A stretch of 64,000 nt of DNA from IMG/VR virus record IMGVR_UViG_3300049893_000899, positions 1-64,000 of that record, one strand, 5' to 3'. The DNA is from a virus. The position numbers were made by a program, and so were the translations under genes. This document shows, piece by piece, positions 1 through 64,000 of this stretch. Numbering within the stretch: position 1 is the stretch's first letter; every line of letters starts with the position of its first letter. The notes beneath the pieces were generated by a model. The model had not been told where the DNA came from. It saw only the letters and a program-made list of their open reading frames with translations, and did no database searches.

Positions 1-2309
1 TCCTTCTCTCTCTGTTGAGCTTCACTCGTCTGTCTTGACTTCTCGATAGCTTTATTACCCCATTCAATAACGTCAGGGATATTATTCATATTTCTATCTT
101 TCTCTTCATCAAAACCAGAAGCAACAATAGTAGCTTTAAGAATATCATTCTCTCTATCAAGTTGATTCTCCATAGCCTCAAACTCTCTAGCCTCTCTCTT
201 ATCTTGTAATTGAGCCTGAACAGCTTGATCTCTTGATTCTCTTTCAGCTTGAGCTTGTTGAGCTTGACTCTGTTCAAGTCTAACCTCTCCATTCTCAATA
301 TATTCAATACCTTCAATAAGAGAAGCAGATCTGTATAATTTAGCCAAGTCAGAAAGATTAACCTTACCCTGTTGTAAAGCAGCTTCTGCCAATGCTTCAA
401 TGCGCATTTTATTTCTCTTATCTTTAGAGTAGTTAGAGATAAACACTCCAATATCAGAATCCATTAACATCTCTCCGTCAACAAGTAAAGATTGTACTGT
501 ATTGTCTTTCGACATATAAGTGAATCTTTTCCCTCCAGCAGTAGTAAACTTAGACATCTCAATATAAGCTGTTAATACAGCTTGTTTAATCTCGTCATGT
601 CTAAAGAAGTAATGCTCAGTAATATAGCCTGAATTAATTAAAGCTGTATTAAGACCAGTAGTAGTTTCATATTGAGAAGTGGAGCCAAGTTGTTGTGGGT
701 TCATTCCGCACACTTGGTCCATCAGGAACTCAATCTTAGCCATAATACCAATATACTGTTGTACTACGTTAGCTAAAGACAAGTCTATACTCTGGAACTG
801 ATTAAACCTAGAAACAGAGTTAGGATCTCCATCTCTACCTTCTTCCATTGAGTTAATCCAAGCAATACCAAGGTTATCAAAGTAGTACATCCATTGCTTC
901 ATGTCTATACCGTTTGATTTAGGTATCTGAGCCAAGTCAAACACCATCTTCTTACCTTTTGCTTTAGCTATCTCATTTTCAAGTCTTAACCAGATAGTAT
1001 TATACAACATCTGATACGGAGCAAGTAAATCAACTATACTTGTCGCTTCAGAGTTTAAGTTATTATACAATCCACCAATATAAGGAGACCACACCTCTGT
1101 AGGGCTGTCAATCTTTCTCATTTGGTTTCTACAAGGATTAATGTCAACATAGATGTCAGCGCCAATCTTATGTCCCATCCAATATTCTGGCAACCATTGC
1201 CACTCTAAAGTAGCCCCAATAGCTTTAAGCTCTTCTGTTAGCTTGAATGAATCATCTACGTCTTCCGTCATTGGCATCCCAGATTCAGGATCAACATACG
1301 AAAGATATCCAATCTTCTTCATTGACTTCCACACACAAGTAACAACTCTAATGTTTCCATTGTATCGTTGATTTACATTGTATGTATCTAAATCCTTCAT
1401 TGTAGCCGCATCATACGCGAATCCAGGGTACATGATATTGTTACTCATTGAGTTAACAATCTCCCCATCATCAAGCATCTTCAGTTGAGCTTCAGTAAGG
1501 TATAATCCAAATTCATCTATAACTTCCCCTCTTGACATGAAGCGTTCCTCTCTCTGCCAATCAGATAAGTGAACCCATTCAGTCTCAGGCCCTTTTTCAA
1601 ACTCAAAGTTTAATGGGTTTACAACCCTTAAAGACGTCCTTCCATTTACCGCCCCAACATAATAAACCTCTTCTGAAGCTATTGCGGCATGGCTGAATCC
1701 TTTGTTAAACTTAGCCGGCAATCTATCTGAGTGCATTGCATCTTCAACTATCACTGAAGCGTAATGTTCTCTGATGTCTCTAATTGTTCTGCCGGTGTTC
1801 ATTTGTTTCTTAAGCTCCTTGAAAGAAAGGATTGAATCCATCTTTTGCTCAATCTCTGGATCATTTGGATCAAGCTGAAAAATAGCCATTAACTTCTGCT
1901 GTGTAGTCATTAACAACTCTTGTGTCTGTTGTTCTACCTTAGAGTTAACAACGTGGCCACCAACTCCAACAACATGGTAATCAAACGGTCGCTCTAACTC
2001 TTCCCCAACCAATCTATCAACCCTAATCCTTACTAAGTTATAGTCTCTAAGCTTAGAAGGAGAACCTCCAAACTGTCCGCCAAACTTAAAAGGGTCTGTC
2101 ACATACTTATAATTCTCCTCATTTATTCTGGAGTTCATTAAGTCATAGTTAGCCTGTTTGCTTTGCTTAGATGAACGACCATTCCTCTTCAAAGAGAAAG
2201 CCATACCATCAACAGCATCAACACATTGCTCTCTCCATTTGTCAGTCTTCTTTGACAAAGGAAGCATCTGTTGAGGTAAATACCTCTGGATATTAATGTC
2301 TGTACTCAT
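1..2309 (-). CDS. Portal protein (3' end outside window)
   Basis: The reading frame begins at an ATG directly after the terminase TAA and stays open for about 769 codons to the left edge, so the C-terminus is missing. The product starts MSTDINIQRYLPQQ. The visible C-terminal part is rich in Gln, Glu and Lys, as in the helical barrel of large portals. Known role: the portal dodecamer sits at one capsid vertex, docks the terminase and passes DNA. The assignment rests on position next to TerL, size and overall character; no short diagnostic motif is visible. TerL-then-portal on one strand is the crAss-like arrangement. Confidence 0.8.
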   Translation of the reverse strand, partial: MSTDINIQRYLPQQMLPLSKKTDKWREQCVDAVDGMAFSLKRNGRSSKQSKQANYDLMNSRINEENYKYVTDPFKFGGQFGGSPSKLRDYNLVRIRVDRLVGEELERPFDYHVVGVGGHVVNSKVEQQTQELLMTTQQKLMAIFQLDPNDPEIEQKMDSILSFKELKKQMNTGRTIRDIREHYASVIVEDAMHSDRLPAKFNKGFSHAAIASEEVYYVGAVNGRTSLRVVNPLNFEFEKGPETEWVHLSDWQREERFMSRGEVIDEFGLYLTEAQLKMLDDGEIVNSMSNNIMYPGFAYDAATMKDLDTYNVNQRYNGNIRVVTCVWKSMKKIGYLSYVDPESGMPMTEDVDDSFKLTEELKAIGATLEWQWLPEYWMGHKIGADIYVDINPCRNQMRKIDSPTEVWSPYIGGLYNNLNSEATSIVDLLAPYQMLYNTIWLRLENEIAKAKGKKMVFDLAQIPKSNGIDMKQWMYYFDNLGIAWINSMEEGRDGDPNSVSRFNQFQSIDLSLANVVQQYIGIMAKIEFLMDQVCGMNPQQLGSTSQYETTTGLNTALINSGYITEHYFFRHDEIKQAVLTAYIEMSKFTTAGGKRFTYMSKDNTVQSLLVDGEMLMDSDIGVFISNYSKDKRNKMRIEALAEAALQQGKVNLSDLAKLYRSASLIEGIEYIENGEVRLEQSQAQQAQAERESRDQAVQAQLQDKREAREFEAMENQLDRENDILKATIVASGFDEEKDRNMNNIPDVIEWGNKAIEKSRQTSEAQQREK

Positions 2310-4511
2310 TTATTCAAATAGTTTTTCTTCAAGAAAGAAATCCTTTCTAATCTTTTTACCCGAACCTTCCTCTATCTTTATGTAATGATGTTGGAGTCTA
2401 TTGCATATAAGTAATAAGAACGCTATTACACGGTCAAAGTTACCTGTCTTATTATACGATATCAACTCCTTCAACAAACCAGCAGAGAATATCTTGTTTA
2501 CTCCAAGAACACCAGCTTCATCTTCTTCATTAAGCCAGTCCCTCGCGTAAATCTCAAGCTCCTCCTTAATCTTGTTTGTCATATGTATGCCGTAATCCCT
2601 ATCTACATTACTCTTTTCTGTAGCCTTAAGAAATGTAGGCATTTTTGCTAACAAATGTAACGATTTTTTTTGCTTAAAGTGAAACTTCATTGAATTTTTC
2701 TCATTCTCGTACAGATTGGTAGCGTTATAATAAGCACACAATCTCCTAACATTCTCATGGTGTTCTTCTGCCCTATCAGGTCTTGCAGTGTATTCAGCAA
2801 CAATAAACTCCCTCGCGCTGCCGTGTCTAAAGTCGCCAATCTTATAGATAAAAGTAGATCCTAACGAAACTGAGTTAGGAGCCTTGTCTTGGTCATAGGG
2901 GTCTGTCGCTGCAATATACATACCATAAGGAATCTCTCCAGGTGCCGGGTGTTCCCATATCTGTACTGAACCAGTGGTATCATCTGTAGATTTCATTGGA
3001 AACCCACAAGCTCTTTTCTTGTTATGTAAATCCGGAGACCACTTAACGCCATACGTAGCATTAGGATCCGAAACTAAATCACCTAGTTGTCCATTTACTT
3101 GAGGAATATCGCAGTTTTCTACAAACTTCAACTGATCAATTAAGTCTGCAATAGGGAATATGTTACCTCCGGATATTAAGAAAGCTTCAGAAGGCACAAT
3201 AGGGTTGTTTTGTAGTTCATTATTCAACGGTTCTTTACTTGAACCTGAAGCCAACTTGTCCCTCTTGCTGTCAATATATTTCATTGCCTGTTCCTTCTTA
3301 GTGAACAGGTTATTGTCTTTGAAGTCATTCAAGCCTTTATAGTAAGGCAAGAAGTAACCTATCTTCTTTGCTGAGCCTTCAAAAGCATCAGAAAATCCTA
3401 AACAGTCAAACTGCTCAGGGTTATAGAATATCTCTTTAAGCTGTTCTGTAGCTCCAGAGATCATTTCACCACCGGTACCAAAAACCCATATAACTCCAAA
3501 TTTAGAAGAGGAGTTCATGGTATTCTCTTTCAAGGCACCCATGGCATCAATAAGGTTAGACATAAAACCTGCCTCTTCAATAAAGACTAAGTTGTTACGC
3601 AAACCGTTACCTGCTGTAGCCTTCTCTTGGAATGTTCTATGTGATATCATAGAACCACTACCCTTCACCTTACCAGTCTTCAAGTCTTTAACACTTGCCA
3701 ACATATCCTTACCAGGCATCAATGACCCTGAAGTTTCATGCTGGAAAGGAGCCATATAGTACATATCCCCCTCTTCAAAAGAACCATATAGGTTATTATA
3801 CCCATCAAGGAACTTATCAAGCAAACCCTTGCTATACTTAGCATCAAACGCTCCAACAAGAGAAGAACTTCGTAAAGGCTCCCCTGCTTTTTTAGCATCT
3901 ACATACTGTTCATATCCTTCAGCTCCATCTGTAATAAAGTTATGACATAACAAAGCCGCAGCAAAGAAAGACTTACCAGTACCCCTGGCCTCAAGGTCAA
4001 CAACATTCTTAGCTTCGTTCTTATATAAAGGAATACCACTTAGATTGTGGCTATCCCAAAGATAACTCAACGCGTCTACATACTCCTTAAAAGAACCATC
4101 TTCTTTAAACACTGTAACATCAAGGAAGTGAAACCTATAGTCTTCTTTTATAGCTTCAAAGTCTCCATTATACTCTTCGTTAAGTTCTTTTACAAGCCTA
4201 ACACAGGTCTTTTCTTTATCATCACTGAAGCCAGAAAAGCCTTTAGCTACAAGATAGATATAGGCTTTCTCCCATTCATTATCTCGTAGCCAAGGCCTTC
4301 CTAATATCTCCTGTTTAGAAAACCTATCTTTCTTAACCTTAATCTTGAAGTGGTTAACATAGAAGTAAAGAACCCCAGGGCAATAATACCCTCCAGCCCA
4401 CATACCATCAAAGACTCTTCTCTTCTCGTCCTTCCAGTATATCTTGTACTCCATACTTTTAGGATGAAAGATTGGAGCCTCGTTGAAAGTATATAAACTA
4501 GGATTTCTCAT
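2310..4511 (-). CDS. terL: Terminase large subunit
   Basis: 733 residues. A P-loop EARGTGKS lies at residues 174–181 and a Walker B strand NLVFIEEAGF at about 308–317, whose EE pair would activate ATP hydrolysis. The C-terminal half has IAATDPYDQD, matching the first metal-binding Asp of the RNase H-like nuclease domain of terminases. Known role: ATP-driven DNA packaging and cutting at the portal. The start overlaps the upstream IHF-like gene by 14 bases and the stop abuts the portal ATG, so the three are probably translationally coupled. Length fits crAss-like TerL proteins. Confidence 0.95.
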   Translation of the reverse strand: MRNPSLYTFNEAPIFHPKSMEYKIYWKDEKRRVFDGMWAGGYYCPGVLYFYVNHFKIKVKKDRFSKQEILGRPWLRDNEWEKAYIYLVAKGFSGFSDDKEKTCVRLVKELNEEYNGDFEAIKEDYRFHFLDVTVFKEDGSFKEYVDALSYLWDSHNLSGIPLYKNEAKNVVDLEARGTGKSFFAAALLCHNFITDGAEGYEQYVDAKKAGEPLRSSSLVGAFDAKYSKGLLDKFLDGYNNLYGSFEEGDMYYMAPFQHETSGSLMPGKDMLASVKDLKTGKVKGSGSMISHRTFQEKATAGNGLRNNLVFIEEAGFMSNLIDAMGALKENTMNSSSKFGVIWVFGTGGEMISGATEQLKEIFYNPEQFDCLGFSDAFEGSAKKIGYFLPYYKGLNDFKDNNLFTKKEQAMKYIDSKRDKLASGSSKEPLNNELQNNPIVPSEAFLISGGNIFPIADLIDQLKFVENCDIPQVNGQLGDLVSDPNATYGVKWSPDLHNKKRACGFPMKSTDDTTGSVQIWEHPAPGEIPYGMYIAATDPYDQDKAPNSVSLGSTFIYKIGDFRHGSAREFIVAEYTARPDRAEEHHENVRRLCAYYNATNLYENEKNSMKFHFKQKKSLHLLAKMPTFLKATEKSNVDRDYGIHMTNKIKEELEIYARDWLNEEDEAGVLGVNKIFSAGLLKELISYNKTGNFDRVIAFLLLICNRLQHHYIKIEEGSGKKIRKDFFLEEKLFE

Positions 4512-4836
4512 TCGCTTCTCTCTCTCTTCTTTCTTCTAAACTACCATAACTAAGTCTACATAAAGCAGTGAAGTCCATTTTGTCCCTCTCTTCTTCTGAT
4601 AACTTATAAAACTCAGGTCTAGCGTGCTTAACACGCCTTCTTAATGTCCACACTCCAAGGCCAGGTAATATTATACTCTTAACCTCTGGATCGTCCATCA
4701 TCTTAGTTATCAAGTCAAACTGAGCCATAAACACTAAGTCTATATCCTCCGGCTTTAACTTAGTACCATCAGCACTAACTCCACCAAGTCTCTCAATAAC
4801 TCTCTTATAAATTTTTAATCTTTGCTGTGTTAACAT
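4498..4836 (-). CDS. IHF/HU-like DNA-binding protein
   Basis: 112 residues. The central segment IILPGLGVWTLRRRVKHARP matches the HU/IHF beta-arm region, where a GFG turn is followed by basic residues and an Arg-Pro near the arm tip. Crassvirales encode an IHF-like subunit beside the terminase, so family and position agree. Likely role: bending DNA during packaging or replication. The C-terminus (about 25 residues) is strongly charged. It overlaps the terL start by 14 bases and lies 2 bases after the upstream gene. Confidence 0.65.
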   Translation of the reverse strand: MLTQQRLKIYKRVIERLGGVSADGTKLKPEDIDLVFMAQFDLITKMMDDPEVKSIILPGLGVWTLRRRVKHARPEFYKLSEEERDKMDFTALCRLSYGSLEERREREANEKS

Positions 4837-4838
4837 AT

Positions 4839-5420
4839 CTAGTCTATCATTTCTTGTGTTGAAACCTTACTTCCTTTAGCTTTACCCTCTTCAACCATAA
4901 GTTGATTATAGATAATATTATAATGCTCGAACAACTGCTTAGTATTCTTAAGCATCTCGTCCAACATCTTAGTATTTCCTTTTACCTCTTTATCATTCTC
5001 TTCATCATAATAATCTCCAGTAAAAGGAGTAGCCTCAAGAAACTTATCCCTTTCATTAAGCTTCTCTTCCCAAACTCTCAAACTTCTCCTAAGCTTAGTC
5101 TCACACAAAGCCCTCCACATCTCAATATACTCTTCAAACTTCTTGTGGTTCTTGGCATAATACTCAGGATCTCCAAATAAAGACTGACCAAGAATAGTAA
5201 ACTTACCATGCTTACCATAATCCGCCATATCATAATATATACTCTTGTAGTCAGTAGTTAGTGCTATAAACCACATAAACTTACTAGAAGTCATCTTCCC
5301 TATACTCTTATCCGCTTCGTACTGCTTCCTAAACAAAGGAACAGTCTTCAGGTCAGGGTGCAAAGTCCAGAAACTCTTAGTAAAATCCTGACTATTCAAT
5401 AAACTCTTCTTCGCTGACAT
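4839..5420 (-). CDS. Conserved hypothetical protein of packaging block
   Basis: 193 residues, mostly helical, charged, with no membrane segment or signal peptide. A middle stretch with many aromatic residues (FMWFIAL, MWRALCETKL) suggests a folded helical core. No family motif recognised. Its place between the IHF-like gene and a winged-helix-like gene, with a 29-base overlap upstream, marks it as part of the terL operon and perhaps a DNA-packaging or head-assembly accessory. Confidence 0.75.
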   Translation of the reverse strand: MSAKKSLLNSQDFTKSFWTLHPDLKTVPLFRKQYEADKSIGKMTSSKFMWFIALTTDYKSIYYDMADYGKHGKFTILGQSLFGDPEYYAKNHKKFEEYIEMWRALCETKLRRSLRVWEEKLNERDKFLEATPFTGDYYDEENDKEVKGNTKMLDEMLKNTKQLFEHYNIIYNQLMVEEGKAKGSKVSTQEMID

Positions 5421-5763
5421 CTCCTAATTCAAATTTAATGTTTAACTCTGTTCTTGGCAGCAATAAGTCATTCAACCTATAACTGTCTGTTTCCCTATCA
5501 TAAAGGAAACAGCCCTTATCCCTAAGTGACTTCAAATGGTTATTGAAAGAACTTATAGATAAATCCCTTCTCAACTCAACCTTACTCTTAACAGAAAACA
5601 ACTCAAGCTCTGGATAATCAGATTCAACAAGTAGCTTCCTGTATAAAATAACAAACCTTACCAATAAGATAAACTCTGTATCGGTAAGGTCTACAACACC
5701 CTTAAAGAATCTAAGGTAAGAGTCGACAAAGGATTCCTCACTGTGAATAGAAATCCTTATCAT
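5392..5763 (-). CDS. Winged-helix-like protein
   Basis: 123 residues. The segment LSISSFNNHLKSLRDKGCF followed by a short hairpin reads like a helix-turn-helix recognition helix and wing, as in MarR/RepL-type winged helices. The N-terminal half is helical and the C-terminus acidic. Likely DNA-binding, possibly a late-gene regulator or terminase small-subunit functional analogue; both are inference from position in the terL operon. It overlaps the following gene by 29 bases. Confidence 0.7.
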   Translation of the reverse strand: MIRISIHSEESFVDSYLRFFKGVVDLTDTEFILLVRFVILYRKLLVESDYPELELFSVKSKVELRRDLSISSFNNHLKSLRDKGCFLYDRETDSYRLNDLLLPRTELNIKFELGDVSEEEFIE

Positions 5764-5767
5764 ATCC

Positions 5768-6118
5768 TTACCCTTTTATCCTAGAGGCTACTCTGTGGAA
5801 GTCAACAAGAACATAAACCTTACCATCAAAAGATATCTCTTCAAAAACACAACCGTTCTTAAATAGCAACATATCTCCAACAACAGGAAAATCATCATTC
5901 TTTTCTGAAGCCACAGAAACAGCAACAACTTTCATTACTAACTCCTTCTTAGCGTCTTCAGACTCAAGAGCTAAACCCTTAAATAAATCAGGCTTATCCT
6001 TGTCTTTCACTTCAAAAGGATCAACTTTCTTCATAGCCTTATAATATAAATCATTAGGCTCCAATAAAATACTGTTCCCAAAAGGAACTAATCTACATTC
6101 TTCTGTCTTCTCTTTCAT
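5768..6118 (-). CDS. GroES-like co-chaperonin
   Basis: 116 residues. The C-terminal half follows the Cpn10 pattern: VVAVSVAS, then FPVVGDMLLFKNG, then YVLVDFHRVASRI, matching the GroES order of 'G.VVAVG', 'VGDKVLF.' and 'ylvv...dila.i'. The N-terminal strand RLVPFGNSILLEPN also fits. Known role: lid of the host GroEL chamber. In phages such proteins (for example T4 gp31) help fold the major capsid protein, and the virion-gene neighbourhood supports that here. Confidence 0.65.
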   Translation of the reverse strand: MKEKTEECRLVPFGNSILLEPNDLYYKAMKKVDPFEVKDKDKPDLFKGLALESEDAKKELVMKVVAVSVASEKNDDFPVVGDMLLFKNGCVFEEISFDGKVYVLVDFHRVASRIKG

Positions 6119-6135
6119 GTTCTATCTAAATTAAA

Positions 6136-6411
6136 TTACTTTTTCTTACTCTTAACAATCTCAGAAGGATTTATCATTTCTACCTTCTCCTCTTTATCAG
6201 TATTGTCATCCTTAGTAAAGATTTCTCTGACAGCTTCAACAGCAGATTCAAGTACCGAGGGTTTCTCCTCCTTCTTAATCTCCTTCTTCCCAATAACAAT
6301 CTTACCATCAGTAATCTCTTTAACCTCTAACTCAACTCCAGAAGCATCAACAACAGTGAAACTGTACCCGTTATACTTCTCCATAATAGACTTAAATTCA
6401 TTTGCAATCAT
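6136..6411 (-). CDS. Small hypothetical protein
   Basis: 91 residues. The N-terminal 40 residues form a beta-rich segment (YSFTVVDASGVELEVKEITDGKIVIG) and the rest is charged helix with a Lys-rich end. No family recognised. The ATG overlaps the TGA of the upstream 53-residue gene (ATGA), so the two are coupled. It probably belongs to the packaging operon. Confidence 0.65.
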   Translation of the reverse strand: MIANEFKSIMEKYNGYSFTVVDASGVELEVKEITDGKIVIGKKEIKKEEKPSVLESAVEAVREIFTKDDNTDKEEKVEMINPSEIVKSKKK

Positions 6412-6569
6412 ATAGCGTATTTGTTTTTAACTTTATCTACAATTCTATACGGAACACTGTTAACCCCAGATCTATAAGCTTTATCAGTAGGTATCGTAAC
6501 TCCATATCCAGCCGGGATATCCTTCCAAGGATTCTCCTTCTTCTCCTTATTCTTTCCTTTCTTTCCCAT
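6408..6569 (-). CDS. 53-residue basic protein
   Basis: Starts MGKKGKNKEKKENPWKDIPA and ends NKYAI. Its TGA overlaps the next ATG in an ATGA junction, which together with the start placement supports a real gene. The first third is almost all Lys/Glu/Asn and the rest is a compact segment with aromatic residues. It could be the first gene of the packaging operon. Function unknown. Confidence 0.6.
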   Translation of the reverse strand: MGKKGKNKEKKENPWKDIPAGYGVTIPTDKAYRSGVNSVPYRIVDKVKNKYAI

Positions 6570-6594
6570 TATCTATAATATTAAGCACAATACT

Positions 6595-6635
6595 AAAAAA
6601 AAATCCCAACAATTGCAAACACAATTGAAGGGATT
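6595..6635 (-). terminator. Rho-independent terminator of RepL-like gene
   Basis: Read on the minus strand: arm AATCCC, an AA internal loop, arm CAATTG, a 6-base loop, and matching arms, followed by a run of about 7 T. It lies between the RepL-like gene and the packaging operon, separating their transcripts. Confidence 0.75.
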
Positions 6636-6733
6636 AATTACAGATAGACAGAAAGAACACTACAAACATAAATAAAAAACAAATATTTACCCATCATTAT
6701 GTCCAATTTGCCATTAACGAACAATTAATAGAG

Positions 6734-7261
6734 CTATTTTGTGTTGCCCTTTTTACTTAAATCATCAAATACACTAGTGCAATCTTTATGGAAAAACTTA
6801 GACTTCCTTGCTAAAGTAGGATTCATCATTATCCATACACATTCCTTCCCATCCTTCATACCTCTTATGTAGTATATTATAGATTCTTCAAATAATCTCT
6901 TCATAAAACTAGCATATTTATTCCTGCTATAATCAAGATCACTCATTAAAGTGTCTTTAGTATGGTATTGCTTAGTCTTCTTGTCAAACAATATATTATA
7001 ACACGACTTAACCATGTCACACATCTGAAAAATCCTCCCACACTCAACAACACTAAACTTACTTTGAATAAACTCCCTAGCCCTAGAGTCAATTACAACG
7101 TATTCATTGTAATTAACAACAACCATGTCCTCGTTCTTGTCCCTCTTATTTACCTTCTCCAAGTAAACATTACCCTGCTCGTCAGACAACAACTCGCCAG
7201 TCTCAATATTAACATATTTACTAGCATCTATAAACTCCCTTTTTGTTTCTTTCTTCTTCAT
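6734..7261 (-). CDS. RepL-like winged-helix protein
   Basis: 175 residues. The C-terminal half has the winged-helix plan of plasmid RepL proteins: helices around DTLMSDLDYSRNKYASFMKRL, a beta wing, then the closing segment WIMMNPTLARKSKFF, which resembles the 'yiMNP.y..rG' ending of RepL. RepL-type proteins have been reported in crAss-like phages, where they could support plasmid-like replication. Two palindromic sites sit immediately upstream of the start codon, suggesting autoregulation. It could instead be a pure repressor. Confidence 0.55.
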   Translation of the reverse strand: MKKKETKREFIDASKYVNIETGELLSDEQGNVYLEKVNKRDKNEDMVVVNYNEYVVIDSRAREFIQSKFSVVECGRIFQMCDMVKSCYNILFDKKTKQYHTKDTLMSDLDYSRNKYASFMKRLFEESIIYYIRGMKDGKECVWIMMNPTLARKSKFFHKDCTSVFDDLSKKGNTK

Positions 7262-7263
7262 AC

Positions 7264-7283
7264 TTGCACCATTTTTGGTGCAA
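7264..7283. promoter_or_regulatory. Palindromic operator, site 1
   Basis: A perfect inverted repeat, TTGCACCA-TTTT-TGGTGCAA, lies 2 bases upstream of the RepL-like ATG, over its translation start region. The protein bound is not known; the RepL-like product is the obvious candidate. Confidence 0.6.
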
Positions 7284-7306
7284 TATAAGGGTTTTTAACG
7301 AAAAAG

Positions 7307-7324
7307 TGCACCATTTTTGGTGCA
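7307..7324. promoter_or_regulatory. Palindromic operator, site 2
   Basis: TGCACCA-TTTT-TGGTGCA, the same palindrome as site 1 with arms one base shorter. The centres of the two sites are 42 bp apart, four turns of DNA, so dimers bound at both would face the same side. Confidence 0.6.
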
Positions 7325-7669
7325 ATATTTTTCCACAAATACACACTAAACAATCTCAACATCAGTCACTTACAACAAAAAACAAAATCTATTCTATATT
7401 AGTATATTAGAGAGTATATCTAAACTAAACAACAAATACAACTAGTGTTAATGAAAATAAAAAAGGAAGAACCATATCAAGTAATGCGTGCACCTTGGAA
7501 AAATTAAGGATAATGCGTACGAGTAGGCTTGACTACCGTTCAACCCCCGACTGTCATTGCGTTTTCGGAAGCCACCCTCGTTGTGGTGATCTAACTTTTT
7601 TTGAGAGGAAAACGAAGAGGGGGGGGGTAGTAGTAAAAAGAATGTTATTTAGTTAGAGAAGAGAGAGAG
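7325..7669. other. Non-coding divergent region, possible origin
   Basis: About 345 bases without a convincing gene, where minus-strand and plus-strand blocks part. It holds an AT-rich stretch (7,340–7,460), two copies of TAATGCGT about 30 bases apart (near 7,480 and 7,512), a short hairpin GTAG-GCTTGA-CTAC, a C-rich/G-rich part and a run of nine G at 7,619–7,627. Divergent promoters must lie here. An origin is possible but unproven. Confidence 0.4.
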
Positions 7670-7762
7670 ATGAATGAATCAAGCATCAACAAGAATGAAG
7701 AGAGAGTGACGACAGTCTACGACTGTCTGTTTGTTGACTTCAACAAAGTAATAAAGAAGTGA
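7670..7762 (+). CDS. 30-residue peptide gene
   Basis: ATG at 7,670 follows a purine-rich AGAGAAGAGAGAGAG stretch that can act as a ribosome-binding site. The peptide begins MNESSINKNEERVTTVYD. Its TGA is followed at once by GTG-ATG of the next gene, so the two are probably coupled. Very short, hence uncertain. Confidence 0.4.
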   Translation: MNESSINKNEERVTTVYDCLFVDFNKVIKK

Positions 7763-7765
7763 GTG

Positions 7766-8002
7766 ATGTGTTGTTTTCTTATTACGATGAAAAGGGACTT
7801 AACTTTAAGTCAGGTAATCGCCATAGGTGTGGTTGCCTGGCTAATTGTTGTTGTGGCGAACATGAAGCCACAGCAACAAAGATATCGTGTTATATCCGAA
7901 AGGAATGACACGATAGAGTGCTACGACACGCAGTCGTCGTGGCAGGGATTAGCTATCGTTAAGAACGGCAGAATAATCCGCGTAGCAACAGAGCATAAGT
8001 AG
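7766..8002 (+). CDS. Small membrane protein
   Basis: 78 residues from the ATG at 7,766; a GTG at 7,763 and an ATG at 7,787 are alternative starts. One hydrophobic helix, VIAIGVVAWLIVVVANM, is followed by a 40-residue polar domain. The gene follows the 30-residue peptide gene directly and ends in a strong terminator. Function unknown. Confidence 0.6.
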   Translation: MCCFLITMKRDLTLSQVIAIGVVAWLIVVVANMKPQQQRYRVISERNDTIECYDTQSSWQGLAIVKNGRIIRVATEHK

Positions 8003-8017
8003 CTCTGTTGTTTTTTT
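7986..8017 (+). terminator. Rho-independent terminator
   Basis: CAACAGAGC, 7-base loop, GCTCTGTTG, then a T run. It overlaps the stop codon of the preceding membrane-protein gene. Confidence 0.8.
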
Positions 8018-8023
8018 GTTTTG

Positions 8024-8197
8024 ATGGAGAAAAAACTTCTTCTGATAACATTGGCTTTAATGCTGATGTTATCAGCGGTTATGCTGATTACCGCCTACAT
8101 CAGCAACAACCCAACAGCTTTGGGTTGCGCCATTGCGGCGACAGCCATTACGATGGCAATGTTCCCTATCTACTTCAAGGAGGTGGATAGTGAATAA
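8024..8197 (+). CDS. 57-residue two-helix membrane protein
   Basis: Starts MEKKLLLITLALMLML. Two hydrophobic helices (residues 4–24 and 32–50) are joined by the short loop YISNNP, and the C-terminus is acidic. The 3' end contains the AAGGAGG site of the next gene. The size and hairpin topology resemble holins or superinfection-exclusion proteins, but nothing specific is recognised. Confidence 0.6.
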   Translation: MEKKLLLITLALMLMLSAVMLITAYISNNPTALGCAIAATAITMAMFPIYFKEVDSE

Positions 8198-8306
8198 AAG
8201 ACTTGCAGTCGGCAAGTATAAAAACCGACTTGAAAAAGATATCGAGATTATCGACATCAAATACCTTCAGTGGTATAAACTGAAAGTAAACAAATGGACA
8301 CATTAA
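8190..8306 (+). CDS. 38-residue basic peptide with GTG start
   Basis: The GTG at 8,190 lies 6 bases after an AAGGAGG sequence, the best Shine-Dalgarno in this part of the window, and overlaps the upstream stop by 8 bases. The product begins VNKRLAVGKYKNRLEKD and is strongly basic with several aromatic residues. The stop codon lies inside the following terminator. Confidence 0.5.
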   Translation: MNKRLAVGKYKNRLEKDIEIIDIKYLQWYKLKVNKWTH

Positions 8307-8321
8307 CGTGTCCTTTTTTTT
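8296..8321 (+). terminator. Rho-independent terminator
   Basis: GGACAC, loop ATTAAC, GTGTCC, then nine T. It closes the small membrane-protein group. Confidence 0.8.
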
Positions 8322-8384
8322 TCTTCGCACGCCCAAACATCACAACTAAACATCTATCTCTACCTTACGCTCAATCAATCAGTC

Positions 8385-8401
8385 GTTAAACTACGTTTAA
8401 C
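8385..8401. promoter_or_regulatory. Inverted repeat upstream of SSB-like gene
   Basis: GTTAAAC-TAC-GTTTAAC with weaker flanking symmetry (CAGT/ACTG). It lies about 80 bases before the SSB-like start and could be an operator. Confidence 0.45.
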
Positions 8402-8476
8402 AACTGACACAAGGCAATGATAAATATGTTTGCATCCATGTGGTTTTTTTATTTTGATATTATATTTTGCAAGAAT

Positions 8477-9085
8477 ATGTTAGCTAACGCCAAAGCTACA
8501 TCAGCACAAGGTGCTGTTGTAGCAACTGAGGGTATCTCAGTTGAAGTATTTATGAAATCCCTAATATGCGAGGGTGAAACGTTCTTCTATAAGAACGTTG
8601 AGTGTATCGTGACATCGGTACACAACCACCAAGGTACCATGCTTGTCAACCTTAACATCTATGATCCACAGATCATAGGTAGCCTTCATGAAGGCATGGA
8701 AACTATTCCATACAGCATTCTAAACAAATTTCAGGCACACCTTAATGTGCCTAAGCCTGAAGACGAGAGGTTCGGTGCTGTAATGTCCCTTCGCAAGGGC
8801 GACAGAATTATAGTCGATGTTCGTTCGGCGAAACACACCAAGGACGGTGTGTTACAGCCTTTAAGCGCTGAACGTAAACCTTACTTTGAGGCTTACTGTA
8901 ACTTCCTGAAAGACAATGGGTTACCAGCTCCTAGCTCGTATACATTCTTAAATGTATACTACGTTAAGAGTGTTCAATCCGACGCGACAGCCGGTAGAGC
9001 CCTTGTAAGTCGCATTTTAGGTGCGTCTACTACACCTAATGCACCTGTTATCCCGATGAATTCGGACGACGAAACACCGTTCTAA
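8477..9085 (+). CDS. SSB-like protein with acidic C-terminal tail
   Basis: 202 residues from the ATG at 8,477. The frame opens at 8,417, but its first 20 residues are hydrophobic and aromatic, unlike the rest, so the later start is preferred. The body is beta-rich (FYKNVECIVTSVHNHQGTMLVNLNIY) and fits an OB-like fold. The protein ends NSDDETPF, close to the DDDIPF tip by which bacterial SSB proteins recruit partners. Likely role: coating single-stranded DNA and recruiting replication enzymes. A second protein with a similar acidic end is at 23,434. Confidence 0.55.
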   Translation: MLANAKATSAQGAVVATEGISVEVFMKSLICEGETFFYKNVECIVTSVHNHQGTMLVNLNIYDPQIIGSLHEGMETIPYSILNKFQAHLNVPKPEDERFGAVMSLRKGDRIIVDVRSAKHTKDGVLQPLSAERKPYFEAYCNFLKDNGLPAPSSYTFLNVYYVKSVQSDATAGRALVSRILGASTTPNAPVIPMNSDDETPF

Positions 9086-9093
9086 CGGTGTTG
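9074..9093 (+). terminator. Hairpin overlapping SSB-like stop codon
   Basis: AACACCGT-TCTA-ACGGTGTT, an 8-bp stem with the TAA in its loop. No T run follows, so it may protect the mRNA end or slow RNA polymerase rather than terminate alone. Confidence 0.4.
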
Positions 9094-9099
9094 GTGCAA

Positions 9100-9310
9100 T
9101 ACATAGCTACAACCGCATTGGTTGTAGTTATGTTTTATTGTGAGTACAGATTGGTGTGCCATAGGGTTCGAGTCCCTATCACGGTACAAGGTACCAATAT
9201 GCGTGGGAAACGGTTTGAATGTAGTTCAAGGAACGAAAAGGACCCGAAGCGCATAAACCCTATCTAAAGAGTAGATAGGTAAACAGCCGTACTATGTACG
9301 GTTGTTTTTT
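9100..9310 (+). ncRNA. Structured RNA with T-arm-like hairpin
   Basis: No gene fits this 210-base stretch, but hairpins fill it: CTACAACC/GGTTGTAG (9,107–9,127); a canonical tRNA T-arm, TAGGG-TTCGAGT-CCCTA (9,162–9,178), extended by GTGCC/GGTAC; a closed domain ATGCG...CGCAT (9,199–9,253); CCTATCTA/TAGATAGG (9,259–9,279); and a terminator AACAGCCGTAC/GTACGGTTGTT with a T run (9,283–9,310). No D-arm or anticodon arm fits the T-arm, so it is not an ordinary tRNA. Likely an independent small RNA. Confidence 0.5.
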
Positions 9311-9366
9311 TCTACCTACGGAAAGTGGAAATTTTATCGAATATGAAGAGCATTTCGATAAATTAC

Positions 9367-9402
9367 AAAAAAAGGCAAGAAAATAATTCTTGCCTTTTTT
9401 TT
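9367..9402. terminator. Bidirectional terminator
   Basis: A7-GGCAAGAA, 5-base loop, TTCTTGCC-T8. It lies inside the longer open frame that starts at 9,325, so the gene that follows must start downstream of it. Confidence 0.85.
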
Positions 9403-9405
9403 ATT

Positions 9406-9609
9406 ATGAAATGTATGAAAAATATTAAAATAAAAAATTGTTCAGTCAGAGTAAGATCTTTGGCTGAACCATTAGGATTTAAAACGCTATTAGCGTTTTA
9501 TAAATTCCTAAAGCAATGTAATCCAAACGCAAGAATAGCGTTTGGAGTGTCGCATGTTAGAGCGGTAGACGCTCGAAAGCTATGCGAAAGAGAGGCGGAG
9601 AGTGCTTAG
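9406..9609 (+). CDS. Small basic protein, possible HTH
   Basis: 67 residues from ATG 9,406, the first start after the terminator (ATG 9,415 also possible). It is rich in Lys and Arg. The segment RSLAEPLGFKTLLAFYKFLKQ could form a helix-turn-helix, which would suit a small DNA-binding regulator. No family recognised. A terminator follows at once. Confidence 0.5.
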   Translation: MKCMKNIKIKNCSVRVRSLAEPLGFKTLLAFYKFLKQCNPNARIAFGVSHVRAVDARKLCEREAESA

Positions 9610-9621
9610 CACTCTTTTTTT
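9599..9621 (+). terminator. Rho-independent terminator
   Basis: AGAGTGC-TTA-GCACTCT followed by T6, overlapping the stop codon of the small basic protein. Confidence 0.8.
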
Positions 9622-9625
9622 CTTT

Positions 9626-10011
9626 CAATAAATGGTTAAAACTCACTTCGTTTCGTTTTTAGTCAATGATTAAAACATTCCTTACGTCATGTTTTAAATT
9701 GCTTACGCAAGAGTATTGCTTACGCATGAATAGCTTCGCGACACAGGCTTACGCGAACTACAATAGCTTCGCGCTAAGCAAAAAAAACATTACATCGCTT
9801 GTTTTTTTAACGGTTAAATTGTGGCGGAAATTACTCCACTGCGTTACGTAATTGTCCTTCAATTTAACCTAAAAAACTGCGCTTTGAGTTTGCTACAGGC
9901 TTACGCGCTGAGCATAATGGTGCTGCGCAGGATTCAGTCATCTCTTTTGCTATTTTGTAGCAAGATATATATTGTAGAAAAATAATTTATTAATTTAAAC
10001 ATTGTAATTAA
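9626..10011. repeat. Hairpin-dense non-coding tract
   Basis: About 385 bases with no credible gene. It contains TTAAAACAT/ATGTTTTAA; five mini-hairpin units of type GCTTACGC or GCTTCGCG at 9,701, 9,718, 9,733, 9,747 and 9,766, plus one at 9,899; an A8...T7 inverted pair around 9,780–9,807; and a nested structure closed by GGTTAAATTG/CAATTTAACC (about 9,812–9,869) with AATTAC/GTAATT inside. Candidates are a replication origin, an RNA regulator or a recombination site. Confidence 0.45.
9926..9938 (+). promoter_or_regulatory. Repeated upstream element, copy 1
   Basis: CGCAGGATTCAGT lies about 75 bases before the gene at 10,012 and is followed 14 bases later by TATTTTG, close to the Bacteroidota -7 element TAnnTTTG. 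The same 13-mer recurs at 10,634. Confidence 0.4.
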
Positions 10012-10200
10012 ATGGGAAATGAATATAAAATATGTGATAAAACGCAAATGTTACATATAGATTTAGTTAATCACGCTGTAAAGATGATTGCTGACACTAA
10101 AACAGTTATAGTTCTTAGGATAGAATCAACCATACTACATGATTCAATTAAAACTAGCATAAGAAACTCATTTATTAAACAGATAAAGAAAGAAGAATAG
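10012..10200 (+). CDS. Small protein, paralogous family A
   Basis: 62 residues, starting MGNEYKICDKTQ and ending FIKQIKKEE. A beta-strand pair (VKMIADTKTVIVLRI) is followed by an amphipathic helix (DSIKTSIRNSFIKQIKK). The same plan and ending recur at 10,429 and 12,327, so this is one of a set of diverged duplicates. First gene of the array. Function unknown. Confidence 0.55.
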   Translation: MGNEYKICDKTQMLHIDLVNHAVKMIADTKTVIVLRIESTILHDSIKTSIRNSFIKQIKKEE

Positions 10201-10226
10201 TATAACGGAACTAAATTAACAGAATT

Positions 10227-10424
10227 ATGGAGGCAAACAATAAAACAAAATCTAAAATAGATCAAAAAATAAGTTACATTGTGGCTGGGAAAAAAGAGAT
10301 TTACTTTAAATACATAAAAAAAGTAAAACGCTGTAAACACGGCGTCACCAGTGCAAGCCATACACATTATATAATAAATAATAGTGTAAAAAAATTAATT
10401 AATAAAAAAACAATAAGTCATTAA
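10227..10424 (+). CDS. Small basic protein
   Basis: 65 residues, strongly basic. The stretch ISYIVAGKKEIYFKYIKKV resembles the strand pair of family A, followed by a Lys-rich helix; membership is tentative. A His pair (SHTHY) is present. It ends 4 bases before the next gene. Confidence 0.5.
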   Translation: MEANNKTKSKIDQKISYIVAGKKEIYFKYIKKVKRCKHGVTSASHTHYIINNSVKKLINKKTISH

Positions 10425-10428
10425 AAGA

Positions 10429-10605
10429 ATGAAAATAACATATAAACCAGTTCACTCAATAAGTCTTATAATTGTAAGTACAAGCAAAGTTTACGTTAAG
10501 TTCTTAAAAACGTTTGTGGGTAAAGATGTTGGAGTAGAGATGCATAGTTCAATTAAAGATAGCATAGTAAGTTCAATTAGCAAGAAGATAAAGGAAAAAG
10601 AATAG
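10429..10605 (+). CDS. Small protein, paralogous family A
   Basis: 58 residues, starting MKITYKPVHSISL. The ending MHSSIKDSIVSSISKKIKEKE lines up with LHDSIKTSIRNSFIKQIKKEE of the gene at 10,012, and both have a preceding strand pair, so they look like duplicates. Confidence 0.5.
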   Translation: MKITYKPVHSISLIIVSTSKVYVKFLKTFVGKDVGVEMHSSIKDSIVSSISKKIKEKE

Positions 10606-10633
10606 TATACCGTTTATTAAGCCGAATATAATT

Positions 10634-10646
10634 CGCAGGATTCAGT
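10634..10646 (+). promoter_or_regulatory. Repeated upstream element, copy 2
   Basis: Exact copy of the 13-mer at 9,926, here 34 bases before the gene at 10,680. Both copies precede a group of small genes. Confidence 0.4.
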
Positions 10647-10679
10647 AGGCTGTATTGTTGTAATTTAAATTAGAGGAGC

Positions 10680-10904
10680 ATGGAAAGTATTAATAACAAG
10701 ACTTACAAGAAGCTTGGTAAATTGTGTCAAGATATCAATTCTGAAGTAGTAGGAGAAGATTATAAAATGAAAGATAATATTTGCTATTATATCTTTGACT
10801 TTGAAAGAAGTCTTGATGATGTATTCCGTACTATAGACATTAGTACTTGGGAAAAGGTATGTCATGAAGAAATAAAAAGCATTACGCCACTAAAGAAACA
10901 ATGA
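10680..10904 (+). CDS. Small acidic hypothetical protein
   Basis: 74 residues beginning MESINNKTYKKLGKLCQDIN. It has a clear Shine-Dalgarno (AGAGGAG) just before the ATG, unusual in this array. Mixed alpha/beta with a central segment YYIFDFERSLDDVF. No family recognised. Confidence 0.6.
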   Translation: MESINNKTYKKLGKLCQDINSEVVGEDYKMKDNICYYIFDFERSLDDVFRTIDISTWEKVCHEEIKSITPLKKQ

Positions 10905-10995
10905 AACGATAGTAGATTATGCCTACGTGTGGTTTTTTTGTTTTGGTTTTGTTTGGTTCTGGAGTATTTGGTATAATTAATTAAAGTTTAAAACA

Positions 10996-11178
10996 ATGGA
11001 AAACAAGTGGAAGTTATTTGAAGATGTAATTGCTTCAACAATGAATAGTAAATATTACAACTTAATTGACGAAGAATTAAGCGATAGAATAATTGAAAAA
11101 GTCTGGGAAGATAAAAATATTAATTACAATCAACATTTAAGTATATTATATGCAGTTGAAAAAAAATATAAAGATTGA
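10996..11178 (+). CDS. Small hypothetical protein
   Basis: 60 residues, helical and charged, beginning MENKWKLFEDVIASTMN. It follows a 91-base gap holding a T-rich tract. No family recognised. Confidence 0.5.
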   Translation: MENKWKLFEDVIASTMNSKYYNLIDEELSDRIIEKVWEDKNINYNQHLSILYAVEKKYKD

Positions 11179-11194
11179 AATACTTCATAAAATT

Positions 11195-11353
11195 ATGGAA
11201 AGAAGAACAGAAACGGCTCTTCATATAAGGGGTATAGAAAATGTCAAAGAAGATGTTAAACTTCATATAAAAGAAGAATTAGACATACTAGAAGATGTAG
11301 GCATATATAGTTCAAGTTTAAGTTATTCAATAAGCAGGAGGATTTATGGTTAA
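11195..11353 (+). CDS. Small hypothetical protein
   Basis: 52 residues from ATG 11,195 (MERRTETALHIRG). The frame opens at 11,150, but that start would overlap the previous gene by 29 bases and adds a Lys/Ile-rich stretch, so the later start is chosen. It is an acidic/basic helix with a Ser/Tyr-rich end. The AGGAGG of the next gene lies in its last codons. Confidence 0.45.
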   Translation: MERRTETALHIRGIENVKEDVKLHIKEELDILEDVGIYSSSLSYSISRRIYG

Positions 11354-11420
11354 ATTTGTAAAAAAAGCTAAAATAAACCATAAAGTCTTAAAGTTAAGAT
11401 TTTCTTTTGATGGAGTTTAA
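11346..11420 (+). CDS. 24-residue basic peptide
   Basis: ATG 11,346 follows a strong GCAGGAGG site by 5 bases and overlaps the upstream stop by 8 bases. The product starts MVKFVKKAKINHKVLKLRF. Very short, but the Shine-Dalgarno is among the best in the window, so translation is plausible. Confidence 0.35.
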   Translation: MVKFVKKAKINHKVLKLRFSFDGV

Positions 11421-11441
11421 AGGTTTAACGACATTAAATAG

Positions 11442-11606
11442 ATGTACAATTCTTCAGTTCGATTTAAGTTTGAACAGATGTATGAATTAGAAAACAGTTT
11501 TGAAGATTTGTTTCATAAATATGGAAAGATTAGTAGAACACAGAGATCTTCTTTTAGAAAGACTGGATCTCTTGAGGGAATACGAAATGAAGACATTGAG
11601 CAATAG
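11442..11606 (+). CDS. 54-residue hypothetical protein
   Basis: Starts MYNSSVRFKFEQMYELENSF and has an Arg/Ser-rich end. It overlaps the gene at 11,521 in another frame by 86 bases. Either that gene starts at the later ATG near 11,587 or this frame is not used. Confidence 0.3.
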   Translation: MYNSSVRFKFEQMYELENSFEDLFHKYGKISRTQRSSFRKTGSLEGIRNEDIEQ

Positions 11607-11796
11607 TATTTGTGGTGTTAATAACAAGAAGAATATAGATGTAATGTCTTATAAGCTACTTGTTAATCACGCAAAGATTGAAGCTGATGTGTACGATATT
11701 CCTGAATTAAATAATGTATCAGGTTTCGATTTAGGATTTGATGCAACTGAAGCTTTGGCTTCAATAGAGTTTAGTAGTGGTAATAGTTTAAATTAG
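11521..11796 (+). CDS. Hypothetical protein
   Basis: 91 residues from ATG 11,521 (MERLVEHRDLLLERLDLL). The N-terminus is a Leu/Arg helix and the C-terminus acidic with Ser/Asn. An alternative start near 11,587 would leave 69 residues and largely remove the overlap with the previous frame. No family recognised. Confidence 0.5.
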   Translation: MERLVEHRDLLLERLDLLREYEMKTLSNSICGVNNKKNIDVMSYKLLVNHAKIEADVYDIPELNNVSGFDLGFDATEALASIEFSSGNSLN

Positions 11797-11802
11797 TTTG
11801 TT

Positions 11803-12003
11803 ATGTTAAGAAGAATATATTTTCTATTAAGATGGATTGTTTTGTTTGTTTTATTAGGGGTATTCTATTTCCCTGTGTTAATATCAATTTCAATATATTG
11901 TCTAGGAATATACATTTTCATTGGAAAAGGAGCTTCTGAGAAGTTTGAAGAGCTATTCAATGTATATGATTATTGGTTAGACTTAATGTTTAAAGATTTA
12001 TGA
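11803..12003 (+). CDS. Two-helix membrane protein
   Basis: 66 residues. Hydrophobic helices at about 5–25 and 27–42 (WIVLFVLLGVFYF, LISISIYCLGIYIFIG) are followed by a short polar tail. It ends ATGA, overlapping the next gene. Function unknown; host-envelope effects are possible. Confidence 0.6.
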   Translation: MLRRIYFLLRWIVLFVLLGVFYFPVLISISIYCLGIYIFIGKGASEKFEELFNVYDYWLDLMFKDL

Positions 12004-12191
12004 AAAAAAATATTAATATTGGGGAAAAAACAAGGCGTCTTTATTGCAGAATTGATGATGTCATTAATGAAAAAATAAGCGGAAGCATTATAAACAGAAA
12101 AGAAATGTTGCTATTAGACTTTTGGCTAGATAGAGACGGTGTAATTAGAGATATTCGTAAAAAGTGTAGGAATGAAACAGGTATCAGATAA
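12000..12191 (+). CDS. Small basic hypothetical protein
   Basis: 63 residues, beginning MKKNINIGEKTRRLYCRIDD. The start overlaps the previous stop (ATGA). The helical segment EMLLLDFWLDRDGVIRDIRKK is its most structured part. No family recognised. Confidence 0.5.
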   Translation: MKKNINIGEKTRRLYCRIDDVINEKISGSIINRKEMLLLDFWLDRDGVIRDIRKKCRNETGIR

Positions 12192-12354
12192 AATAAGAAT
12201 AAAAACTAATATCATTAGGGAAAATAGTAATAATTTAATTTTAAATGAAATTAAAATAAGTTTATATAACAAAAAAATTAAGGATTTATGGGTCGATATA
12301 TCTATTAGCACTGGAATGTCATTAAAATGGAGAGAACGAATATTGAAGGATTAA
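12172..12354 (+). CDS. Small hypothetical protein
   Basis: 60 residues. A strand pair (EIKISLYNKKIKDLWVDISIS) is followed by a short helix ending RERILKD, loosely like family A of this array. It overlaps both neighbours by about 20–28 bases. Confidence 0.45.
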   Translation: MKQVSDKIRIKTNIIRENSNNLILNEIKISLYNKKIKDLWVDISISTGMSLKWRERILKD

Positions 12355-12512
12355 TTAATAATCATTTGTGTCAAATATCATTTGACGAAGAACTTGTTGT
12401 TGGACAGCAAGTTCGGTTTGAAACAGAAAACAACACTTGGGTTATATTCTTAAATATAGATATAGATAATCCTGTTGAAACATCAATAGCAAAAAAAATT
12501 AAAGAAGATTAA
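12327..12512 (+). CDS. Small protein, paralogous family A
   Basis: 61 residues, starting MERTNIEGLINNHLC. A strand pair (VGQQVRFETENNTWVIFLNI) followed by VETSIAKKIKED matches the ending of the proteins at 10,012 and 10,429. Overlaps the previous gene. Confidence 0.5.
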   Translation: MERTNIEGLINNHLCQISFDEELVVGQQVRFETENNTWVIFLNIDIDNPVETSIAKKIKED

Positions 12513-12520
12513 ATAAAGTT

Positions 12521-13660
12521 ATGCAAGAAGAACAAGAAAAAAACGAACTGGTTTCGGGAGAAACTGGTCGAATTGAATCAATTAAAGTAACTGTTAATGG
12601 ATCAACAACAATAAACTACGTATTTGGTGCTGACGCAAACGTTGAAGACCTTGTAAAGTCTTTGGGCGGAGGGAACTTATCAGAAGAAAAGAAACAAGAG
12701 TTAATAGAAGAATTAACTCCAGAGCAAGAAGAAGCTCTATATGAACATAGAGATATGTGGTTAGATAAAGTGTTTGGCTACAAGTGTTACAACAACTTCA
12801 ATGAAGAGAGAGCTGTTAAAGCAATCAAGAAAATCTATCAGTATTGTGATGCTGGAGATTGTGATGTTGTAGTAATGGGTTCTCCTATGGGTATTCAGCA
12901 GTATTTAAATACTTTGAACAGAAAGAATGACCCAAATGCTAAAACAAGGTACTTTGACTTCAGTAGTTACGTAAACTATTCAGACTTTGGATGGTTAAGC
13001 TTCTATGAATACTTCTTGAAGCATCTAAACTTAATCCAAGACAAGAGAGAAGAATTAGAGATGATGATTGACGCTGTAGAGTGTTCATTTATGTCTGTTC
13101 AGCTTGAAGGTCTTTGCGTTATTTCCAAATATCCTACGTTTATCGCGAGGAACGAGAATAACGACATGAATAGTGTTGACGGCCCGGCAATCAAGTTTGA
13201 AGATGGGTTTGAGTTATACTATATCAATGGCTTTGAGATTGAGAAAGAGATGTTCGATATGTTGTCGGAGAAGAAAGTAACCTTTGAGATGTTCACTAAA
13301 GAGGAGAACGAAGAGGTTAAGAGTGCTATCTTATCATTTTATCAACAGAAGTTTGGTGATGAATACTTATTCTTGTTCTTGTCTGATAACATGAAAGAGG
13401 TTGATACCTATGTAGACAAGAAAGACCCTAAGTATTTAGTTGGAACTACTGGAGGTATGAACATCGGGGTGTATACGTTGTTTAAAGGAATTGTAAATGG
13501 TTTCAATGTAGCTTATGTAAGATGTTACTGTCCAAGTACGGATAGAATGTTCTTCTTAGGTGTTGAACCTGATACAAGAAACGCTAAGGACGGTATTGCT
13601 TCTTTGTATCGAATACCTAGGATGTTGGAGAATCATATTGAAGCTATACACAGACAGGGT
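12521..13660 (+). CDS. DUF6745-like protein, exon 1
   Basis: Residues 1–380 of a 422-residue protein completed by exon 2 at 14,432–14,560. The segment SVDGPAIKFEDGFELYYINGFEIEKEMF matches the DUF6745 pattern (GPA...DG...Y..nG). The N-terminal 60 residues are separate, acidic and beta-rich. Unspliced, the frame runs only 8 codons into the intron before a TAG and would lose the conserved C-terminus. Joining GGT at 13,658–13,660 to GAA at 14,432 gives HRQGEVYSTTLTPEGE in frame. Function of DUF6745 is unknown. Confidence 0.75.
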
Positions 13661-14431
13661 AAGAATCTTTGCCCATTCACATAGAAATATATGAAATAAA
13701 ATCGAGGAAAATCGGTGAAAGCCTTCAATAAAATTATTATATTTATTATATGGAAGAAATATTCAAAGATTTAAAAGATTACTCAAGATATGAGTTTTCG
13801 AATTTAGGAAGAATCAGAAATAAGAAATCTGGCAAATTCCTAACTAATACAGTTGTTACAAAAGGCTATTTAAGTGTTAATATTTATAGAGATTCATTGG
13901 GAAGATCTATAACAGTAAAAACACATAGATTAATAGCTGAATGTTTTATCGGCAAAAAAGAAGGGTTAGTAATAGATCATATAGACAACGACAAAACAAA
14001 CAACAGATTAGAAAATCTTGAGTATGTATCAAATAGATTTAATGTTTTAAAGCAAAAAATATATTCAGCAAAAGGATTTCCTAGATTTGATTTAAAATCA
14101 AAAAAATTCATTATTGAATATAGAAAAGATAATTCAAAATTTAAGTTTACATCTTTTAATAGAGAGGAATGTTTAAATTATTATCTTGAAAATGTTAAAG
14201 AAACAGATTCATCTATAATTAAATTAATAAGTATATGTCTGGCTAATACCGAGGTAACTAAATGTATTGCGAAAGGACATTTAGCACCGTAGAGCATAGT
14301 GGATGAATAAATATAATTCCACCAAGAGTCCTTGACACCTTAACTATTATAGAAGGTGAAAATGTATGCCGAACTTATAAGATGATAAATTATAAGAATT
14401 GCAGGATAAAAAGCCAGCAAGATAACAAATG
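13661..14431 (+). mobile_element. Group I intron with HNH homing endonuclease
   Basis: 771 bases. The upstream exon ends GGGT and the intron contains GCCC at 13,671–13,674, giving a P1 helix with U·G at the 5' splice site; AAG/CUU extends it. The intron ends in G (14,431), as group I introns must. Downstream of the HNH gene, TAGAGCATAGTGG and CCAAGAGTCC could form part of the P7 core, though I did not build a full fold. A coding frame interrupted exactly here and restored on removal is the main evidence. Confidence 0.75.
13750..14292 (+). CDS. HNH homing endonuclease (NUMOD4-HNH)
   Basis: 180 residues. The NUMOD4-like N-terminus (YEFSNLGRIRNKKSGKFL...GYLSVNIY) is followed by an HNH_3 core: THRLIAECFI, then VIDHIDNDKTNNRLENLEYVS, with the conserved His, Asp and paired Asn. 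About 80 further residues may read the target DNA. Known role: cutting intronless alleles so that repair copies the intron. It lies wholly inside the group I intron, and its 3' end probably overlaps core intron sequence. Confidence 0.85.
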   Translation: MEEIFKDLKDYSRYEFSNLGRIRNKKSGKFLTNTVVTKGYLSVNIYRDSLGRSITVKTHRLIAECFIGKKEGLVIDHIDNDKTNNRLENLEYVSNRFNVLKQKIYSAKGFPRFDLKSKKFIIEYRKDNSKFKFTSFNREECLNYYLENVKETDSSIIKLISICLANTEVTKCIAKGHLAP

Positions 14432-14560
14432 GAAGTTTACTCAACAACATTAACTCCAGAAGGAGAAGCTATCAACAAGTCTTTAACAAAAGAAGAAATA
14501 GCAGACCAAGTATCTATCAGTGGAGATAGATATTTTGATTTAATCAAGTATGAATATTAA
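14432..14560 (+). CDS. DUF6745-like protein, exon 2
   Basis: The last 42 residues: EVYSTTLTPEGEAINKSLTK to DRYFDLIKYEY and TAA. The ATG at 14,429–14,431 could start a separate 43-residue product, but its last base is the intron's terminal G and the frame continues exon 1 exactly, so it is better read as the 3' exon. Translation of the free frame in unspliced RNA cannot be excluded. Confidence 0.75.
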   Translation, partial: EVYSTTLTPEGEAINKSLTKEEIADQVSISGDRYFDLIKYEY

Positions 14561-14583
14561 TCTTTAAATTGTAAATTTGTTTT

Positions 14584-14826
14584 ATGAATACATATACAGA
14601 AAACGGAGTAAATGTAGCTTCAAAAGAATCTACATCGGGACATTTCGCTCAAGGAGCAGTAAATGTTGTCTTATTGGACGAGGTAACTGAAACTTCATGG
14701 ATTGAAGGGAAGAGCGTATTAAAGACTAAGAATCATACTGATTTGAAGTTAGAGAAGAGCGTTATTGTTACTATCCAGAACGTGTATAATCCATTCTCAA
14801 GAATGTTTGAGAAGTCGAGAGATTAA
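14584..14826 (+). CDS. Hypothetical protein
   Basis: 80 residues, beta-rich (AVNVVLLDEV, SVLKTKNHTDLKLEKSVIVTIQNVYNPF), with no membrane segment. It follows the intron-split gene by 23 bases and ends before a strong terminator, so it is likely co-transcribed with it. No family recognised. Confidence 0.6.
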   Translation: MNTYTENGVNVASKESTSGHFAQGAVNVVLLDEVTETSWIEGKSVLKTKNHTDLKLEKSVIVTIQNVYNPFSRMFEKSRD

Positions 14827-14856
14827 ATAACATTTCGATATCTATATAACACAAAG

Positions 14857-14880
14857 AACCACTTGGTTAAGTGGTTTTTT
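14857..14880 (+). terminator. Rho-independent terminator
   Basis: AACCACTT-GGTT-AAGTGGTT followed by a T run. Confidence 0.8.
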
Positions 14881-14966
14881 GTTCTTTAAACCAAAGTAGA
14901 GGAAATAGTTTAGACTCGTGCCTTGTAATGGGGTAAGTTGTCGGTGAAAGTCCGACCTTTGTTATT

Positions 14967-15038
14967 GGTCATGTGGTCGATAATGGCAATGGCGATTACG
15001 GAAGTAATAGAATACAGGTTCGAATCCTGTCCTGACCA
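14967..15038 (+). ncRNA. tRNA-like RNA with tetraloop instead of anticodon loop
   Basis: 72 bases fold as a tRNA. The acceptor GGTCATG/CCTGACC pairs at 6 of 7 positions. The D stem GTCG/TGGC has a 10-base loop containing GG. The T stem ACAGG/CCTGT is perfect with the canonical loop TTCGAAT. U8, A14, G18-G19, A21 and Y48 are in place. The middle arm ATTAC/GTAAT is a perfect 5-bp stem, but its loop is GGAA, a GNRA tetraloop, so there is no anticodon. CCA is not encoded. It could be a mimic of tRNA for a processing or binding protein, or a decayed tRNA. Confidence 0.55.
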
Positions 15039-15045
15039 CAAAAAT

Positions 15046-15135
15046 AAACTAACTAAAGTAAAAAGCTCGGTACCGACTATTTCAAAGGTATCAAGTATAT
15101 TAGAAGGCAGGTGAAGCCCTGAATGGTTAGTTTTT
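15046..15135 (+). ncRNA. Multi-helix domain after tRNA-like RNA
   Basis: Closed by an 8-bp stem AAACTAAC/GTTAGTTT and followed by T residues. Inner helices include the palindrome CGGTACCG and CAGG/CCTG. A comparable domain follows the second tRNA-like RNA at 15,732. Confidence 0.4.
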
Positions 15136-15230
15136 ATATGGTTAAACGAGACGTAGCGTTGAGCGTTGATACATGAATTAACCAAGTGACTATTAGTTCA
15201 TCTTTCAGTTGAAAGAAGGAAATAAAGAAT

Positions 15231-15260
15231 CGCATAGGTTAAGTTCTATGCGTTTTTTTT
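15231..15260 (+). terminator. Rho-independent terminator
   Basis: CGCATAG, 8-base loop, CTATGCG, then T8. Confidence 0.85.
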
Positions 15261-15396
15261 GATAAGACTGTAATTATTATAGCCTTGTTTAGTTGCAAAT
15301 GAATAAGGATCGAAGTAGTACAGTATGAGATAGCGACTGTTGTAATCGTTGGTACACTAATAATACAGAATTAGACTATATTTACCAAAATCTGTA
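15261..15396. other. Short non-coding stretch
   Basis: 136 bases between two terminators with no credible gene. Short inverted pairs (for example around AGTACAGTATG and CGACTGTTG) suggest another small RNA, with TATATTTAC as a possible promoter element. Nothing firm. Confidence 0.3.
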
Positions 15397-15425
15397 TAAA
15401 AAAAGCCTGATTAATTCAGGCTTTT
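15397..15425. terminator. Bidirectional terminator
   Basis: A-run, AGCCTGA, short loop, TCAGGCT and T-run, 23 bases before the next gene. Confidence 0.75.
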
Positions 15426-15447
15426 TGGTTTAAAATCAATTAAAAAC

Positions 15448-15642
15448 ATGAGAATATTATATTTCATCTTAATAGTAGTTTATGTAGCATCTACTACTAT
15501 AATTATAATAACAAGCAACAATGATGCTTTTGCATTAAAAGAATACTTCAGAGAAAACAAATATTGGTTGATTGTATATACATTATATTCAGCTACATTA
15601 ATAGTTTTAAACTCTTGGTTTATTGGTAAAATCTTAAAGTAG
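15448..15642 (+). CDS. Two-helix membrane protein
   Basis: 64 residues. Hydrophobic helices at about 3–23 (LYFILIVVYVASTTIIIIT) and 40–61 (LIVYTLYSATLIVLNSWFIG) are separated by a polar loop. The TAG stop lies in the first bases of the tRNA-like RNA that follows. Function unknown. Confidence 0.6.
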   Translation: MRILYFILIVVYVASTTIIIITSNNDAFALKEYFRENKYWLIVYTLYSATLIVLNSWFIGKILK

Positions 15643-15729
15643 ATAGTGATGTAAGTGGGAATAAATACCACCTTGGGTAACACGCTGAATTTAGTTCGGT
15701 TAATAGGGGTTCGATTCCCTTCTTTCTAC
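15640..15729 (+). tRNA. Divergent tRNA-like gene, anticodon UUA
   Basis: 90 bases. The acceptor TAGATAG/CTTTCTA pairs at 6 of 7; U8, A14 and A21 are present; the D stem is TGT/ACA. The D loop carries an inserted hairpin GTGG...CCAC (15,655–15,671) before a GGG. The anticodon arm GCTGA-ATTTAGT-TCGGT has U33 and anticodon UUA, which would read UAA stop codons. The T arm AGGGG-TTCGATT-CCCTT is canonical. CCA is not encoded. Because TAA ends most genes here, a working ochre suppressor would be costly; it may be decayed or have another role. Confidence 0.4.
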
Positions 15730-15731
15730 TT

Positions 15732-15805
15732 AACCCTGTTAGCAGTTCCGGGAAGTGCGGATGAAAATAGTAGTATGTTGGTTAAACTCCAACAAACAGG
15801 GTTTT
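15732..15805 (+). ncRNA. Three-way-junction RNA domain
   Basis: Closed by a perfect 9-bp stem AACCCTGTT/AACAGGGTT with short T run, enclosing hairpins TCCG...CGGA and GTTGG...CCAAC. It directly follows the tRNA-like RNA and ends 13 bases before the next gene, so it could also act as a leader. Confidence 0.45.
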
Positions 15806-15818
15806 AAATTTAAAAACA

Positions 15819-16013
15819 ATGTTCATTAGAAGAAAACTTGGAGGCAAGCTAATTGATAGTTTTACTGAAGCTGAAAACAGTGCTAACATAGATTATGTTT
15901 TACTTAACAAAATTAAGAATGAAACATTAATGACGAATGGATTTTATTCAATTGGAAGAAGAATTGGCTGGTCAATAAAAAAGTTGATAATAACAAAAAA
16001 GAAAGAACTATGA
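15819..16013 (+). CDS. Small basic hypothetical protein
   Basis: 64 residues beginning MFIRRKLGGKLIDSFTEAEN, basic and helical with a Lys-rich end. Its stop overlaps the start of the repeat protein (ATGA). No family recognised. Confidence 0.5.
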   Translation: MFIRRKLGGKLIDSFTEAENSANIDYVLLNKIKNETLMTNGFYSIGRRIGWSIKKLIITKKKEL

Positions 16014-16285
16014 ATTTAGGCAAAAAATTTAATCAAGTAAGGGATCAAGTATGGACTCAAGTAGGGAATCAAGTAGTGAATCAAGTAAGGGGTCAAGTAG
16101 GGAATCAAGTAGTGAATCAAGTAAGGGGTCAAGTAGAGAATCAAGTAATGAATCAAGTAAGGGGTCAAGTAGTGAATCAAGTATGGACTCAAGTAAGGAA
16201 TCAAGTAGTGAATCAAGTAGGGTTTCAAGTAGGGAGTCAAATATTATCAGCAATTCAAAAAAACAATGAAAATGACATATTTTAA
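16010..16285 (+). CDS. Tetrapeptide-repeat protein 1
   Basis: 91 residues. From about residue 8 to 75 it consists of 18 tandem units of the form x-Q-V-x (NQVRDQVWTQVGNQVVNQV...), one unit per 12 bases. Gln-Val is nearly always CAAGTA; the two variable positions take Arg, Trp, Gly, Val, Glu, Met, Asn, Asp or Thr. The C-terminus is a non-repetitive 15 residues. A second gene of this type is at 18,589. The regular spacing suggests a fibrous or beta-solenoid-like surface, but the fold is not known to me. Confidence 0.7.
   Translation: MNLGKKFNQVRDQVWTQVGNQVVNQVRGQVGNQVVNQVRGQVENQVMNQVRGQVVNQVWTQVRNQVVNQVGFQVGSQILSAIQKNNENDIF
16031..16242 (+). repeat. 12-bp tandem repeat array 1
   Basis: About 17–18 units of consensus NNNTCAAGTANG inside the repeat-protein gene. 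The core TCAAGTA is almost invariant and the flanks vary. Because 12 is a multiple of 3, several frames stay open on both strands; only the Q-V frame has gene-like ends. Confidence 0.85.
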
Positions 16286-16556
16286 AATATTACTACTAAA
16301 GCTATTAATAAAGATTTGGAACAAGGTTTCAATTGACTTTATATTAAATACATTAATCTATTTAGGAGGCAGTTTTGCATTGTCTACCATAATGGTAGCA
16401 AACATGTCTTACGCTGTAATAGAGCAAGACAATCCTAAAAACGAATTTAATGTAGACAAAAGTAATGAAGAATTTATTATATTGGAGCGCCATAAAGAGA
16501 TTGATGGCGTTGACGTTATAATTGAAATAGATTCATGCAAAAAACTTATGAAGTAG
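16266..16556 (+). CDS. Membrane protein with cytoplasmic/periplasmic tail
   Basis: 96 residues. Hydrophobic stretches at about 5–20 (FKILLLKLLIKIW) and 24–46 (FILNTLIYLGGSFALSTIMVAN) are followed by an acidic 45-residue domain. Overlaps both neighbours by about 20 bases. No family recognised. Confidence 0.55.
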   Translation: MKMTYFKILLLKLLIKIWNKVSIDFILNTLIYLGGSFALSTIMVANMSYAVIEQDNPKNEFNVDKSNEEFIILERHKEIDGVDVIIEIDSCKKLMK

Positions 16557-16783
16557 AAGCTGAGCTACAAGGTAGTATTTATTCAGCAAAGGTAAGAGTT
16601 AGATTAGAACTTATTGATATTGATACAAAAGAGTTTGACTTCAATGATGATGAAGTTAAAATACTTTCAATAGAGAGAAATGGCTTAAAGTCTAGCCCCA
16701 ATAGAGAAAACAAGAACGCTATTTACGAAGCGTTAAGAGAAATTGTAAAAGAAGACGAAAGTTTGTTTTATGAAATGGAATAA
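16535..16783 (+). CDS. Acidic hypothetical protein
   Basis: 82 residues, beginning MQKTYEVEAELQGSIYSAKV. The N-terminal half is beta-rich and the C-terminal half helical and acidic. Overlaps the preceding and following genes, typical of the tightly packed operon here. Confidence 0.55.
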   Translation: MQKTYEVEAELQGSIYSAKVRVRLELIDIDTKEFDFNDDEVKILSIERNGLKSSPNRENKNAIYEALREIVKEDESLFYEME

Positions 16784-17081
16784 GAAATTAGAGAGTAAAC
16801 TAAAAAGTTTAGGGTACTCTCGTTCGGAAAATGATTTGTACTGGATGGAGAAGAACATCACAGACAGATATAAGATTGTAGCTATTATTGATGTTAGAAA
16901 CGACGTTTCTTTCAATCTAGCTTCAGACAGAGGTGTTGTTTGTAGTATGGATTACCTTGAAGATAAGATTGAAGAACTTGATGAAGTCACTGACTCTTGG
17001 AAGAAAGCGATGGTATATGTTACAATGGCTGTTATTGCTGTTGATTTGGCTTTAGTTGTTGTTGCTCAATTTCTATCTTAA
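16770..17081 (+). CDS. Tail-anchored membrane protein
   Basis: 103 residues. A soluble alpha/beta N-terminus (MKWNKKLESKLKSLGYSRS...) is followed by one C-terminal hydrophobic helix (about 80–102, VTMAVIAVDLALVVVAQFL). Its topology would leave the domain in the cytoplasm. Function unknown. Confidence 0.55.
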   Translation: MKWNKKLESKLKSLGYSRSENDLYWMEKNITDRYKIVAIIDVRNDVSFNLASDRGVVCSMDYLEDKIEELDEVTDSWKKAMVYVTMAVIAVDLALVVVAQFLS

Positions 17082-17082
17082 T

Positions 17083-17472
17083 ATGTTCGGAGTAGGAGAT
17101 GAAGTTTACGACTCGTTAAATCATCCAGGAAAAGTTCTTTTTGTTCAGAGTGAAATACCAGACGGCCCATACAAAGGCTGTCTTGTTGTTTCTGAACAAG
17201 GAGGTACTTCTGTTGGATTGTATTTACGTTCAGGACTTAGGGTAGTAAGTCTTGTTCAATCATTGAGTTATAAGCCATATGAGGTTAACATTGAAGGATT
17301 AGTATTTGTTAAACCTGATTATAGAAATGTTGAAGTTGGAGAAGAAGTTGAGGTTTTAAGTCATTTAGGCTGGGAAACTAAAACTGTTGCAGCTATAACT
17401 GAAAGCGGAGGAGTTATCACTAAAGGGAAAAAAGGAGGGTTCTTTGATGTATGGAGAAAGAAAGTAAAGTAA
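17083..17472 (+). CDS. Tandem SH3-like/KOW-like protein
   Basis: 129 residues from ATG 17,083, one base after the previous TAA; the frame opens at 17,056, but that start overlaps the upstream gene and adds unlikely residues. Two halves each begin with a VGDEV/VGEEV turn (residues 4 and about 90) followed by strands and Gly-rich loops, the usual look of SH3-like barrels. Nucleic-acid or ribosome binding is possible; not demonstrated. Confidence 0.55.
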   Translation: MFGVGDEVYDSLNHPGKVLFVQSEIPDGPYKGCLVVSEQGGTSVGLYLRSGLRVVSLVQSLSYKPYEVNIEGLVFVKPDYRNVEVGEEVEVLSHLGWETKTVAAITESGGVITKGKKGGFFDVWRKKVK

Positions 17473-17660
17473 ATACAAAGATTATTTATTTAAGACAATG
17501 TCTACTGCGCCAAGCTACAAGTCAATTAGGCACTCGACTAATTAATCAAACAGAAGACCTTATATGGATTGAAATATCTCGTCAAACACAAAGGAACATG
17601 GGCAATCAAGTGATTGGTATGGTTCTTAAAAATCCAAAAGACAATGGAGGAAAAAGATGA
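17451..17660 (+). CDS. Small basic hypothetical protein
   Basis: 69 residues, beginning MEKESKVNTKIIYLRQCLLRQ, basic, with an NMGNQVIGMV segment near the end that recalls the Q-V units of the repeat proteins, perhaps by chance. Overlaps both neighbours. Confidence 0.4.
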   Translation: MEKESKVNTKIIYLRQCLLRQATSQLGTRLINQTEDLIWIEISRQTQRNMGNQVIGMVLKNPKDNGGKR

Positions 17661-17859
17661 AATAAAACAAAAAACTCTTGAAAGTTGCAAATCAGATTTA
17701 TCTAAAATAAACAAAGAATTACGAGATATATTCCCTTCTCATGTTAGGGATTATCAGGATCGCAATAATAATTCTTTCTTTGTAATATCACCTGGCACTT
17801 ACAATACAATCAAATGGTCTGTAATAGATAAGCTTAGAAAGCTATGGGGAATGGATTAG
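17644..17859 (+). CDS. Hypothetical protein
   Basis: 71 residues from ATG 17,644 (MEEKDEIKQKTLESCKSDLS), chosen because the earlier start at 17,614 overlaps the previous gene more. A charged helix is followed by an aromatic segment (NNSFFVISPGTYNTIKWSVID). No family recognised. Confidence 0.5.
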   Translation: MEEKDEIKQKTLESCKSDLSKINKELRDIFPSHVRDYQDRNNNSFFVISPGTYNTIKWSVIDKLRKLWGMD

Positions 17860-18080
17860 TTAACATTAGAACCAAGATTACCTTTGCTCCAGATCAAAAC
17901 CACATGCAAAAGGAAGTGATTAGAGAAAAAGGCCTTAATTTTTACATTAAAACAGGAAGACTTTGTTGTAATGATTTAAGTAATCCTGTTTATGATTTAT
18001 TCAGAAAGTTCTACATAGACGTATTTAGTTCAAAAAATTGTGTATTTGAAAGAATGTATGGAAAAAATAATAAGTTTTAA
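17844..18080 (+). CDS. Hypothetical protein
   Basis: 78 residues, beginning MGNGLVNIRTKITFAPDQNH, alpha/beta, basic, with three Cys in the C-terminal half. It overlaps both neighbours by about 16–23 bases. No family recognised. Confidence 0.5.
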   Translation: MGNGLVNIRTKITFAPDQNHMQKEVIREKGLNFYIKTGRLCCNDLSNPVYDLFRKFYIDVFSSKNCVFERMYGKNNKF

Positions 18081-18576
18081 AAAGGCACTAAACAATATTC
18101 AATCAAGGAATACGAGAAATAAGAGTAAGACTTATAAGGTAGACGAAGAGCTTCTTGCAATAAGAAATTATGTTACAATAAACATAATGCAAGGAATAAA
18201 TCAACTTCCTTATGTTGTTGATAAAAAAAGCAAGAGAGAATTGGTAGAGAAAAGATCTGTTATTACAGTTATATTAAGACAGGCGTTAGGTTTTGAATTA
18301 GTATATATTGCGTTGTATGTATTTAACAATAAAGATCATTCTCCTTATTCTCATCTTGAACACAATGTATATCATCTTGTTTCAAAAAAGGTTATAGAAG
18401 AGGTTTCTAATGATGTTATGTGTATTATCCTTGAAAACATCTCAAGAACATTCTATATTGATGAATATGGTTTAGTAAGAGTAAATGTTGAACACCCAAA
18501 ACTAGAAAGAGTTTTGTGGACAAAAGAAGAGTTTGGTGATTATCTTTATAATCATCTTGAAGCTAATTACCGTTAA
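18058..18576 (+). CDS. DnaA domain IV-like DNA-binding protein
   Basis: 172 residues from ATG 18,058 (MEKIISFKKALNNIQS). The central part, KSKRELVEKRSVITVILRQALGFELVYIALYVFNNKDHSPYSHLEH, follows the pattern of the DnaA C-terminal domain: K.R..veaR.iamyl.r......l.eIg..fg.rDHst..Ha. The DHS core of the DnaA signature is kept. No AAA+ domain is present. Likely role: recognising DnaA-box-like sites in phage or host DNA to steer replication or block host initiation. Confidence 0.5.
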   Translation: MEKIISFKKALNNIQSRNTRNKSKTYKVDEELLAIRNYVTINIMQGINQLPYVVDKKSKRELVEKRSVITVILRQALGFELVYIALYVFNNKDHSPYSHLEHNVYHLVSKKVIEEVSNDVMCIILENISRTFYIDEYGLVRVNVEHPKLERVLWTKEEFGDYLYNHLEANYR

Positions 18577-18588
18577 ATTAAAAAAATA

Positions 18589-18900
18589 ATGAAAGCCTTT
18601 GATAAAGTAAAGAACCAAGTAAGGGTTCAAGTAAGGGATCAAGTATGGGATCAAGTAGGGGTTCAAGTATGGGATCAAGTAGTGAATCAAGTAGGGAATC
18701 AAGTAAGGGTTCAAGTAAGTGATCAAGTAAGGGTTCAAGTAAGGGATCAAGTATGGGATCAAGTAGAGAATCAAGTATGGTTTCAAGTAAGGGTTCAAGT
18801 AAGGGATCAAGTAAGGGATCAAGTAGGGGTTCAAGTAAGGGATCAAGTAGGGGATCAAGTAGAGAACAAAGTGAAAAGAACGTTAGCTCCTTATAATTAG
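18589..18900 (+). CDS. Tetrapeptide-repeat protein 2
   Basis: 103 residues. After MKAFDKVK it has about 21 units of x-Q-V-x (NQVRVQVRDQVWDQVGVQVW...) and ends VKRTLAPYN. It is the same design as the protein at 16,010 with different variable residues (more Asp, Arg, Val and Trp). Two copies 2.5 kb apart with different lengths suggest expansion and contraction of the repeat. Confidence 0.7.
   Translation: MKAFDKVKNQVRVQVRDQVWDQVGVQVWDQVVNQVGNQVRVQVSDQVRVQVRDQVWDQVENQVWFQVRVQVRDQVRDQVGVQVRDQVGDQVENKVKRTLAPYN
18609..18872 (+). repeat. 12-bp tandem repeat array 2
   Basis: About 21–22 units of the same NNNTCAAGTANG type as array 1, inside the second repeat-protein gene. The shared core could allow recombination between the arrays, which would delete the 2.5 kb between them. 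Confidence 0.85.
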
Positions 18901-19119
18901 ATGGTAACAAAAGAAAGAAGATCGACAAGTTGGAATACTGGGTTTTCCAAAGTCAAAGTAGAATCAAATGATTTCTTCACCTTAGATGAATATCAGAAGG
19001 AAGTAGAAGCAATGAAAGAGGCTTCAGAAAACAAAAGTAAAATAGACAGAATTAGATTAGCATTATCTGTTAATAATTCTGACTTAAAAAGTGTAATTCA
19101 AGAAATTTTAAACGACTAA
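18901..19119 (+). CDS. Small hypothetical protein
   Basis: 72 residues, beginning MVTKERRSTSWNTGFSKVKV. A basic Ser-rich N-terminus is followed by acidic helices. It starts directly after the repeat protein's stop. No family recognised. Confidence 0.55.
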   Translation: MVTKERRSTSWNTGFSKVKVESNDFFTLDEYQKEVEAMKEASENKSKIDRIRLALSVNNSDLKSVIQEILND

Positions 19120-19129
19120 AAATTAAATT

Positions 19130-19300
19130 ATGGTAGAAGTATCAAGAGACATTGAACACGCAAGAGAGCGTCTTCAAGCAGAGGTTAATAAAAACAAGTT
19201 AGTTATTGACCGTTCAGTATTTGTTAAGACTGAAGAAGAGAAATTAGCTTTAAAGAAAGCTAAATCAGTTCACAAGTTGGCGTCAAAAGCAAAGAAATAA
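19130..19300 (+). CDS. Small charged helical protein
   Basis: 56 residues, MVEVSRDIEHARERLQAEVN to KLASKAKK, probably one or two long helices with a Lys-rich end. Its TAA shares a base with the ATG of the next gene (TAATG), which supports translation of both. Confidence 0.55.
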   Translation: MVEVSRDIEHARERLQAEVNKNKLVIDRSVFVKTEEEKLALKKAKSVHKLASKAKK

Positions 19301-19587
19301 TGGCTAATCATGAAGAAGATCGTTTGGGTTTTTGGAAAACTCCAAGCGGTAAACCAACTAAGATAAGCGACTTATCTAACGAAGAGTTGAAGAAAGCTTC
19401 TTTAGACATTCAAAGAAAGTTCAGATACTACCAGACTACTGTTTGGGACCTTGACTGTATTGATATCAATATTCGTGTTGAAGCAGAAAGAAGAGGTATA
19501 GATCTTGAGTGTATGGATAAATACGCTAAGACTGAAGAGGAGAGAATTTTCTACAAGAAAACATTTAGCAAAAGGCTATCTAACTAA
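19300..19587 (+). CDS. Hypothetical protein
   Basis: 95 residues, charged, alpha-rich. The segment SDLSNEELKKASLDIQRKFRYY is a likely helix pair. It shares its last base with the helicase start (TAATG), so it may be a helicase partner. No family recognised. Confidence 0.55.
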   Translation: MANHEEDRLGFWKTPSGKPTKISDLSNEELKKASLDIQRKFRYYQTTVWDLDCIDINIRVEAERRGIDLECMDKYAKTEEERIFYKKTFSKRLSN

Positions 19588-20861
19588 TGGAAACAAAGAG
19601 GGATTTAAGACAGAAAGAGGTTCTAGGGAACTGGATTTCTAAAGGAGCAAAAGGAGTTATATTAGCCGCTACAGGTTTTGGCAAAACAAGAGTTGGAGAA
19701 ATGGCAATAAAACGATGCCTTGAAAGAGATCCCTCAAGAGTTGTTCATGTTGTAGTGCCTCAAAAGCTAATTAAGAATCAATGGGATAAGATAATCAAGA
19801 TTAACAATTGGAGCACAGTAAGTTGCTCTGTTATAAATGGTTATATTAGAAGGAAAGAAAGGAAGTGCGACCTATTGCTTGTAGATGAATTACATAGAGT
19901 TTCTAACGAAGAAGCTTTAAAGTTCAAGACAGCAATATTGAGTACAAAGTTTAGGTTCTTCTTAGGTTTAAGTGCGTTATTATCAAGGGATCAAGAGAGT
20001 TTCTTAGCCGGAATTGGGATTAATGTTGTTGACAAGGTTGACATCAAGGAAGCTGTTACAAATGAGTACGTTTCCAAGCATAAGGTTTTCTTCTTAGGAT
20101 TAGAACTAAACGCCAATGACGAGATGGAACTTGATAAGCTAAACAAGGAGTTCAACAAGGGTTTCTCCTTCTTCGGATATGATTTCAAGTATATGCAATA
20201 CTTGATGTCTGAAGCTGGAGTACAAGAGAGAAAGCGGTTTGAGCAGCAAAGGGCAATGTCCTCGGGGACTGTATTTGGAATGTTATCTAAAGCTTTCGCG
20301 GCAATGCGAAACAGGAAGATTTTCCTTCAGAAGACTACATCGAAGCTCCAAGCAGTAAAGGAGTTAAGGGAAACAGTCTTTGAAGGCAAAAAGATTATAA
20401 CATTCGGTCAATATACAGACTTTGCTGACAGTATAACCGATATGTTTGATGATTCGAGAAGTTATCACTCAAACGTCTCTTCCGCTGTAATAAACGGTAA
20501 GAAAGCCTCAAAGAAGAAAGTTCTTGAAAGAAATATGGAACAGTTTTCTAAGGGTGATATTATGATGTTAAATACAGCGAAAGCCGTCAATGAAGGTGTT
20601 GATATACCTGATGTTGATGGCGGTATTGTCACTTCATATACAGGAAATCCATTGACTATGCTTCAGATCTTAGGAAGACAGATTAGGTTTTCTGAAGGTA
20701 AAGAAGCTATTATGGTGGTCTTGTATATGAAGCTAAAAGACAGTAGAAAGAAAACCCAAGAACAGAAATGGTTAGAGCAAGCTTCCAAATCTATCACACC
20801 TCCAATATGGTGTGATTCAGTAGAAGAAATCTTAACCCATTTAAAATGTACTACAACTTAG
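19587..20861 (+). CDS. SF2 DNA helicase (DEAD/DEAH-type)
   Basis: 424 residues. Motif I AATGFGKTR (residues 27–35), motif II LLVDELHR (DELH box), motif III LGLSAL, and motif VI QILGRQIR are visible, in the order of SF2 helicases such as UvsW or RecG-like phage enzymes. The C-terminal domain has GVDIPDVDGGIV before motif VI. Likely role: unwinding or branch migration at phage replication forks. First large gene of the replication operon; overlaps the next gene by 16 bases. Confidence 0.9.
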   Translation: METKRDLRQKEVLGNWISKGAKGVILAATGFGKTRVGEMAIKRCLERDPSRVVHVVVPQKLIKNQWDKIIKINNWSTVSCSVINGYIRRKERKCDLLLVDELHRVSNEEALKFKTAILSTKFRFFLGLSALLSRDQESFLAGIGINVVDKVDIKEAVTNEYVSKHKVFFLGLELNANDEMELDKLNKEFNKGFSFFGYDFKYMQYLMSEAGVQERKRFEQQRAMSSGTVFGMLSKAFAAMRNRKIFLQKTTSKLQAVKELRETVFEGKKIITFGQYTDFADSITDMFDDSRSYHSNVSSAVINGKKASKKKVLERNMEQFSKGDIMMLNTAKAVNEGVDIPDVDGGIVTSYTGNPLTMLQILGRQIRFSEGKEAIMVVLYMKLKDSRKKTQEQKWLEQASKSITPPIWCDSVEEILTHLKCTTT

Positions 20862-21415
20862 AAGAAATCATTGCTTTTTGTGTTCAGCACAAGATTAGAG
20901 TAGAAGAGTTTAACGTGCTTTACATGTTTTACAAACAGAAAGAGAACCCTGAAAATGCTAAGTATTTATTTAACTACTGCGTTAACTGCGGAACTCTTTC
21001 TACTGCCCTTATGGAACGTCTTCATTCTAAAGGATTTATAAAGCCACTGTTCAAGACTCCAATAATAGACGAGAGATCGTTTTCATTTGAGAGATATGAA
21101 ATAACTGAAAAGACAAGGGAAATATTCTATGTAAATTTTGATTTTGCTGATGAAATTTTCGATATTTACCCTCCGTTTATAATCGGGAGTAATGGCAAAC
21201 AGTTTGTGACAAGAAATATTGGACCAGAAGAGGTTGAAGATATGATGATTGAGAAAATCAAGAAGAAAAGAGTATTCTCTTCATCTGAAGTGTTGGACGG
21301 TCTAAGAGATCATGTTAAGAACAATGCTGTTACAATGGGTTTAAAGAAATACATTGAAACAGAAGCATGGAAGATAAAGTATGAAGAAGGATTCCAACCA
21401 GAAATCGAGCTTTAG
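20846..21415 (+). CDS. Hypothetical protein, possible winged helix
   Basis: 189 residues. The N-terminal 80 residues (EEIIAFCVQHKIRVEEFNVLYMFY...TALMERLHSKGFIKPL) look like a winged helix, followed by a helical C-terminal part. Its place between two helicases suggests a replication accessory, such as a helicase loader, but no loader motif is visible. Confidence 0.6.
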   Translation: MYYNLEEIIAFCVQHKIRVEEFNVLYMFYKQKENPENAKYLFNYCVNCGTLSTALMERLHSKGFIKPLFKTPIIDERSFSFERYEITEKTREIFYVNFDFADEIFDIYPPFIIGSNGKQFVTRNIGPEEVEDMMIEKIKKKRVFSSSEVLDGLRDHVKNNAVTMGLKKYIETEAWKIKYEEGFQPEIEL

Positions 21416-22451
21416 AACCTTAAAAGAAAACATAGAAAGAGGAAAGAAAGGAGCTAACAACGGCTTAAAGATTGACTTACCTAAGATCAATAAAGAGTTA
21501 TGCGGAATACAAAGAGGCATATACTACTTGATTGGAGGCAAGACTTCATCTGGAAAGACTACGTTAGCTGATTCAGCTTTTATCATGTCAGCATTTAAAG
21601 ATTTCTTAGAGAAAAAGAATAGAGGAGAACATATTGAATTTTCTTGTTTATACTTTTCTTTAGAGATTAATATAGAGTTGAAGATGGCTAACTTTGCTGC
21701 AAGCTCTTTATATAGTAATTTTGGCATAATATCAACTCCTAACGAGATTTTATCTAAAGGCGAGCATTTTATATCAAAAGAACAAGAAGAAGCTGTAGAC
21801 AAGCTAGAGTCGTTCTATAATGACATAGATAAACATTTTCATTTCTTTGATGCCTTATCAACTCCAAAACAGATAATTAATAAGATTAACGAGTTCGTAG
21901 TACAAAATGGAACATTAACAGATAATGGTAATGGTTCCCATGTTTACACTCCACACCATTCAAATCATTATGTTTTGATTGTTGTTGATACTATTAATCT
22001 GTTGGAGCCTGATGATGGCAAGACACTGAAACAAGCTATCGACTCTTTGTCGAAATCATTTATTGAATATCGTAATGTATGCCTTTATACTCCTGTAATT
22101 ATACAGCAGTTGAACGCGGATATTGACGACCCAAGAAGGATAGCTCAGAAGATGTTCTTGCCAACAACAAACGACTTAGAGGACAGTAAGAGGCCCTCTA
22201 AGGATGCTGAAGTTGTACTGTTGTTATTCGACCCTCTTGAATTAGAAGTGAATGTATTCAAGAAGTTTGAGCTTAAGAACTTTACAGGACAAGCAAGGTA
22301 TAGGCATTTAAGGATCTGTAAGAACAGATATGGAACAAGGTATGCAGCAGTCAACACAGTTCTATATGGCGCTATAATGAAATTTAAAGAGTTAGAAAAA
22401 TCAGGAGACATGATGACTGACTCAGATTGGAGACAAATAAACAATTTATAA
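21381..22451 (+). CDS. DnaB-like replicative helicase
   Basis: 356 residues. P-loop GGKTSSGKTT at about 53–62, an SLEI segment after the next strand (as in the DnaB 'SLEM' region), Walker B VLIVVDTINLL, and CKNRYGTR near the C-terminus, matching the DnaB arginine-finger region. The N-terminal DnaB domain is missing, so this is a RecA-core helicase. Likely role: unwinding the phage fork with the primase at 24,023. It overlaps the preceding gene by 35 bases. Confidence 0.8.
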   Translation: MKKDSNQKSSFRTLKENIERGKKGANNGLKIDLPKINKELCGIQRGIYYLIGGKTSSGKTTLADSAFIMSAFKDFLEKKNRGEHIEFSCLYFSLEINIELKMANFAASSLYSNFGIISTPNEILSKGEHFISKEQEEAVDKLESFYNDIDKHFHFFDALSTPKQIINKINEFVVQNGTLTDNGNGSHVYTPHHSNHYVLIVVDTINLLEPDDGKTLKQAIDSLSKSFIEYRNVCLYTPVIIQQLNADIDDPRRIAQKMFLPTTNDLEDSKRPSKDAEVVLLLFDPLELEVNVFKKFELKNFTGQARYRHLRICKNRYGTRYAAVNTVLYGAIMKFKELEKSGDMMTDSDWRQINNL

Positions 22452-23179
22452 TGGCAGAATTAATAGGAATCGTAGGGTTCGCAGGAACAGGTAAGTCAAC
22501 TTCATTAAGAAACTTGCCAAGTGAAGAGACTTTTATTATAAGTCCAAGTAAAGACAAGTTGCCAATTCCTGGCTTCAAGTCTAAATACAAGTTATGGAGT
22601 AAGGAGAATCCAACAGGAAACTTCCTTATGACTAAATCTCTTGAAACAGTAACTACTATTATCAAGAAGATTGATAAGGAAGAGAAGTGGAAGCATATCA
22701 AGTATATTGTTATTGAAGATATGACTCACTTCTTCAACAGTATGACCTTATCTGCAGACTTTAGAGCGCAAAACTCTGGTAATGCAGCATTCTCAAGATG
22801 GGCAGACTTTGGTTCAAAGGTGTATCAGGCTTTATTTGAGAATGTTCACGAGTATAGAGATGATCTTACTATTGTAACAATCTACCATCCAGAGAAAGAG
22901 AATACAATAGATGGAGAGAAACTTAAGATTAAGACTCCAGGTAGTTTATTGGAAAAGACGGTAGATTTACCTTCTTACTATACCAACTTACTTTACACTT
23001 ATGTTGTTCCTGTAGATAAGAATAATCCAGTTGATGTATCAGAAAGATATAAGTTTGTTACTAATGACGATGGTTACCATCCAGCTAAGACTATGAATGG
23101 ATTGTTTGACGAATTGTTGATAGACAACAACTTGTATGCGGTTCTGAATAGAATTAAAGAATATGAGGAAATTGGTTGA
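22451..23179 (+). CDS. RecA-fold ATPase, Sak4-like
   Basis: 242 residues from ATG 22,451, which shares a base with the helicase TAA. Walker A GFAGTGKST is at residues 8–16 and Walker B YIVIEDMTHF at about 84–93. Phage proteins of this build next to an SSB gene are Sak4-type recombinases/annealing proteins. The SSB-like gene lies 255 bases downstream. Likely role: strand annealing or recombination-dependent replication. A generic AAA ATPase is the alternative. Confidence 0.7.
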   Translation: MAELIGIVGFAGTGKSTSLRNLPSEETFIISPSKDKLPIPGFKSKYKLWSKENPTGNFLMTKSLETVTTIIKKIDKEEKWKHIKYIVIEDMTHFFNSMTLSADFRAQNSGNAAFSRWADFGSKVYQALFENVHEYRDDLTIVTIYHPEKENTIDGEKLKIKTPGSLLEKTVDLPSYYTNLLYTYVVPVDKNNPVDVSERYKFVTNDDGYHPAKTMNGLFDELLIDNNLYAVLNRIKEYEEIG

Positions 23180-23429
23180 GACAAAACTAAACTATAACTT
23201 AGGCAACAAGAAGGAGATATTTGAATTCTTCTTCAATAAAGCAGTTAAAGTTAGTGTTGACGGAAATAACCGTTCAATAAAGAGAGACGACAATGGGTTT
23301 ATCATGAAGATGATGCATCCAACAGTGTTTAGAAAGTCATATCTAACAGATTTATTATTCCAGAACGCAAAGGGATATGAAGTAGTTAGAGATGAAGAGG
23401 AAGTAATTGTAGAATTAATAATTAAATAA
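23163..23429 (+). CDS. Small hypothetical protein
   Basis: 88 residues, beginning MRKLVETKLNYNLGNKKEIF, alpha/beta, ending in strands EEEVIVELIIK. It sits between the Sak4-like ATPase and the SSB and overlaps the former by 17 bases. No family recognised; a recombination accessory is possible. Confidence 0.6.
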   Translation: MRKLVETKLNYNLGNKKEIFEFFFNKAVKVSVDGNNRSIKRDDNGFIMKMMHPTVFRKSYLTDLLFQNAKGYEVVRDEEEVIVELIIK

Positions 23430-23433
23430 AGTT

Positions 23434-24021
23434 ATGTTTAACGGATCAGAAGTAGCAGCAAATTCAGGAGATAAAAGAATCACTCCAGGTAACAGAGTTA
23501 AATTAAGATGTGAGAACATTGATTTAGACCAAGCAAAAGGTAATATCTCAATGAAGTTCAGAGGTGAATGTGGTGGTGTATTAAACCATACAATCTTTAA
23601 TATTGATCCTTCAGCTTCAGTTTATGCTTCTTTATCAGGAGAAGAAAAGAAAGAGAGAATCAAGAAAGACTTCCAAAAGGTATTGCATGTTTTTGCAGCT
23701 TTCGTTGGTCCAGATGCGGTTAAAGCTGTTAAAGGAGAGTCTTTCCCTCAGGTTGCTATGCAGTTGATTAAGCTTGTTGGCTTGAAGTATAAAGAAGTTC
23801 AATTGGAAGGTAAAGTTGTTGTTAACAAGAAGAACTTTGCTTCTTTCCCTTTCTTCACTAACTTCTTGTCTTCAGATTTAAATCCAACTAACTGGACTAT
23901 AAATGCTACTTACGATAAGTTTGAGTATGAAGACGCTCCAGCAACAGATAGTCCATTTGCAAGTAAAGAAGAGGAATCTCCACTTGGAGGGCCAATCTCA
24001 GAGGACGAAATAGGATTCTAA
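23434..24021 (+). CDS. Single-stranded DNA-binding protein
   Basis: 195 residues. The beta-rich N-terminal part (RVKLRCENIDLDQAKGNISMKF) is OB-like and the last 30 residues form an acidic, flexible tail ending SEDEIGF, the hallmark of SSB proteins. Position between the Sak4-like ATPase and the primase fits an SSB. Likely role: coating ssDNA and recruiting replication partners by its tail. Confidence 0.7.
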   Translation: MFNGSEVAANSGDKRITPGNRVKLRCENIDLDQAKGNISMKFRGECGGVLNHTIFNIDPSASVYASLSGEEKKERIKKDFQKVLHVFAAFVGPDAVKAVKGESFPQVAMQLIKLVGLKYKEVQLEGKVVVNKKNFASFPFFTNFLSSDLNPTNWTINATYDKFEYEDAPATDSPFASKEEESPLGGPISEDEIGF

Positions 24022-24022
24022 T

Positions 24023-25027
24023 ATGTTGTTCGAGTACGAGGAGATTAAGAACATAAATCTTAAAGAGAAGATATTAAGCGAGGTGTCCCAAGAGGACATC
24101 TTCGCAAGATATCTATCTATTGAAGTCAAGGCTAAGTCTATGTTCAGAAATCCCCTTAGAGACGACAAGAACCCTACATGTGAATTTGTTAAATTCAACG
24201 GAGTATTATACCTTAGAGATTATTCTGGTTTCTTCGGAGAGATAGGTGTCAACTGCTTCGACTTAGTATCTTTTCTCTATAATATAAGCTTCAAGGAAGC
24301 TTTAATAAGAGTCAAAGAAGACTTAAACATTGGAAAGATTGGATTATTCAGTGTTGCTTCAAAGAGAAAAGAGATAGAGATCGAAGAGTCTGAACCTAAA
24401 AAAATATCAATAGTAAAGAGAAGCTTCAATAATGTAGATAAAGAGTTTTGGAATCAAGGAACCATACAAGAAGAAGACCTTATTAAGTTTAATGTCTATC
24501 CGGTTAAAGAATGCTGGATAGACGACTTAAGAGGATATTGGTACAGTGAAAAATACGCTGATAATGTAGCATATAGTTACTTCTTTGAAGATGGTTCTAC
24601 CAAAGTATATTTCCCTAATAAGGAGAAGAAATATAGATTTATTGGTAATTCAAATTATGTACAAGGATTACGTGAATTAGATTTTAGTAAAGATATAGTA
24701 TTCATTACTAAATCAATGAAAGATGTAATATCACTATACAAACTTGGATATACTGCTATCTCTGAACAATCCGAAGGAAGTATTGTCAGAGATTGGTTAA
24801 TCAAACTATTAAAAGTAGCATTTAATGAAGTTGTCTTGCTATATGATAACGATGAAGCAGGAATAGAAGGGGCTAAAAGAAACTCCAAAAAGCATTCTAT
24901 ACCATATATCTATTATGAAGAAAGTTCAAGTAAAGATACTTTCGATAATATAAGAGATTATGGTGCCGAGGCTACAAAACAAAAAATTATTAATCTATTA
25001 AAACAGAAAAGAAATGAGAACAATTAA
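24023..25027 (+). CDS. DnaG-type primase (Toprim)
   Basis: 334 residues. An N-terminal segment MFRNPLRDDKNPTCEF resembles the pre-Toprim part of DnaG primases, but no zinc-binding Cys/His set is visible. The Toprim core has SEQSEGS (catalytic Glu region) and LLYDNDEAGIEGAKR (DxD-type metal site) at about 270–285. Likely role: making RNA primers for the phage fork. It overlaps the start of the ubiquitin-like gene by 14 bases. Confidence 0.85.
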   Translation: MLFEYEEIKNINLKEKILSEVSQEDIFARYLSIEVKAKSMFRNPLRDDKNPTCEFVKFNGVLYLRDYSGFFGEIGVNCFDLVSFLYNISFKEALIRVKEDLNIGKIGLFSVASKRKEIEIEESEPKKISIVKRSFNNVDKEFWNQGTIQEEDLIKFNVYPVKECWIDDLRGYWYSEKYADNVAYSYFFEDGSTKVYFPNKEKKYRFIGNSNYVQGLRELDFSKDIVFITKSMKDVISLYKLGYTAISEQSEGSIVRDWLIKLLKVAFNEVVLLYDNDEAGIEGAKRNSKKHSIPYIYYEESSSKDTFDNIRDYGAEATKQKIINLLKQKRNENN

Positions 25028-25532
25028 AATTATCACACCATCAGGAAGAGTATCAATCGAAACTAATGCAACAACTTTCGGAGAATTAAGAGAACACCCT
25101 TCTTTCCCGGCTGTTGACTTGACTAAGAACGAAGTTACTGTAAAAGGTAGCGATGTTTCTTTGAGATTAGATAGCGCTGCTTTACCTGAAGGGAATGTGG
25201 TTATGTATATAACAGCTAAAGAACAGAAGGCAGGTATGTCAAAAGAAACTTATTACGATCAGCTTTCTACTGGAGAACTTAAAGACCTTTGTGACGAAAG
25301 AGATATTTATTACTATTCATCCAATAGAGAAAGTCTTATTGACCTTCTTCTTGAAGATGATTTAAGAGAAAATTCTTCAGTAAGTGAATCTAAAGTTGAA
25401 GGGATTAAGAATGCTTTATTAAGTATCAAGACTCAAATTGATGGAATCTTAGATTCTATTGATGATGAAGATGATGAGTTCGACATGAAAGAGCTTGAAA
25501 GACTTAGTAACGCTGTTAAGAATATCAAATAA
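25014..25532 (+). CDS. Ubiquitin-like (beta-grasp) protein with SAP-like segment
   Basis: 172 residues. Residues 1–70 read as a beta-grasp fold: strand TIKIITPSGRVSIET, helix FGELREHP, and strands ending NVVMYITAKEQ, as in the ubiquitin-like PRTRC protein C and ThiS/MoaD relatives. Residues about 80–115 (LSTGELKDLCDERDIYYYSSNRESLIDLLL) resemble a SAP DNA-binding motif. The C-terminus ends VKNIK, with no di-glycine, so classical conjugation of the full protein is not obvious. It is followed by E2-like, JAMM and E1-like genes, which supports the call. Confidence 0.6.
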   Translation: MRTIKIITPSGRVSIETNATTFGELREHPSFPAVDLTKNEVTVKGSDVSLRLDSAALPEGNVVMYITAKEQKAGMSKETYYDQLSTGELKDLCDERDIYYYSSNRESLIDLLLEDDLRENSSVSESKVEGIKNALLSIKTQIDGILDSIDDEDDEFDMKELERLSNAVKNIK

Positions 25533-25539
25533 CTAAAAC

Positions 25540-25561
25540 GCCCTGGAAACAGGGCTTTTTT
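25540..25561 (+). terminator. Terminator or attenuator before E2-like gene
   Basis: GCCCTG-GAAA-CAGGGC then T6; the E2-like ATG follows the last T directly. It would limit expression of the next genes relative to the beta-grasp protein, and RNA ending here would lack the downstream gene. Confidence 0.75.
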
Positions 25562-26563
25562 ATGATACATCATAACCAAAGAATACAACAGAAGAATGAG
25601 CTGAAAGAAAGACACCCTCTGTTTTATCAAGCCTTGATTGAAGAGAAGAAACAGTTTGGATATAGTTATGGGAAAATACATATTATGTATGAGAATTACT
25701 ATGTAAGAACTGATTATGGAGCTTCTTATTTCTGCCCTAAAAGCATAATAACAATTGATGTTCTTAATGGAGTAATGCATTTCACTCCAATATCTGTAAA
25801 TTCTATATATAATATGAATTATTTCTCACACGCGTCAAACAGTGGGAGTCTTTGTATAGGAATGAAGTTTGAAACACCAATTAAACAGGCTTTGAATGAA
25901 ATAAGCGATGAATATAATAGTGTTTCAGATGGAGAGGAACCAGAGCTTGATGTTGATGATTATATCTACTTCTTAAAACTATTAGATCAATATGTTACAT
26001 ATGAATCTATTGAAGGTGTTCCTTATTCTGTATTTAGGCACAACATAAAAAACGTAGCTCCTTCAAATTACAAGTTTCTAATTCCAAAAGACTATATACC
26101 AAATGAAGATAATCAAGATTCAGATATAAATCCATATGATTATATTTATGAAATTGCTATAGATTCATCTTCAAGGCATAATAGTATGAATTATGAAGGA
26201 GAGCTTGTTGGTATTTCAAAAAGAAATAATTCATTAATACTTAATTGTGGATATTTAATAGTTTTAAGTAATATTGAAAAATCTTTCTTACTTGAAAAAG
26301 GATATATAGACTGTGTTTCAGGATATCCTTATAAAATGAATAATATACATCGGTCATATTATTATGGATTTTACATTGGAGACAAAAGAATAGAGGATAT
26401 AATTGAAGAAGTAAAACCTGTAAACAGAAAAGTAAGATTAACAATTGATTGTTTCAGAAGTGAGAATAATCAGTTTGAAAACGCATTGCAAAGAAGAGTA
26501 AACAATATCACAAATGAAAAAGAAGCCAGAAATAGAGCAAAAACAAGAACAATCGAAAGATAA
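25562..26563 (+). CDS. E2-like protein (PRTRC protein B-like)
   Basis: 333 residues. The segment ASYFCPKSIITIDVLNGVMHFTP (about 55–76) followed by SNSGSLCIG (93–100) matches the E2-like fold of PRTRC protein B, in which a Cys–Leu–Gly strand follows the core. Cys98 is the candidate active residue, and Cys58 is another. The C-terminal half is beta-rich with no known family. Known relatives occur with Ub-like, JAB and E1-like genes. Overlaps the JAMM gene by 50 bases. Confidence 0.55.
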   Translation: MIHHNQRIQQKNELKERHPLFYQALIEEKKQFGYSYGKIHIMYENYYVRTDYGASYFCPKSIITIDVLNGVMHFTPISVNSIYNMNYFSHASNSGSLCIGMKFETPIKQALNEISDEYNSVSDGEEPELDVDDYIYFLKLLDQYVTYESIEGVPYSVFRHNIKNVAPSNYKFLIPKDYIPNEDNQDSDINPYDYIYEIAIDSSSRHNSMNYEGELVGISKRNNSLILNCGYLIVLSNIEKSFLLEKGYIDCVSGYPYKMNNIHRSYYYGFYIGDKRIEDIIEEVKPVNRKVRLTIDCFRSENNQFENALQRRVNNITNEKEARNRAKTRTIER

Positions 26564-27689
26564 TGCTCCTGTAATTGAAAAGACTAAACATAAGCTTTTC
26601 ATACCAAACAGCATGATGAACCATATTAACCAGTTACATAGAGAAATTGGACCTATTGAATGGAGTGGTATATTGTTGTTTGAGCATAACGGATCTATTG
26701 AAGAGGGATTAGACCTTAAAGCTAAAGGTTTATATCCTATGAACATAGGTCATGCTACGTATACCGAATTTAGTTCAGGTAAAAAGATGCAAGATATTGA
26801 AAAGCTTCACGAAACATGGGAAGATGAAGACTGGAGATGCGCGTTGGTCCACACGCATCATTCCATGCCGGCTTTTGCTTCCACAACAGATATAAAGGAA
26901 ATAGAAGATAATGCTAATCTTCATGAGTACTATGTTTCGTTGATTGTTAACTTCAGTGGTCAGTTTGTTTGTAAGATAGGGATTTATTCTGAAGAAGTTC
27001 AGACTGTAGAACGATACAGAATACATCCAATGTCTGGAACAAAAGAGTTTGCTGGAACTTCAAAGAGAGAGTATAAGAAAGTTGAGATTGTAGACTGCGA
27101 AATAATTTACGAAGACAACAAAGTTCTTTCTAAAGTTATTAAAGAACTTAAAGACTCTAAGAAAGCTTCAGAAGTAAAGACTTTTGCTACAACAAGTAAC
27201 AAATATGGAGACTCTTTCAAATATGGTTCTAAGGATTGGAATTGGGATCAATGGAAGAATAATAATCAGCAAACAAGTCTATTTGGAGACACTACAAGCA
27301 TAACTAAGAATATAGACTACGAATATATTTATGAAAATATACTAGAGATCCTTTGTCTTGACAGCGATTTAGCAAGTGAACTTACAGAAGAATTTAATGC
27401 AAACATGATGAAGCCAAGGGCAACAGAAAAAGAGGTTGTATTAGGTATTTCAATGATAGAGAAAAGGATATCTCCAATATTGACAATGAAGTCTATAAAA
27501 GAAGTTGTTTACGATATTTGCTTGTACCATATTGACTTAAGTATTGAAGATTTTGACGACATCTTATCTTTGTTGAAGAAGAGTTCAGACGTATATAAGA
27601 TATTTGAAAAAGTTAGAGAATATCTTGAGGAAGAGTTAAGGGAAATAGAAGAAATAAAAAGACTAAATGGATTACAGGGACAGATTTAA
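26514..27689 (+). CDS. JAMM/JAB metalloprotease
   Basis: 391 residues. Glu49 (GPIEWSG) plus H113-T-H115, S123 and D126 (HTHHSMPAFASTTD) form the complete JAMM zinc site. Such enzymes remove ubiquitin-like proteins or process their C-termini. The N-terminal JAB domain spans about residues 25–165; the C-terminal 200 residues are helical and of unknown role. It overlaps the E1-like gene by 23 bases. In PRTRC clusters the equivalent is protein A. Confidence 0.85.
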   Translation: MKKKPEIEQKQEQSKDNAPVIEKTKHKLFIPNSMMNHINQLHREIGPIEWSGILLFEHNGSIEEGLDLKAKGLYPMNIGHATYTEFSSGKKMQDIEKLHETWEDEDWRCALVHTHHSMPAFASTTDIKEIEDNANLHEYYVSLIVNFSGQFVCKIGIYSEEVQTVERYRIHPMSGTKEFAGTSKREYKKVEIVDCEIIYEDNKVLSKVIKELKDSKKASEVKTFATTSNKYGDSFKYGSKDWNWDQWKNNNQQTSLFGDTTSITKNIDYEYIYENILEILCLDSDLASELTEEFNANMMKPRATEKEVVLGISMIEKRISPILTMKSIKEVVYDICLYHIDLSIEDFDDILSLLKKSSDVYKIFEKVREYLEEELREIEEIKRLNGLQGQI

Positions 27690-28365
27690 AGGAGCACCAT
27701 GGGCAAATACACCGTTAAGAGTAACGGTGTATGGCGCAGGTTCGTTAGGTTCTTGGTTGACATTGTTGCTATCAAGAATAGGGCATGATATTCAACTTGT
27801 AGATTATGATGTTGTTGAAGAAGTTAATTTAGCTGGTCAGTTCTTTAGAACTGTAGATGTTGGATCGACTAAGGTTTCTGCTGTTGCTAATAATGTTAGA
27901 AGCTTTTCTGGAGAGAACATAAGAACACAAACAGCAATGGTAAGAGAAGACAATGCAATTACACTTCAATATGGCAACATTGCTTTTTCTTGCTTTGACA
28001 ATCTTCAAGCAAGAAAAGATATTGCAAACATGTTCTTAGATAACAACTTACTTGATAGACAGTTCTCTTGTCTTGTAGATATTAGGATGTCAGCGGAATC
28101 ATTTGAGGTTTATTTAATTAAGAATAATGACGAATTGAAGCATTACTTGGTTACTTTACCTAACGACAACGATGTAGAAGACTTGCCTTGCACATTGAAG
28201 TCAACAAGCCATATCGCTATGCACGCAACTTGTAAAGCTGTTGAGGTTTTCAATAACTTCTTGACTAATGAATTTGGCTTAGATGGATTTGAAGAGAGAG
28301 AAGTTTTCTACAAGTATAGATATGATTCAATTTTAATGAAAGAAACATATGTTAGATCACTTTAG
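27667..28365 (+). CDS. E1-like (ThiF-family) adenylating enzyme
   Basis: 232 residues. The nucleotide-binding motif GAGSLGS is at residues 23–29, followed by VDYDVVEEVNLAGQFF (D46, N54) and VGSTKV (K69), the standard ThiF/E1 order. CFDN (109–112) is the conserved Asp after the Rossmann core. The Cys in LPCTLKSTSHIA near residue 180 is a candidate thioester residue. Likely role: activating the C-terminus of the beta-grasp protein. Confidence 0.85.
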   Translation: MDYRDRFKGAPWANTPLRVTVYGAGSLGSWLTLLLSRIGHDIQLVDYDVVEEVNLAGQFFRTVDVGSTKVSAVANNVRSFSGENIRTQTAMVREDNAITLQYGNIAFSCFDNLQARKDIANMFLDNNLLDRQFSCLVDIRMSAESFEVYLIKNNDELKHYLVTLPNDNDVEDLPCTLKSTSHIAMHATCKAVEVFNNFLTNEFGLDGFEEREVFYKYRYDSILMKETYVRSL

Positions 28366-28813
28366 AAGTCAACTTCAAGATCATCATGCTATTGATAGAT
28401 TGTTCAAAGTAAAACAATATGTAGACTGGAGAGTATATAGAAGATCTGCTATAAAAACTAAAAGAGCTATAATAGATTCTACAAGAGATTATTCTGAAGT
28501 AAGATTGAGTAATTCTTCTTATGGAATGAATATTGGCATATTGAAATATGGTGAAGGGATTAAATTGCTTATAGATAAAGGAGATTGTGTAATATTTGCA
28601 ATTTACTTCCAAGAATCTGATATAATAGTCTTTAATTCTCAGTTTAATAAAGGACGTGTATTTAAATATAAATACTTTATTGAGAAAGGAAAGTTCAACA
28701 ACTACGATGTATCAGAAATATCTTTCTATAAGAAAAGAGTAATCGTTGATGTAGAAGAAGAATTATTAAACTTATTAGGTAAATCAGTAGTAGATTTTGA
28801 AAGAATAGAGTAA
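28349..28813 (+). CDS. Hypothetical protein downstream of E1
   Basis: 154 residues, beta-rich after residue 50, beginning MLDHFRSQLQDHHAIDRLFK. It overlaps the E1-like gene by 17 bases and may belong to the cassette as a target or adaptor. No family recognised. Confidence 0.6.
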   Translation: MLDHFRSQLQDHHAIDRLFKVKQYVDWRVYRRSAIKTKRAIIDSTRDYSEVRLSNSSYGMNIGILKYGEGIKLLIDKGDCVIFAIYFQESDIIVFNSQFNKGRVFKYKYFIEKGKFNNYDVSEISFYKKRVIVDVEEELLNLLGKSVVDFERIE

Positions 28814-28834
28814 CAAGGTTACTTATTATTAATT

Positions 28835-29512
28835 ATGGTAAACATTAAAAACACACTCTTACATACAATAGAATACCCTCTTTATTTAAAGAGGGTAATG
28901 CTATCAAGTAAGAGGCAGCCAAAATATTACACTCCAACATGTAAGATTAAAAACAAAAGACTAAACGACAGAACTAGGTTCGTCTTTAGTGAGTACAAAA
29001 AGACAAAGAAACAGTACCTTGTAGATGTGAAGACAGGAGAAAGGGTTTTAAAGAATCCTAGAGCAGCCGGAACACCAAAGTATATGTCAATAAATGCACA
29101 GCATCTCTACAATCAAAATCTTCATGAATTTAGTAGAGATAAGATCGTTAGAGTGTTACATTCGTTCTTTGAAGAAGGATTGAAAAGTATTCCAAGAATA
29201 GATGTTTATCCATTAATGATTATAATGGAAATACACGACACGATATTAGAAGAAACATCAAGTTGGGACGTTGGCAACAGAGGTTTCTTTTATCAGAAGA
29301 CATTTGAAGACGTATTGAAGAAAGATAAGATTATTGATGATTCGTCAATATATATCTCTATGCCTCCAGCTCCGATATTTATACCTGTAGCTACAGCAGA
29401 AGAGAGAAAGCTTGTATTTTCAATATATCATATAACTGATGAAAGAATTGTTAACGACGTTTATAAGAGTTACGTACAAAAAGAAAATATAAATCATTAT
29501 GATAGCTTTTAA
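28835..29512 (+). CDS. RusA-like Holliday junction resolvase
   Basis: 225 residues. The motif SSWDVGNRGFFYQKTFEDVLKKDKIIDDS (about 145–175) follows the RusA pattern D..N......f.D.L.....i.DD, with the Asp residues that bind metal. A further strand LVFSIY closes the domain. Likely role: resolving junctions made by recombination-dependent replication before packaging. Confidence 0.6.
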   Translation: MVNIKNTLLHTIEYPLYLKRVMLSSKRQPKYYTPTCKIKNKRLNDRTRFVFSEYKKTKKQYLVDVKTGERVLKNPRAAGTPKYMSINAQHLYNQNLHEFSRDKIVRVLHSFFEEGLKSIPRIDVYPLMIIMEIHDTILEETSSWDVGNRGFFYQKTFEDVLKKDKIIDDSSIYISMPPAPIFIPVATAEERKLVFSIYHITDERIVNDVYKSYVQKENINHYDSF

Positions 29513-30194
29513 AGGTTTATTTGCAAATAGAGAAGGATTAGTAAAGTTGCAGTCTTCAATTAAAGACTGCTTAGGAGAAAACGAGGGAGGAGTAGCTAAG
29601 AAAGAAGAGGATGGAGATATTTTGTATAGCATTGAAGACCTTATGTCTAATGTTAAGATAACTAAATCCAAGCCAATATTGAAGCCTAAGAAGGACTTTT
29701 ACTTCTCAAGGATATTTAATACTGAAACAGAAATAAACTTCCTTGTAGACGCTCCAAATAGTTCAAAGAAGTTAGTTAAAGCTTTGGAGTTTAAATTCCA
29801 TGACTTTACTCTTTATGAGCAGTGTAGCGGTAAATACGTTTTACTTAGAGGGGTTATTACCTTATTGTCTTCAAAGACAGGAGATGTTCTTTGTTTTACA
29901 ATGAATCTTAATAATGCCCTTCAATCTCAACTGTTTGAAGCTTTGGTTAATATAGGTCAGTCTGTGTCTGGTCCTTTGGTTATGTTTGTTTCTGAAGACG
30001 AGAAACATATAAGCATAAAACAGCCAGGAGCAGATTATATTACTTACTCTATTGAGACAGACTTAATACAGCAGACTAATAAGGTTATTGTAAAGAACGA
30101 TCTTATAAGTAGAATGATCCCTAAGAAGATCAAACACAAAAGCAGGTACTTTGTCCCTGAAAAAGACAAAGGTTTTGTTAGATTAATAGTTTAA
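29499..30194 (+). CDS. Hypothetical protein
   Basis: 231 residues, beta-rich from residue 90 on (ALEFKFHDFTLYEQC, YVLLRGVITLLSSK), with an acidic early segment. It overlaps the RusA-like gene by 14 bases and sits between two nucleases. A DNA-processing role is inference only. Confidence 0.6.
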   Translation: MIAFKGLFANREGLVKLQSSIKDCLGENEGGVAKKEEDGDILYSIEDLMSNVKITKSKPILKPKKDFYFSRIFNTETEINFLVDAPNSSKKLVKALEFKFHDFTLYEQCSGKYVLLRGVITLLSSKTGDVLCFTMNLNNALQSQLFEALVNIGQSVSGPLVMFVSEDEKHISIKQPGADYITYSIETDLIQQTNKVIVKNDLISRMIPKKIKHKSRYFVPEKDKGFVRLIV

Positions 30195-30200
30195 AACAAA

Positions 30201-30992
30201 ATGATAATATTAATAGATGGAGACATCCTTGTTTACAGATTTGCCTATGAAGGCAAGAAACAAGAAGAGCAACCATTGTTCTCTGCTTCAGAAACAAAGA
30301 CTCTTGAAGAGTGCTATGAAAACGTAGACAAGTTCATGGAAAATCTTAAAGCTGAAGTTCCTTCTGTTGGTTATATCGGTTATCTTTCTTGTAAAAGAAA
30401 AGATACTTTCAGAGTTCCAATATCTCAGTCAAGAGAATATAAAGGCAACAGAAAGACAGAGCCTCCTAAATATTACACAGAAATAAAGCAATACTTTATT
30501 GAGAAGTATAACTTTATTCAATTGAAGCAGATAGAAGCTGATGATGCATTATCTATAAAAGGAACTGAACTATATCCAGATTGTATAATATGTAGTACAG
30601 ATAAAGACCTTAGACAGATAAAAGGAAATCATTACAATCCTAATACAAATGACTTCTTTAGAACAACAGATGATGGCCCATCTAGGTTATTGTTGAAGCA
30701 ATTAGTGACAGGCGATTCTACTGACAACATTGAAGGGATAAGAAAAAGAGGTCCTAAAGCAGCAGAAAAGATAGTACATGATAACTTAGATATAGAACTC
30801 ATACCTCAGGTAATATTGAACGAATATATTGCTGAATACGGATTGGAAGAAGGTATGAGAAGATTCTCTGAAACATATCTATTAGTGTATCTATTAAGAG
30901 AAAATAGTTTTAACGAAGAACTTGGAGAAGTTACTTATTGGAATAAAAATGGAAGAACAACAGAACAACCAGAAGAAGGATTATTCTTTTGA
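30201..30992 (+). CDS. 5'-3' exonuclease (FEN/T5-exonuclease family)
   Basis: 263 residues. The acidic metal-site motifs are in order: IILIDGDILVYRF at the N-terminus, IEADDALS at about 110–117, STDKDLRQIKG (about 130), and TGDSTDNIEGI...GPKAAEKI with a helix-hairpin-helix. This is the 5'-nuclease core of T4 RNase H and Pol I 5' domains. Likely role: primer removal and end resection. Overlaps the MazG-like gene by 44 bases. Confidence 0.85.
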   Translation: MIILIDGDILVYRFAYEGKKQEEQPLFSASETKTLEECYENVDKFMENLKAEVPSVGYIGYLSCKRKDTFRVPISQSREYKGNRKTEPPKYYTEIKQYFIEKYNFIQLKQIEADDALSIKGTELYPDCIICSTDKDLRQIKGNHYNPNTNDFFRTTDDGPSRLLLKQLVTGDSTDNIEGIRKRGPKAAEKIVHDNLDIELIPQVILNEYIAEYGLEEGMRRFSETYLLVYLLRENSFNEELGEVTYWNKNGRTTEQPEEGLFF

Positions 30993-31656
30993 AATTAAAG
31001 AAACAACAGATTTCTTAGACTTAATTGTAGCATCAACTATGATACTAAGAGCCGGAGAGTCAGAGCAGACTATGGAAGACTTCATAAAGGAGAATAATAT
31101 TCCAGGCATTCCTGACATTGAAAAGATATATGATAAGTTGATGTACTTGTCATTATATGAAGGAAGATCTATCTTGCATACGACAACAGGAATGTTTAGA
31201 AAAACATTCGGAGTGCCTATGTTTGAAGAATTAAACCTTCAAGATGAAGTTCAAGTTGACAACATCAAGAGAGATGCTGGATTAATAAGAGAAGAGCTTA
31301 ATGAGTTTCTTGAAGCCCTTGAGAAAAAGGATCATACAGAGATGATTGACGCAGTAGGAGATCTTAGAGTTGTTTTACAGCAATTATGCTTCTCTTGTGG
31401 TTTATCTCCAGAAGTTTTAAATATGATTGACCTTGAGGTTAGTAGATCTAATCAGTCAAAGTTGTTTAAGGATTCAGATGAAGTTCTTGAAGGAAAATTA
31501 ACTTACGAGAAAGAAGGGGTAGGTTGCTTTGTTGAACAGACTTCTGACAATTCTTTTGTGTTAAAGAGAAATTCAGACAACAAAGTTTTAAAGAATAAAG
31601 CTAGTTTCTTTAAGCCTAGCTTTGATTTTTTAAGAACAATTATTAATTTTAAGTAA
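30949..31656 (+). CDS. MazG-like nucleotide pyrophosphohydrolase
   Basis: 235 residues from ATG 30,949. The helical core has LIREELNEFLEALEKKD...EMIDAVGDLRVVLQQ, matching the EExxE ... ExxD(A) metal site of all-alpha NTP pyrophosphatases (MazG/dUTPase), followed by a late segment DLEVSRSNQSKL typical of the family. The N- and C-terminal parts are extra. Likely role: clearing a particular nucleotide or lowering ppGpp during infection. Confidence 0.75.
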   Translation: MEEQQNNQKKDYSFEIKETTDFLDLIVASTMILRAGESEQTMEDFIKENNIPGIPDIEKIYDKLMYLSLYEGRSILHTTTGMFRKTFGVPMFEELNLQDEVQVDNIKRDAGLIREELNEFLEALEKKDHTEMIDAVGDLRVVLQQLCFSCGLSPEVLNMIDLEVSRSNQSKLFKDSDEVLEGKLTYEKEGVGCFVEQTSDNSFVLKRNSDNKVLKNKASFFKPSFDFLRTIINFK

Positions 31657-31675
31657 TTATTTAAACAAGATAGAT

Positions 31676-31846
31676 ATGACATCACAAGAATTATTTGCAG
31701 AAATCAATGTTCTTTTTGAACAGCTTCAAAATGAAACAACTAAAAAGAGTAAAGCATCAAAACTTAGAGCAAGAACTAAGTCAGTACAACTAAGCAAGAT
31801 GCTTAAAGAATTTAGAGCTTTATCTCGCAAAGAAAGTAAACAATAA
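31676..31846 (+). CDS. Histone H1-like small basic protein
   Basis: 56 residues, MTSQELFAEINVLFEQLQNE to RKESKQ. The end KSKASKLRARTKSVQLSKMLKEFRALS matches the bacterial Hc1/histone H1-like proteins common in Bacteroidota (K..gara.k...el.kl.kefR..S). Likely role: DNA compaction or regulation. It is followed by a strong terminator. Confidence 0.6.
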   Translation: MTSQELFAEINVLFEQLQNETTKKSKASKLRARTKSVQLSKMLKEFRALSRKESKQ

Positions 31847-31852
31847 AAAAAC

Positions 31853-31883
31853 AAAAAGGTTATCGAGAGGTAGCCTTTTTTTT
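31853..31883 (+). terminator. Rho-independent terminator
   Basis: GGTTATC-GAGA-GGTAGCC (with G·U pairs) flanked by A and T runs; closes the replication operon's first transcript. Confidence 0.75.
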
Positions 31884-31894
31884 ACTTATCAACT

Positions 31895-32557
31895 ATGAAA
31901 CCAACAGAAAAATTATTAGGCTATTATTGGGCTGAAGAGCTCAACGATGTTTTATTGTCTGAAGAAATGAAGACAACATCAAGATATATCTCTGGAAGAA
32001 GAAACTTTGCAAGTGTACTTCCGGAACAACAAGAAGTATTCTCTTTATTCAAAAGACTTCAGCTAAAGAACATTAGAATTGTATTTATATCTGAAGCTCC
32101 AACAAGCACAAAGTCAGCAGCTTCAGGCATAGGATATGCTTCTTTAGATCCGTTTGAAACATATCCTGAAAACAAAGCTTTAATCAATCATATTGAAAAG
32201 AACTTCAAAGATGGCATGTGGTTAACTCCAGATAGAGATTTAAAGGATTTAGTTGCTAATGGAATATTCTTCTTAAACCAAGACTTAACTTGCGAAGAAG
32301 ATAACAGAACGGCTCATAAAGGACTATGGGAATCCTTTACTTCATCTGTTTTGAAGCTTATTGCTAAAGAAGAAAGACCTATATGCTTTATCCTTTGGGG
32401 CCAATCAAATATAGAGTTCTTTGACAAAAATACTAAAGGGTTAGATTTGTCTATTCACAAAGTGTTTAAGAAAGAAGATATCAAAGAAGAGTCCACTTGC
32501 TTAAAAGAAGCTTGCGATTTTGTTGAGAGTTATTACAAACAAAAATTAATAGTATAA
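31895..32557 (+). CDS. Uracil-DNA glycosylase-like protein with altered active site
   Basis: 220 residues. The fold order of family-1 UDG is recognisable: IVFISEAPTSTKSAASGIGYAS stands where the GQDPYHG...GLAFS motif lies, GIFFLNQDLTCEEDNRTAHKGLWESF where GVLLLN..LTV....HKG..W..F lies, and CFILWGQSN where the LLWG strand lies. The catalytic Asp of GQDPY is replaced by Ala, and no HPSPL motif is clear. It could bind uracil DNA without cutting, act on another base, or block the host enzyme. Confidence 0.55.
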   Translation: MKPTEKLLGYYWAEELNDVLLSEEMKTTSRYISGRRNFASVLPEQQEVFSLFKRLQLKNIRIVFISEAPTSTKSAASGIGYASLDPFETYPENKALINHIEKNFKDGMWLTPDRDLKDLVANGIFFLNQDLTCEEDNRTAHKGLWESFTSSVLKLIAKEERPICFILWGQSNIEFFDKNTKGLDLSIHKVFKKEDIKEESTCLKEACDFVESYYKQKLIV

Positions 32558-33133
32558 ATGAGTAAGGAAAAGACTAAATTAGCAATGATACATCCATTTG
32601 ATAGTAGTAAATCAATGACTGTACTTCATCTACTCCAATCTGAAATATGGTTGAAGCACATGATAGATCAGATTGAATATCAAACAAAAAAGTTTGGATG
32701 GAAGCAGAACAAAGAGTTCATGAACAAGACCAAGAACGCTTTGCAATCTATTAGGTTTTATAATCATTCAATCAGAGTTGACTACAATGATGATGAAATG
32801 TATGAGGTTACAGCAAAAGTGTCAGATCAAATCTGCAAAGTAGTAAACCTTTCATCAGAAGACAGAGCTAAAGTTTATGAACTCATTGAAGAGCTTACAG
32901 GAACGCAAAGTAAGTTCACTACAGACCACACAGAACTAATCAAAGAGTATCTTGGAAAACTAGACGAAGCAAGAGTTAAGTATTCAAAGATAATAAAACA
33001 AGAATGCGTTGGAGCTGTTGTACTTGGAGGTGAGTTCCCTACTGTTGAAGATGCTATCAATGCACATAACATATTAGCTAGGCTAAATGTTACATATCAG
33101 TATCCAGTTAATTTGATTAGTGAAATTAAATAA
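32558..33133 (+). CDS. Hypothetical helical protein
   Basis: 191 residues, helical, beginning MSKEKTKLAMIHPFDSSKSM. It starts one base after the UDG-like gene, so the two are probably coupled. A C-terminal Gly-rich segment GAVVLGGEFPTVEDAINAH is notable. No family recognised. It is the last gene before the cargo region. Confidence 0.6.
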   Translation: MSKEKTKLAMIHPFDSSKSMTVLHLLQSEIWLKHMIDQIEYQTKKFGWKQNKEFMNKTKNALQSIRFYNHSIRVDYNDDEMYEVTAKVSDQICKVVNLSSEDRAKVYELIEELTGTQSKFTTDHTELIKEYLGKLDEARVKYSKIIKQECVGAVVLGGEFPTVEDAINAHNILARLNVTYQYPVNLISEIK

Positions 33134-33138
33134 GGCGG
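33129..33138 (+). promoter_or_regulatory. Repeated leader element, first copy
   Basis: AATAAGGCGG lies 6 bases before the next ATG. Related elements precede many genes between 33,100 and 37,850: full AATAAGGCGGCAATAA (36,984; 37,383; 37,808) or short AATAAAAGCCGTYTTACT (35,451; 35,716; 36,075; partly 35,219). In the copy at 37,383 GGCGGCA pairs with TGCCGTC. Confidence 0.5.
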
Positions 33139-33143
33139 AAATT

Positions 33144-33350
33144 ATGAATTACCAACAGCAATTAAATTCAATACACAGTTATCTTATGTATAAGAAATTC
33201 CCTTATCATAGTTTATCTGTGATACACAGACACCAAGATTTAGGTTTTCACGTTTTCTTTTCGGATGATGTAAAGGAAATGGTAACTGATGAAATTAAAG
33301 AGCATTTAGCTGCTTATGCGTTTCATTGGTCTTTCGTTAAAAGCAATTAA
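33144..33350 (+). CDS. Small cargo protein
   Basis: 68 residues from ATG 33,144 (MNYQQQLNSIHSYLMYKKFP); an earlier start at 33,120 would overlap the preceding gene. Rich in His and aromatic residues. No family recognised. Confidence 0.5.
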   Translation: MNYQQQLNSIHSYLMYKKFPYHSLSVIHRHQDLGFHVFFSDDVKEMVTDEIKEHLAAYAFHWSFVKSN

Positions 33351-33435
33351 TATTTAAAACTATGGCAAGACTAACGGTTTGCAGATTGGCGTTGTTGCCA
33401 CACAAATGTTTAATTGAAACACTAAATTTAATAAT

Positions 33436-33654
33436 ATGGAAAATGATAATTTGAAAACGGAAAGCAATAACGCCAATGTGCTGTTAGCTGCTGTGCCTGA
33501 TTGTAAAGATATGGATTACGATAAGGTAAGGGCTATCGGCAAGGAAAAGTATTGTATAAAAGGAATAAGCTGTAATTTCTGCGACTTCATGGATAGAGAT
33601 AGAGGTAAAATAAATAGTTGCGTTCAGGAGTATGTCAAAAGGCATTGCATCTAA
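33436..33654 (+). CDS. Cys-rich small cargo protein
   Basis: 72 residues. Cysteines cluster near the C-terminus (KYCIKGISCNFCDF, INSCVQEYVKRHCI) and could bind zinc or iron. Its TAA lies inside the left arm of the attC-like palindrome, the arrangement seen in integron cassettes. No family recognised. Confidence 0.5.
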   Translation: MENDNLKTESNNANVLLAAVPDCKDMDYDKVRAIGKEKYCIKGISCNFCDFMDRDRGKINSCVQEYVKRHCI

Positions 33655-33781
33655 CGTTTTGCAGCTAACCGAAGTTGGCGATTACGAAGCACAAAAATTC
33701 AAATTAAATAAATGTTAAACCGAAGCACAACAGCTCATTTCAGCACTACACCGCCAATCTTGGTTAGGTGCTGTTATATGC
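33647..33781 (+). repeat. attC-like imperfect palindrome
   Basis: A 135-bp element. The arms pair in three blocks: GCATCTAAC with GTTATATGC (one mismatch), CTAACC with GGTTAG, and TTGGCG with CGCCAA. The left outer box ATCTAAC matches the attC R'' consensus RYYYAAC, the right box GTTATAT is one step from GTTRRRY, and the stop codon of the preceding small gene falls in the left box. Inside is a direct repeat GAAGCACAA. No integrase is present. Confidence 0.45.
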
Positions 33782-33805
33782 TGTGCTTCTCAAATCTTAA
33801 TTAAA

Positions 33806-34006
33806 ATGACAAAAGGAACTTTTCAAAAAACAGTAGAAAGTGCAGAATACGATTTTGTTCGTGATAAAGCACAAAGAGAAACGATTGAATTACTTGCTAA
33901 GACTTTGATTGAAGTTAGAAAGCACATGACCGCACACATTCCTGAAAAGGTATTTGATATGGTTGATGATGCACTTTCTAAGTCGGGTTTTCAGCATAGC
34001 ATATAA
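33806..34006 (+). CDS. Small cargo protein
   Basis: 66 residues, helical, beginning MTKGTFQKTVESAEYDFVRD. It starts 25 bases after the attC-like element and is followed by ATATAACTACAATATATACGCAGTT, which recurs after the gene ending at 37,356. No family recognised. Confidence 0.5.
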   Translation: MTKGTFQKTVESAEYDFVRDKAQRETIELLAKTLIEVRKHMTAHIPEKVFDMVDDALSKSGFQHSI

Positions 34007-34047
34007 CTACAATATATACGCAGTTAAACAAATAAACAATTAAGAAA

Positions 34048-34494
34048 ATGAAAGAAAAAATAAAAGGCTTTTCCGACCCTAGGCTGGTCGGTAGAGAGGT
34101 GTATGTTAGGGATGTGAAGATGGTTATTAGTAAAATAAATGATAGCCACACAATGTGTATAAAAAAAGAGTACGGTATTAATCGTTCATTTCTTCATGAT
34201 GGAAGGCATACTTCGATTGATTTACTACCTATTTTATCCTTCACACCATACACCGTAGAAATAAATGAAAACGGTCAAGTAACAATCAAAGGCTACTCGG
34301 ATGAAATTGAATTAGAATCAGAGGACAAGCCGAAAGAGGGTGATTGTGGTTGGTTTTGGGATTCTGAATATTGTCGTTATTTTAGGTATGGTACGATTGC
34401 AAGAATAAGCTCTGCTTACTATATTGGTACTGCTCCTTACAAAAACTTCTCAAAAACATGCCCTGAGTGGATTAAAGAAATTGTAAATAAGTAA
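34048..34494 (+). CDS. Cargo hypothetical protein
   Basis: 148 residues, beta-rich, with a central acidic linker (SEDKPKEGD) and an aromatic C-terminal half (GWFWDSEYCRYFRYGTI). Two beta domains are likely. No family recognised. Confidence 0.6.
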   Translation: MKEKIKGFSDPRLVGREVYVRDVKMVISKINDSHTMCIKKEYGINRSFLHDGRHTSIDLLPILSFTPYTVEINENGQVTIKGYSDEIELESEDKPKEGDCGWFWDSEYCRYFRYGTIARISSAYYIGTAPYKNFSKTCPEWIKEIVNK

Positions 34495-34497
34495 AAT

Positions 34498-34770
34498 ATG
34501 GAAAAAATAAGCGTAAAAGATAATAAAGTTATTTTAACCGTAACGCCACAAGAAACTAATAAGTTCTTAGAAAAGGGTACTATTATTTCATGGAATGAAA
34601 GTATTAATTTCCTCGAAAACTATAAATCTGATGAAATAGTAGATGTTGTTGATAGTAATAGTAAAATTGACTTAGAAGCATCTAAAATGCTAAAAAGAAT
34701 ATCTGAGCTAAATATAGAAAAAGAATTGTTAATTAATAAACTATTAGAAACATGCAAGGAAGAAAAATAA
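34498..34770 (+). CDS. Cargo hypothetical protein
   Basis: 90 residues, beginning MEKISVKDNKVILTVTPQET. An N-terminal beta segment is followed by acidic coiled-coil-like helix (ASKMLKRISELNIEKELLINKLL). Overlaps the next gene by 19 bases. Confidence 0.55.
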   Translation: MEKISVKDNKVILTVTPQETNKFLEKGTIISWNESINFLENYKSDEIVDVVDSNSKIDLEASKMLKRISELNIEKELLINKLLETCKEEK

Positions 34771-35216
34771 AACACAAAGAAACTGGAGAGGTTTTTATAT
34801 TCTTACAGTTTGAGGCTTCATCTAAGACTTTAGACGACAACAAACAAGTAGTATCATTAGCTGTTATAGTAGAAGATAAAAACGGAAATATTTGTATTTT
34901 CTCAGCTAATGATGTGCAATTCGTAAAAGAAGAGCCTATCAAAACAGAAACAACAGGAATAGACATGATGAAGCATAAAGCGGAATCAATGCCGACCTTA
35001 CAAAATAGCATTGAAGTGTGGGCGTGTATGGATAGAAGTGGATTTGTTAATATTGCAGCAAAAAAGAATTTCTATAAAAATAATGAAATTTGGAGCTCTC
35101 ACGATGAGTTGTTTATGTCAACTAACATAGAAGACTTCATACAAGCATTCCAAGGCTTATCTTGGAACGATGAAGGACCTAAGAAGTTTAGAATTAGTGT
35201 AGAGCCTTTGGGGTAA
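34752..35216 (+). CDS. Cargo hypothetical protein, two-part
   Basis: 154 residues. The first half is a small beta domain (KHKETGEVFIFLQFE...AVIVEDKNGNICIFSANDV), the second a separate domain beginning near EVWACMDRSGFVNIAAKK. No family recognised. Followed by a short leader element. Confidence 0.6.
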   Translation: MQGRKIKHKETGEVFIFLQFEASSKTLDDNKQVVSLAVIVEDKNGNICIFSANDVQFVKEEPIKTETTGIDMMKHKAESMPTLQNSIEVWACMDRSGFVNIAAKKNFYKNNEIWSSHDELFMSTNIEDFIQAFQGLSWNDEGPKKFRISVEPLG

Positions 35217-35253
35217 CGAATAAAAGCCGTTTTATTATGGAAAAAACATCATT

Positions 35254-35448
35254 ATGTTGTTAAAATTATTAAAGAGATTATTCAAATCTAAAACAAAATC
35301 AAAAAAAGATTCTAAAACAAAATCAAAAGAAGATGTTTTTATTCTTAGAAAATATTGTAGTGGTTGTGATTCTATTCAAGTGCATCACGATAGCCCTTTT
35401 GAAGAGCCATTTTGTTATAGATGTTATAATAGACAACATGGGTATTAA
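35254..35448 (+). CDS. Zinc-ribbon-like small protein
   Basis: 64 residues. A strongly basic N-terminus (KRLFKSKTKSKKDSKTKSK) is followed by CSGC...CYRC, two CxxC pairs 16 residues apart, the signature of a zinc ribbon. Nucleic-acid binding is likely but untested. Confidence 0.55.
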   Translation: MLLKLLKRLFKSKTKSKKDSKTKSKEDVFILRKYCSGCDSIQVHHDSPFEEPFCYRCYNRQHGY

Positions 35449-35481
35449 AAAATAAAAGCCGTTTTACTTAGTAGGACGGTA

Positions 35482-35706
35482 ATGTTAAATTTAAAAGATA
35501 AGATTATGGACAACCTAAAATTGACGACACCATTTGTTCCACAGGAACAAAACACTATCTTTATTATGCAAGATAATGGCACAAGAGAAATTCTAAAGCT
35601 TTGTGGAAACGGAGATATTTTCGTAAAAGGCAGATTAGCAGAAAATGACAAAGAAGTAGTTGATGCTTTAAGAGAGTTTCTCAAAGGGCAAGGCTTATTA
35701 AAATAG
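35482..35706 (+). CDS. Small cargo protein
   Basis: 74 residues from 35,482; a start at 35,506 (MDNLKLTTPFVPQEQ) gives 66 and avoids the leader element's T-rich tail. Compact alpha/beta with an acidic middle. Similar 'NGDIFVKG' segments occur in phage small proteins, but no family is claimed. Confidence 0.5.
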   Translation: MLNLKDKIMDNLKLTTPFVPQEQNTIFIMQDNGTREILKLCGNGDIFVKGRLAENDKEVVDALREFLKGQGLLK

Positions 35707-35763
35707 CCGATAACAAATAAAAGCCGTTTTACTCGGTTTGTAGTAACTTTAAAATGAAATAAA

Positions 35764-36039
35764 ATGAGCAACACAACATTAAATTTAAACAGCGTGGGTA
35801 CAACTACAAGCGTCAGTCTTTGGTCAACACCTGAAAGAGTAGATGTAATTGAAAACTCTGATAGTATCGAGTTCGTGTATAAAGAAACTTCAATGATTTC
35901 CTACACATCAATTCCAGCACCACCACCACAAGTAAGAGTTTTCAAAATCGTCTTTTCTTGTGTAGATGGCAAGTGGAATAAATCGGAAAGAATTTATGGT
36001 CAAATTGTTCCTGCTGAAAATGAACGATACGTTTTTTAG
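35764..36039 (+). CDS. Cargo hypothetical protein
   Basis: 91 residues, beta-rich with a Pro-rich turn (SIPAPPPQVR). It is preceded by a short leader element and a 46-base gap. No family recognised. Confidence 0.5.
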   Translation: MSNTTLNLNSVGTTTSVSLWSTPERVDVIENSDSIEFVYKETSMISYTSIPAPPPQVRVFKIVFSCVDGKWNKSERIYGQIVPAENERYVF

Positions 36040-36106
36040 CATTGCCTATAACTATCAGATATGTGCAACAAACAAATAAAAGCCGTCTTACTAAACGATT
36101 AAGAAA

Positions 36107-36598
36107 ATGGAAAAAGTATTAGAAAAATTCACTATTGATGATGTGGAGGTTGGTGATGTTTTTCTTCATAAACACAATAAATCAAGATTTACTGTTTCAG
36201 AAAAACATAAAGATAAAGGTTATATTCTTTTAAAAAGTTATGGAGCACTTTGGGCTTTAAGTTTTTACTATTTCGATCTAATTAAAAAAAGTAATAAAAC
36301 TGAAACACAAACAGAGGAACAATTAATAGAACAACAGCCAACCTCAATAAAATCCGTCTTATCAGGTATTGACAAGCTTCTAGAATACAAAGAAAGTAAG
36401 TATGGCAATGCACTAAACAACGATCGTTTAAAAGTGTTTTCTGGTAAATGCAAATTTGGAGATATACTTGACGCAAAACTAAACAGAGTAGCCAACGGAG
36501 AAGAGCTACTAAAGAACGATGTTGTAGATATAGCAGGCTATCTAATCCTAACACTAAGAGAAAAAGGATGGGATGATTTTAGTGAGTTTATGGACTGA
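36107..36598 (+). CDS. DUF1599-like protein with SH3-like N-terminus
   Basis: 163 residues. The C-terminal half, YKESKYGNALNNDRLKVFSGKC...DAKLNRVANGEELLKNDVVDIAGYLIL, matches the DUF1599/MazG-like helical domain, with the conserved DKL.R and NDVvDi.gYl. The N-terminal 65 residues (VEVGDVFLHKHNKSRFTVSE) look SH3-like. Domains of this type handle nucleotides, and a role in nucleotide pools is likely but unproven. Its last 20 bases are repeated at 36,975. Confidence 0.6.
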   Translation: MEKVLEKFTIDDVEVGDVFLHKHNKSRFTVSEKHKDKGYILLKSYGALWALSFYYFDLIKKSNKTETQTEEQLIEQQPTSIKSVLSGIDKLLEYKESKYGNALNNDRLKVFSGKCKFGDILDAKLNRVANGEELLKNDVVDIAGYLILTLREKGWDDFSEFMD

Positions 36599-36607
36599 AA
36601 ATAAGGC
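36588..36607 (+). repeat. 20-bp direct repeat, copy 1
   Basis: TTATGGACTGAAAATAAGGC spans the end of the DUF1599-like gene and its leader element; an exact copy is at 36,975–36,994. Confidence 0.8.
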
Positions 36608-36622
36608 TTAAATTTATGAGAT

Positions 36623-36973
36623 ATGACTGAAAAAGAATTGTTAATTGAGTTGTGTAATAATCTTGAAAAAGAACTCAATCAAAGAGATGGAAAGAAAACG
36701 CATAAAGTACAATTACAAAGCGGATTAAAGCCTGAAAACTATTTCGTTCCAATGATGAGCATAGGAATAACAAGAAAATCGTATAATGGTGTTAGTATGG
36801 CTTGGTTTGTTGAAGTGTGGGTTGATGGAAAATGTATATTCAGAGAATCACATGTGCCACACAAAACAGAAAAGCTTGAAATAGTTGAAGGATTTTTGAT
36901 TAAAAGGGTTTTCAGACACATCTTCACATTTGGAGTTATGTCAAGTAAAAAAACCATTGATGAACTTGTGTGA
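36623..36973 (+). CDS. Cargo hypothetical protein
   Basis: 116 residues, beginning MTEKELLIELCNNLEKELNQ. An N-terminal helix is followed by a beta-rich domain (MSIGITRKSYNGVSMAWFVEVWVDGKCIF). No family recognised. It lies exactly between the two 20-bp repeats, like a module inserted by recombination. Confidence 0.55.
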   Translation: MTEKELLIELCNNLEKELNQRDGKKTHKVQLQSGLKPENYFVPMMSIGITRKSYNGVSMAWFVEVWVDGKCIFRESHVPHKTEKLEIVEGFLIKRVFRHIFTFGVMSSKKTIDELV

Positions 36974-36974
36974 A

Positions 36975-36994
36975 TTATGGACTGAAAATAAGGC
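36975..36994 (+). repeat. 20-bp direct repeat, copy 2
   Basis: Exact copy of the sequence at 36,588, here just after a stop codon and non-coding. Confidence 0.8.
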
Positions 36995-37071
36995 GGCAAT
37001 AACGGTTTGAAGCTATGCTTAGTTGCGGACTTAAATAACAAAATTTTTAATTAACAACAAAATATAATAAA

Positions 37072-37356
37072 ATGGAAAAAGTATCAGATTACAACGGAAC
37101 TCCGCAATTAGGCATAGCTGCAGTTAGCAGCCGTTTTAATTTCGGACAAGAGGTGTGGTTCTTAAATGGACGACACATTATGAATGGTAAGATAGAAGCT
37201 GTTAGAGGGCAGAAACATTGCCTATACGAACACACCGACATTGAATTGGAAGTTTACCATACAAGCGGTGAAATAGGGTGTAAGTTTTGGGTAAAAGATG
37301 AAGATTGTTTTGAAAGCAGACAAGCGTTGATAGATGCGGTCTTAAATGGCTGCTAA
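37072..37356 (+). CDS. Cargo hypothetical protein, SH3-like
   Basis: 94 residues. NFGQEVWFLNGRHIMNGKIEAVRG reads like a small SH3-like barrel. It is followed by TAACTATAATATATACGCAGTT, the same sequence type that follows the gene at 33,806. Confidence 0.5.
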   Translation: MEKVSDYNGTPQLGIAAVSSRFNFGQEVWFLNGRHIMNGKIEAVRGQKHCLYEHTDIELEVYHTSGEIGCKFWVKDEDCFESRQALIDAVLNGC

Positions 37357-37382
37357 CTATAATATATACGCAGTTCAAACTA

Positions 37383-37412
37383 AATAAGGCGGCAATAACT
37401 GCCGTCTTACTA
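37383..37412 (+). promoter_or_regulatory. Full leader element with hairpin
   Basis: AATAAGGCGGCAATAA followed by TGCCGTCTTACTA: GGCGGCA pairs with TGCCGTC over 7 bp. It is the most complete copy of the leader found before cargo genes. Confidence 0.5.
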
Positions 37413-37425
37413 AAAATAAATTATC

Positions 37426-37812
37426 ATGAGCGAATTTAGAATAGATTACTTTGAACTTATGTTCTTAGCAGAATCAGTATCACCAAAAGGACCTATTGCA
37501 CGGTCAATGTGCTTTGATAGCTTCTCTGATAAGCACTACCACCACATGAATGAGGGACAACGATTGCAGTTCTTTAATTACGTGCAAAAGCAACCTTACT
37601 TTACACTAGAAGACGAGCAATGCAGGCACTTTTACGCAAGATTTAATCCACAGAATCAATACAAAGTTTCTTGCTTCTACGATGGAAAGGCACAAACAGT
37701 AGATTGCTATAGATTTGAAGACGAGTATAGGGTATCTAGGAATAGATTTATAAATAGTGACTACATTAAAAGTATCGTTAGGGTTTACGATGGAGTGGTT
37801 ATCAAGCAATAA
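37426..37812 (+). CDS. Cargo hypothetical protein
   Basis: 128 residues, with many aromatic residues and His (DKHYHHMNEGQRLQFFNY), single-domain alpha/beta. No family recognised. Confidence 0.55.
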   Translation: MSEFRIDYFELMFLAESVSPKGPIARSMCFDSFSDKHYHHMNEGQRLQFFNYVQKQPYFTLEDEQCRHFYARFNPQNQYKVSCFYDGKAQTVDCYRFEDEYRVSRNRFINSDYIKSIVRVYDGVVIKQ

Positions 37813-37852
37813 GGCGGCAATAATTGATGTCTTACTTAAATAATATTAATCT

Positions 37853-38341
37853 ATGGCAAATATTTGTGATGTATACGTTGAGTTCTACAACGTGAAAGAT
37901 GAACAAAAACATCTTATTACTGAAGAAAACTTCAAGAATGAAGAAATCAAAACAAACAACGACGGTTGGGTTGATATAGAGTTTGTTAATGAAGGACTAA
38001 ACACGTTATCTATGTCCTCAGCGTGGTCAGCTCCTATTTCTTGGTTTGAAGGTTTTTGCGCTGAACATGGCTTAGATGGAAGAATGTATTTCTATGAGCC
38101 TGGATGTTGTTATCATGGATATGCTGACGTTACAGATGGCCACATTCAAACAACATACTATGATAATAATTTTGAATATCTTTACCTACATAATAACGAA
38201 GGCTTCTGGGATGAAGTAAATTATTTCTTAGAAGAAGATATGCTAGAAGAAGAAGAATGGAATGAAAGAGTTCTTAAGTATATTTCTCTTGAAGATAAGA
38301 AAACATTAATTGAAATGATTGAAAAACAAAAAAAGGGATAA
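37853..38341 (+). CDS. Api92/DUF1281-like protein
   Basis: 162 residues. SMSSAWSAPISWFEGFCAEHGLDGRMYFYEPGC resembles the DUF1281/Api92 family, found in phages and mobile elements, in which an 'f.T.WspP...' segment precedes a Gly/aromatic strand. A long acidic tail follows. Function of the family is unknown. It is the last plus-strand gene before the convergent terminator. Confidence 0.5.
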   Translation: MANICDVYVEFYNVKDEQKHLITEENFKNEEIKTNNDGWVDIEFVNEGLNTLSMSSAWSAPISWFEGFCAEHGLDGRMYFYEPGCCYHGYADVTDGHIQTTYYDNNFEYLYLHNNEGFWDEVNYFLEEDMLEEEEWNERVLKYISLEDKKTLIEMIEKQKKG

Positions 38342-38363
38342 CTTCGGTTATCCCTTTTTTTTT
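38335..38363. terminator. Bidirectional terminator between convergent operons
   Basis: GGGATAAC-TTCG-GTTATCCC with A run before and T run after. It ends both the plus-strand early block and the minus-strand late block. Confidence 0.9.
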
Positions 38364-38379
38364 ACAAGACCAACGCTTA

Positions 38380-39513
38380 TTATAAAGCTTTAATCCAAAG
38401 TGTAGCTGATAATGATTTAGGTGATATACCAACAGGTTGTTGAGTATAGTTCCCTTGAAATCCAGTTTCACCATTTATAGTATGGTCATGATTACCTGCA
38501 TTCTTAGTCATTGTTGCTGAAGTAGCAGTTGAAGGACCCCCTAATGACCAAGATTCAATACTAGCACCTGTTTGATTGGTATCAGCATTTCCATATCGAA
38601 ACCCTTGATGGTTATGATCCCCACTTATACCAATCTCTATATTAGCTCCATTTGCATCAACAGAGTGTTTATGTAAAGGTAATTGATTACCAGCTAACAT
38701 AACAGTATCAGACCCATCTAAAGTGCCTATTGATCCAGTATTGTATCTTAAGAATCTATCTGAGGCATTTGGCAAGTTAAACGTAGTAGTTCCATCTCCA
38801 GCCCCATAAGTAGCTCCAATAACAGCAAACAAAGCTGAATAAGTGGTTCTTGAAACAGCAGCACCATCAGCTTTAAGAAATTTACTATTTGGAGCAATTG
38901 AACCAGAGTAACTTAAATATGTTCCAACAGGAAGGAATTCAGTTATATCAATCGTTCCGCCAGACACAGTTCCTAAAGCCTCTTCAACAGCAGTAACTCT
39001 AGTGTTTAAATCTTGTATCTGATTTAATATGTCTACAATAATGTTTTGAATATTATTCAAAGAGTTTCTTAACCAAGTTGTAAAGCTTGTAGTTAATTTA
39101 ACATTAAATATGTTTCTTTTGTCGCTATTCTCAGAAACAGTATCTATTGAAACATCAACATTAAACCCAGAATAGTCTACAACATAATCTTGAGAATCAA
39201 ATACCAAGTCATCTCCCTCTACATTTGTTACTTGAGGTAATTGATGTGGCTGAACGAAAATAATTCTTTCATATACTTTATCAAGATAACTCTTAGCATT
39301 AGTATTGGTTGCAGCAATGCCTAATCCAGATAGTTCTTCTAACTTCTTAGTAGAATCATACTCTTTAGCTAAGTCGTTTACTTCTGTCTTGAAAGTAACA
39401 GAATCAACTAACTCTCTAAACGTTGTCTCGTCAGGTCTATCACCATTCAAGAATCTATTGCCTCTTTTTGTGGCCTTCTTTGTAACTTCAAAGAAATAAC
39501 TTTTTAACTTCAT
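38380..39513 (-). CDS. Tail fibre with collar domain
   Basis: 377 residues. The middle, PVGTYLSYSGS...GAAVSRTTYSALFAVIGATYGAGDGTTTFNLPN (about 190–245), is the phage tail-collar domain. The C-terminal part has HKH, HNH and HDH motifs (LPLHKHSVD, GDHNHQG, GNHDHT), which bind iron in T4 gp37-like tips. A coiled coil precedes the collar (LNNIQNIIVDILNQIQDLNTRV). Likely role: host-receptor binding at the fibre tip. Confidence 0.8.
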   Translation of the reverse strand: MKLKSYFFEVTKKATKRGNRFLNGDRPDETTFRELVDSVTFKTEVNDLAKEYDSTKKLEELSGLGIAATNTNAKSYLDKVYERIIFVQPHQLPQVTNVEGDDLVFDSQDYVVDYSGFNVDVSIDTVSENSDKRNIFNVKLTTSFTTWLRNSLNNIQNIIVDILNQIQDLNTRVTAVEEALGTVSGGTIDITEFLPVGTYLSYSGSIAPNSKFLKADGAAVSRTTYSALFAVIGATYGAGDGTTTFNLPNASDRFLRYNTGSIGTLDGSDTVMLAGNQLPLHKHSVDANGANIEIGISGDHNHQGFRYGNADTNQTGASIESWSLGGPSTATSATMTKNAGNHDHTINGETGFQGNYTQQPVGISPKSLSATLWIKAL

Positions 39514-39514
39514 A

Positions 39515-40114
39515 TTAGTAATTAACTATTTTTTGTCTTATTGTACTATACTTACCTTTTTCGTGTATTACAGGCTTCTCATAAACAACGAAACTTCTCT
39601 TTCTATGTTTATGGATATGCTTAGTTATTTCGTCAATCGGGACGTTATGCTTCAACAAAAGATCAAGATATACTTGATACACATCTTTATTTATAACGTA
39701 TGACTGGCAACACAATACACCGTCTAATGTCCTTCCAAATCCACAAACAGATTCAAGACTGAACCTGTTTCCGTTTGACCAATTAAGATGAATGAAATCC
39801 CAGCCTAATCCTTTGTTAATAAACTTGTTGAAGTTTGTTATGTACTTCAAGTAGTTCTTTTCATCAATAATACTATCATCTTCAAAGATATGAATGTAAG
39901 GATATCCTTTTTCCATAGCCTCTTCAATAATGCTTATTGTGGTTAATTTAAGGCTTAAAGCTTGTTTGTTCCATCCTTCTGATGGATTCTCAACTTCTTC
40001 TTCTACTTCAACAGGTCTAACTATTTTATAAGAGAATATATTCATCCCTCTTAATTTTTCAATTAAAGGATTCAATCTATCTGTACTTTCTTCTAAACTG
40101 ATAATGTATATCAT
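39515..40114 (-). CDS. GT25-family glycosyltransferase
   Basis: 199 residues. The start IYIISLEESTDRLNPL matches the donor-binding N-terminus of GT25 enzymes and IHIFEDDSII carries the EDD metal motif. Known GT25 enzymes add galactose or glucose to lipopolysaccharide or collagen. Here it lies between tail-fibre genes, so it may glycosylate virion proteins or alter the host surface. The ATG overlaps the upstream stop. Confidence 0.75.
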   Translation of the reverse strand: MIYIISLEESTDRLNPLIEKLRGMNIFSYKIVRPVEVEEEVENPSEGWNKQALSLKLTTISIIEEAMEKGYPYIHIFEDDSIIDEKNYLKYITNFNKFINKGLGWDFIHLNWSNGNRFSLESVCGFGRTLDGVLCCQSYVINKDVYQVYLDLLLKHNVPIDEITKHIHKHRKRSFVVYEKPVIHEKGKYSTIRQKIVNY

Positions 40115-40788
40115 AATATGATTCCATTAATTAATATCACAATATCTCCAACACAACCACCTCCAGTATAAGTCATTTCTAAATTAGAAGCAGAAATATT
40201 TTTCATTGTATAAGTTGTATTATACGCGGCAGTAGTTGACTTATCAAAAGGAACTCCAGATATATTGTCAATATCTACAGTGTCAGTGTCAGGTATTCCC
40301 GGACCATTTGTTCCGTCCGTATCATAAGAGCCTTCAACTAAGGCGTAAGATCCTGGTAAATTTAAAGATGGATTTAAAACTGTTTCAGTAGAACCATCAT
40401 TTTCTCCAAGCAGATCATTAAAATTAAACACTCCTGTTGAAGCTAGGTTTGAATTGCTTTTTAATAAGAAAACAATCTTATCAGGCTTTATATATGTTTT
40501 ACCATCAAAATTAATTGGCATAACTTCAAAAGCAGGCATAACAAAGTCTGTAAAATTCTTTGTTGTCAACTCTATTTTAGTTGTAAATGAATTGCCATTA
40601 ACAGATGTATTACAGCTTATCTTGCAGTTAATATCTTCATAATTATTAATAAAACTTGTTCTCCAAAGACTGTCAGCTAAAGTTTCAATAGACTCTCTAA
40701 CGTCAATAGCTTTAACTTGTTTTGTTGAGTTAGGAAATATTTTACCGTATAGGTAAGTTTTAAATTCTTCAAATGTATTTTTTTTCAT
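40111..40788 (-). CDS. Virion protein, probable fibre-associated
   Basis: 225 residues. An N-terminal helical part (EEFKTYLYGKIFPNSTKQVKAIDVRESIETLADSLWR) is followed by a beta-rich domain of Ser/Thr/Asn strands typical of tail proteins. Ends in a hydrophobic GDIVILINGIIL. No family recognised. Confidence 0.6.
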   Translation of the reverse strand: MKKNTFEEFKTYLYGKIFPNSTKQVKAIDVRESIETLADSLWRTSFINNYEDINCKISCNTSVNGNSFTTKIELTTKNFTDFVMPAFEVMPINFDGKTYIKPDKIVFLLKSNSNLASTGVFNFNDLLGENDGSTETVLNPSLNLPGSYALVEGSYDTDGTNGPGIPDTDTVDIDNISGVPFDKSTTAAYNTTYTMKNISASNLEMTYTGGGCVGDIVILINGIIL

Positions 40789-40791
40789 ATC

Positions 40792-41337
40792 TTAATTATT
40801 AAATTCTTCACTAAAGTCGTCGTTGAAATCCCCAAGTATATTTATAGCAACATCTTCACAAGAACCAACTATGAAAGCTATTTCGTCATCATCTTCATTG
40901 ATAGACATGTTGCCAATGCCTTGACATCCTTCAATACATAAATCAGTCGTAAGCTCTACTTGGTATATATCTAGTAACGCGTCAAATATGCGTTCATAAG
41001 GAACGCCATACTTTACAGATAAACAAACTATATTCTTTCTTACGCAAGCTATATCGAATCCATCTGTCAAAACTTCTGTATTACAGCCATAAAGGAAAGC
41101 AGATCTCTCAATCTTAAACTTAATCATTCTAACATAGTAATGAATGAGAGTAAGATATCCTATAGCTTCGTATTTAACGACAGACTTGTTTATTTTCCCT
41201 AGCTTATCTAAACCGTAAGCTTCAGACAAGATTAAATCAGAATACTCTTGAAGCAACGTTGTAGCTGCATCAAAGTATTCTTCATCACTTGTTACAGGAA
41301 GATACTTTTGGCTATGTACTTTTAAGCTCATTTGCAA
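40792..41337 (-). CDS. Late hypothetical protein
   Basis: 181 residues, helical, with a strongly acidic C-terminus (CEDVAINILGDFNDDFSEEF) and seven Cys. It overlaps the next upstream gene by 10 bases. A structural or chaperone role for neighbouring fibres is possible. Confidence 0.6.
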   Translation of the reverse strand: MQMSLKVHSQKYLPVTSDEEYFDAATTLLQEYSDLILSEAYGLDKLGKINKSVVKYEAIGYLTLIHYYVRMIKFKIERSAFLYGCNTEVLTDGFDIACVRKNIVCLSVKYGVPYERIFDALLDIYQVELTTDLCIEGCQGIGNMSINEDDDEIAFIVGSCEDVAINILGDFNDDFSEEFNN

Positions 41338-42872
41338 CCACAGTTTTTAGTTTTAGACTTAGTGTTTACTGTATTCTTACCGTTGCAGTCCATTCTCTTA
41401 CATACCTCAGACAATTTAGCCAAAATATCTTTAGCTTCAGTAATCTTACTAATTAAAGAGTCTTCAATAGCAGTATAGAAATTGTTCAAGTAATAAAATG
41501 AATGTATCTTTTCAAAGAACAAGTTACTCAATGTAATCAATCTCATTGAAGCTAATTGTTTCTCTAAAGTAGAATTACATCCGCAATTAGTTCCACATAT
41601 AGCTTCTTCTATTGAAGTTGTAATACAATCTTCAATAGCGCAGAAATTAGTAACTATAAAGATCTGTACTGCATCTTGATTGTTTTCAGTATACTTACAC
41701 TCAACTTTATAGATTCCTGTTGTTATAGAGAAGTTTATTTTTGTTTTTGAAGCTAAATCAAATTCACTAACAACAACACCTTCAAAATCACTTATAGAAA
41801 CTTCAACAGATTTATTTGTAGAGTAGTTTATGATATTGAATGAATCACAGATAGTCGATTGTTCAATCTTCAAGAAGTTCAATCCTTCAATAAGATATTC
41901 AGAAGAATAACTACATCCACATTCTAAATCGTTTATTGTAGCCTTAATAGTGTAGTCCCCGATCTTCTTAATATCAAAGTAAAGACTTACATCTAATCCA
42001 TCAACACCTAAAGGAAATTCATCCTGAAGCAAGTCTACATTGTTTCCGTTGTTCTTAACTTCCCAAGTTAAAGTATATCTATCTAAAGGAATAGCTTCAA
42101 CAAAAGTAATTGTAGGAACAATATGAACTTCTTCTCCAAGTGCGAATCCACAAGAATTAGAAGCGTTTAAAGGACAGTCAGAGGTTAAAACTATTGAAGG
42201 CCTGTATTCTTCTATTAATAAGTTTGAAGCTACATCTAATCCCAAATAAACAGATTGTTCGTCTACTTCTCCAGAAACAGTATTACCTTCTATTGTTGTA
42301 GCAAAATACTGATCCCATAGTTTAGCGTAAGTAGTAACAACAGAATCCCCATTCTCTCCTTCGCATCCACAGCCAACACCAGCGTTTCCTGGTAATACTT
42401 CAGTAGTTAGATCGTAAGCAACAGCTTCAACCTTAATCTGTAATTCAGTAGGATTGCAAGGCTCTAAAGTGAAAGACTTTCCTTTAGCTTTGCTCTTGTT
42501 GTCTATAAACCAAAATACATCAGCATCAATGTTTGAATTGTAATAGAAGTCAACATCAAAAGAACAAGGATTTTTAAACGAGAAAAACCCAGGATAAGGC
42601 TTCTTGTATTCAGGATCAGAAACAAGTAATTGAGGGGCAAAATCAATAACAATCTCATTATCTACATCATAAACATTTGCAACAGTAACATCGTAAGGTG
42701 TATATCCTGTTTTGTTTATGGATATTGTCAATGAAGAATTATCTTCTAAAGTAAAGCTCAAAGGGCCAACAAATGGTACAGCACCACCAACAACTATTCC
42801 GTTTATGGCTATGTCTTCAAGGTTTATTGAAGCAGGCAAGCCTAGTGTCGTTATATTTAAACTTAAATTCAT
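41328..42872 (-). CDS. Large beta-sandwich virion protein, Cys-rich
   Basis: 514 residues made mostly of Ig-like beta segments (for example GYTPYDVTVANVYDVDNEIVID, DGLDVSLYFDIKKIGDYTIKATI). Cys-Gly-Cys clusters recur (GVGCGCEGENGD, CGTNCGCNS, CGCK at the end) and could be disulphides or metal sites. Likely role: adhesin or decoration of the tail. Starts within the late minus operon, overlapping the spanin-like gene by 4 bases. Confidence 0.65.
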   Translation of the reverse strand: MNLSLNITTLGLPASINLEDIAINGIVVGGAVPFVGPLSFTLEDNSSLTISINKTGYTPYDVTVANVYDVDNEIVIDFAPQLLVSDPEYKKPYPGFFSFKNPCSFDVDFYYNSNIDADVFWFIDNKSKAKGKSFTLEPCNPTELQIKVEAVAYDLTTEVLPGNAGVGCGCEGENGDSVVTTYAKLWDQYFATTIEGNTVSGEVDEQSVYLGLDVASNLLIEEYRPSIVLTSDCPLNASNSCGFALGEEVHIVPTITFVEAIPLDRYTLTWEVKNNGNNVDLLQDEFPLGVDGLDVSLYFDIKKIGDYTIKATINDLECGCSYSSEYLIEGLNFLKIEQSTICDSFNIINYSTNKSVEVSISDFEGVVVSEFDLASKTKINFSITTGIYKVECKYTENNQDAVQIFIVTNFCAIEDCITTSIEEAICGTNCGCNSTLEKQLASMRLITLSNLFFEKIHSFYYLNNFYTAIEDSLISKITEAKDILAKLSEVCKRMDCNGKNTVNTKSKTKNCGCK

Positions 42873-43228
42873 ATATTCGTTAATATTAATAGTATCGCCA
42901 ATAAAGAAGAAACTACAGTTAATTTAACCGTAGTTTTCTTTCTTTTAATTTCTTCGTTCTTAATCTGAACGTTTTTAATTTTGATTAAGTCAGAATAGTA
43001 ACAGTTAACACTATCTGTTTTTCTGTTCAACAACTCATTGTTCATCTTAAGATAGATCAAAGTGTCCCTTATTATAGATAAATTCTTCTCGCATTTATAA
43101 TAATAAGTAAACTTATCAATGTCCATTGTAACCTTATCACACCCTACAGTATCATATTTAATGAAACTACATTGAGAATAAGAACTTATCGAAATAAGTA
43201 ATGCTAATATTGTTGTTGTTTTAACCAT
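42869..43228 (-). CDS. Putative outer spanin-like secreted protein
   Basis: 119 residues. The N-terminus MVKTTTILALLISISSYSQ is a Bacteroidota-style signal peptide with the first mature Cys beside it, though the lipobox is not classical. A charged, probably coiled middle is followed by a C-terminal hydrophobic helix (VVSSLLAILLILTNI). It overlaps the inner-spanin-like gene by 25 bases, as Rz/Rz1 pairs often do. Confidence 0.5.
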   Translation of the reverse strand: MVKTTTILALLISISSYSQCSFIKYDTVGCDKVTMDIDKFTYYYKCEKNLSIIRDTLIYLKMNNELLNRKTDSVNCYYSDLIKIKNVQIKNEEIKRKKTTVKLTVVSSLLAILLILTNI

Positions 43229-43509
43229 TCTATCGCTTCTTTTTTGTCTTCTACTGTAATTTTAACTCTTGTAAGTTCAATTGCTTTATCTATTATTGAG
43301 TCGTTCTTTGAACTCAATTTAGATATATCAATCTTTAATCTGTCAATTTTAGCTTGTTGTTTAATAGTAATCATATACAAGCTGTCCGCCTGACTAGCAT
43401 TATCATCTGATATTTCTTTAAGCTTCTTTGTTTCGTAAAAGAATAAGCTAGCAAATACTAACATTAAAACGAAAAGAATCAGATCAATATATGAGAATTT
43501 AAACGTCAT
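43204..43509 (-). CDS. Putative inner spanin (Rz-like)
   Basis: 101 residues. One N-terminal hydrophobic helix (LILFVLMLVFASLFFYE, about 10–26) is followed by a long coiled coil, the topology of inner-membrane spanins that span the periplasm. It follows the holin-like gene by 6 bases. The call depends on topology and position, not on sequence homology. Confidence 0.55.
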   Translation of the reverse strand: MTFKFSYIDLILFVLMLVFASLFFYETKKLKEISDDNASQADSLYMITIKQQAKIDRLKIDISKLSSKNDSIIDKAIELTRVKITVEDKKEAIEWLKQQQY

Positions 43510-43515
43510 AACAAG

Positions 43516-43734
43516 TTACTTTTCAGATCCACCAATAATTTTGTGTAGTATCTTATTAACTATAGAATCTTTAGACACAACTAAAGATAGACCTATAAGG
43601 AATAATACTAACTGAACAGAAACAAGTTGCATGTCTTTTCTATCTGTCCAAATCATAGCTCCAGAAAAACAAAGTAGAGATATTCCTACTATTGTTGTTA
43701 TTGGGCCGTTTTTAATGTTTTCAATTAATTTCAT
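43516..43734 (-). CDS. Putative holin
   Basis: 72 residues, with two hydrophobic helices (about 11–29 and 38–54) joined by a short polar loop (TDRKDMQ) and a basic tail. This is the class II holin topology, in a lysis-gene neighbourhood. Likely role: timed permeabilisation of the inner membrane. Confidence 0.6.
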   Translation of the reverse strand: MKLIENIKNGPITTIVGISLLCFSGAMIWTDRKDMQLVSVQLVLFLIGLSLVVSKDSIVNKILHKIIGGSEK

Positions 43735-43745
43735 AGTTGTTTTTT

Positions 43746-44375
43746 TTAAAGACCTATTGATTCTTTCATTATATATTCTATTGCCTGAACAGATCTGCTC
43801 ATTAGCTGTAATTCTTTAACTGTAAATTTATGTTTATCATTATATGATACAATACAAAATCCATTTATATTTCCATTAATATACAACGGAAGATAAACAA
43901 TGCCTTTCTTTTTAACTTTATCTCCAACCCATCTCAATAAAGGATCTTCATCTTTAGATAAGTCCTCTCTAAAAAACCAACCGTATTCTTTCATTTCAAG
44001 AACATATTCAGCATAAGGCTCTAATTGTTCTCCTACAAATTCTTGATGCCCAACAAATGTTTTATCATCGTAAGTAACAAGAGTAAATCTTTTTAAATGG
44101 ATGTTGTCACCAGTAACCAATCCGTTATGTATATGGAAAACAGAAACATTATCAGCCTTGAAGTCTTCTCTGATGTTTTTACAAACCTTCTTAATCTTAA
44201 CTGAATTTTTAAGATAAGCATCTATATTGCTTTTCTTTTTCATTGAAGAAAGACCATAATAAGAAAAGGCTCCAATAAAAAATATCAGAACCATTAATGC
44301 CCATCTTTTAATTTTACCTCCCTCTGGCTTGAGGGAGATAATAAAACTTATTAATCCAGAAAACAAAGTTTCCAT
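43746..44375 (-). CDS. Membrane-anchored GAF-domain protein
   Basis: 209 residues. A hydrophobic N-terminal helix (ALMVLIFFIGAFSYYGL, about 26–43) is followed by a GAF-like domain of about 145 residues: VSVFHIHNG, then GIVYLPLYINGNINGFCIVSYND, then FTVKELQLMSRSVQAIEYIM, matching the beta-strand and closing-helix order of GAF domains. It sits in the lysis group and could sense a signal that sets lysis timing; this is inference. Confidence 0.6.
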   Translation of the reverse strand: METLFSGLISFIISLKPEGGKIKRWALMVLIFFIGAFSYYGLSSMKKKSNIDAYLKNSVKIKKVCKNIREDFKADNVSVFHIHNGLVTGDNIHLKRFTLVTYDDKTFVGHQEFVGEQLEPYAEYVLEMKEYGWFFREDLSKDEDPLLRWVGDKVKKKGIVYLPLYINGNINGFCIVSYNDKHKFTVKELQLMSRSVQAIEYIMKESIGL

Positions 44376-44380
44376 TTTTA

Positions 44381-44965
44381 TTAGAACTCTTTTAATATAG
44401 TAATAGTAACAAACTTTTGTCCTTTCGTCAATCCTATTATTCTTTCATAGTCCCATTCTACATTACAAACCATACATCCGTATGACCATGCTCCAATAAG
44501 TTTCTGAACTATAGATTTAACCTTATCGAATAATCCATTATACGAGTTATAATGAAAATTGGTGTTTCTAATTATTAATTCTGGAGTTCCTAACTCTTCT
44601 GCAATACTATTATTGTTGTTGTCAGAGTAAGTTAAGATAGGTTTAACCTGTCTTAATGCTGGCATCTTTCCATTGTGTAAGCCATAAGAAAAAGCCTTAT
44701 ACATAATCTGATTAGACTTAATTACAGCAGCACCTTTCTTGTTAACCTTCTTCCAACCGCCTAATAACGCTGGAGTCCCTGGTCTAGTAGTACATGTTGT
44801 AGCAAGAACAAATTCTTTATTTTTAAACAAATAACACTTATCTTCAAACACATTCGGAGTCTGTGTTTCTTTTCTAACAAGTATTAAATGGTAATCATCT
44901 GGAAACCCTACAAATTCAGGTAGGGATTCCATTTTACCAAGAAGTTCATTATCGTTGTATGTCAT
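44381..44965 (-). CDS. YkuD-like (L,D-transpeptidase-fold) enzyme, endolysin candidate
   Basis: 194 residues, no signal peptide. The C-terminal part has GAWSYGCMVCN, close to the SHGC(I/M)R catalytic Cys motif of YkuD domains, with an upstream NFHYNSYNG that could supply the His. The region TTCTTRPGTPALLGGWKKV resembles the strand where these enzymes bind peptidoglycan. Likely role: cutting or remodelling peptidoglycan cross-links at lysis. Only the motif supports it, so confidence is moderate. Confidence 0.45.
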   Translation of the reverse strand: MTYNDNELLGKMESLPEFVGFPDDYHLILVRKETQTPNVFEDKCYLFKNKEFVLATTCTTRPGTPALLGGWKKVNKKGAAVIKSNQIMYKAFSYGLHNGKMPALRQVKPILTYSDNNNNSIAEELGTPELIIRNTNFHYNSYNGLFDKVKSIVQKLIGAWSYGCMVCNVEWDYERIIGLTKGQKFVTITILKEF

Positions 44966-45182
44966 CTTCTTTGTTAATTAACTTTTCTTCAATCTTTCCT
45001 GATAAATTCAACAAAGCCAACTTAGTTCCTTTGTTTTGCATTCCAATTGTAGATACTTGTTTATCTGCAATATTTAAGCATTCTAAAATAATGCCTAATT
45101 CTTGTTTAGTAAAATCAAATGAAATGAAATCTTCTGGATTCATTTTTGACTCAACAACTTGTTCTTTTACTTGATCTTCCAT
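44949..45182 (-). CDS. Small hypothetical protein of lysis group
   Basis: 77 residues, acidic, helical, beginning MEDQVKEQVVESKMNPEDFI. It overlaps the YkuD-like gene by 17 bases and the patatin-like gene by 32. No family recognised. Confidence 0.55.
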   Translation of the reverse strand: MEDQVKEQVVESKMNPEDFISFDFTKQELGIILECLNIADKQVSTIGMQNKGTKLALLNLSGKIEEKLINKEDDIQR

Positions 45183-46119
45183 AATCGTATGTTTCTTTTA
45201 ATGTTTTAGCGTACAATTTACCAATTTTATACAGATTTTCTGTCTTTTTAGGAGAAAAATTAAAGGCATTTGAATAATACTCTCTTTTCATCCAATATAT
45301 ATTGACTTTAACTCCTTTGATTTTAGCTAAAGAAAGCCCTAAAACTAAAGAGCTAACATCTGAATCATCATATACTCCTCTTAACACATTTAGTATTTTA
45401 GAGAATATGTTTTTAGCCTTTGTATTGTATTTAGAATCTTCTGGAGCTATGTATTTAGCTTCATCTCCACTAAGCAACTCCATTCTCTTGATCATATCAT
45501 ATATCCTTTTTGACTTAGGAGAATGCATAAACACATCAATTTCAGTACATCCTTGTAATACAGCTTCAGCAATACCAACGCCTTCAGATATACCTCCATC
45601 AGAAGTGTCTCTACCATATAGAGTTGTAGCTGTCATTATTATCGGAACAGCAGTAGAAGAAAATACGGCTTGTTTATACTCTTCAAATCCAGAATTAATA
45701 CCAATCCATTCTATTGAAGCAGAATCATCAAAATGAACACCAACATCTGCTTTGATATTCTTGCTTATAGCTTCATTAAACAGGTCTTTAGTTATTTTGG
45801 CGTCTATTATATTTTTCAAGTTATTATGTTGACCAACACTGTTTCTGCCTTTAATTATAGAGAATACAGAGTGAAACAATATCTTTTTGAAAGAGAACTT
45901 TCCTTTTTTATTCAATAGATTAATGTTGTATATCCCATTATTATCTACAAGATAAGACGAATATAGTTCATCAAACTTCTCCATTTGATACATTAACACT
46001 ATCAACGCTCCAGTAGATACACCGTTTGCGTAATCGTACTTAGGTCTCCCGAGAGCATCTAATACCCCGAGAGTATGGGGGCCATCTGCCCCACCTCCTG
46101 AAATAACTAATCCTTTCAT
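45151..46119 (-). CDS. Patatin-like phospholipase
   Basis: 322 residues from ATG 46,119, two bases after the upstream stop. The frame opens earlier, but the preceding sequence encodes the fibre gene's end. Family marks are complete: the oxyanion loop SGGGADGPHTLG at residues 6–17, the nucleophile elbow GVSTG, and the Asp dyad in SDGGISEGVG. Known role: Ser-Asp hydrolysis of phospholipids. In a phage it may help open the envelope at entry or lysis. Confidence 0.8.
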   Translation of the reverse strand: MKGLVISGGGADGPHTLGVLDALGRPKYDYANGVSTGALIVLMYQMEKFDELYSSYLVDNNGIYNINLLNKKGKFSFKKILFHSVFSIIKGRNSVGQHNNLKNIIDAKITKDLFNEAISKNIKADVGVHFDDSASIEWIGINSGFEEYKQAVFSSTAVPIIMTATTLYGRDTSDGGISEGVGIAEAVLQGCTEIDVFMHSPKSKRIYDMIKRMELLSGDEAKYIAPEDSKYNTKAKNIFSKILNVLRGVYDDSDVSSLVLGLSLAKIKGVKVNIYWMKREYYSNAFNFSPKKTENLYKIGKLYAKTLKETYDYGRSSKRTSC

Positions 46120-46120
46120 A

Positions 46121-48667
46121 TTAAGACTTTGCTGCGCAATAAATATTATATGATGAACCTGTAAATCCCGATAAGTTAGCAGGCATCCCTGACGGTGATC
46201 CTGAAACGAATTTACTTTTTGATATAGCGGCATCACTTGCTGCTGTTGTTTGAGCAAAAGTACAAGCACCAACTCCTTCTAATACTGCAAACCAATAAGA
46301 CACACCAGCGGTAAGAGTAACAGAGCTACATGCTCCTGATGCAAATCCAACAGCATTTGTTGAAGCTGATGCAGATGCTAGTAATGTATTTCCGTCAGCA
46401 CTATAAATACCTAAATAAACAGTTGAAGCTGACAAAGATTTTACAAATGTATTAATAGATGTAATAGTTACCGTCTTATCTGCTACAACCAAAGAAGCAT
46501 AACAAGTGCCACTAAGAGCAACCCCTGTGCTACTCATTGTAATAGGATAGTTAGATATTGAACCAGCGGAAGAGCCTCCTGACACAGTCTTTAATCCTAC
46601 TTTACCTGTTGTGTTGTCATAATAATAAACTTTACCATCATCACTCAATGTAGGATTCAATGCAGTAGTATCAAGCTCTTTCTGACCAATACCGAAAGAA
46701 TAGTGCCATGCAGTTCCGTTGTAGAATTGATGTTTGTTTGTGTTGTATCGTATTGCCCCTGCTGTTGTGGTTGTACTATCGCCCACAACCATAGCTTTAT
46801 TAGTGTTTAATCCTATTTGACCAGTAGATGTTAATTGTAGTAAACCAGTTGTTGTGCTGAAATTTAAAACGTTACTACTTAGGTCGTCACTCCACACTCT
46901 AAAACCTTGTTGAGCTACTACTGTAACAGGCTGACCGTTAAATAAGGCTACTATGTTGCCATAAGTACCACCATGCCCCTGCCCCCATAAACGTAGAGTT
47001 CTAGTGCCTAACACATTAAGGTTGGTCTCTGTATTATTAGATGTTATATTAAATAATTCGCTTGTACCTACTCCGTTCCAAAAACGCAATCTTGAATCGG
47101 CACCATTTGCGCCTATTGAAACCTCGGCATTTGAACCTAACAACTTAGACTCAAACGCTACCCTCGCCCCTGTACCTGCTAAATCTTCGACGTATAAATG
47201 TCTGTTTGTAGTAACAGTTTGGGATTTAGATATTCTAACATCACCAGTAAACGGCATATTTGAGCCGTCTAATTTCGCATAACCATTAAGCAAACTTTTA
47301 ACTGATCTAAATGAAGGTATGTAATTATCATCTAGTGTTATAGTGTTTTCTTTAGCTATCGCATTAGTGTCGTACCTTAAAAGACCGCTTTTAGTGTAGA
47401 TATAATCAGCATCAACAGAATCATCAAACTGAAAGCCGAATCCATTCGATACAATACCTAAATAAGACCTAACATAATTACCAGTATCACCACCATCTAG
47501 CTCTACGAAGCTTTGCATCTCGGTTGAATAAGTTGTGGCTAAAGCATCAACCTTCTGGGAAGCAAAACCAAACTCACCAAATTGAACATCAAGACCGTTT
47601 GACGAGTGAGTCCTAGTTACCTGAAATTCTGAATCATTAAATGAAAAAGTAGATGTATATCCATTTTTAAATAAAATTCCATTTATCCCATTTGTAGTAT
47701 CTATTCCTAAATTTCCACTAACGCCAGTATCAGTAATAGAAAAAGAAGCGTTTGTTTTTGCTCTTGCTATAAAAGTGCCTAATCTAGTCCCAGTAGTATT
47801 TCCTCCTAAAGAAAGAGTAAACGTTCCGTTGCTATTTAGAGTGGTGTTTTTAGTTAATGCGTTTGTGCCTCCAAATTCAACAACTCCAGAAACATTTGTC
47901 AATCCATTTGTGAATGTAGGCATTGAAACACTTGCCAAGTCATACTTGCCAGCGGTGTTGTCCCATACTAAGAATTTGCCGTTTTCTGTTAAAGTAGGTG
48001 ATAAGGCGGCATTTGTTAATTCCTTAGTCCCTAAGTATCCTTGTAACTGAATAATCCCATCTGCGTCTTGAAACGTTTGTGTTCTTGCAGGGCCAGCAAG
48101 TGTCATGTCGAAAAACATTCTCTGTCCAACCCCTTTATTATAGAACATTAATCCGTTTCTTAATCCTATCTGTCCATTTCCAGAACCTCCTTGTAATTTC
48201 GTAACATTGTATGTTCCATCGTGTTGCTCAACATACAAACCGCCTCCATTATTATACGTAAATGCCCCACCTAACAAAGGCGTTGAATTATCTGGCAGTC
48301 GTAATTGACCATCGGTAAAATCTATAGTAAACCCAAAATTACCAGCAGATATGATTGTATCCTTAGTTAATGGGCCTTCAAGTCTAACAATACCACCAGA
48401 TTCGGTTAATGCATTTTCAAACGTGAAAGAAGTTCCTGCGCTAAATTCAACTAAATTTCCATTAGCAACACCATCTTTATACCAATACTTCTTATCACCT
48501 GATCCATCGTTAATAACAACAGTAAGACCTCTATATCTAAATGACAAAGGTATTGTATTATTAGCTTCTGTTACTGAGGCGTATGGAGTATAATCAGAAC
48601 GAAGCGACTTAGCTTCCGAAGGCTTCCCTGAATTTATATATATATTATCACTTAATGCTATTGCCAT
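46121..48667 (-). CDS. Tail fibre/receptor-binding protein
   Basis: 848 residues, mostly repeats of short Gly/Thr/Asn-rich strands (for example SGGIVRLEGPLTKDTIISAG and NALTKNTTLNSNGTF), a pattern of beta-helical phage fibres. The short segments YLGTKELTNAALSPTLTENGKFLVWDNTAGK and IGQKELDTTALNPTLSDDGKVYYYDNTTGK are repeated, showing internal duplication. The C-terminal 150 residues look like a separate Ig-like domain. Likely role: host recognition. Confidence 0.8.
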   Translation of the reverse strand: MAIALSDNIYINSGKPSEAKSLRSDYTPYASVTEANNTIPLSFRYRGLTVVINDGSGDKKYWYKDGVANGNLVEFSAGTSFTFENALTESGGIVRLEGPLTKDTIISAGNFGFTIDFTDGQLRLPDNSTPLLGGAFTYNNGGGLYVEQHDGTYNVTKLQGGSGNGQIGLRNGLMFYNKGVGQRMFFDMTLAGPARTQTFQDADGIIQLQGYLGTKELTNAALSPTLTENGKFLVWDNTAGKYDLASVSMPTFTNGLTNVSGVVEFGGTNALTKNTTLNSNGTFTLSLGGNTTGTRLGTFIARAKTNASFSITDTGVSGNLGIDTTNGINGILFKNGYTSTFSFNDSEFQVTRTHSSNGLDVQFGEFGFASQKVDALATTYSTEMQSFVELDGGDTGNYVRSYLGIVSNGFGFQFDDSVDADYIYTKSGLLRYDTNAIAKENTITLDDNYIPSFRSVKSLLNGYAKLDGSNMPFTGDVRISKSQTVTTNRHLYVEDLAGTGARVAFESKLLGSNAEVSIGANGADSRLRFWNGVGTSELFNITSNNTETNLNVLGTRTLRLWGQGHGGTYGNIVALFNGQPVTVVAQQGFRVWSDDLSSNVLNFSTTTGLLQLTSTGQIGLNTNKAMVVGDSTTTTAGAIRYNTNKHQFYNGTAWHYSFGIGQKELDTTALNPTLSDDGKVYYYDNTTGKVGLKTVSGGSSAGSISNYPITMSSTGVALSGTCYASLVVADKTVTITSINTFVKSLSASTVYLGIYSADGNTLLASASASTNAVGFASGACSSVTLTAGVSYWFAVLEGVGACTFAQTTAASDAAISKSKFVSGSPSGMPANLSGFTGSSYNIYCAAKS

Positions 48668-48669
48668 GA

Positions 48670-49641
48670 TTAACTATTTTTTAATTGCATTGATAATGTT
48701 TGTTCTGACTGTAAATTACTGATATAAACTTTGTAACTTATTCCATTCCACATAGAGGTAGGGCTATCTATTGATAAGACTGTTGCAGACGGAAACAGAG
48801 TAGTTGCGTTAAGTATATCGCCTTTATCAAGCTCTGTAACATACCACTTAGTCTTGCTTGTTGAAGTAGAAGGTATTGCAAACCAAATGTAATCATCTGA
48901 CGTACTATTGAAATCTATTGTTATTGTTCCAGTAGATGAAGCTACAACCTTAGTTCCTGAATTAATCAATGCTTGATTAGCAGAAGGCCTATTTACACTA
49001 GCAGCAGCCCCACCAGAAGATACTTTGCCATAGAAGTAAGGATAAATACTATTTACAGTAAAAGTCCTTGTGAACTCAACAGATTGCGTGTTTGTTGCTC
49101 TAATTTCCCAATCCTGAGAAATAGGAGATGTATTTGTTATTGTTCCTATTCCAAGCGCCTCACTACCGTCATTATCAAGCCCAAAAATAAGGAATGTGTT
49201 TGAATCTAAGTCTTTAATACTTATAGATGCAGGAGCTATGTTTCCATTGTTTGTAGTTGTCCAAGTGAATGTTTTGCTTCCTGATAAAACAGTTCCAACT
49301 TCTATTGTTGTAGCTTGTCCAGTAATACTGAAAGCTGAAAACGTAGGGTTCTGATAAACAACGAGCATCTTCTCGAAAATCTCATTTGCCGTCTTACCTG
49401 TAAGAACATATCCAGCAGGTACTCCACCAACAGCAATAGTAGAAGGAGAGGCAAGGTCATAAACGCTACCACTACCATATACGAATTTGTTTTGTGTTTT
49501 ATCCCAAACAATTGTTTTACCATCCTCAGCGGCAGTAGGAGAGTCAATGTCCTTGCCTCTTAGCTGAGTTTCTAAAGCAAGGCGTATCCCTGAAATTAAC
49601 TCAGGGATAACACCAAATTTCCATTTGCCAAATATTTTCAT
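48670..49641 (-). CDS. Tail protein with shared N-terminal adaptor
   Basis: 323 residues. It begins MKIFGKWKFGVIPEL, similar to MRVFGKYIFEKKPSV of the 565-residue fibre, suggesting a common attachment peptide. The remainder has Ig-like segments (SAFSITGQATTIEVGTVLSGSKTFTW). Likely a baseplate-attached fibre component. Confidence 0.65.
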   Translation of the reverse strand: MKIFGKWKFGVIPELISGIRLALETQLRGKDIDSPTAAEDGKTIVWDKTQNKFVYGSGSVYDLASPSTIAVGGVPAGYVLTGKTANEIFEKMLVVYQNPTFSAFSITGQATTIEVGTVLSGSKTFTWTTTNNGNIAPASISIKDLDSNTFLIFGLDNDGSEALGIGTITNTSPISQDWEIRATNTQSVEFTRTFTVNSIYPYFYGKVSSGGAAASVNRPSANQALINSGTKVVASSTGTITIDFNSTSDDYIWFAIPSTSTSKTKWYVTELDKGDILNATTLFPSATVLSIDSPTSMWNGISYKVYISNLQSEQTLSMQLKNS

Positions 49642-49642
49642 A

Positions 49643-50206
49643 TTATGATAATGTTATTTCTTGTGTTCTAAAAATACTGAATTTAAACATATCCTTCAAT
49701 GAAGGCATAACATTCAATGCGTAGAAGTCAACCTCGTTGATATAAAGAGGATTTCCTTGTTCATCAACTTTTACAGTTCCAACAAGTTCTTGATTAATAA
49801 CTTCTGTGTTGTCTTCATTATATTCAGGCTGAACTAAAGCAATATTTGCTCCAACAACAACAGGTACTCCAGTAGTAGCAAAAGCATCTAAATCAACATA
49901 CTTTTCAGTTGTTGCAACTGCTGGTCTATAAGTACGAGGATCATCGTTTGAGTTTACTTGTAGTTGCCAAACTCCACCACCCCATACGCCATCTGTTTTA
50001 ACTCCTCCAACATAAAGCTCTGTCTTCTGAATGTTTTCAATTTTCTTAGTATCTGCGTTTGAACTAAATGCGGTCATGTGCGTTCTCATTAACACTATAC
50101 CATTTAATTCATACTCTACAGTTACTATTTGAGTAGCATTTGATTTCTCTACAAACTGACCATTAACGATTTCACTATAATAGTCTCTTACATAAATTTT
50201 AGCCAT
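49643..50206 (-). CDS. Tail-associated hypothetical protein
   Basis: 187 residues, beta-rich, beginning MAKIYVRDYYSEIVNGQFVE. It lies between two fibre genes and shares no clear motif. A structural or fibre-capping role is likely from position. Confidence 0.6.
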   Translation of the reverse strand: MAKIYVRDYYSEIVNGQFVEKSNATQIVTVEYELNGIVLMRTHMTAFSSNADTKKIENIQKTELYVGGVKTDGVWGGGVWQLQVNSNDDPRTYRPAVATTEKYVDLDAFATTGVPVVVGANIALVQPEYNEDNTEVINQELVGTVKVDEQGNPLYINEVDFYALNVMPSLKDMFKFSIFRTQEITLS

Positions 50207-50224
50207 ATATTTTTTAATTAATTT

Positions 50225-51922
50225 TTAAATGTAATAATTTCTATATTTTAAATATTTAACACCTGTATTCCTTGCGGTTGTTCCTACTGTCTTGTCTATT
50301 TTGCATAAAATAGATGTGTTTCTACCTGTTGAAATAGGTATATTTGTAGTGTTGTTTTCAACGTTAACTCCATTTATGAAGTAATCAACCCTTGAAGCAA
50401 TATTGTTTACCTCAATTCTCAATTTATACCAAGTGTTCGCCGCTACTGTTACGCTTGTTGGCTTTGTTGTTCGTGTGCTATTTGAAGCCGTTACAACGTT
50501 AAAAACAGTGTTAACCCTATCATCGTATTGGAAATATGCTCCATCTGTCGGGAAGTTACCTGTTACAACGTTATCCCCAAATCCATACACACTACTAAAT
50601 CTTTGAGTAGCTGGATCTGATAAGATAGGTATGAATATTTCAGCTTCAAAAACATGAACGCCTGAACCTGAATAAAACTGCAAAGATGAACTATTTTTAA
50701 TTACGTTACCAGTTCCCGTTGCGGTTGTTGCAGTTGTTAAATTTAAATAACCTGTCGGAAACCCTACACCACCAGCCACTAAAGTTCCATTTGTTACCGA
50801 TACTTGCGTTTGACCCACAGTACCAGTTCCTAAAAAGAATTCATCAAATCTTTTAACAAAATCAGGATATTTGACTGTAAACATCCAAGTTCCATTTGCC
50901 GTACTTCTATCAATTAAAACCGCTTTTAATTCGCAGTAAGGCTCTAGTCTGTAAGCAGTAGTAAAGTCTGAATATGTTATTTCTACAACTTCATTTGCGT
51001 TGTTTATAAATATAAATTCTTTAGTACCAGCGTAAGAAGTAGCATCTCCTAAACTCGTTAATTTACCCCAAGTTGTACCTGTGTAAATTTGAGTTTTTGC
51101 GGAATTGTAATTTAATGTGTTTAATGCTGATAAAGTAGAAACAATATTATAAGTATCTCCTATCTTTTGAAGAGAGACCTGTGAGCCATCGAAAACATAC
51201 GCACTACCTGCGTCTAATATAGTTGGAGATTTTGCTCCAACACTTAAAGGAGTGTTACCGATAACGTCGGCACTAACCCAACCTAAAGATTTTCTATTGT
51301 ATGCAACTCCATCGTTTGGAGCATCAGAAATGCCACCAGTTGCAATAGTGAAAGTTCTATCCGTACTTAAATCTTGCGTTACACCGTTTATTGTTAATGT
51401 TGTTGATTTTAATGCTTTTGTAGATAATTCGGCATTGATTGCCGTTATCTGTCCGTTAATATTTATTAAACTAGCTTCAATAGCAAGAATATCCTGTATA
51501 TTCTCATTGAATTGCATAGCAATAGCTTCTTTGTCTGAAGTCCATGTAGTCCCTGTATAGTAATAAAATCCATAAGGATAGTATGTTCCTCCCATAGAGC
51601 CAGGTAGCCAAGCCGTTCCTTGACTATTATAAACATAAGCCAGATCTCCAGTAACCATTCCTGTAACTAACAACAAATCATTATAGTTAGCAGCAGAGAA
51701 CTTAAACAAGCTACTTGTATTTAAAACAAGGTCTCCAGAGCCTACAACAGATTGCCCATTTATAGTTTTAATATTAACTCCAGAAACAAGAATATCTTGC
51801 TTTCCAGAGTTAATAGCGTCAATAGAAGCCTCTAGTAAATCTACATCGGATTGTAAAGCTAAATCTCCAAGGCTATAAACAGAAGGCTTCTTCTCAAATA
51901 TATATTTACCAAATACTCTCAT
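50225..51922 (-). CDS. Tail fibre with probable lectin-like C-terminus
   Basis: 565 residues. The shared start MRVFGKYIFEKKPSV precedes coiled-coil and stalk segments (DVDLLEASIDAINSGKQ, DGVAYNRKSLGW). The C-terminal 200 residues (GSGVHVFEAEIFIPILS, NTWYKLRIEVNNIASRVDYFINGVNV) match the concanavalin A-like jelly-roll pattern 'W..l.i.v......v.yyinG'. Likely role: binding surface glycans. Confidence 0.7.
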   Translation of the reverse strand: MRVFGKYIFEKKPSVYSLGDLALQSDVDLLEASIDAINSGKQDILVSGVNIKTINGQSVVGSGDLVLNTSSLFKFSAANYNDLLLVTGMVTGDLAYVYNSQGTAWLPGSMGGTYYPYGFYYYTGTTWTSDKEAIAMQFNENIQDILAIEASLININGQITAINAELSTKALKSTTLTINGVTQDLSTDRTFTIATGGISDAPNDGVAYNRKSLGWVSADVIGNTPLSVGAKSPTILDAGSAYVFDGSQVSLQKIGDTYNIVSTLSALNTLNYNSAKTQIYTGTTWGKLTSLGDATSYAGTKEFIFINNANEVVEITYSDFTTAYRLEPYCELKAVLIDRSTANGTWMFTVKYPDFVKRFDEFFLGTGTVGQTQVSVTNGTLVAGGVGFPTGYLNLTTATTATGTGNVIKNSSSLQFYSGSGVHVFEAEIFIPILSDPATQRFSSVYGFGDNVVTGNFPTDGAYFQYDDRVNTVFNVVTASNSTRTTKPTSVTVAANTWYKLRIEVNNIASRVDYFINGVNVENNTTNIPISTGRNTSILCKIDKTVGTTARNTGVKYLKYRNYYI

Positions 51923-52314
51923 TATAATATCGTTACAGTTATATCTTCTTCAGAACTAATAACTACAAGACATGAGTTATCATTAAGCTCAATAAAATCT
52001 TGAACACCTATCAACTCTCTTGTTGCAGTTAATTTAAAAGAAACTACAATATCATTAGAGTTTAAATTATGATTTATTGTTTTGGTAAAATATCCAGTAT
52101 AGTCTCCAGAGCCTACATCCCAAGATGTAATGTCCTCAGAGTATTTGTTTACTGTTGGAGGTGGTGTTATTTGAACAATTAGTTCAGATAACAACTTTTC
52201 TAAATCACTCAACAATTTCTCTTTTGAGTGACCTTTGTTCTCCTTGTTAGATACGTTGTCACGTATTCTAACAAGGGTAACCATTAATTCTTGTATTGTT
52301 TTAGTAGTTTCCAT
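51922..52314 (-). CDS. Small tail-associated protein
   Basis: 130 residues from ATG 52,314 (METTKTIQELMVTLVRIRD); an ATG six bases earlier is also possible. The N-terminal half is a coiled coil and the C-terminal half a small beta domain (YTGYFTKTINHNLNSNDIVVSF). It overlaps the end of the giant gene by about 14 bases and the next fibre gene by one. Confidence 0.6.
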   Translation of the reverse strand: METTKTIQELMVTLVRIRDNVSNKENKGHSKEKLLSDLEKLLSELIVQITPPPTVNKYSEDITSWDVGSGDYTGYFTKTINHNLNSNDIVVSFKLTATRELIGVQDFIELNDNSCLVVISSEEDITVTIL

Positions 52315-55300
52315 TTTCAAGTCCGTTTATTTTGTTCTTAAGGTGTCCATCCATAAATAAACGGACATAATTGTCATGACTAACAATTCTTCCTAGATCT
52401 TTCGGGAGCTTATCAATATCTCCAGTGAATAAATCACCTGCTAATTTAGCTAAATCTGATATAAAACCAAAACTTTGAGATACATTATTAAAACTTCTAA
52501 GTAATTCTCCTGGGTTAGCGAAGTATGTTAACTCATTGAATACTCTAAGTGCTATATACGGACTAAGGAATCGTATGTTTTCAATAAAGCCTCCTTCTTC
52601 ATCATCTCCACCTGGAGCAACCAATGAAGAAAGAAGATACAACCCATAGAATGAACCAGCAAAAATACCTGTCCATCTTAGCCTACTTGCGTTATAAGCT
52701 ATAATTTCAGATACTTTATCATCATTTTTTCCAACAGCGGCTTTAACTCCTCCCAACACTTTCTCTGCGGTACTACCTTCAGTTTTTCTATATCCTTCCA
52801 TTATCTGAATTATCTCAGCAGTAACCATCCCCATTATGGCTTCATCTCCAAAAGCGTTTCCATTAATAAGGTCTTCATCATATTCTCCTGTTTCCGGATT
52901 GTAGAGAGTATCAAAATCTTTAAGAGCATATTGCCATCCAGCAAAAGTCATCATCATCTTTCTAGGTAAGAATTTTCTTAATGACATTAAAGCTGGACCA
53001 GCTACTTTCTTATCCATCTCAGACAAGCCTCTATTTCCATAATAACCCTGAGTGTTAGATATTAAGTCAGAAATATTAAGTCCTATTTCAGAAACCATGT
53101 TATTATAAGATCTTTCATCTATCTCTCCTTTATCGTTTCTCATTATTCTACTTGTAAAGTTAGAAGTTGTAGCAAACACCTTTGGGCTTATAGATATCCT
53201 TCTTGACTTTTCGTCAAATATAATAGAATCATAAAGACTAACAGCTTCAGAGATTTCAGGAGTAGTTGTTCCATCTGCTTTAAGATATTCTCCATTCTCA
53301 GCAATACATCTTATTCCTTTAAGTTTAGCAATCGTTAACACAGTAGAAATCATGTGTTCACCAACAGCAAAAGGCATATGGCCAGCAGCGCCAAAGAAAG
53401 CTCTAACAGTTTTGTCATTCATTATATCTTGAACAAAAGCCTCATTGAAGTTTAATCTTGAATTAAAGAATACCGTTATTGCTGTAAGCTTATCTGTTCT
53501 CATAGCATCATCAGCAGAGTAATTCTTCATTGAATCAACTATGTTCTTAAAGTATTCAGTAGAAGCTTCTCCTATAAGATTAGAATCTAAAAGGTTATTA
53601 GCCTTGAATGCAATCATTGAAGACACCGTTCCAGCAGTAGCATTCACTAAACCACCTTCAATATTTCCATTAAGTTTTGCTTTTGCAGAAATAGAAGTAA
53701 TTGTTCCAAGGATCTTACTTATTGAATATCCTTTGCCAAACTGCATATCTTCTCTTCTCTTACCAAGAACATATTCATCAAATACAGATTCAGCAGCTTT
53801 AAGTCTTTGGCTGTTTCCTTTAGTGTTAAAAGCCTTATTGAAGTATTTTGTAATAACTTTCTTTCCTCCTTCTTTTATGTTTATGTTCTGTTCTCTTAAT
53901 AAAGCTTTAAGAGTTTCTCCCATAAACGCAGCTTTACTCATTTCTTCAAAGTTAATGGCGCTATGATAGTTCATCATTAATATTGATAATATATCTTTAG
54001 ATCTATCTTCAATCTTAATTCCTTTGTCTCTAAACTTAACAGGAGGTCTTTGAATAGGTTCTCCATTAAATGTAGATCTTCTAACAATAGCCTCTTCATT
54101 AGACGCTCTCTCTTCTGCATCATTAACATAATCTAAGTCTTTAGATTGTTGATTCTTGATGGACTCATTAATTCCTTCTTTGAAGCCTTCTTTTAGTTTC
54201 CCTTCAGCATATAATTCATGAGATGTCTTTCCAACAAAAGGAAGCTCGTTATTAATAAGCATATCTCCTTTTTCAAGATAACCATTAGACTTGTGTAGTA
54301 ATATTTCAAACCCATCAGCTATCTTTTTCTCTTCAGTAGTAAGAGCAGCCCATTTAGCGGACTTATATTTAGGTAAAGGAATAAGTCTCCCTTTTCCATC
54401 AGTCTTTTTGGCGTCTTTCTCATAGTTTTCTTTTTTAAATATATCTATTTGCTTACCAACATAATAAGTGCTTTTAATAGTCTTCTTTTGTTGTTCATTC
54501 AAATCCATATATTCTCTATATTGAGCCTTATCATATTCCCCAGACTCAAATCTATCGTTTATTTGTTTAGCTTTAAGGTCGTACTCTTCTAAAGCCTTTT
54601 TGTAGTTCTCCATACCGATAGCTATATATCGTTGTCTTTCAGCTTCAAGACGCATCCAGTCATACTCAGATACTAAGCATAGTCTATCTTCATCATTAAC
54701 TCTCTGAACATAGAAGAACTTCTCATTAACCTCTTCATAGTTAACCCCTAATGTTTTATTCCATCCATTCTTATTTACATAATCTCTATACATAGAAGCA
54801 AGGTTGTCTTTTCCCCTAAACTCTTCTTGGTATTTAATTCTAACGTTATCTTTAGCTTTCTCTAAGTACGCCACAAAAGGAGTAATTATAGAGTCGTTTA
54901 TCATCTTCTTATCGCAAAATGCCAACACTAAAGAAGAAATATCTCTTTCGTCTTCAGATAATCTTTTATAGATCGTATTATATCTTTCGTATAACCATTT
55001 CTCTTTATTCTTCTGGAAAGCTTGAACACCAATGTTAATTAGATTATCTCTTACAGCCTTGTCTTTAAAAGAACCTATTCCTCCTTTTATCTTTCTGAAC
55101 AAGTCTCTAGCCTGCATCATTCTAACATTGATATGACCTCTATCTTCAAAAGCCAAAGTAAAAGCAAGAACTTTCTTAGAACTCTTCTCTAAAGATGAAT
55201 TAGCTTCAGATATCTTTCTTTCAATAGAACGAAGAGCCTCGCTTAAGTCATTAAGAGTCTGTTTATGATATCTTTTTGCAAGTAAACGGTTGATTATATT

Positions 55301-58300
55301 TTCAAGAGAAGTCATATTTTCTTCGCTTGTTTCAACGTTAGTTTTTGTTCCTTCAAAGTCAATAACACCAGCATCAAGACCTATAGTTTTATTTATTAAA
55401 TCACTAAGCTCAGCATAGCTAGGATTATCTGGCAAGGTAAGAGTGTCTTCTATATTTTTAGTTGTGCTATTGTCCCCTGAAAGTCTTTTTACAATACCAA
55501 CAATCTTTCTGTACTCCTCTTTTATTGTAGCCAATTCAGAATCAATCTTAGACTGTAATGCTGTATCTGGAATTCCACCATCTAATGAAGCTTGGATGTT
55601 TTTAAATCTCTTCAAAGAAGCAAAAATATCCCCAACATGAACACTTAAGTTAGCTATTTCAACATCCTCAGTACTGCCTTTCGAAGCAAACTCAAGCTTA
55701 GGAGATATTTGTTTAGATATCAAATTAAACACACCAAGAATACTTATAGCCTTCTTAATCTGAGTAAGCTCGTCCCATCTTTCTTGTTGGTTTGCATGTT
55801 GAGCATAAAACTGCTCTAATGTCATTTTCCCTGGATTTGTTCCATCAATATCAACATCGTCAAGTATTTGTCTTAATGGGTCTCTAGTGATACTTGATAT
55901 TAAGTCTGTTATTACTATGCTGTCATTATAAACGTCCATAGCCATTTCAACAAGTTGTCTCAAAACATAGAAGTCAGAAGCTTTACCAATCTCTGATCTT
56001 ATCTGATCAATTGTTTCAACCATCTTGTTGATGTTTTGACTTCCGGAACTTGTGTCTATTCCAGACTTACTGGCAGCACTAACAGCTTCAGAAAGCATCT
56101 TGTTCAATCCATCCATAAATCCTTCAAGATCAACGTTTTCATCGTCTCTTATTGAGGCTATTAATGTATTAGTTGCTATATCTAAAGCTTCTTTCTTGTA
56201 GTTGTATTCAAAGTTACCAGCGTTATCAGACCCTTCATATCTTTCTTTAGCCTCTCTCATTGGTCCATCAGACTTAAAGTTAAATCTGTTTTCCATCACT
56301 TCATCTATATTGATGGTAGGCATATTATTGTATATGCTGCTATTAAGAACCTCGTTAGCCATTAAAGCAATAGCGTCATAGTCTAAACCAAGTTTCTTCT
56401 TGATGATATTGTAAACCTTGTTAACCCAGTTTCTTATTTTGCCAAATATAGATTCTTCAGCATTTTCAAATATCTCGGTACCTTTAAGACCTAAAGCAAC
56501 TGCAAGAACTTCTTTTCTATGTAACTCAGAACCTTCTTTTAATTCAGGGTATCTATCTGAAACTCTATCAGCTATATCTGTCTGCATAGCTTGGTCATAC
56601 GCAGCCATTGCCTCAGAAGTATAAGCTCCACCAGATATATCAATGAATACGTGTGATAACTCGTGTATAACTGTGTCTCTACTTAAATATTCCCTAGATC
56701 TAAGTTTTACAACAGGAAGTCCATCAACATAAGTAACTGATCCCCATGCTTTCATATTAGGGTCTATAATCACTTGATTAGCTCCCAACTTAGCCTCAAG
56801 AAGACCTATCTTTCTTGCTGTTCTTTTCTCGTCGTCTATCTTATCAAACTCAGACATCTTATTGTAATAGTCTTGATATTCATCTTGAACACTACCTGAT
56901 TGATTCTTAAGAATAATATTGTCAATAAATTGATCAGCAAAGAAAATAGGACTTTCTTCTATCATTTTACCGGCAAGATCTAAAGCTGTACTATAACCAA
57001 TTCTATTTAGAAACTTAATTGTTACAGGAATTACATTTGAAGAACCAGAAACTGGAGTTCTTCCAGTCATGAAATAATTCAATAGAACACCAATCTTAAT
57101 TGGCATTGGAGCATCGTCAAATGATTCTGATATTTCATTAGATAAATCACTATGAATTTCTCCTCTATTAAACTTTAGAGCTAATTTAAACTTGTCAGCA
57201 GGAGTCAGGTCTTCTAAATTATTTGAAGCCAATATAGCCGCTCTAGCTTCTTTAGACGCTTCTCCTCCAGTTTTTGATATAGCTATAAGCCTATAAACAT
57301 TCTGAACTTGTCTTCTTGTTCTTTCTTTTTCTCTATTCTTTTCGTAGTTCTTTTTTATTACTTGAATAACCTTGTTATCAGTATTAACATTTCCTTCAAT
57401 AACAGCAACAAAGTCCTCTATCATTCTGTTGTTCTTATTTGAATCAGAAAACACTTTAGAAGCAAAGAACTTATTGTAGACATAAGAAGCCATCTCCTTC
57501 TCTACGTTTATTAATCCTCCAATACTTTTTATTGCACTGTAAAACTTTTTACGATTAGCTATATTTTCTTTAGATGTGTCGTTTAAAATTGTAGAGATAT
57601 ATGTAGTTACTGTTTCGTTTGATACAATAGAAATTGAATTAAGAAGTACTGAAAGTTTTGCAAAAGAGTTTCTTAATGAACCTAAGTAAGTGTTGTTACT
57701 TAAATAGTTTTTGCTCATGTTTGCATTATTCTTGTATAGTCTATTTCTCAATTCAAAAGAACTTCTTTGAGAAAGTTTGTCGAACTTTAATTCAGTAGCT
57801 TGAGTTGATAGTTCTGAAGATAGAGAATTTAACTCATGATACATTTTTAACATACTTATAATATAAGACATATTAATAGTTGTCATTGAGCCGGAATTAA
57901 AATCTTTTATGTCTTTAGCTAAAGAGTCAGCAGAAACATCAACTTTAACATATTTAAATTTCTTCATTTTAAAGTTATATTCTGCTGCTTTACTAAAAGC
58001 AGCCAAATCATTACCAGAAAAATCAATACCTTTTGAAGTTAAATATTGAATCATTCCATTTTCTCCATACTTACTATAAGCAAATATTACAGGATGATTT
58101 AAGTATAACATTGCTCTCATTGGATGAACTCCTGCTCTTATCATCGCAAATAACATTCCAGAAGTAGTCTTATTTATATTAACATAAGAAAGGAATGGAT
58201 CCTTTGCCATATCAACGAATCCATTAAGGAAAGAAGAGATAGCGTCAACAATAGAAACAGCAGTATTTTTAACTCTTTCTCTAGCGTAAGAAAGAACTTC

Positions 58301-61300
58301 AGTTTTTGCGTTTCCTTGATCTTGGCTAACATTGAACTTTGAAGCTATCATTGAAAGTATTGGATTCTGATATCCATAACCAATCTCAACCGCAGCCATA
58401 TTCTGCTGGTTAGCAGTTGCTCCAATACCATCTTGTCCACCCATATTGTCACTTTTACTTCTAAGCTGAGTGATTGGGTTCATTATATCCAAGAACGACT
58501 TATTATTAATAGCATCTAAATCTCTTCCTTGAAGTTCTAATATGTCTTTAGTGTAATCATCTTTTAACTCTGAAGCATCAACAGGCGCCATCTTATCTAA
58601 GTAAGCTTCAGTATTAGAGGAGTTAAGCATATTATACCAATGATTGAAAAGTTCATCGTGCATCTGAGATATAACTCCAGCAGAACTTCCATCAGATTGG
58701 TTTGAGTTTCTTATTACGAATTTACCTTGTTTGTTCTTATAAACCTTTATAGATTTAAATATTAAGAACATCTTATCAATATCATAGTCAGAACCAGTCT
58801 TACCCGTTATTGATGGATATAATATTATACTATCTCCAAGATGCGGAGGAAGTATACCTACAATATCAAGGCTATCTATTGAAGATAGTTTTTGTGTAGG
58901 AATACGGTAACCTATAGCCTTATTGAAAACATCTTTATTGTTCTTCATTAAATCAGTTATCTCTTCATAAGACATCTTCTCTAATCCAGGGATGTTCTTG
59001 AAGAAACTCAAAGGAACTAAACACTCTCCAGCTTTTCCAGGAAGAGGGTGCATTAGCTTCGCGGAAGTTCTTCCATCTAAGAACATAATAGAAGACTTTT
59101 CTTCTTCACTCATAGAGTTAAGTCCAACAGGAGAAACCTGAACAGCAGAACCTCCAGGCATAGAAGGGTTAACAACCCCTTTCTGGAAAGAAGATATTAC
59201 AGATGAAATTATTTGATAACTAGAAGGCCCAACTTCATCTAAGTTGAAAGGAGTTATTTCGCTACTAGTTTTTTCTTTAATAAAATCAACAAGCTCTTTG
59301 TTGTTCTTTATTGCGTCTACCTTTAATAGTTTTCTTTTAATCCCTTCATTGAACTTCTTAACGTCTTTTATATTCCCACTATCAAAGTCCAACCCTAAGT
59401 TGTTCATAAACTCATAAGTAAGTCTTTCTGTTATTGCAGCTTCAATAGCATCAGTCTCTTCAAGGTATTTCTCTCCAGTATATTCAACTCCATTCTTGGT
59501 GTAGTAAACAAGTCCAGACTTAACGTTCTTCATAAGCTTTTTGAACTGAATCCCAATAGAACGTAAAGATTTCCCCTCAGTAATCTTGTTTGGAGTAACT
59601 TGTTGCATACCGTGGTATCTATTCTCAAGTTCAATAGCAAACAAATCTTTACCATTAATAGCCTCACTAAAGTCAATAGCTCCTTGTGATCCCATCTTAA
59701 CAGCAGAATCAAATAAAACTTCATCAATACCATTCTTTTCCATATTCTCCAATAAAGAAGCTAATTCAGTTCCTTTATGGATAGCTGGGATTATTGGAAT
59801 CATTGAATACTTAAGCATTGTAGGAACGGCAAGTAAGTGATTTAAAGATGCTGTTCCATCTTCATTAATGTTTGTTGTTCTTGAAGATATAGAATAATGG
59901 AAAGGCTTTTGAGGCCCAAACAAGTTTAATGCTTGTTGTTTTTCGTAGAAAGTAGGGACATGATTCTTGTCTTTAAGTTTCTCAACTAAAGTATTGTTAG
60001 ATTCATCCCAATCTCCTTGACTTCTTCTGAAGTCAACATATCTATCTAATGTAACAAATCCTTGCGCATCTGCTTCATTGTTTTTTAAATAAGGATTATA
60101 TAACGCCTTGGCTTCAGCTTCAGACATTAACTTAGACTCAACGGCTGTTTTAACCAAGAAGCTATACAGCCCACCAGAATCTCTTTCTATGTCATTCAAC
60201 ACTGCAATTTTAAATGTAGGCTTGTTGAATATATAAGATTCTTTTGAAGGAGAAACTAAAGCTTTATATCTTTTAACAATCTCTACAGCAGACTTAAAGA
60301 ATCCTGGATGTATAGCGTTAGCATTAAACTGTCTCATATTTAAAGCTGTGTCGATAAGAGTTACAGCTTCAAAGGCCACCATCCCACTCATATTTCTACT
60401 AGCTAAAGATCCGAAGTCAAACATCTCTTCTCGCATCTCTTTAACAGCAGAATCAATTATGTCATTCACAACCTTATCTAATATAGCAGAATTACTCTTG
60501 TTGAATACATGCTTACCGTCTTTTGAGTCAAAGATAGCATTAACCTCTTCTTGAGAACTAAAGTCTAAATCAAGTATTGAAGAATTTTTATATTTTTTGT
60601 CGTAATGTTTAATTCCAATAAACTTAGTAAAAGGCATGTTTTTAGCAGCCTCATAAGCTTTGTATGCCTCTATTTCTGCCTCAAGGAACTTAATGATCTC
60701 CGTCTTAATAAATTCAGAGGCAAAAGCTCTTATGTTGCTTCCTGGATTCTTTCTTCTATAATCAACATACTCTGTTAAAGACACAGAATAGAATCTTTCA
60801 ATGCCAGCATCAGCAGGTTGTAACATCCTCAAAGGATATATAATACTTCCTGTTGGATTTCCATTAACGTCAAACTTACCGTTAAACACAGGGCTTCTTA
60901 AAGCATTAATTTGTTCTTTGTAGTAAATTGAAACATCTTCAGTTATCGTGTTTTCTGAAGTATGCTTATTTTTTTCTTCACCTCTAGTCTTGATTATCTG
61001 AGAAAAGGAAAGTACTTTTTGAAAGAAACTCATTCCTCCTTTATAAGCAGAAGAAAATGCGTCTTCACTTATTCTTCCATATAGATTCAATATGTTTCCA
61101 CCAGGCTTTCTTTTGTTTGCCCCATTCTTAACATCAGAAATAAATCTGTTTGATGAAGCTTCTTTGTTTATTGAGTAAACATTTTTACCTTCAGCTCCAA
61201 TAGTATTTTCTTCATGTAAGCTACCAGAGATAATATCTTGTATTTGAGATATCTTCAACATAGCATCAATAGGAGATATTACATAGAAAGTATTCTTTAA

Positions 61301-63487
61301 TACAGTCTCAGTTCTTGTAGCTACAGCGTTATAAAGTAAATCTTTTCCGTGATGTTGTGAACCGGCTTTATTGTAACAATTGTTTACATAAGCTGTAATT
61401 AAAGTAAACAATCTAACTGTTTCATCTGGAGTTTTCCCATATTCTTCAAAGAAGAAAGCTATTGCCTCTTTAGATAAGGAATCTTTCTTTCCTTGAGACA
61501 ATAATTCATATATAGTATTTACAAGAGAGTTTTGAGCAAGCTTTAACCCAGCTCCATCAACAAGAGATCTAGCATACACACTGTTTAAATAAGCTAACTC
61601 AGAAGGAACTACAAACGTGTCCTTCTCTTCTATAGAGTCGGTATGAGTCCCTTCTCCGTATCTCAACAACCTCTCTAATATACCTTTAGCTTTAGGGTCA
61701 AGATTTATTGTCCTAATTAAACTCTGTCTAAACTTTTCCTTAGTAGCATCAGGTCTTGGATTCATTAATCCAGAATAAACTATATCTCTAAACAGCTTTT
61801 TTCTTAATCCAGTAAAAGCCATTGCAAGCTCATTGATTTTCTCTTCAATAGAAGATAAAGACGTTTCAGAGAATATTCTACTTTGTACTATTGTTTGAGA
61901 TTGACCACTTCCAACCTTAACATCTTCAGTAGAAGCATCATACATATTAGACTTCACGTTAGCAAAAGCATTAAAGAAAGAAGCCTTAAACATTTCAAGA
62001 TACTCTTTCTCAGCTTTAGTTGAACCTTCTTTTTCAAGAAGGCCAACTATCTGGTTTAGTTCCGGCTTGATCTTCGCGTATCTCTTCAATGTAGCAACCA
62101 TATCAGCGTATCTAGTAACTATTGTATACTCGACCTCGCCATCAACCTCTCTTGAAGACACCTTATTAGATGTTGATTCAAGAATACTATTTAATGTCTT
62201 CCACATCACTTTAAATGAATGTGTTTTAGGAAGACCTGTTCTTTTATCTATAACTATATTACCTTCAATGTCTCTTTCAAAGATACTTGATAAGAAAGAC
62301 TTAACGCTTGCATCAACACTATTAATCTGGCTAACAGTATTTGAAGCTTCAAGGTTATGAACCTTATTATCATAGCTTTCTTCATCATCTCCCTCTTCTT
62401 CTGTGCTAACCTCGTCCTCTTTAGGGTCGTTGTTTTTGTCTTCAAATACTTCAACCCCAACAGAAGAAGTGTTAGATGTGATATCTGGCTCTTTCTCCTC
62501 TTCTCTAAAGACAACACCTTTTTCTTTAAGGTTGGCTTTAAGTAATGTTTTAAACTTATCTTCTTGCTGAAGTAGAGCTATTAAATTATCTTTATATTGG
62601 TCAGTATAGTTTTCTTTCACATAAGAAACCATCTTGTCAAAAAGAGAATTTCCTTCTTCATGCCCAGAGAATAAATCAAGGAAGTCTTCCTCTAATCCTT
62701 TCTTGTTACTTTTAGCTACTTCACTATTCAACCCAAATTCATCAATTAATATTGTTGAAGCAGAATCAACATAAGCACTCATTAAAGAGTCGGAAATAGG
62801 TCTTCTTATATAAGAAACGCCATTCTCGTTTGCTATTGTAAAGCTGTTTTTAATTGTTTCTTCAAACTTAATTAAATCCTTCTTATCCTTAAAGTTATCT
62901 TTAAACGATTTGAAAGCATTATAAAAAGTATCATTACCAAGTCCAGACTCTCCTGTCTTTGTCCACTGAATAAAGTCATTGTATATTCCTATTGCAGCAT
63001 TTAACTCAGAATAGAATAGATTTCCTTTTGACAGCTTATCAAAGCTATCAATAAAACCATTTCTATCGTAGCCTAAAAACACCTCAGCAAAGTATAAGAT
63101 GTTGTTGTGATCAGAAACAATATCAAATTCAGTATTCTTTGATATAGCGTCAATTAGATTGTTGAAGTTTCCTTCATTAGTAATGTATAGATTTATTATC
63201 GGATCTACAACAGACAAATCTAAATTAGGAAACTCTTCTTTTATTTTTGAAGAAACAATAGAGTTACCGCTTTTTTTAAGCTCTTCAATACTTTTGAATA
63301 CGTTTACATCTTTCTCGTTTACTGTATTGAAAAAGAAATTGTTTACTATATCTTCAGCAAATGGAGCTAATGAATGTTTTTCTCCTTTAGCTTCAGCATC
63401 ATGGAAAGATGTTGTAGCTATTGTTTCTCCTTTAGCTCTTGCTATAACGCTAAAAGTTCTCGACGTATTTATTGGGCAACTAGACAT
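52301..63487 (-). CDS. Giant virion protein with RNA polymerase and zincin motifs
   Basis: 3,728 residues. Around 1,567–1,571 the sequence GSDYDIDKMF carries the DxDxD metal site of the two-barrel RNA polymerases of crAss-like phages, with the preceding YRIPTQ and ILPPHLGDSIILYPS segments in the expected order. At 2,275–2,279 HELSH with a nearby Glu-rich helix is a zincin metallopeptidase motif. Long coiled coils fill 2,300–3,300, and one hydrophobic helix lies near 3,600–3,625. Known relatives (for example the phi14:2 enzyme) are injected polymerases that transcribe early genes. The peptidase may process the protein itself or cell wall; this is inference. Confidence 0.8.
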   Translation of the reverse strand: MSSCPINTSRTFSVIARAKGETIATTSFHDAEAKGEKHSLAPFAEDIVNNFFFNTVNEKDVNVFKSIEELKKSGNSIVSSKIKEEFPNLDLSVVDPIINLYITNEGNFNNLIDAISKNTEFDIVSDHNNILYFAEVFLGYDRNGFIDSFDKLSKGNLFYSELNAAIGIYNDFIQWTKTGESGLGNDTFYNAFKSFKDNFKDKKDLIKFEETIKNSFTIANENGVSYIRRPISDSLMSAYVDSASTILIDEFGLNSEVAKSNKKGLEEDFLDLFSGHEEGNSLFDKMVSYVKENYTDQYKDNLIALLQQEDKFKTLLKANLKEKGVVFREEEKEPDITSNTSSVGVEVFEDKNNDPKEDEVSTEEEGDDEESYDNKVHNLEASNTVSQINSVDASVKSFLSSIFERDIEGNIVIDKRTGLPKTHSFKVMWKTLNSILESTSNKVSSREVDGEVEYTIVTRYADMVATLKRYAKIKPELNQIVGLLEKEGSTKAEKEYLEMFKASFFNAFANVKSNMYDASTEDVKVGSGQSQTIVQSRIFSETSLSSIEEKINELAMAFTGLRKKLFRDIVYSGLMNPRPDATKEKFRQSLIRTINLDPKAKGILERLLRYGEGTHTDSIEEKDTFVVPSELAYLNSVYARSLVDGAGLKLAQNSLVNTIYELLSQGKKDSLSKEAIAFFFEEYGKTPDETVRLFTLITAYVNNCYNKAGSQHHGKDLLYNAVATRTETVLKNTFYVISPIDAMLKISQIQDIISGSLHEENTIGAEGKNVYSINKEASSNRFISDVKNGANKRKPGGNILNLYGRISEDAFSSAYKGGMSFFQKVLSFSQIIKTRGEEKNKHTSENTITEDVSIYYKEQINALRSPVFNGKFDVNGNPTGSIIYPLRMLQPADAGIERFYSVSLTEYVDYRRKNPGSNIRAFASEFIKTEIIKFLEAEIEAYKAYEAAKNMPFTKFIGIKHYDKKYKNSSILDLDFSSQEEVNAIFDSKDGKHVFNKSNSAILDKVVNDIIDSAVKEMREEMFDFGSLASRNMSGMVAFEAVTLIDTALNMRQFNANAIHPGFFKSAVEIVKRYKALVSPSKESYIFNKPTFKIAVLNDIERDSGGLYSFLVKTAVESKLMSEAEAKALYNPYLKNNEADAQGFVTLDRYVDFRRSQGDWDESNNTLVEKLKDKNHVPTFYEKQQALNLFGPQKPFHYSISSRTTNINEDGTASLNHLLAVPTMLKYSMIPIIPAIHKGTELASLLENMEKNGIDEVLFDSAVKMGSQGAIDFSEAINGKDLFAIELENRYHGMQQVTPNKITEGKSLRSIGIQFKKLMKNVKSGLVYYTKNGVEYTGEKYLEETDAIEAAITERLTYEFMNNLGLDFDSGNIKDVKKFNEGIKRKLLKVDAIKNNKELVDFIKEKTSSEITPFNLDEVGPSSYQIISSVISSFQKGVVNPSMPGGSAVQVSPVGLNSMSEEEKSSIMFLDGRTSAKLMHPLPGKAGECLVPLSFFKNIPGLEKMSYEEITDLMKNNKDVFNKAIGYRIPTQKLSSIDSLDIVGILPPHLGDSIILYPSITGKTGSDYDIDKMFLIFKSIKVYKNKQGKFVIRNSNQSDGSSAGVISQMHDELFNHWYNMLNSSNTEAYLDKMAPVDASELKDDYTKDILELQGRDLDAINNKSFLDIMNPITQLRSKSDNMGGQDGIGATANQQNMAAVEIGYGYQNPILSMIASKFNVSQDQGNAKTEVLSYARERVKNTAVSIVDAISSFLNGFVDMAKDPFLSYVNINKTTSGMLFAMIRAGVHPMRAMLYLNHPVIFAYSKYGENGMIQYLTSKGIDFSGNDLAAFSKAAEYNFKMKKFKYVKVDVSADSLAKDIKDFNSGSMTTINMSYIISMLKMYHELNSLSSELSTQATELKFDKLSQRSSFELRNRLYKNNANMSKNYLSNNTYLGSLRNSFAKLSVLLNSISIVSNETVTTYISTILNDTSKENIANRKKFYSAIKSIGGLINVEKEMASYVYNKFFASKVFSDSNKNNRMIEDFVAVIEGNVNTDNKVIQVIKKNYEKNREKERTRRQVQNVYRLIAISKTGGEASKEARAAILASNNLEDLTPADKFKLALKFNRGEIHSDLSNEISESFDDAPMPIKIGVLLNYFMTGRTPVSGSSNVIPVTIKFLNRIGYSTALDLAGKMIEESPIFFADQFIDNIILKNQSGSVQDEYQDYYNKMSEFDKIDDEKRTARKIGLLEAKLGANQVIIDPNMKAWGSVTYVDGLPVVKLRSREYLSRDTVIHELSHVFIDISGGAYTSEAMAAYDQAMQTDIADRVSDRYPELKEGSELHRKEVLAVALGLKGTEIFENAEESIFGKIRNWVNKVYNIIKKKLGLDYDAIALMANEVLNSSIYNNMPTINIDEVMENRFNFKSDGPMREAKERYEGSDNAGNFEYNYKKEALDIATNTLIASIRDDENVDLEGFMDGLNKMLSEAVSAASKSGIDTSSGSQNINKMVETIDQIRSEIGKASDFYVLRQLVEMAMDVYNDSIVITDLISSITRDPLRQILDDVDIDGTNPGKMTLEQFYAQHANQQERWDELTQIKKAISILGVFNLISKQISPKLEFASKGSTEDVEIANLSVHVGDIFASLKRFKNIQASLDGGIPDTALQSKIDSELATIKEEYRKIVGIVKRLSGDNSTTKNIEDTLTLPDNPSYAELSDLINKTIGLDAGVIDFEGTKTNVETSEENMTSLENIINRLLAKRYHKQTLNDLSEALRSIERKISEANSSLEKSSKKVLAFTLAFEDRGHINVRMMQARDLFRKIKGGIGSFKDKAVRDNLINIGVQAFQKNKEKWLYERYNTIYKRLSEDERDISSLVLAFCDKKMINDSIITPFVAYLEKAKDNVRIKYQEEFRGKDNLASMYRDYVNKNGWNKTLGVNYEEVNEKFFYVQRVNDEDRLCLVSEYDWMRLEAERQRYIAIGMENYKKALEEYDLKAKQINDRFESGEYDKAQYREYMDLNEQQKKTIKSTYYVGKQIDIFKKENYEKDAKKTDGKGRLIPLPKYKSAKWAALTTEEKKIADGFEILLHKSNGYLEKGDMLINNELPFVGKTSHELYAEGKLKEGFKEGINESIKNQQSKDLDYVNDAEERASNEEAIVRRSTFNGEPIQRPPVKFRDKGIKIEDRSKDILSILMMNYHSAINFEEMSKAAFMGETLKALLREQNINIKEGGKKVITKYFNKAFNTKGNSQRLKAAESVFDEYVLGKRREDMQFGKGYSISKILGTITSISAKAKLNGNIEGGLVNATAGTVSSMIAFKANNLLDSNLIGEASTEYFKNIVDSMKNYSADDAMRTDKLTAITVFFNSRLNFNEAFVQDIMNDKTVRAFFGAAGHMPFAVGEHMISTVLTIAKLKGIRCIAENGEYLKADGTTTPEISEAVSLYDSIIFDEKSRRISISPKVFATTSNFTSRIMRNDKGEIDERSYNNMVSEIGLNISDLISNTQGYYGNRGLSEMDKKVAGPALMSLRKFLPRKMMMTFAGWQYALKDFDTLYNPETGEYDEDLINGNAFGDEAIMGMVTAEIIQIMEGYRKTEGSTAEKVLGGVKAAVGKNDDKVSEIIAYNASRLRWTGIFAGSFYGLYLLSSLVAPGGDDEEGGFIENIRFLSPYIALRVFNELTYFANPGELLRSFNNVSQSFGFISDLAKLAGDLFTGDIDKLPKDLGRIVSHDNYVRLFMDGHLKNKINGLENGNY

Positions 63488-63489
63488 TA

Positions 63490-64000
63490 TTAACAGTTCT
63501 TGTTTTTATGTTCATCTATTTTCTTTACAAATATATCAATATTTTCATTTGTAAAAACATCTACTTCATTATATTCTTCAATTAGTTTATTGTCGATATC
63601 GTCAACAGGCTTGATGTTATTAATATAATTGTTAATTTCATGAGCGTTCATAGCTAAATCTAAATCAACTCCATATATTTCAGAAACCTCCCCAGCAATG
63701 CTATAAATAGAGTTATTACTCTTTATGTTTTCAACTTTAACCAAGTTAGATCTATTATAAGAAGAAGAAACAGAGAATACTGATTTATTGTTATCTCTTC
63801 TCTTGTGAGCTATCACGTGTGTAAATCCAGTTATATTTATAGGCTTAAAAGATTGATTTCCAAGATTCAAAGTAAGAGCTTGTACCATTAATTGCTTTCT
63901 GTATTTATCAACCTCTCCAGCTATTTTTGTTGAAGTCTTGTAATCAACAATAGTTCCTTCTCCAGTATTCATGTCAATAGCAATTAAGTCTATTGTTCCT
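63490..64000 (-). CDS. PD-(D/E)XK nuclease (5' end outside window)
   Basis: The frame is open from the right edge at 63,999 inward; an ATG at 63,972 is internal. The visible N-terminus reads GTIDLIAID, then GEGTIVDYKTS, matching motifs II (Asp) and III (D-x-K) of RecB/Cas4-type nucleases. The rest has QLMVQALTLNLG, a typical helix after the active site. Crassvirales often carry such a nuclease. Likely role: DNA end processing. It lies 2 bases upstream of the giant gene. Confidence 0.75.
   Translation of the reverse strand, partial: GTIDLIAIDMNTGEGTIVDYKTSTKIAGEVDKYRKQLMVQALTLNLGNQSFKPINITGFTHVIAHKRRDNNKSVFSVSSSYNRSNLVKVENIKSNNSIYSIAGEVSEIYGVDLDLAMNAHEINNYINNIKPVDDIDNKLIEEYNEVDVFTNENIDIFVKKIDEHKNKNC

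Follow-up and report, generated by a model that had tools for sequence, protein, structure and literature searches.

In tmRNA (SsrA, RF00023), an anticodon-less tRNA-like body is joined to another RNA domain, and a G3-U70 pair marks the molecule for alanine. Canonical phage tRNAs (RF00005) are sited among phage genes and combine the acceptor, D and T arms with U8, A14, G18G19, the T-loop, A73 and C74. Phage tRNAs known to evade tRNA-cutting defences (PMC10264068, PMC11555353) are isoacceptors that take part in translation and have altered loops. In engineered tRNA scaffolds (PMC3753655), a foreign RNA occupies the site of the anticodon arm, and the tRNA body serves to stabilise and process it. 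Two small RNAs of phage T4, RNAC and RNAD, are transcribed from the phage tRNA region and have a role that is unknown (PMC3014915).

The window considered here is a stretch of 64,000 nucleotides of a viral genome (positions 1 to 64,000 of IMG/VR record IMGVR_UViG_3300049893_000899), which encodes at 14967-15038, on the plus strand, an RNA with the body of a tRNA and no anticodon. All the features of canonical phage tRNAs listed above are present in this element, but a 5-bp stem with a GGAA loop stands at the anticodon position, and in its relatives unrelated inserts do so. It shares with tmRNA an anticodon-less body joined to another RNA domain, and differs from it in having U3-A70 in place of G3-U70, no tag reading frame or tag-encoding domain in its 72 nt, a D arm with a stem and, within its family, many unrelated inserts (payloads); the Rfam scan returned no tmRNA match in the window. 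The nuclease-evading phage tRNAs are likewise tRNA-shaped, with alterations in the anticodon loop or close to it, but the window RNA, unlike them, cannot translate. Engineered scaffolds use the same insertion site, whereas the RNAs described here are natural, phage-encoded, arrayed and diverse in their inserts, and have the D loop as a further insertion site. T4 RNAC and RNAD can be likened to them, by their description, as small phage RNAs from a tRNA region; for these two RNAs we know of nothing that points to a common tRNA body (chassis) with swapped inserts. No description of such a family was found in open-access full texts, which were the scope of the search, and the family is apparently undescribed.

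The tRNA-bodied RNA of the window and its surroundings

The virus record that holds the window is 95,355 bp long, and its ends (1-4835 and 90521-95355) overlap over 4,835 bp with one mismatch; with such a terminal repeat, the genome of about 90.5 kb is complete. The phage is crAss-like, as its terminase matches a crAss-type family and shares 33% identity with the terminase of Cellulophaga phage phi14:2, and its host group would be the Bacteroidota, judging from its relatives (Flavobacterium phages and crAss-like phages). Since the genome is complete and the whole record contains no tRNA gene over the Rfam cut-off besides 14967-15038, codon supply is excluded as a role of the element.

ARAGORN reported at 14967-15039 a "tRNA-???" with an "anticodon" of two bases. 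The Rfam tRNA model RF00005 matched 14967-15038 (+) from end to end, apart from a gap where the anticodon loop would be, at 37.4 bits (gathering cut-off 29 bits; E 2.9e-4 for the window searched with 4227 families, and E 1.0e-7 for the genome searched with the tRNA model). Both results, together with the homologs described below, agree with an earlier sequence-only reading of the locus, which had proposed a tRNA body with GGAA in place of the anticodon loop. Read base by base, the 5' acceptor strand GGUCAUG (14967-14973) is followed by U8 and G9 and pairs with CCUGACC at 15031-15037, and the D arm GUCG-AUAAUGGCAA-UGGC (14976-14993) holds A14, G18 G19 and A21 in its loop. G26 precedes the hairpin AUUAC-GGAA-GUAAU (14995-15008), which replaces the anticodon arm with a perfect 5-bp stem and its GGAA cap, leaving no 7-nt loop and no readable triplet. 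The variable region AGAAU, the T arm ACAGG-UUCGAAU-CCUGU (15014-15030) and the 3' acceptor strand with discriminator A73 and an encoded C74 (15031-15039) complete the molecule, in which CCA is not encoded, like in the ordinary tRNAs of related phages. Its acceptor, D and T arms and elbow bases are thus those of a canonical cloverleaf. Small corrections to the fold as first read concern the acceptor pair 6-67, a U.C mismatch in the window copy (G-C in both relatives), two G-U pairs in the D stem and a U-U at 15-48; its arms and invariant bases stand. The anticodon arm being a short closed hairpin, the element cannot decode, and the phage offers a clean case, in which the sole tRNA-like gene over the cut-off is a non-decoding one.

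The acceptor/T-arm score was 37.5 in the window, against 33.0 for the best of 10 shuffled windows. Folding of the single sequence was ambiguous, the cloverleaf lying 0.1-2.5 kcal/mol above the minimum free energy, and was rejected as support for the cloverleaf, being no better than with shuffles; the support for the fold is therefore comparative.

The element is located, together with two other RNAs on the plus strand, between two terminator-like hairpins. The first of these (14857-14884, +; arms AACCACTT/AAGTGGTT, with a T-rich tail) ends the upstream gene just 5' of the RNA array, and was also reported on the minus strand by the hairpin search; the second, CGCATAG...CTATGCG-TTTTTTTT (15231-15262, +), closes the array. 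RNA0 (14890-14964), a tRNA-like RNA with a UGAAAGU T-loop, ends 2 nt upstream of the element, scores 23.9 bits in the Rfam tRNA model, under the cut-off, and returned no homologs. RNA2 (15046-15136) is a structured RNA with a 10-bp closing stem and a UGAAGC-capped hairpin, a homolog of which adjoins RNAs of the family described below in contig L300, with a closing stem that is altered yet paired. Further downstream on the same strand are a tentative tRNA-shaped candidate with a UUCGAUU T-loop (15640-15729, 13.8 bits) and a second candidate (15735-15801, folding z -2.7) with acceptor, D and T arms and no space for an anticodon arm.

Two other features of this part of the window were recorded. 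An HNH endonuclease ORF (13750-14292) directly follows the ORF at 12521-13684, and bases 14291-14429 are 73% similar to contig L033, which suggests that the region 13684-14450 may be a homing element or an intron; no group I intron match was obtained in the region at E < 1. Short tandem repeats at 16010-16285 and 18598-18872 are about 80% alike, the former encoding NQVxxQV repeats (91 aa).

Conservation of the GGAA hairpin

Two further phage species carrying the element were found in IMG/VR, at L001 5302-5373 and L022 9551-9622 (the near-identical contig L009 was considered the same as L022), and no DNA similarity between the window and either of them was detected in the flanks beyond the element. 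Positions 7-48 are identical across the three copies bar one base of the D loop, the tetraloop arm being invariant, and eight of the nine variable columns fall in the acceptor and T stems, which make up 24 of the 73 columns (Fisher p = 4e-4). Three compensatory double changes were observed across the copies, one in the acceptor, where pair 1-72 covaries between G-C and A-U, and two in the T stem. A conserved tetraloop in relatives and covariation in the arms, both anticipated by the sequence-only reading, were thereby confirmed, and the normal 7-base loop that it had named as contrary evidence was found in no relative having the D arm of the window. The selected part would thus be the middle of the molecule, the ends needing only to pair. 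As only three independent copies carry the GGAA payload, its invariance could partly reflect recent transfer.

A decayed tRNA gene or a chance fold was weighed against these data. In its favour, some genes must decay in the tRNA arrays of Bacteroidota phages, and one acceptor pair of the window copy is mismatched; nevertheless, the element is present in three phage species with non-homologous flanks, its payload is invariant, and some 200 relatives have an intact chassis, so that the comparative data already contradict this explanation, which we consider extremely improbable. The unconstrained decay of a tRNA pseudogene is not what the copies display: the D arm and the tetraloop arm are near-identical while the stems differ by compensatory double changes, and the first reading was right to set random decay aside.

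Searches outside IMG/VR returned no full-length match, either for the window region among annotated phages or for one chassis element among plasmids, and two exact-pattern matches in bacterial genomes, both in coding DNA, were judged to be chance. No antisense target of the GGAA payload was found in the phage's own genome, where the longest match was only 12 nt. Among 50 terminase-related crAss-like records, many of them short, the R1 search detected no strong copy of the window payload, and its best matches (38-42 bits) all came from one record. Confinement of the element to three genomes holds for the GGAA payload and was rejected for the chassis.

A common chassis with swapped inserts

The family was reached through relatives of the L022 phage, which gave model matches other than ordinary tRNAs. 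IMG/VR was scanned with the 3' half of the element (T arm and 3' acceptor strand), a pattern blind to the anticodon, and at least 120 stretches were retrieved; among the loci listed, a perfectly pairing 7-nt 5' acceptor strand was present upstream in 112 of the 120 T-arm matches. Relaxed matching led to 207 unique elements of 54-191 nt at 133 loci; the family is at least this large, and its count is tied to the choice of seed pattern. A typical member reads AGTCAGG-TGGCGGAAT(T)GGTAGACGC-insert-TACAGGTTCGAATCCTGTCCTGACTA-C, the shared chassis comprising an AGUCAGG acceptor, often a tRNA-Leu-type D arm, a UUCGA T arm and A73-C74; conservation of the acceptor and T arm is partly imposed by the search patterns, which do not impose the D-arm consensus or C74. 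About 97% of the elements lack an anticodon arm or have unrelated inserts in its place, and a canonical-looking 7-nt anticodon loop occurs in at most 6 of the 207, two of these being clear tRNA-Lys(UUU).

The window element has the T arm and acceptor type of the family, (A/G)GUCAGG...ACAGGUUCGAAUCCUGUCCUGAC(U/C)A, many members match it at 93-100% over its last 26-31 nt, and its anticodon arm is swapped for another structure, as in the family at large. Its D arm UGGUCGAUAAUGG differs from the family consensus UGGCGGAAUUGG, and its 6-67 pair departs too. In place of the Leu-type D arm UGGCGGAAU(U)GGUAGACGC the window has UGGUCGAUAAUGGCAAUGGC; the strict Leu-type motif, found in 52 of the 207 members, is common rather than defining. 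The element is the smallest, minimal member of a large chassis family in Bacteroidota phages. This family was missed by the sequence-only reading, and its anticodon-side structures are mostly not tetraloops.

Such elements are missed or mislabelled by tRNA finders (for most of them ARAGORN gave no call or a false anticodon), and Rfam has no family for the inserts. The single GenBank example found, a model match at 523-631 of MW202828.1, lies in an unannotated gap. The annotated Flavobacterium phages immuto and elemo had no R1 match, and the R1 matches of 73-85 nt in Maribacter phage Panino may be ordinary tRNAs.

The inserts are highly diverse, 184 of them forming 154 similarity clusters, and between copies of the same locus the identity was 0.88 for the chassis and 0.42 for the inserts (0.41 when shuffled). 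Several short members have 4-nt caps at the anticodon position, such as UCAU, UUGG and AUAA, or GAAA in L264 and L351. In six members (L257, L292, L296, L309, L317 and L364) the D loop too carries an insertion, placed between GGCGGAA and GGTAGACGC. Where they recur, the inserts are structured and conserved: family A3 (five copies) has three compensatory pairs, two of them in the insert and the third in the T stem, the pair L233/L305 has two within the insert, and alignments A4 and A6, read by eye, have changes in one strand of apparent helices that are matched in the other. Long inserts fold slightly better than shuffled sequences (mean z -0.6, p < 1e-9). Pseudoknots, which visual inspection had suggested, were rejected as a general feature of the inserts (mean score 16.2, versus 16.3 for shuffled sequences), the score reaching p <= 0.05 in 17% of them. 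The A3 inserts (L234, L242, L276, L315, L350) hold CACCTCCCC, with CACCTTCC in two members, a motif that resembles the anti-Shine-Dalgarno terminus of 16S rRNA.

The D and T arms of many relatives are 30-130 nt apart, a spacing that would also be expected of a tRNA with an intron or an expanded anticodon loop, later spliced to a normal tRNA. In the window element, however, there is nothing to remove, and a closing helix of at least 5 bp is not enriched in long members (0.63, versus 0.61 when shuffled); on these two grounds an intron-containing tRNA was rejected. Nor was a group I intron reported inside the AGTCAGG-chassis elements of the 14 loci scanned, and we give splicing hardly any credence.

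Proposed processing, partners and alternative roles

Base 74 is a C in 205 of the 207 chassis elements and, among the ordinary tRNAs that the same phages carry, in 308 of 316; just 6 have an encoded CCA. The chassis elements thus share the 3'-end habit of real tRNAs, with an end that would be competent for CCA addition. Among the canonical tRNAs of these loci, the Leu-type D arm was observed in 7 of 39 tRNA-Leu and in 0 of 285 others. LeuRS belongs to the small group of synthetases that can do without the anticodon, which makes charging of a Leu-type body conceivable; the D arm of the window copy is of another kind.

We think it fairly probable that the window element is a tRNA-processed non-coding RNA in which the hairpin on the anticodon side is the working part, and we infer its expression, processing, partner and effect as follows. 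It would be transcribed together with the neighbouring structured RNAs, between the two terminators, and its ends would very probably be made by the tRNA-maturation enzymes of the host (RNase P, 3' trimming, CCA addition), since the parts that these enzymes read, namely the acceptor stem, the T arm and the elbow formed by the D and T loops, have been kept. The payload hairpin would be under sequence selection, the stems of the chassis drifting by compensatory changes. RNA helices and proteins are the usual docking sites of GNRA loops, and the payload most likely contacts a partner of the host or of the phage. The tRNA body would stabilise the RNA, define its ends and perhaps make tRNA-binding proteins accessible to it; within the family, one chassis would carry many different payloads.

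The elements might alternatively serve as processing punctuation, i.e. as sites for RNase P and 3' nucleases in polycistronic transcripts, the anticodon side being irrelevant. They are intergenic (just one lies inside an ORF of at least 100 aa), flanking genes are co-oriented with them in a ratio of 174:10, and their 3'-end signature resembles that of real tRNAs. The payload is nevertheless conserved in sequence and structure, with covariation, and the window element, flanked as it is by two terminator-like hairpins, is not internal to an operon, which makes punctuation improbable.

A decoy or competitive inhibitor of host factors acting on tRNAs, which would protect real tRNAs, was also considered; the sequence-only reading had suggested such a role, with EF-Tu, aminoacyl-tRNA synthetases, RNase P or tRNA-cleaving defence nucleases as possible targets. 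The anticodon nucleases PrrC, PARIS, VapC and Cas13a are its proposed targets, which would bind and find no loop to cut; enzymes reading the acceptor and T arm, such as Cas12a3, a cutter of CCA tails, are alternative ones. Decoy action against tRNA-targeting defences is plausible as a model: the element retains all recognition parts of the acceptor, T arm and elbow and lacks the usual cleavage site, nuclease evasion by phage tRNAs has the precedents cited above, and 80 of the 207 chassis elements are located within 1 kb of an ARAGORN tRNA. The phage of the window, however, encodes no further tRNAs that a decoy could protect, and a simple decoy does not need unrelated inserts among the copies of one genome, so that a pure decoy of anticodon nucleases is insufficient alone to explain these copies, and we consider the decoy role as rather unlikely.

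Returning to the hairpin as the working part, the diversity of payloads inside genomes favours many partners rather than one. We tentatively propose, with somewhat less than even confidence, that Bacteroidota phages may use the tRNA body as an interchangeable scaffold for the display and processing of diverse small effector RNAs, produced in arrays, each payload having a different host target (e.g. in RNA-based counter-defence) and the GGAA hairpin being the smallest payload. If true, this would define a natural class of RNAs, hyper-diverse and widespread in phages, in which a tRNA chassis bears interchangeable non-decoding domains. It would supply ready candidates for RNA-based counter-defence molecules, and it bears on the old question of the purpose of phage tRNA regions.

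Other RNAs were noted in the course of these searches. The Rfam scan of 14 loci returned only tRNA, tmRNA and one group I intron located outside the AGTCAGG-chassis elements (L209 4989-5176, 61.3 bits, in a tRNA region that also holds chassis RNAs). The tmRNA matches, missed by ARAGORN, are in contigs that also carry chassis RNAs (L300 5938-6409, minus strand, 71.3 bits; L317 5724-6218, plus strand, 68.5 bits; cut-off 47). Long tRNA-shaped oddities with other acceptor stems were recorded at L212 374-480 and 1932-2039, L215 533-646, L221 671-854 and L222 588-754, and the phenomenon thus extends beyond the AGTCAGG chassis.

What the first reader, a model, noticed from the sequence alone, without database searches (positions are those of the whole stretch)
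25014..28365. Complete ubiquitin-like cassette (Ub-like, E2-like, JAMM, E1-like) inside a phage replication operon
Four consecutive overlapping genes encode a beta-grasp protein, an E2-like protein, a full JAMM site (E49, H113, H115, S123, D126) and a ThiF/E1 enzyme. The order and E2/JAB features match the PRTRC plasmid cassettes and the prokaryotic ubiquitin-like systems known from comparative genomics. Here the first gene overlaps the primase, tying the system to DNA replication, and the Ub-like protein carries a SAP-like DNA-binding segment with no C-terminal di-glycine. It may modify replication proteins or counter host proteins.
Basis: partly seen in the sequence, partly recalled or inferred. 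Interest (0 to 1): 0.85.

Follow-up and report, generated by a model that had tools for sequence, protein, structure and literature searches.

The report
Ubiquitin-like conjugation cassette in crAss-like phages
A widespread group of gut and water phages related to crAssphage carries, next to its DNA primase, four linked genes that look like a complete miniature ubiquitin system (a tag protein, two tag-transfer enzymes and a tag-cutting enzyme), so these viruses probably attach their own protein tag to proteins during infection.

Summary
Window 25014-28365 encodes a beta-grasp UBL, an E2-like protein, a JAMM peptidase and a ThiF/E1 enzyme. The order UBL-E2-JAMM-E1 recurs in about 150 of 167 related phage loci; the rest are cut by contig ends or belong to a divergent lineage that keeps the order. 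Cultured phages phiCrAss001, DAC15 and Fpv1-4 carry the E1, annotated 'thiamine biosynthesis' or 'hypothetical'. Catalytic residues are invariant: E1 C175 (109/109), E2 C98 (116/116), the JAMM site and UBL Gly74 (111/111).

In 16 of 122 UBLs the protein stops 1-5 residues after this Gly, never at it; in cr106_1 UBL and tail are separate genes; jumbo phages without a detectable JAMM make a UBL already ending in GG. So the UBL is most likely a precursor cut by the JAMM.

E1 and JAMM are solid. The E2 fold is inferred: Foldseek finds no E2, but divergent phage E2s link it to yeast Ubc4/9/13. Primase adjacency is conserved (122/128); substrates are unknown. Gene order matches plasmid PRTRC systems, but PRTRC cut-offs fail: a new, phage-borne variant of a known kind.

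The parts
24023..25027 (+). DNA primase (Toprim), the conserved upstream neighbour; overlaps the UBL gene by 14 nt
   Evidence: phrog_12622 DNA primase 1e-43; primase directly upstream in 122 of 128 loci
25014..25532 (+). UBL precursor, 172 aa: beta-grasp domain (residues 1-74, 25014-25235), then a helical tail (25236-25529)
   Evidence: AF2 pLDDT 93-98 over 1-70; Foldseek to ubiquitin family; family of 122 sequences
25233..25235 (+). Gly74 codon: invariant Gly (usually Ser/Ala-Gly) at the end of the UBL domain; predicted JAMM cleavage point and conjugating C terminus
   Evidence: 111/111 non-redundant; natural proteins end 1-5 aa later
25562..26563 (+). E2-like protein, 333 aa, candidate conjugating enzyme
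   Evidence: Invariant C98, G100, E148; helix-4 strand-Cys-helix-helix model; linked to yeast UBC through divergent phage E2s
25853..25855 (+). Cys98 codon, predicted E2 active-site cysteine (FSH-x7-C-I-G; H90 at 25829-25831)
   Evidence: 116/116 non-redundant members; motif listing
26514..27689 (+). JAMM/JAB metallopeptidase, 391 aa (E49 26658-26660, H113 26850-26852, H115 26856-26858, S123 26880-26882, D126 26889-26891)
   Evidence: Prok-JAB in 45 of 52 members; residues 99-100% conserved; hhalign to PRTRC A 7e-8
27667..28365 (+). E1/ThiF-like activating enzyme, 232 aa
   Evidence: Pfam ThiF 6e-16; profile hits to UBA5, MccB, ThiF, UBA6, UBA1, NAE, Cap2; hhalign to PRTRC ThiF 9e-21
28189..28191 (+). 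Cys175 codon, predicted E1 catalytic cysteine (C-x2-K-x-T)
   Evidence: 109/109 non-redundant; aligns with the PRTRC ThiF Cys

Best explanation
The four genes encode a phage-borne ubiquitin-like conjugation and deconjugation pathway. The UBL is made as an inactive precursor; the JAMM enzyme cuts after the invariant Ser/Ala-Gly at the end of the beta-grasp domain (Gly74 here), releasing the tail and exposing a C-terminal Gly. E1 adenylates this Gly with ATP and takes it on Cys175 as a thioester; the E2-like protein accepts it on Cys98 and transfers it to an amine of a target; the JAMM enzyme can also take it off again. Shown by sequence and structure comparison: the cassette, its conserved order, the invariant residues and the beta-grasp UBL. 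Inferred: cleavage at Gly74, thioester transfer and the E2 activity. The primase link suggests that the tag acts during genome replication, most likely on replication proteins or on host proteins at the replication site; I hold that substrate claim at only about 0.4.
For: Order UBL-E2-JAMM-E1, same strand, in about 150 of 167 loci; exceptions mostly truncated by contig ends. Invariance in non-redundant sets: UBL Gly 111/111, E2 Cys 116/116, E1 Cys 109/109, JAMM residues 99-100%. Four independent signs that the Gly is the working C terminus: (1) tail lengths run from 1 to 213 aa, never 0, and 16 of 122 UBLs end 1-5 aa after it, e.g. KVKSGK*, RMKAGA*, KVKSGE*; (2) in cr106_1 an HNH gene lies between UBL (KIKSGKF*) and a separate tail ORF whose last 50 aa match the crAss001 UBL tail, 1e-7; (3) divergent phages with JAMM have short UBLs ending KVDGP*, KIEGA*, KIDGASR*, KVEGAN*, KIDGA*; (4) PhiXhv-15 and Ep032, close relatives of each other, have UBL ...KASGG* at its natural end and no Prok-JAB match anywhere in about 228 kb, while the other eight phage records tested in the same two searches match. 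E1 profile finds UBA5 first in the PDB (4e-15) and keeps ATP, Mg and Cys residues. Divergent phage E2s carry HPHV-x4-[IL]C-x-G and align with yeast Ubc4/9/13 (1e-4 to 2e-4) and with the window E2 family (5e-5 to 7e-5); reversed controls 0.07-0.5.
Against: No biochemical data. Foldseek of the window E2 model finds no UBC fold in the PDB, only crAss homologues in BFVD; model confidence is modest (pLDDT 70). Direct hhalign of the E2 family with PRTRC B is weak (p=0.009) and one reversed control scored as high. The UBC link rests on an alignment of 3-6 divergent sequences and three yeast UBC sequences supplied by me from memory. No E3-like gene was identified in the window. Single Gly instead of GG in nearly all UBLs.
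Confidence: 0.75

Rival explanations
1. Sulfur-carrier system: the UBL is a ThiS/MoaD-like carrier activated by a ThiF-like E1 to give sulfur for a cofactor, RNA or DNA modification; the E2-like protein is the sulfur acceptor or an unrelated thiol enzyme.
For: E1 best NCBIfam model is a ThiS adenylyltransferase (1e-17); the E1 is annotated as thiamine biosynthesis in phage records; divergent UBLs have a ThiS-like L-x2-GD-x-V-x-L-x-P ending.
Against: All ThiF/MoeB equivalog models are far below cut-off (64 against 159 bits); no cofactor genes were identified in the cassette; an E2-like protein with invariant Cys, linked to UBC through intermediates, is always present. Iyer et al. 2006 found no JAB gene in the thiamine and Mo/W cofactor operons (PMC1779556).
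Confidence: 0.1
2. The cassette conjugates the UBL, but for conflict: it tags host defence or housekeeping proteins, or particles of competing phages, rather than acting in replication.
For: Related cellular systems (CBASS Cap2/Cap3, BIL) act in anti-phage conflict (PMC10097602, PMC11354881); E1 matches many PADLOC E1-E2 models weakly.
Against: The cassette sits beside the primase in 122 of 128 loci and is ordered and intact across very diverged phages, unlike typical patchy counter-defence genes; many PRTRC plasmid cassettes also lie beside replication genes such as dnaN, Rad52 family or primase-polymerase.
Confidence: 0.3
3. The UBL is not conjugated: it is a structural or adaptor precursor (as proposed for the lambda TAPI/TAPK pair) matured by the JAMM, with the E1 and E2-like proteins acting elsewhere.
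For: A UBL released by a JAB peptidase in phage tail operons has been proposed (PMC1779556).
Against: E1 with all catalytic residues and its Cys is always encoded with it; genes lie in the replication block, not with tail genes; JAMM-less jumbo phages keep UBL, E2 and E1 with UBL ending in GG, so activation rather than maturation is the constant.
Confidence: 0.07

Closest known systems
PRTRC-type plasmid systems (type 6d of Iyer et al. 2006: PRTRC C, B, A and ThiF; Pfam Prok-E2_D)
   Same: Same order UBL-[F]-E2-JAB-ThiF; standalone E1 with a matching catalytic Cys (hhalign 9e-21); JAB 7e-8; UBL of some members ends in K-x-G with 0-3 residues or with a long tail; often beside replication genes.
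   Different: No protein reaches a PRTRC model; UBL and E2 have no PRTRC model hit at all; protein F absent between UBL and E2; the PRTRC E2 lacks the His that the phage E2 has; E1 tree separates phage and PRTRC (100/100).
BIL (BilABCD) anti-phage system
   Same: UBL, E2, JAMM and E1 in one operon; JAMM opens the C-terminal Gly (PMC11354881).
   Different: BilA has two UBL domains and BilD a two-lobed E1; here one UBL and a single-domain E1; only BilD matches, weakly (4e-4).
CBASS type II Cap2/Cap3
   Same: E1 and E2 chemistry plus a JAMM; Cap2 E1 domain is a distant PDB hit.
   Different: Cap2 is one E2-E1 protein and its target is the cGAS-like enzyme itself; here there is a dedicated UBL and no nucleotidyltransferase in the block.
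Lambda-type TAPI/TAPK tail genes
   Same: Phage UBL with a tail region and a JAB partner (PMC1779556).
   Different: No E1 or E2; tail assembly genes, not replication.
Eukaryotic ubiquitin/UFM1 pathways
   Same: UBL precursor processing, E1 closest in the PDB to UBA5, E2 motif of divergent phages HPx..IC.
   Different: Very low sequence identity; single Gly; no E3 or proteasome identified.

Membership tests
PRTRC system | ThiF protein passes TIGR03736 | tested here: not met
   43.1 bits against cut-off 144.75
PRTRC system | Protein B (E2_D) model match TIGR03737 / PF14460 | tested here: not met
   No hit in the window nor PF14460 among hits of 84 members
PRTRC system | Protein C (UBL) model match | tested here: not met
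   No NCBIfam hit
PRTRC system | Order C-B-A-ThiF | tested here: met
PRTRC system | Accompanying proteins E, F and ParB-like | tested here: inconclusive
   No NCBIfam PRTRC hit in six neighbouring proteins; whole genome not scanned
Ub-like conjugation pathway (general) | Beta-grasp modifier with accessible C-terminal Gly | tested here: met
   exposure by cleavage inferred
Ub-like conjugation pathway (general) | E1 with ATP site and catalytic Cys | tested here: met
Ub-like conjugation pathway (general) | E2 (UBC fold, catalytic Cys) | tested here: inconclusive
   Cys invariant, topology fits, indirect profile link, Foldseek negative
Ub-like conjugation pathway (general) | Covalent UBL-protein conjugates | not testable with these tools
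   Needs biochemistry
JAMM/JAB deubiquitinase-like peptidase | E...HxH...S..D zinc site | tested here: met
BIL system | BilA-D homologues | tested here: not met
   Only BilD at 4e-4
Thiamine or Mo-cofactor ThiF/MoeB | Passes equivalog cut-off | tested here: not met
   64.3 against 159 bits and lower

The most novel reading that the evidence does not exclude
crAss-like phages, among the most abundant human gut viruses, run their own complete, reversible ubiquitin-like modification pathway coupled to genome replication: a viral counterpart of modification of replication proteins by ubiquitin or SUMO, with a precursor whose JAMM-released tail is a separate functional part.
Probability: 0.4. Interest if true: 0.92.

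Novelty: new variant of a known kind. Interest (0 to 1): 0.8.

Why it matters
Prokaryotic ubiquitin-like systems are known from cells and plasmids, mostly as defence; here a whole cassette is a conserved part of the replication region of a large phage group, including cultured phages whose genes are annotated as thiamine biosynthesis, metalloprotease or hypothetical. It gives a testable reading for four linked phage genes, a processing rule (Ser/Ala-Gly, removed tail) and laboratory systems (phiCrAss001, DAC15) for asking what such systems, including uncharacterised PRTRC plasmid cassettes, do.

Tried and rejected
Single-protein scans of IMG/VR with the window E1 and E2 found nothing; alignments did. 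Foldseek of the E2 model against the PDB and BFVD gave no UBC. Direct hhalign of the E2 family with yeast UBC gave nothing (0.11), and with PRTRC B a p-value no better than one reversed control; both dropped as evidence. HMMER of the E2, JAMM and UBL profiles against PDB sequences gave no relevant hit. The window E1 has no plasmid hit. An alignment meant for PRTRC C mixed in unrelated small proteins (A13); replaced by four clear ones. SAP-like DNA binding of the tail was not supported beyond weak hits. Literature: no held paper found linking crAss-like phages to a ubiquitin-like system; Chambers 2024 and Hor 2024 are not held, so prior mention elsewhere is not excluded.

Full report
What is there. 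The window is part of a 95,355-bp virus record. Its terminase is closest to crAss-like phages: Cellulophaga phi14:2, cr118_1 and Flavobacterium FpV. Genes at 25014-28365 follow a primase and a Sak4-like gene and precede a RusA-like gene and an exonuclease. The four proteins are a 172-aa UBL with tail, a 333-aa E2-like protein, a 391-aa JAMM protein and a 232-aa E1.

Conservation. tblastn with the E1 hit 66 phage records; with the crAss E1, 78 records including phiCrAss001, DAC15, DAC17 and Fpv phages. In those inspected the annotated neighbours show the same block: primase, hypothetical, hypothetical, metalloprotease, ThiF. Two scans of IMG/VR added 160 loci. Iterated HMMs over all ORFs found the order UBL-E2-JAMM-E1 on one strand in about 150 of 167 loci; most others run into contig ends. 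One scan of 84,980 bacterial and archaeal genomes gave a single 12-kb contig, so the cassette appears to belong to phages; that scan used only two peptide patterns.

Residues. In non-redundant sets: UBL G74 111/111; E2 C98 116/116, G100 115/115, E148 115/115; JAMM E49 109/109, H113 110/111, H115 113/114, S123 112/113, D126 112/112; E1 R6, G23, G25, D48, N54, K69, D111, R116 and C175 all invariant. These are the residues that Ub-like chemistry needs.

The Gly. The invariant Gly74 (usually Lys-Ser-Gly or Lys-Ala-Gly) closes the beta-grasp domain that AlphaFold models at pLDDT 93-98 and that Foldseek matches to ubiquitin, NEDD8 and ISG15. After it the sequence is variable: 1 to 213 residues, never none. 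Sixteen of 122 UBLs end 1-5 residues later, e.g. ...NKVKSGK*...SRMKAGA*. In cr106_1 the UBL gene ends KIKSGKF*, an HNH gene follows, and the tail is its own ORF. The sister lineage with JAMM has UBLs ending KVDGP*, KIEGA* and the like. Jumbo phages PhiXhv-15 and Ep032 (relatives of each other, so one event) have a UBL ending in SGG at its natural stop and no Prok-JAB match in the whole record, while the other eight phage records tested in the same two searches match. Absence by one HMM is not proof, but the co-variation fits JAMM as the processing enzyme. Plasmid PRTRC C proteins show the same: K-x-G with 0-3 residues, or K-K-G plus a tail in Nostoc.

E1. The family profile finds UBA5, MccB, ThiF, UBA6, UBA1, NAE and Cap2 and aligns over 162 columns with PRTRC ThiF, catalytic Cys included. 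A tree puts crAss-type, jumbo-type and PRTRC E1s each on one side of a branch, phage against PRTRC 100/100; the window is nearest L104, 40% identical.

E2. This is the weakest part. No Pfam family matches meaningfully in 84 members. The model has helix, four strands, the Cys loop and two helices in UBC order, with good confidence for most of residues 10-150 except the active-site loop, but Foldseek finds no UBC. The bridge is the divergent lineage: its E2s carry HPHV-x4-5-[IL]C-x-G or HPHM...HGSLCLG and align with yeast Ubc4/9/13 over the active site and the NPDDPL region (1e-4 to 2e-4), and with the window family over up to 103 columns, Cys on Cys (5e-5 to 7e-5); reversed controls 0.07-0.5. 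I therefore call it an E2-like protein, likely but not proven.

Function. Primase lies directly upstream in 122 of 128 loci with enough sequence. Several PRTRC cassettes on plasmids lie beside dnaN, Rad52-family or primase-polymerase genes. A role in replication is the best guess, but operon position alone does not identify substrates; conflict with the host or with other phages remains open.

Novelty. Type 6d/PRTRC systems were described by comparative genomics in 2006 (PMC1779556) and BIL and CBASS experimentally. In the open-access library no paper was found that describes such a system in crAss-like phages; one record annotates an 'E1 enzyme family protein'. Gene order matches PRTRC but model cut-offs are not met, hence a new variant of a known kind.

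Noticed in passing
L052, L070, L079 (also L073, L086); L181 3322-6000: In a divergent (partly jumbo) phage lineage the E2-like proteins carry long Cys-rich regions (9-21 CxxC after the E2 motif), possibly zinc-binding and RING-like; no Pfam match. Could be a fused E3-like part.
   Followed up: partly
L181 2817-3239 and L183 1787-2239: PhiXhv-15 and Ep032 UBLs end naturally in ASGG and no JAMM was found in the records: a natural counterpart of a processed UBL.
   Followed up: yes
L004 2608-3811: cr106_1: HNH endonuclease gene between UBL and its tail, splitting the gene 2 residues after the conserved Gly.
   Followed up: yes
L028 823-2961; L164 3947-6056; L043, L091, L100: JAMM ORF in two pieces (insertion or frameshift), two E2 ORFs in one locus, and E2 ORFs of about 660-680 aa: unusual variants.
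   Followed up: no
L171, L174 (plasmids pDMT04, Priestia koreensis): PRTRC-like cassettes directly follow dnaN and a Rad52-family gene on Bacillaceae plasmids, suggesting a sliding-clamp or recombination link.
   Followed up: no
window 52301-63487: Single ORF of 3728 aa on the minus strand.
   Followed up: no
NC_049977.1, NC_031904.1, NC_055884.1 and relatives: RefSeq and GenBank names 'thiamine biosynthesis protein ThiF' and 'metalloprotease' probably misdirect: no thiamine genes were seen in the annotated stretches inspected.
   Followed up: partly
L167 (JALFMW010000101.1, MAG Clostridium sp.): The only hit in the bacterial genome collection, on a 12-kb contig that is probably a phage contig binned into the MAG.
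   Followed up: no
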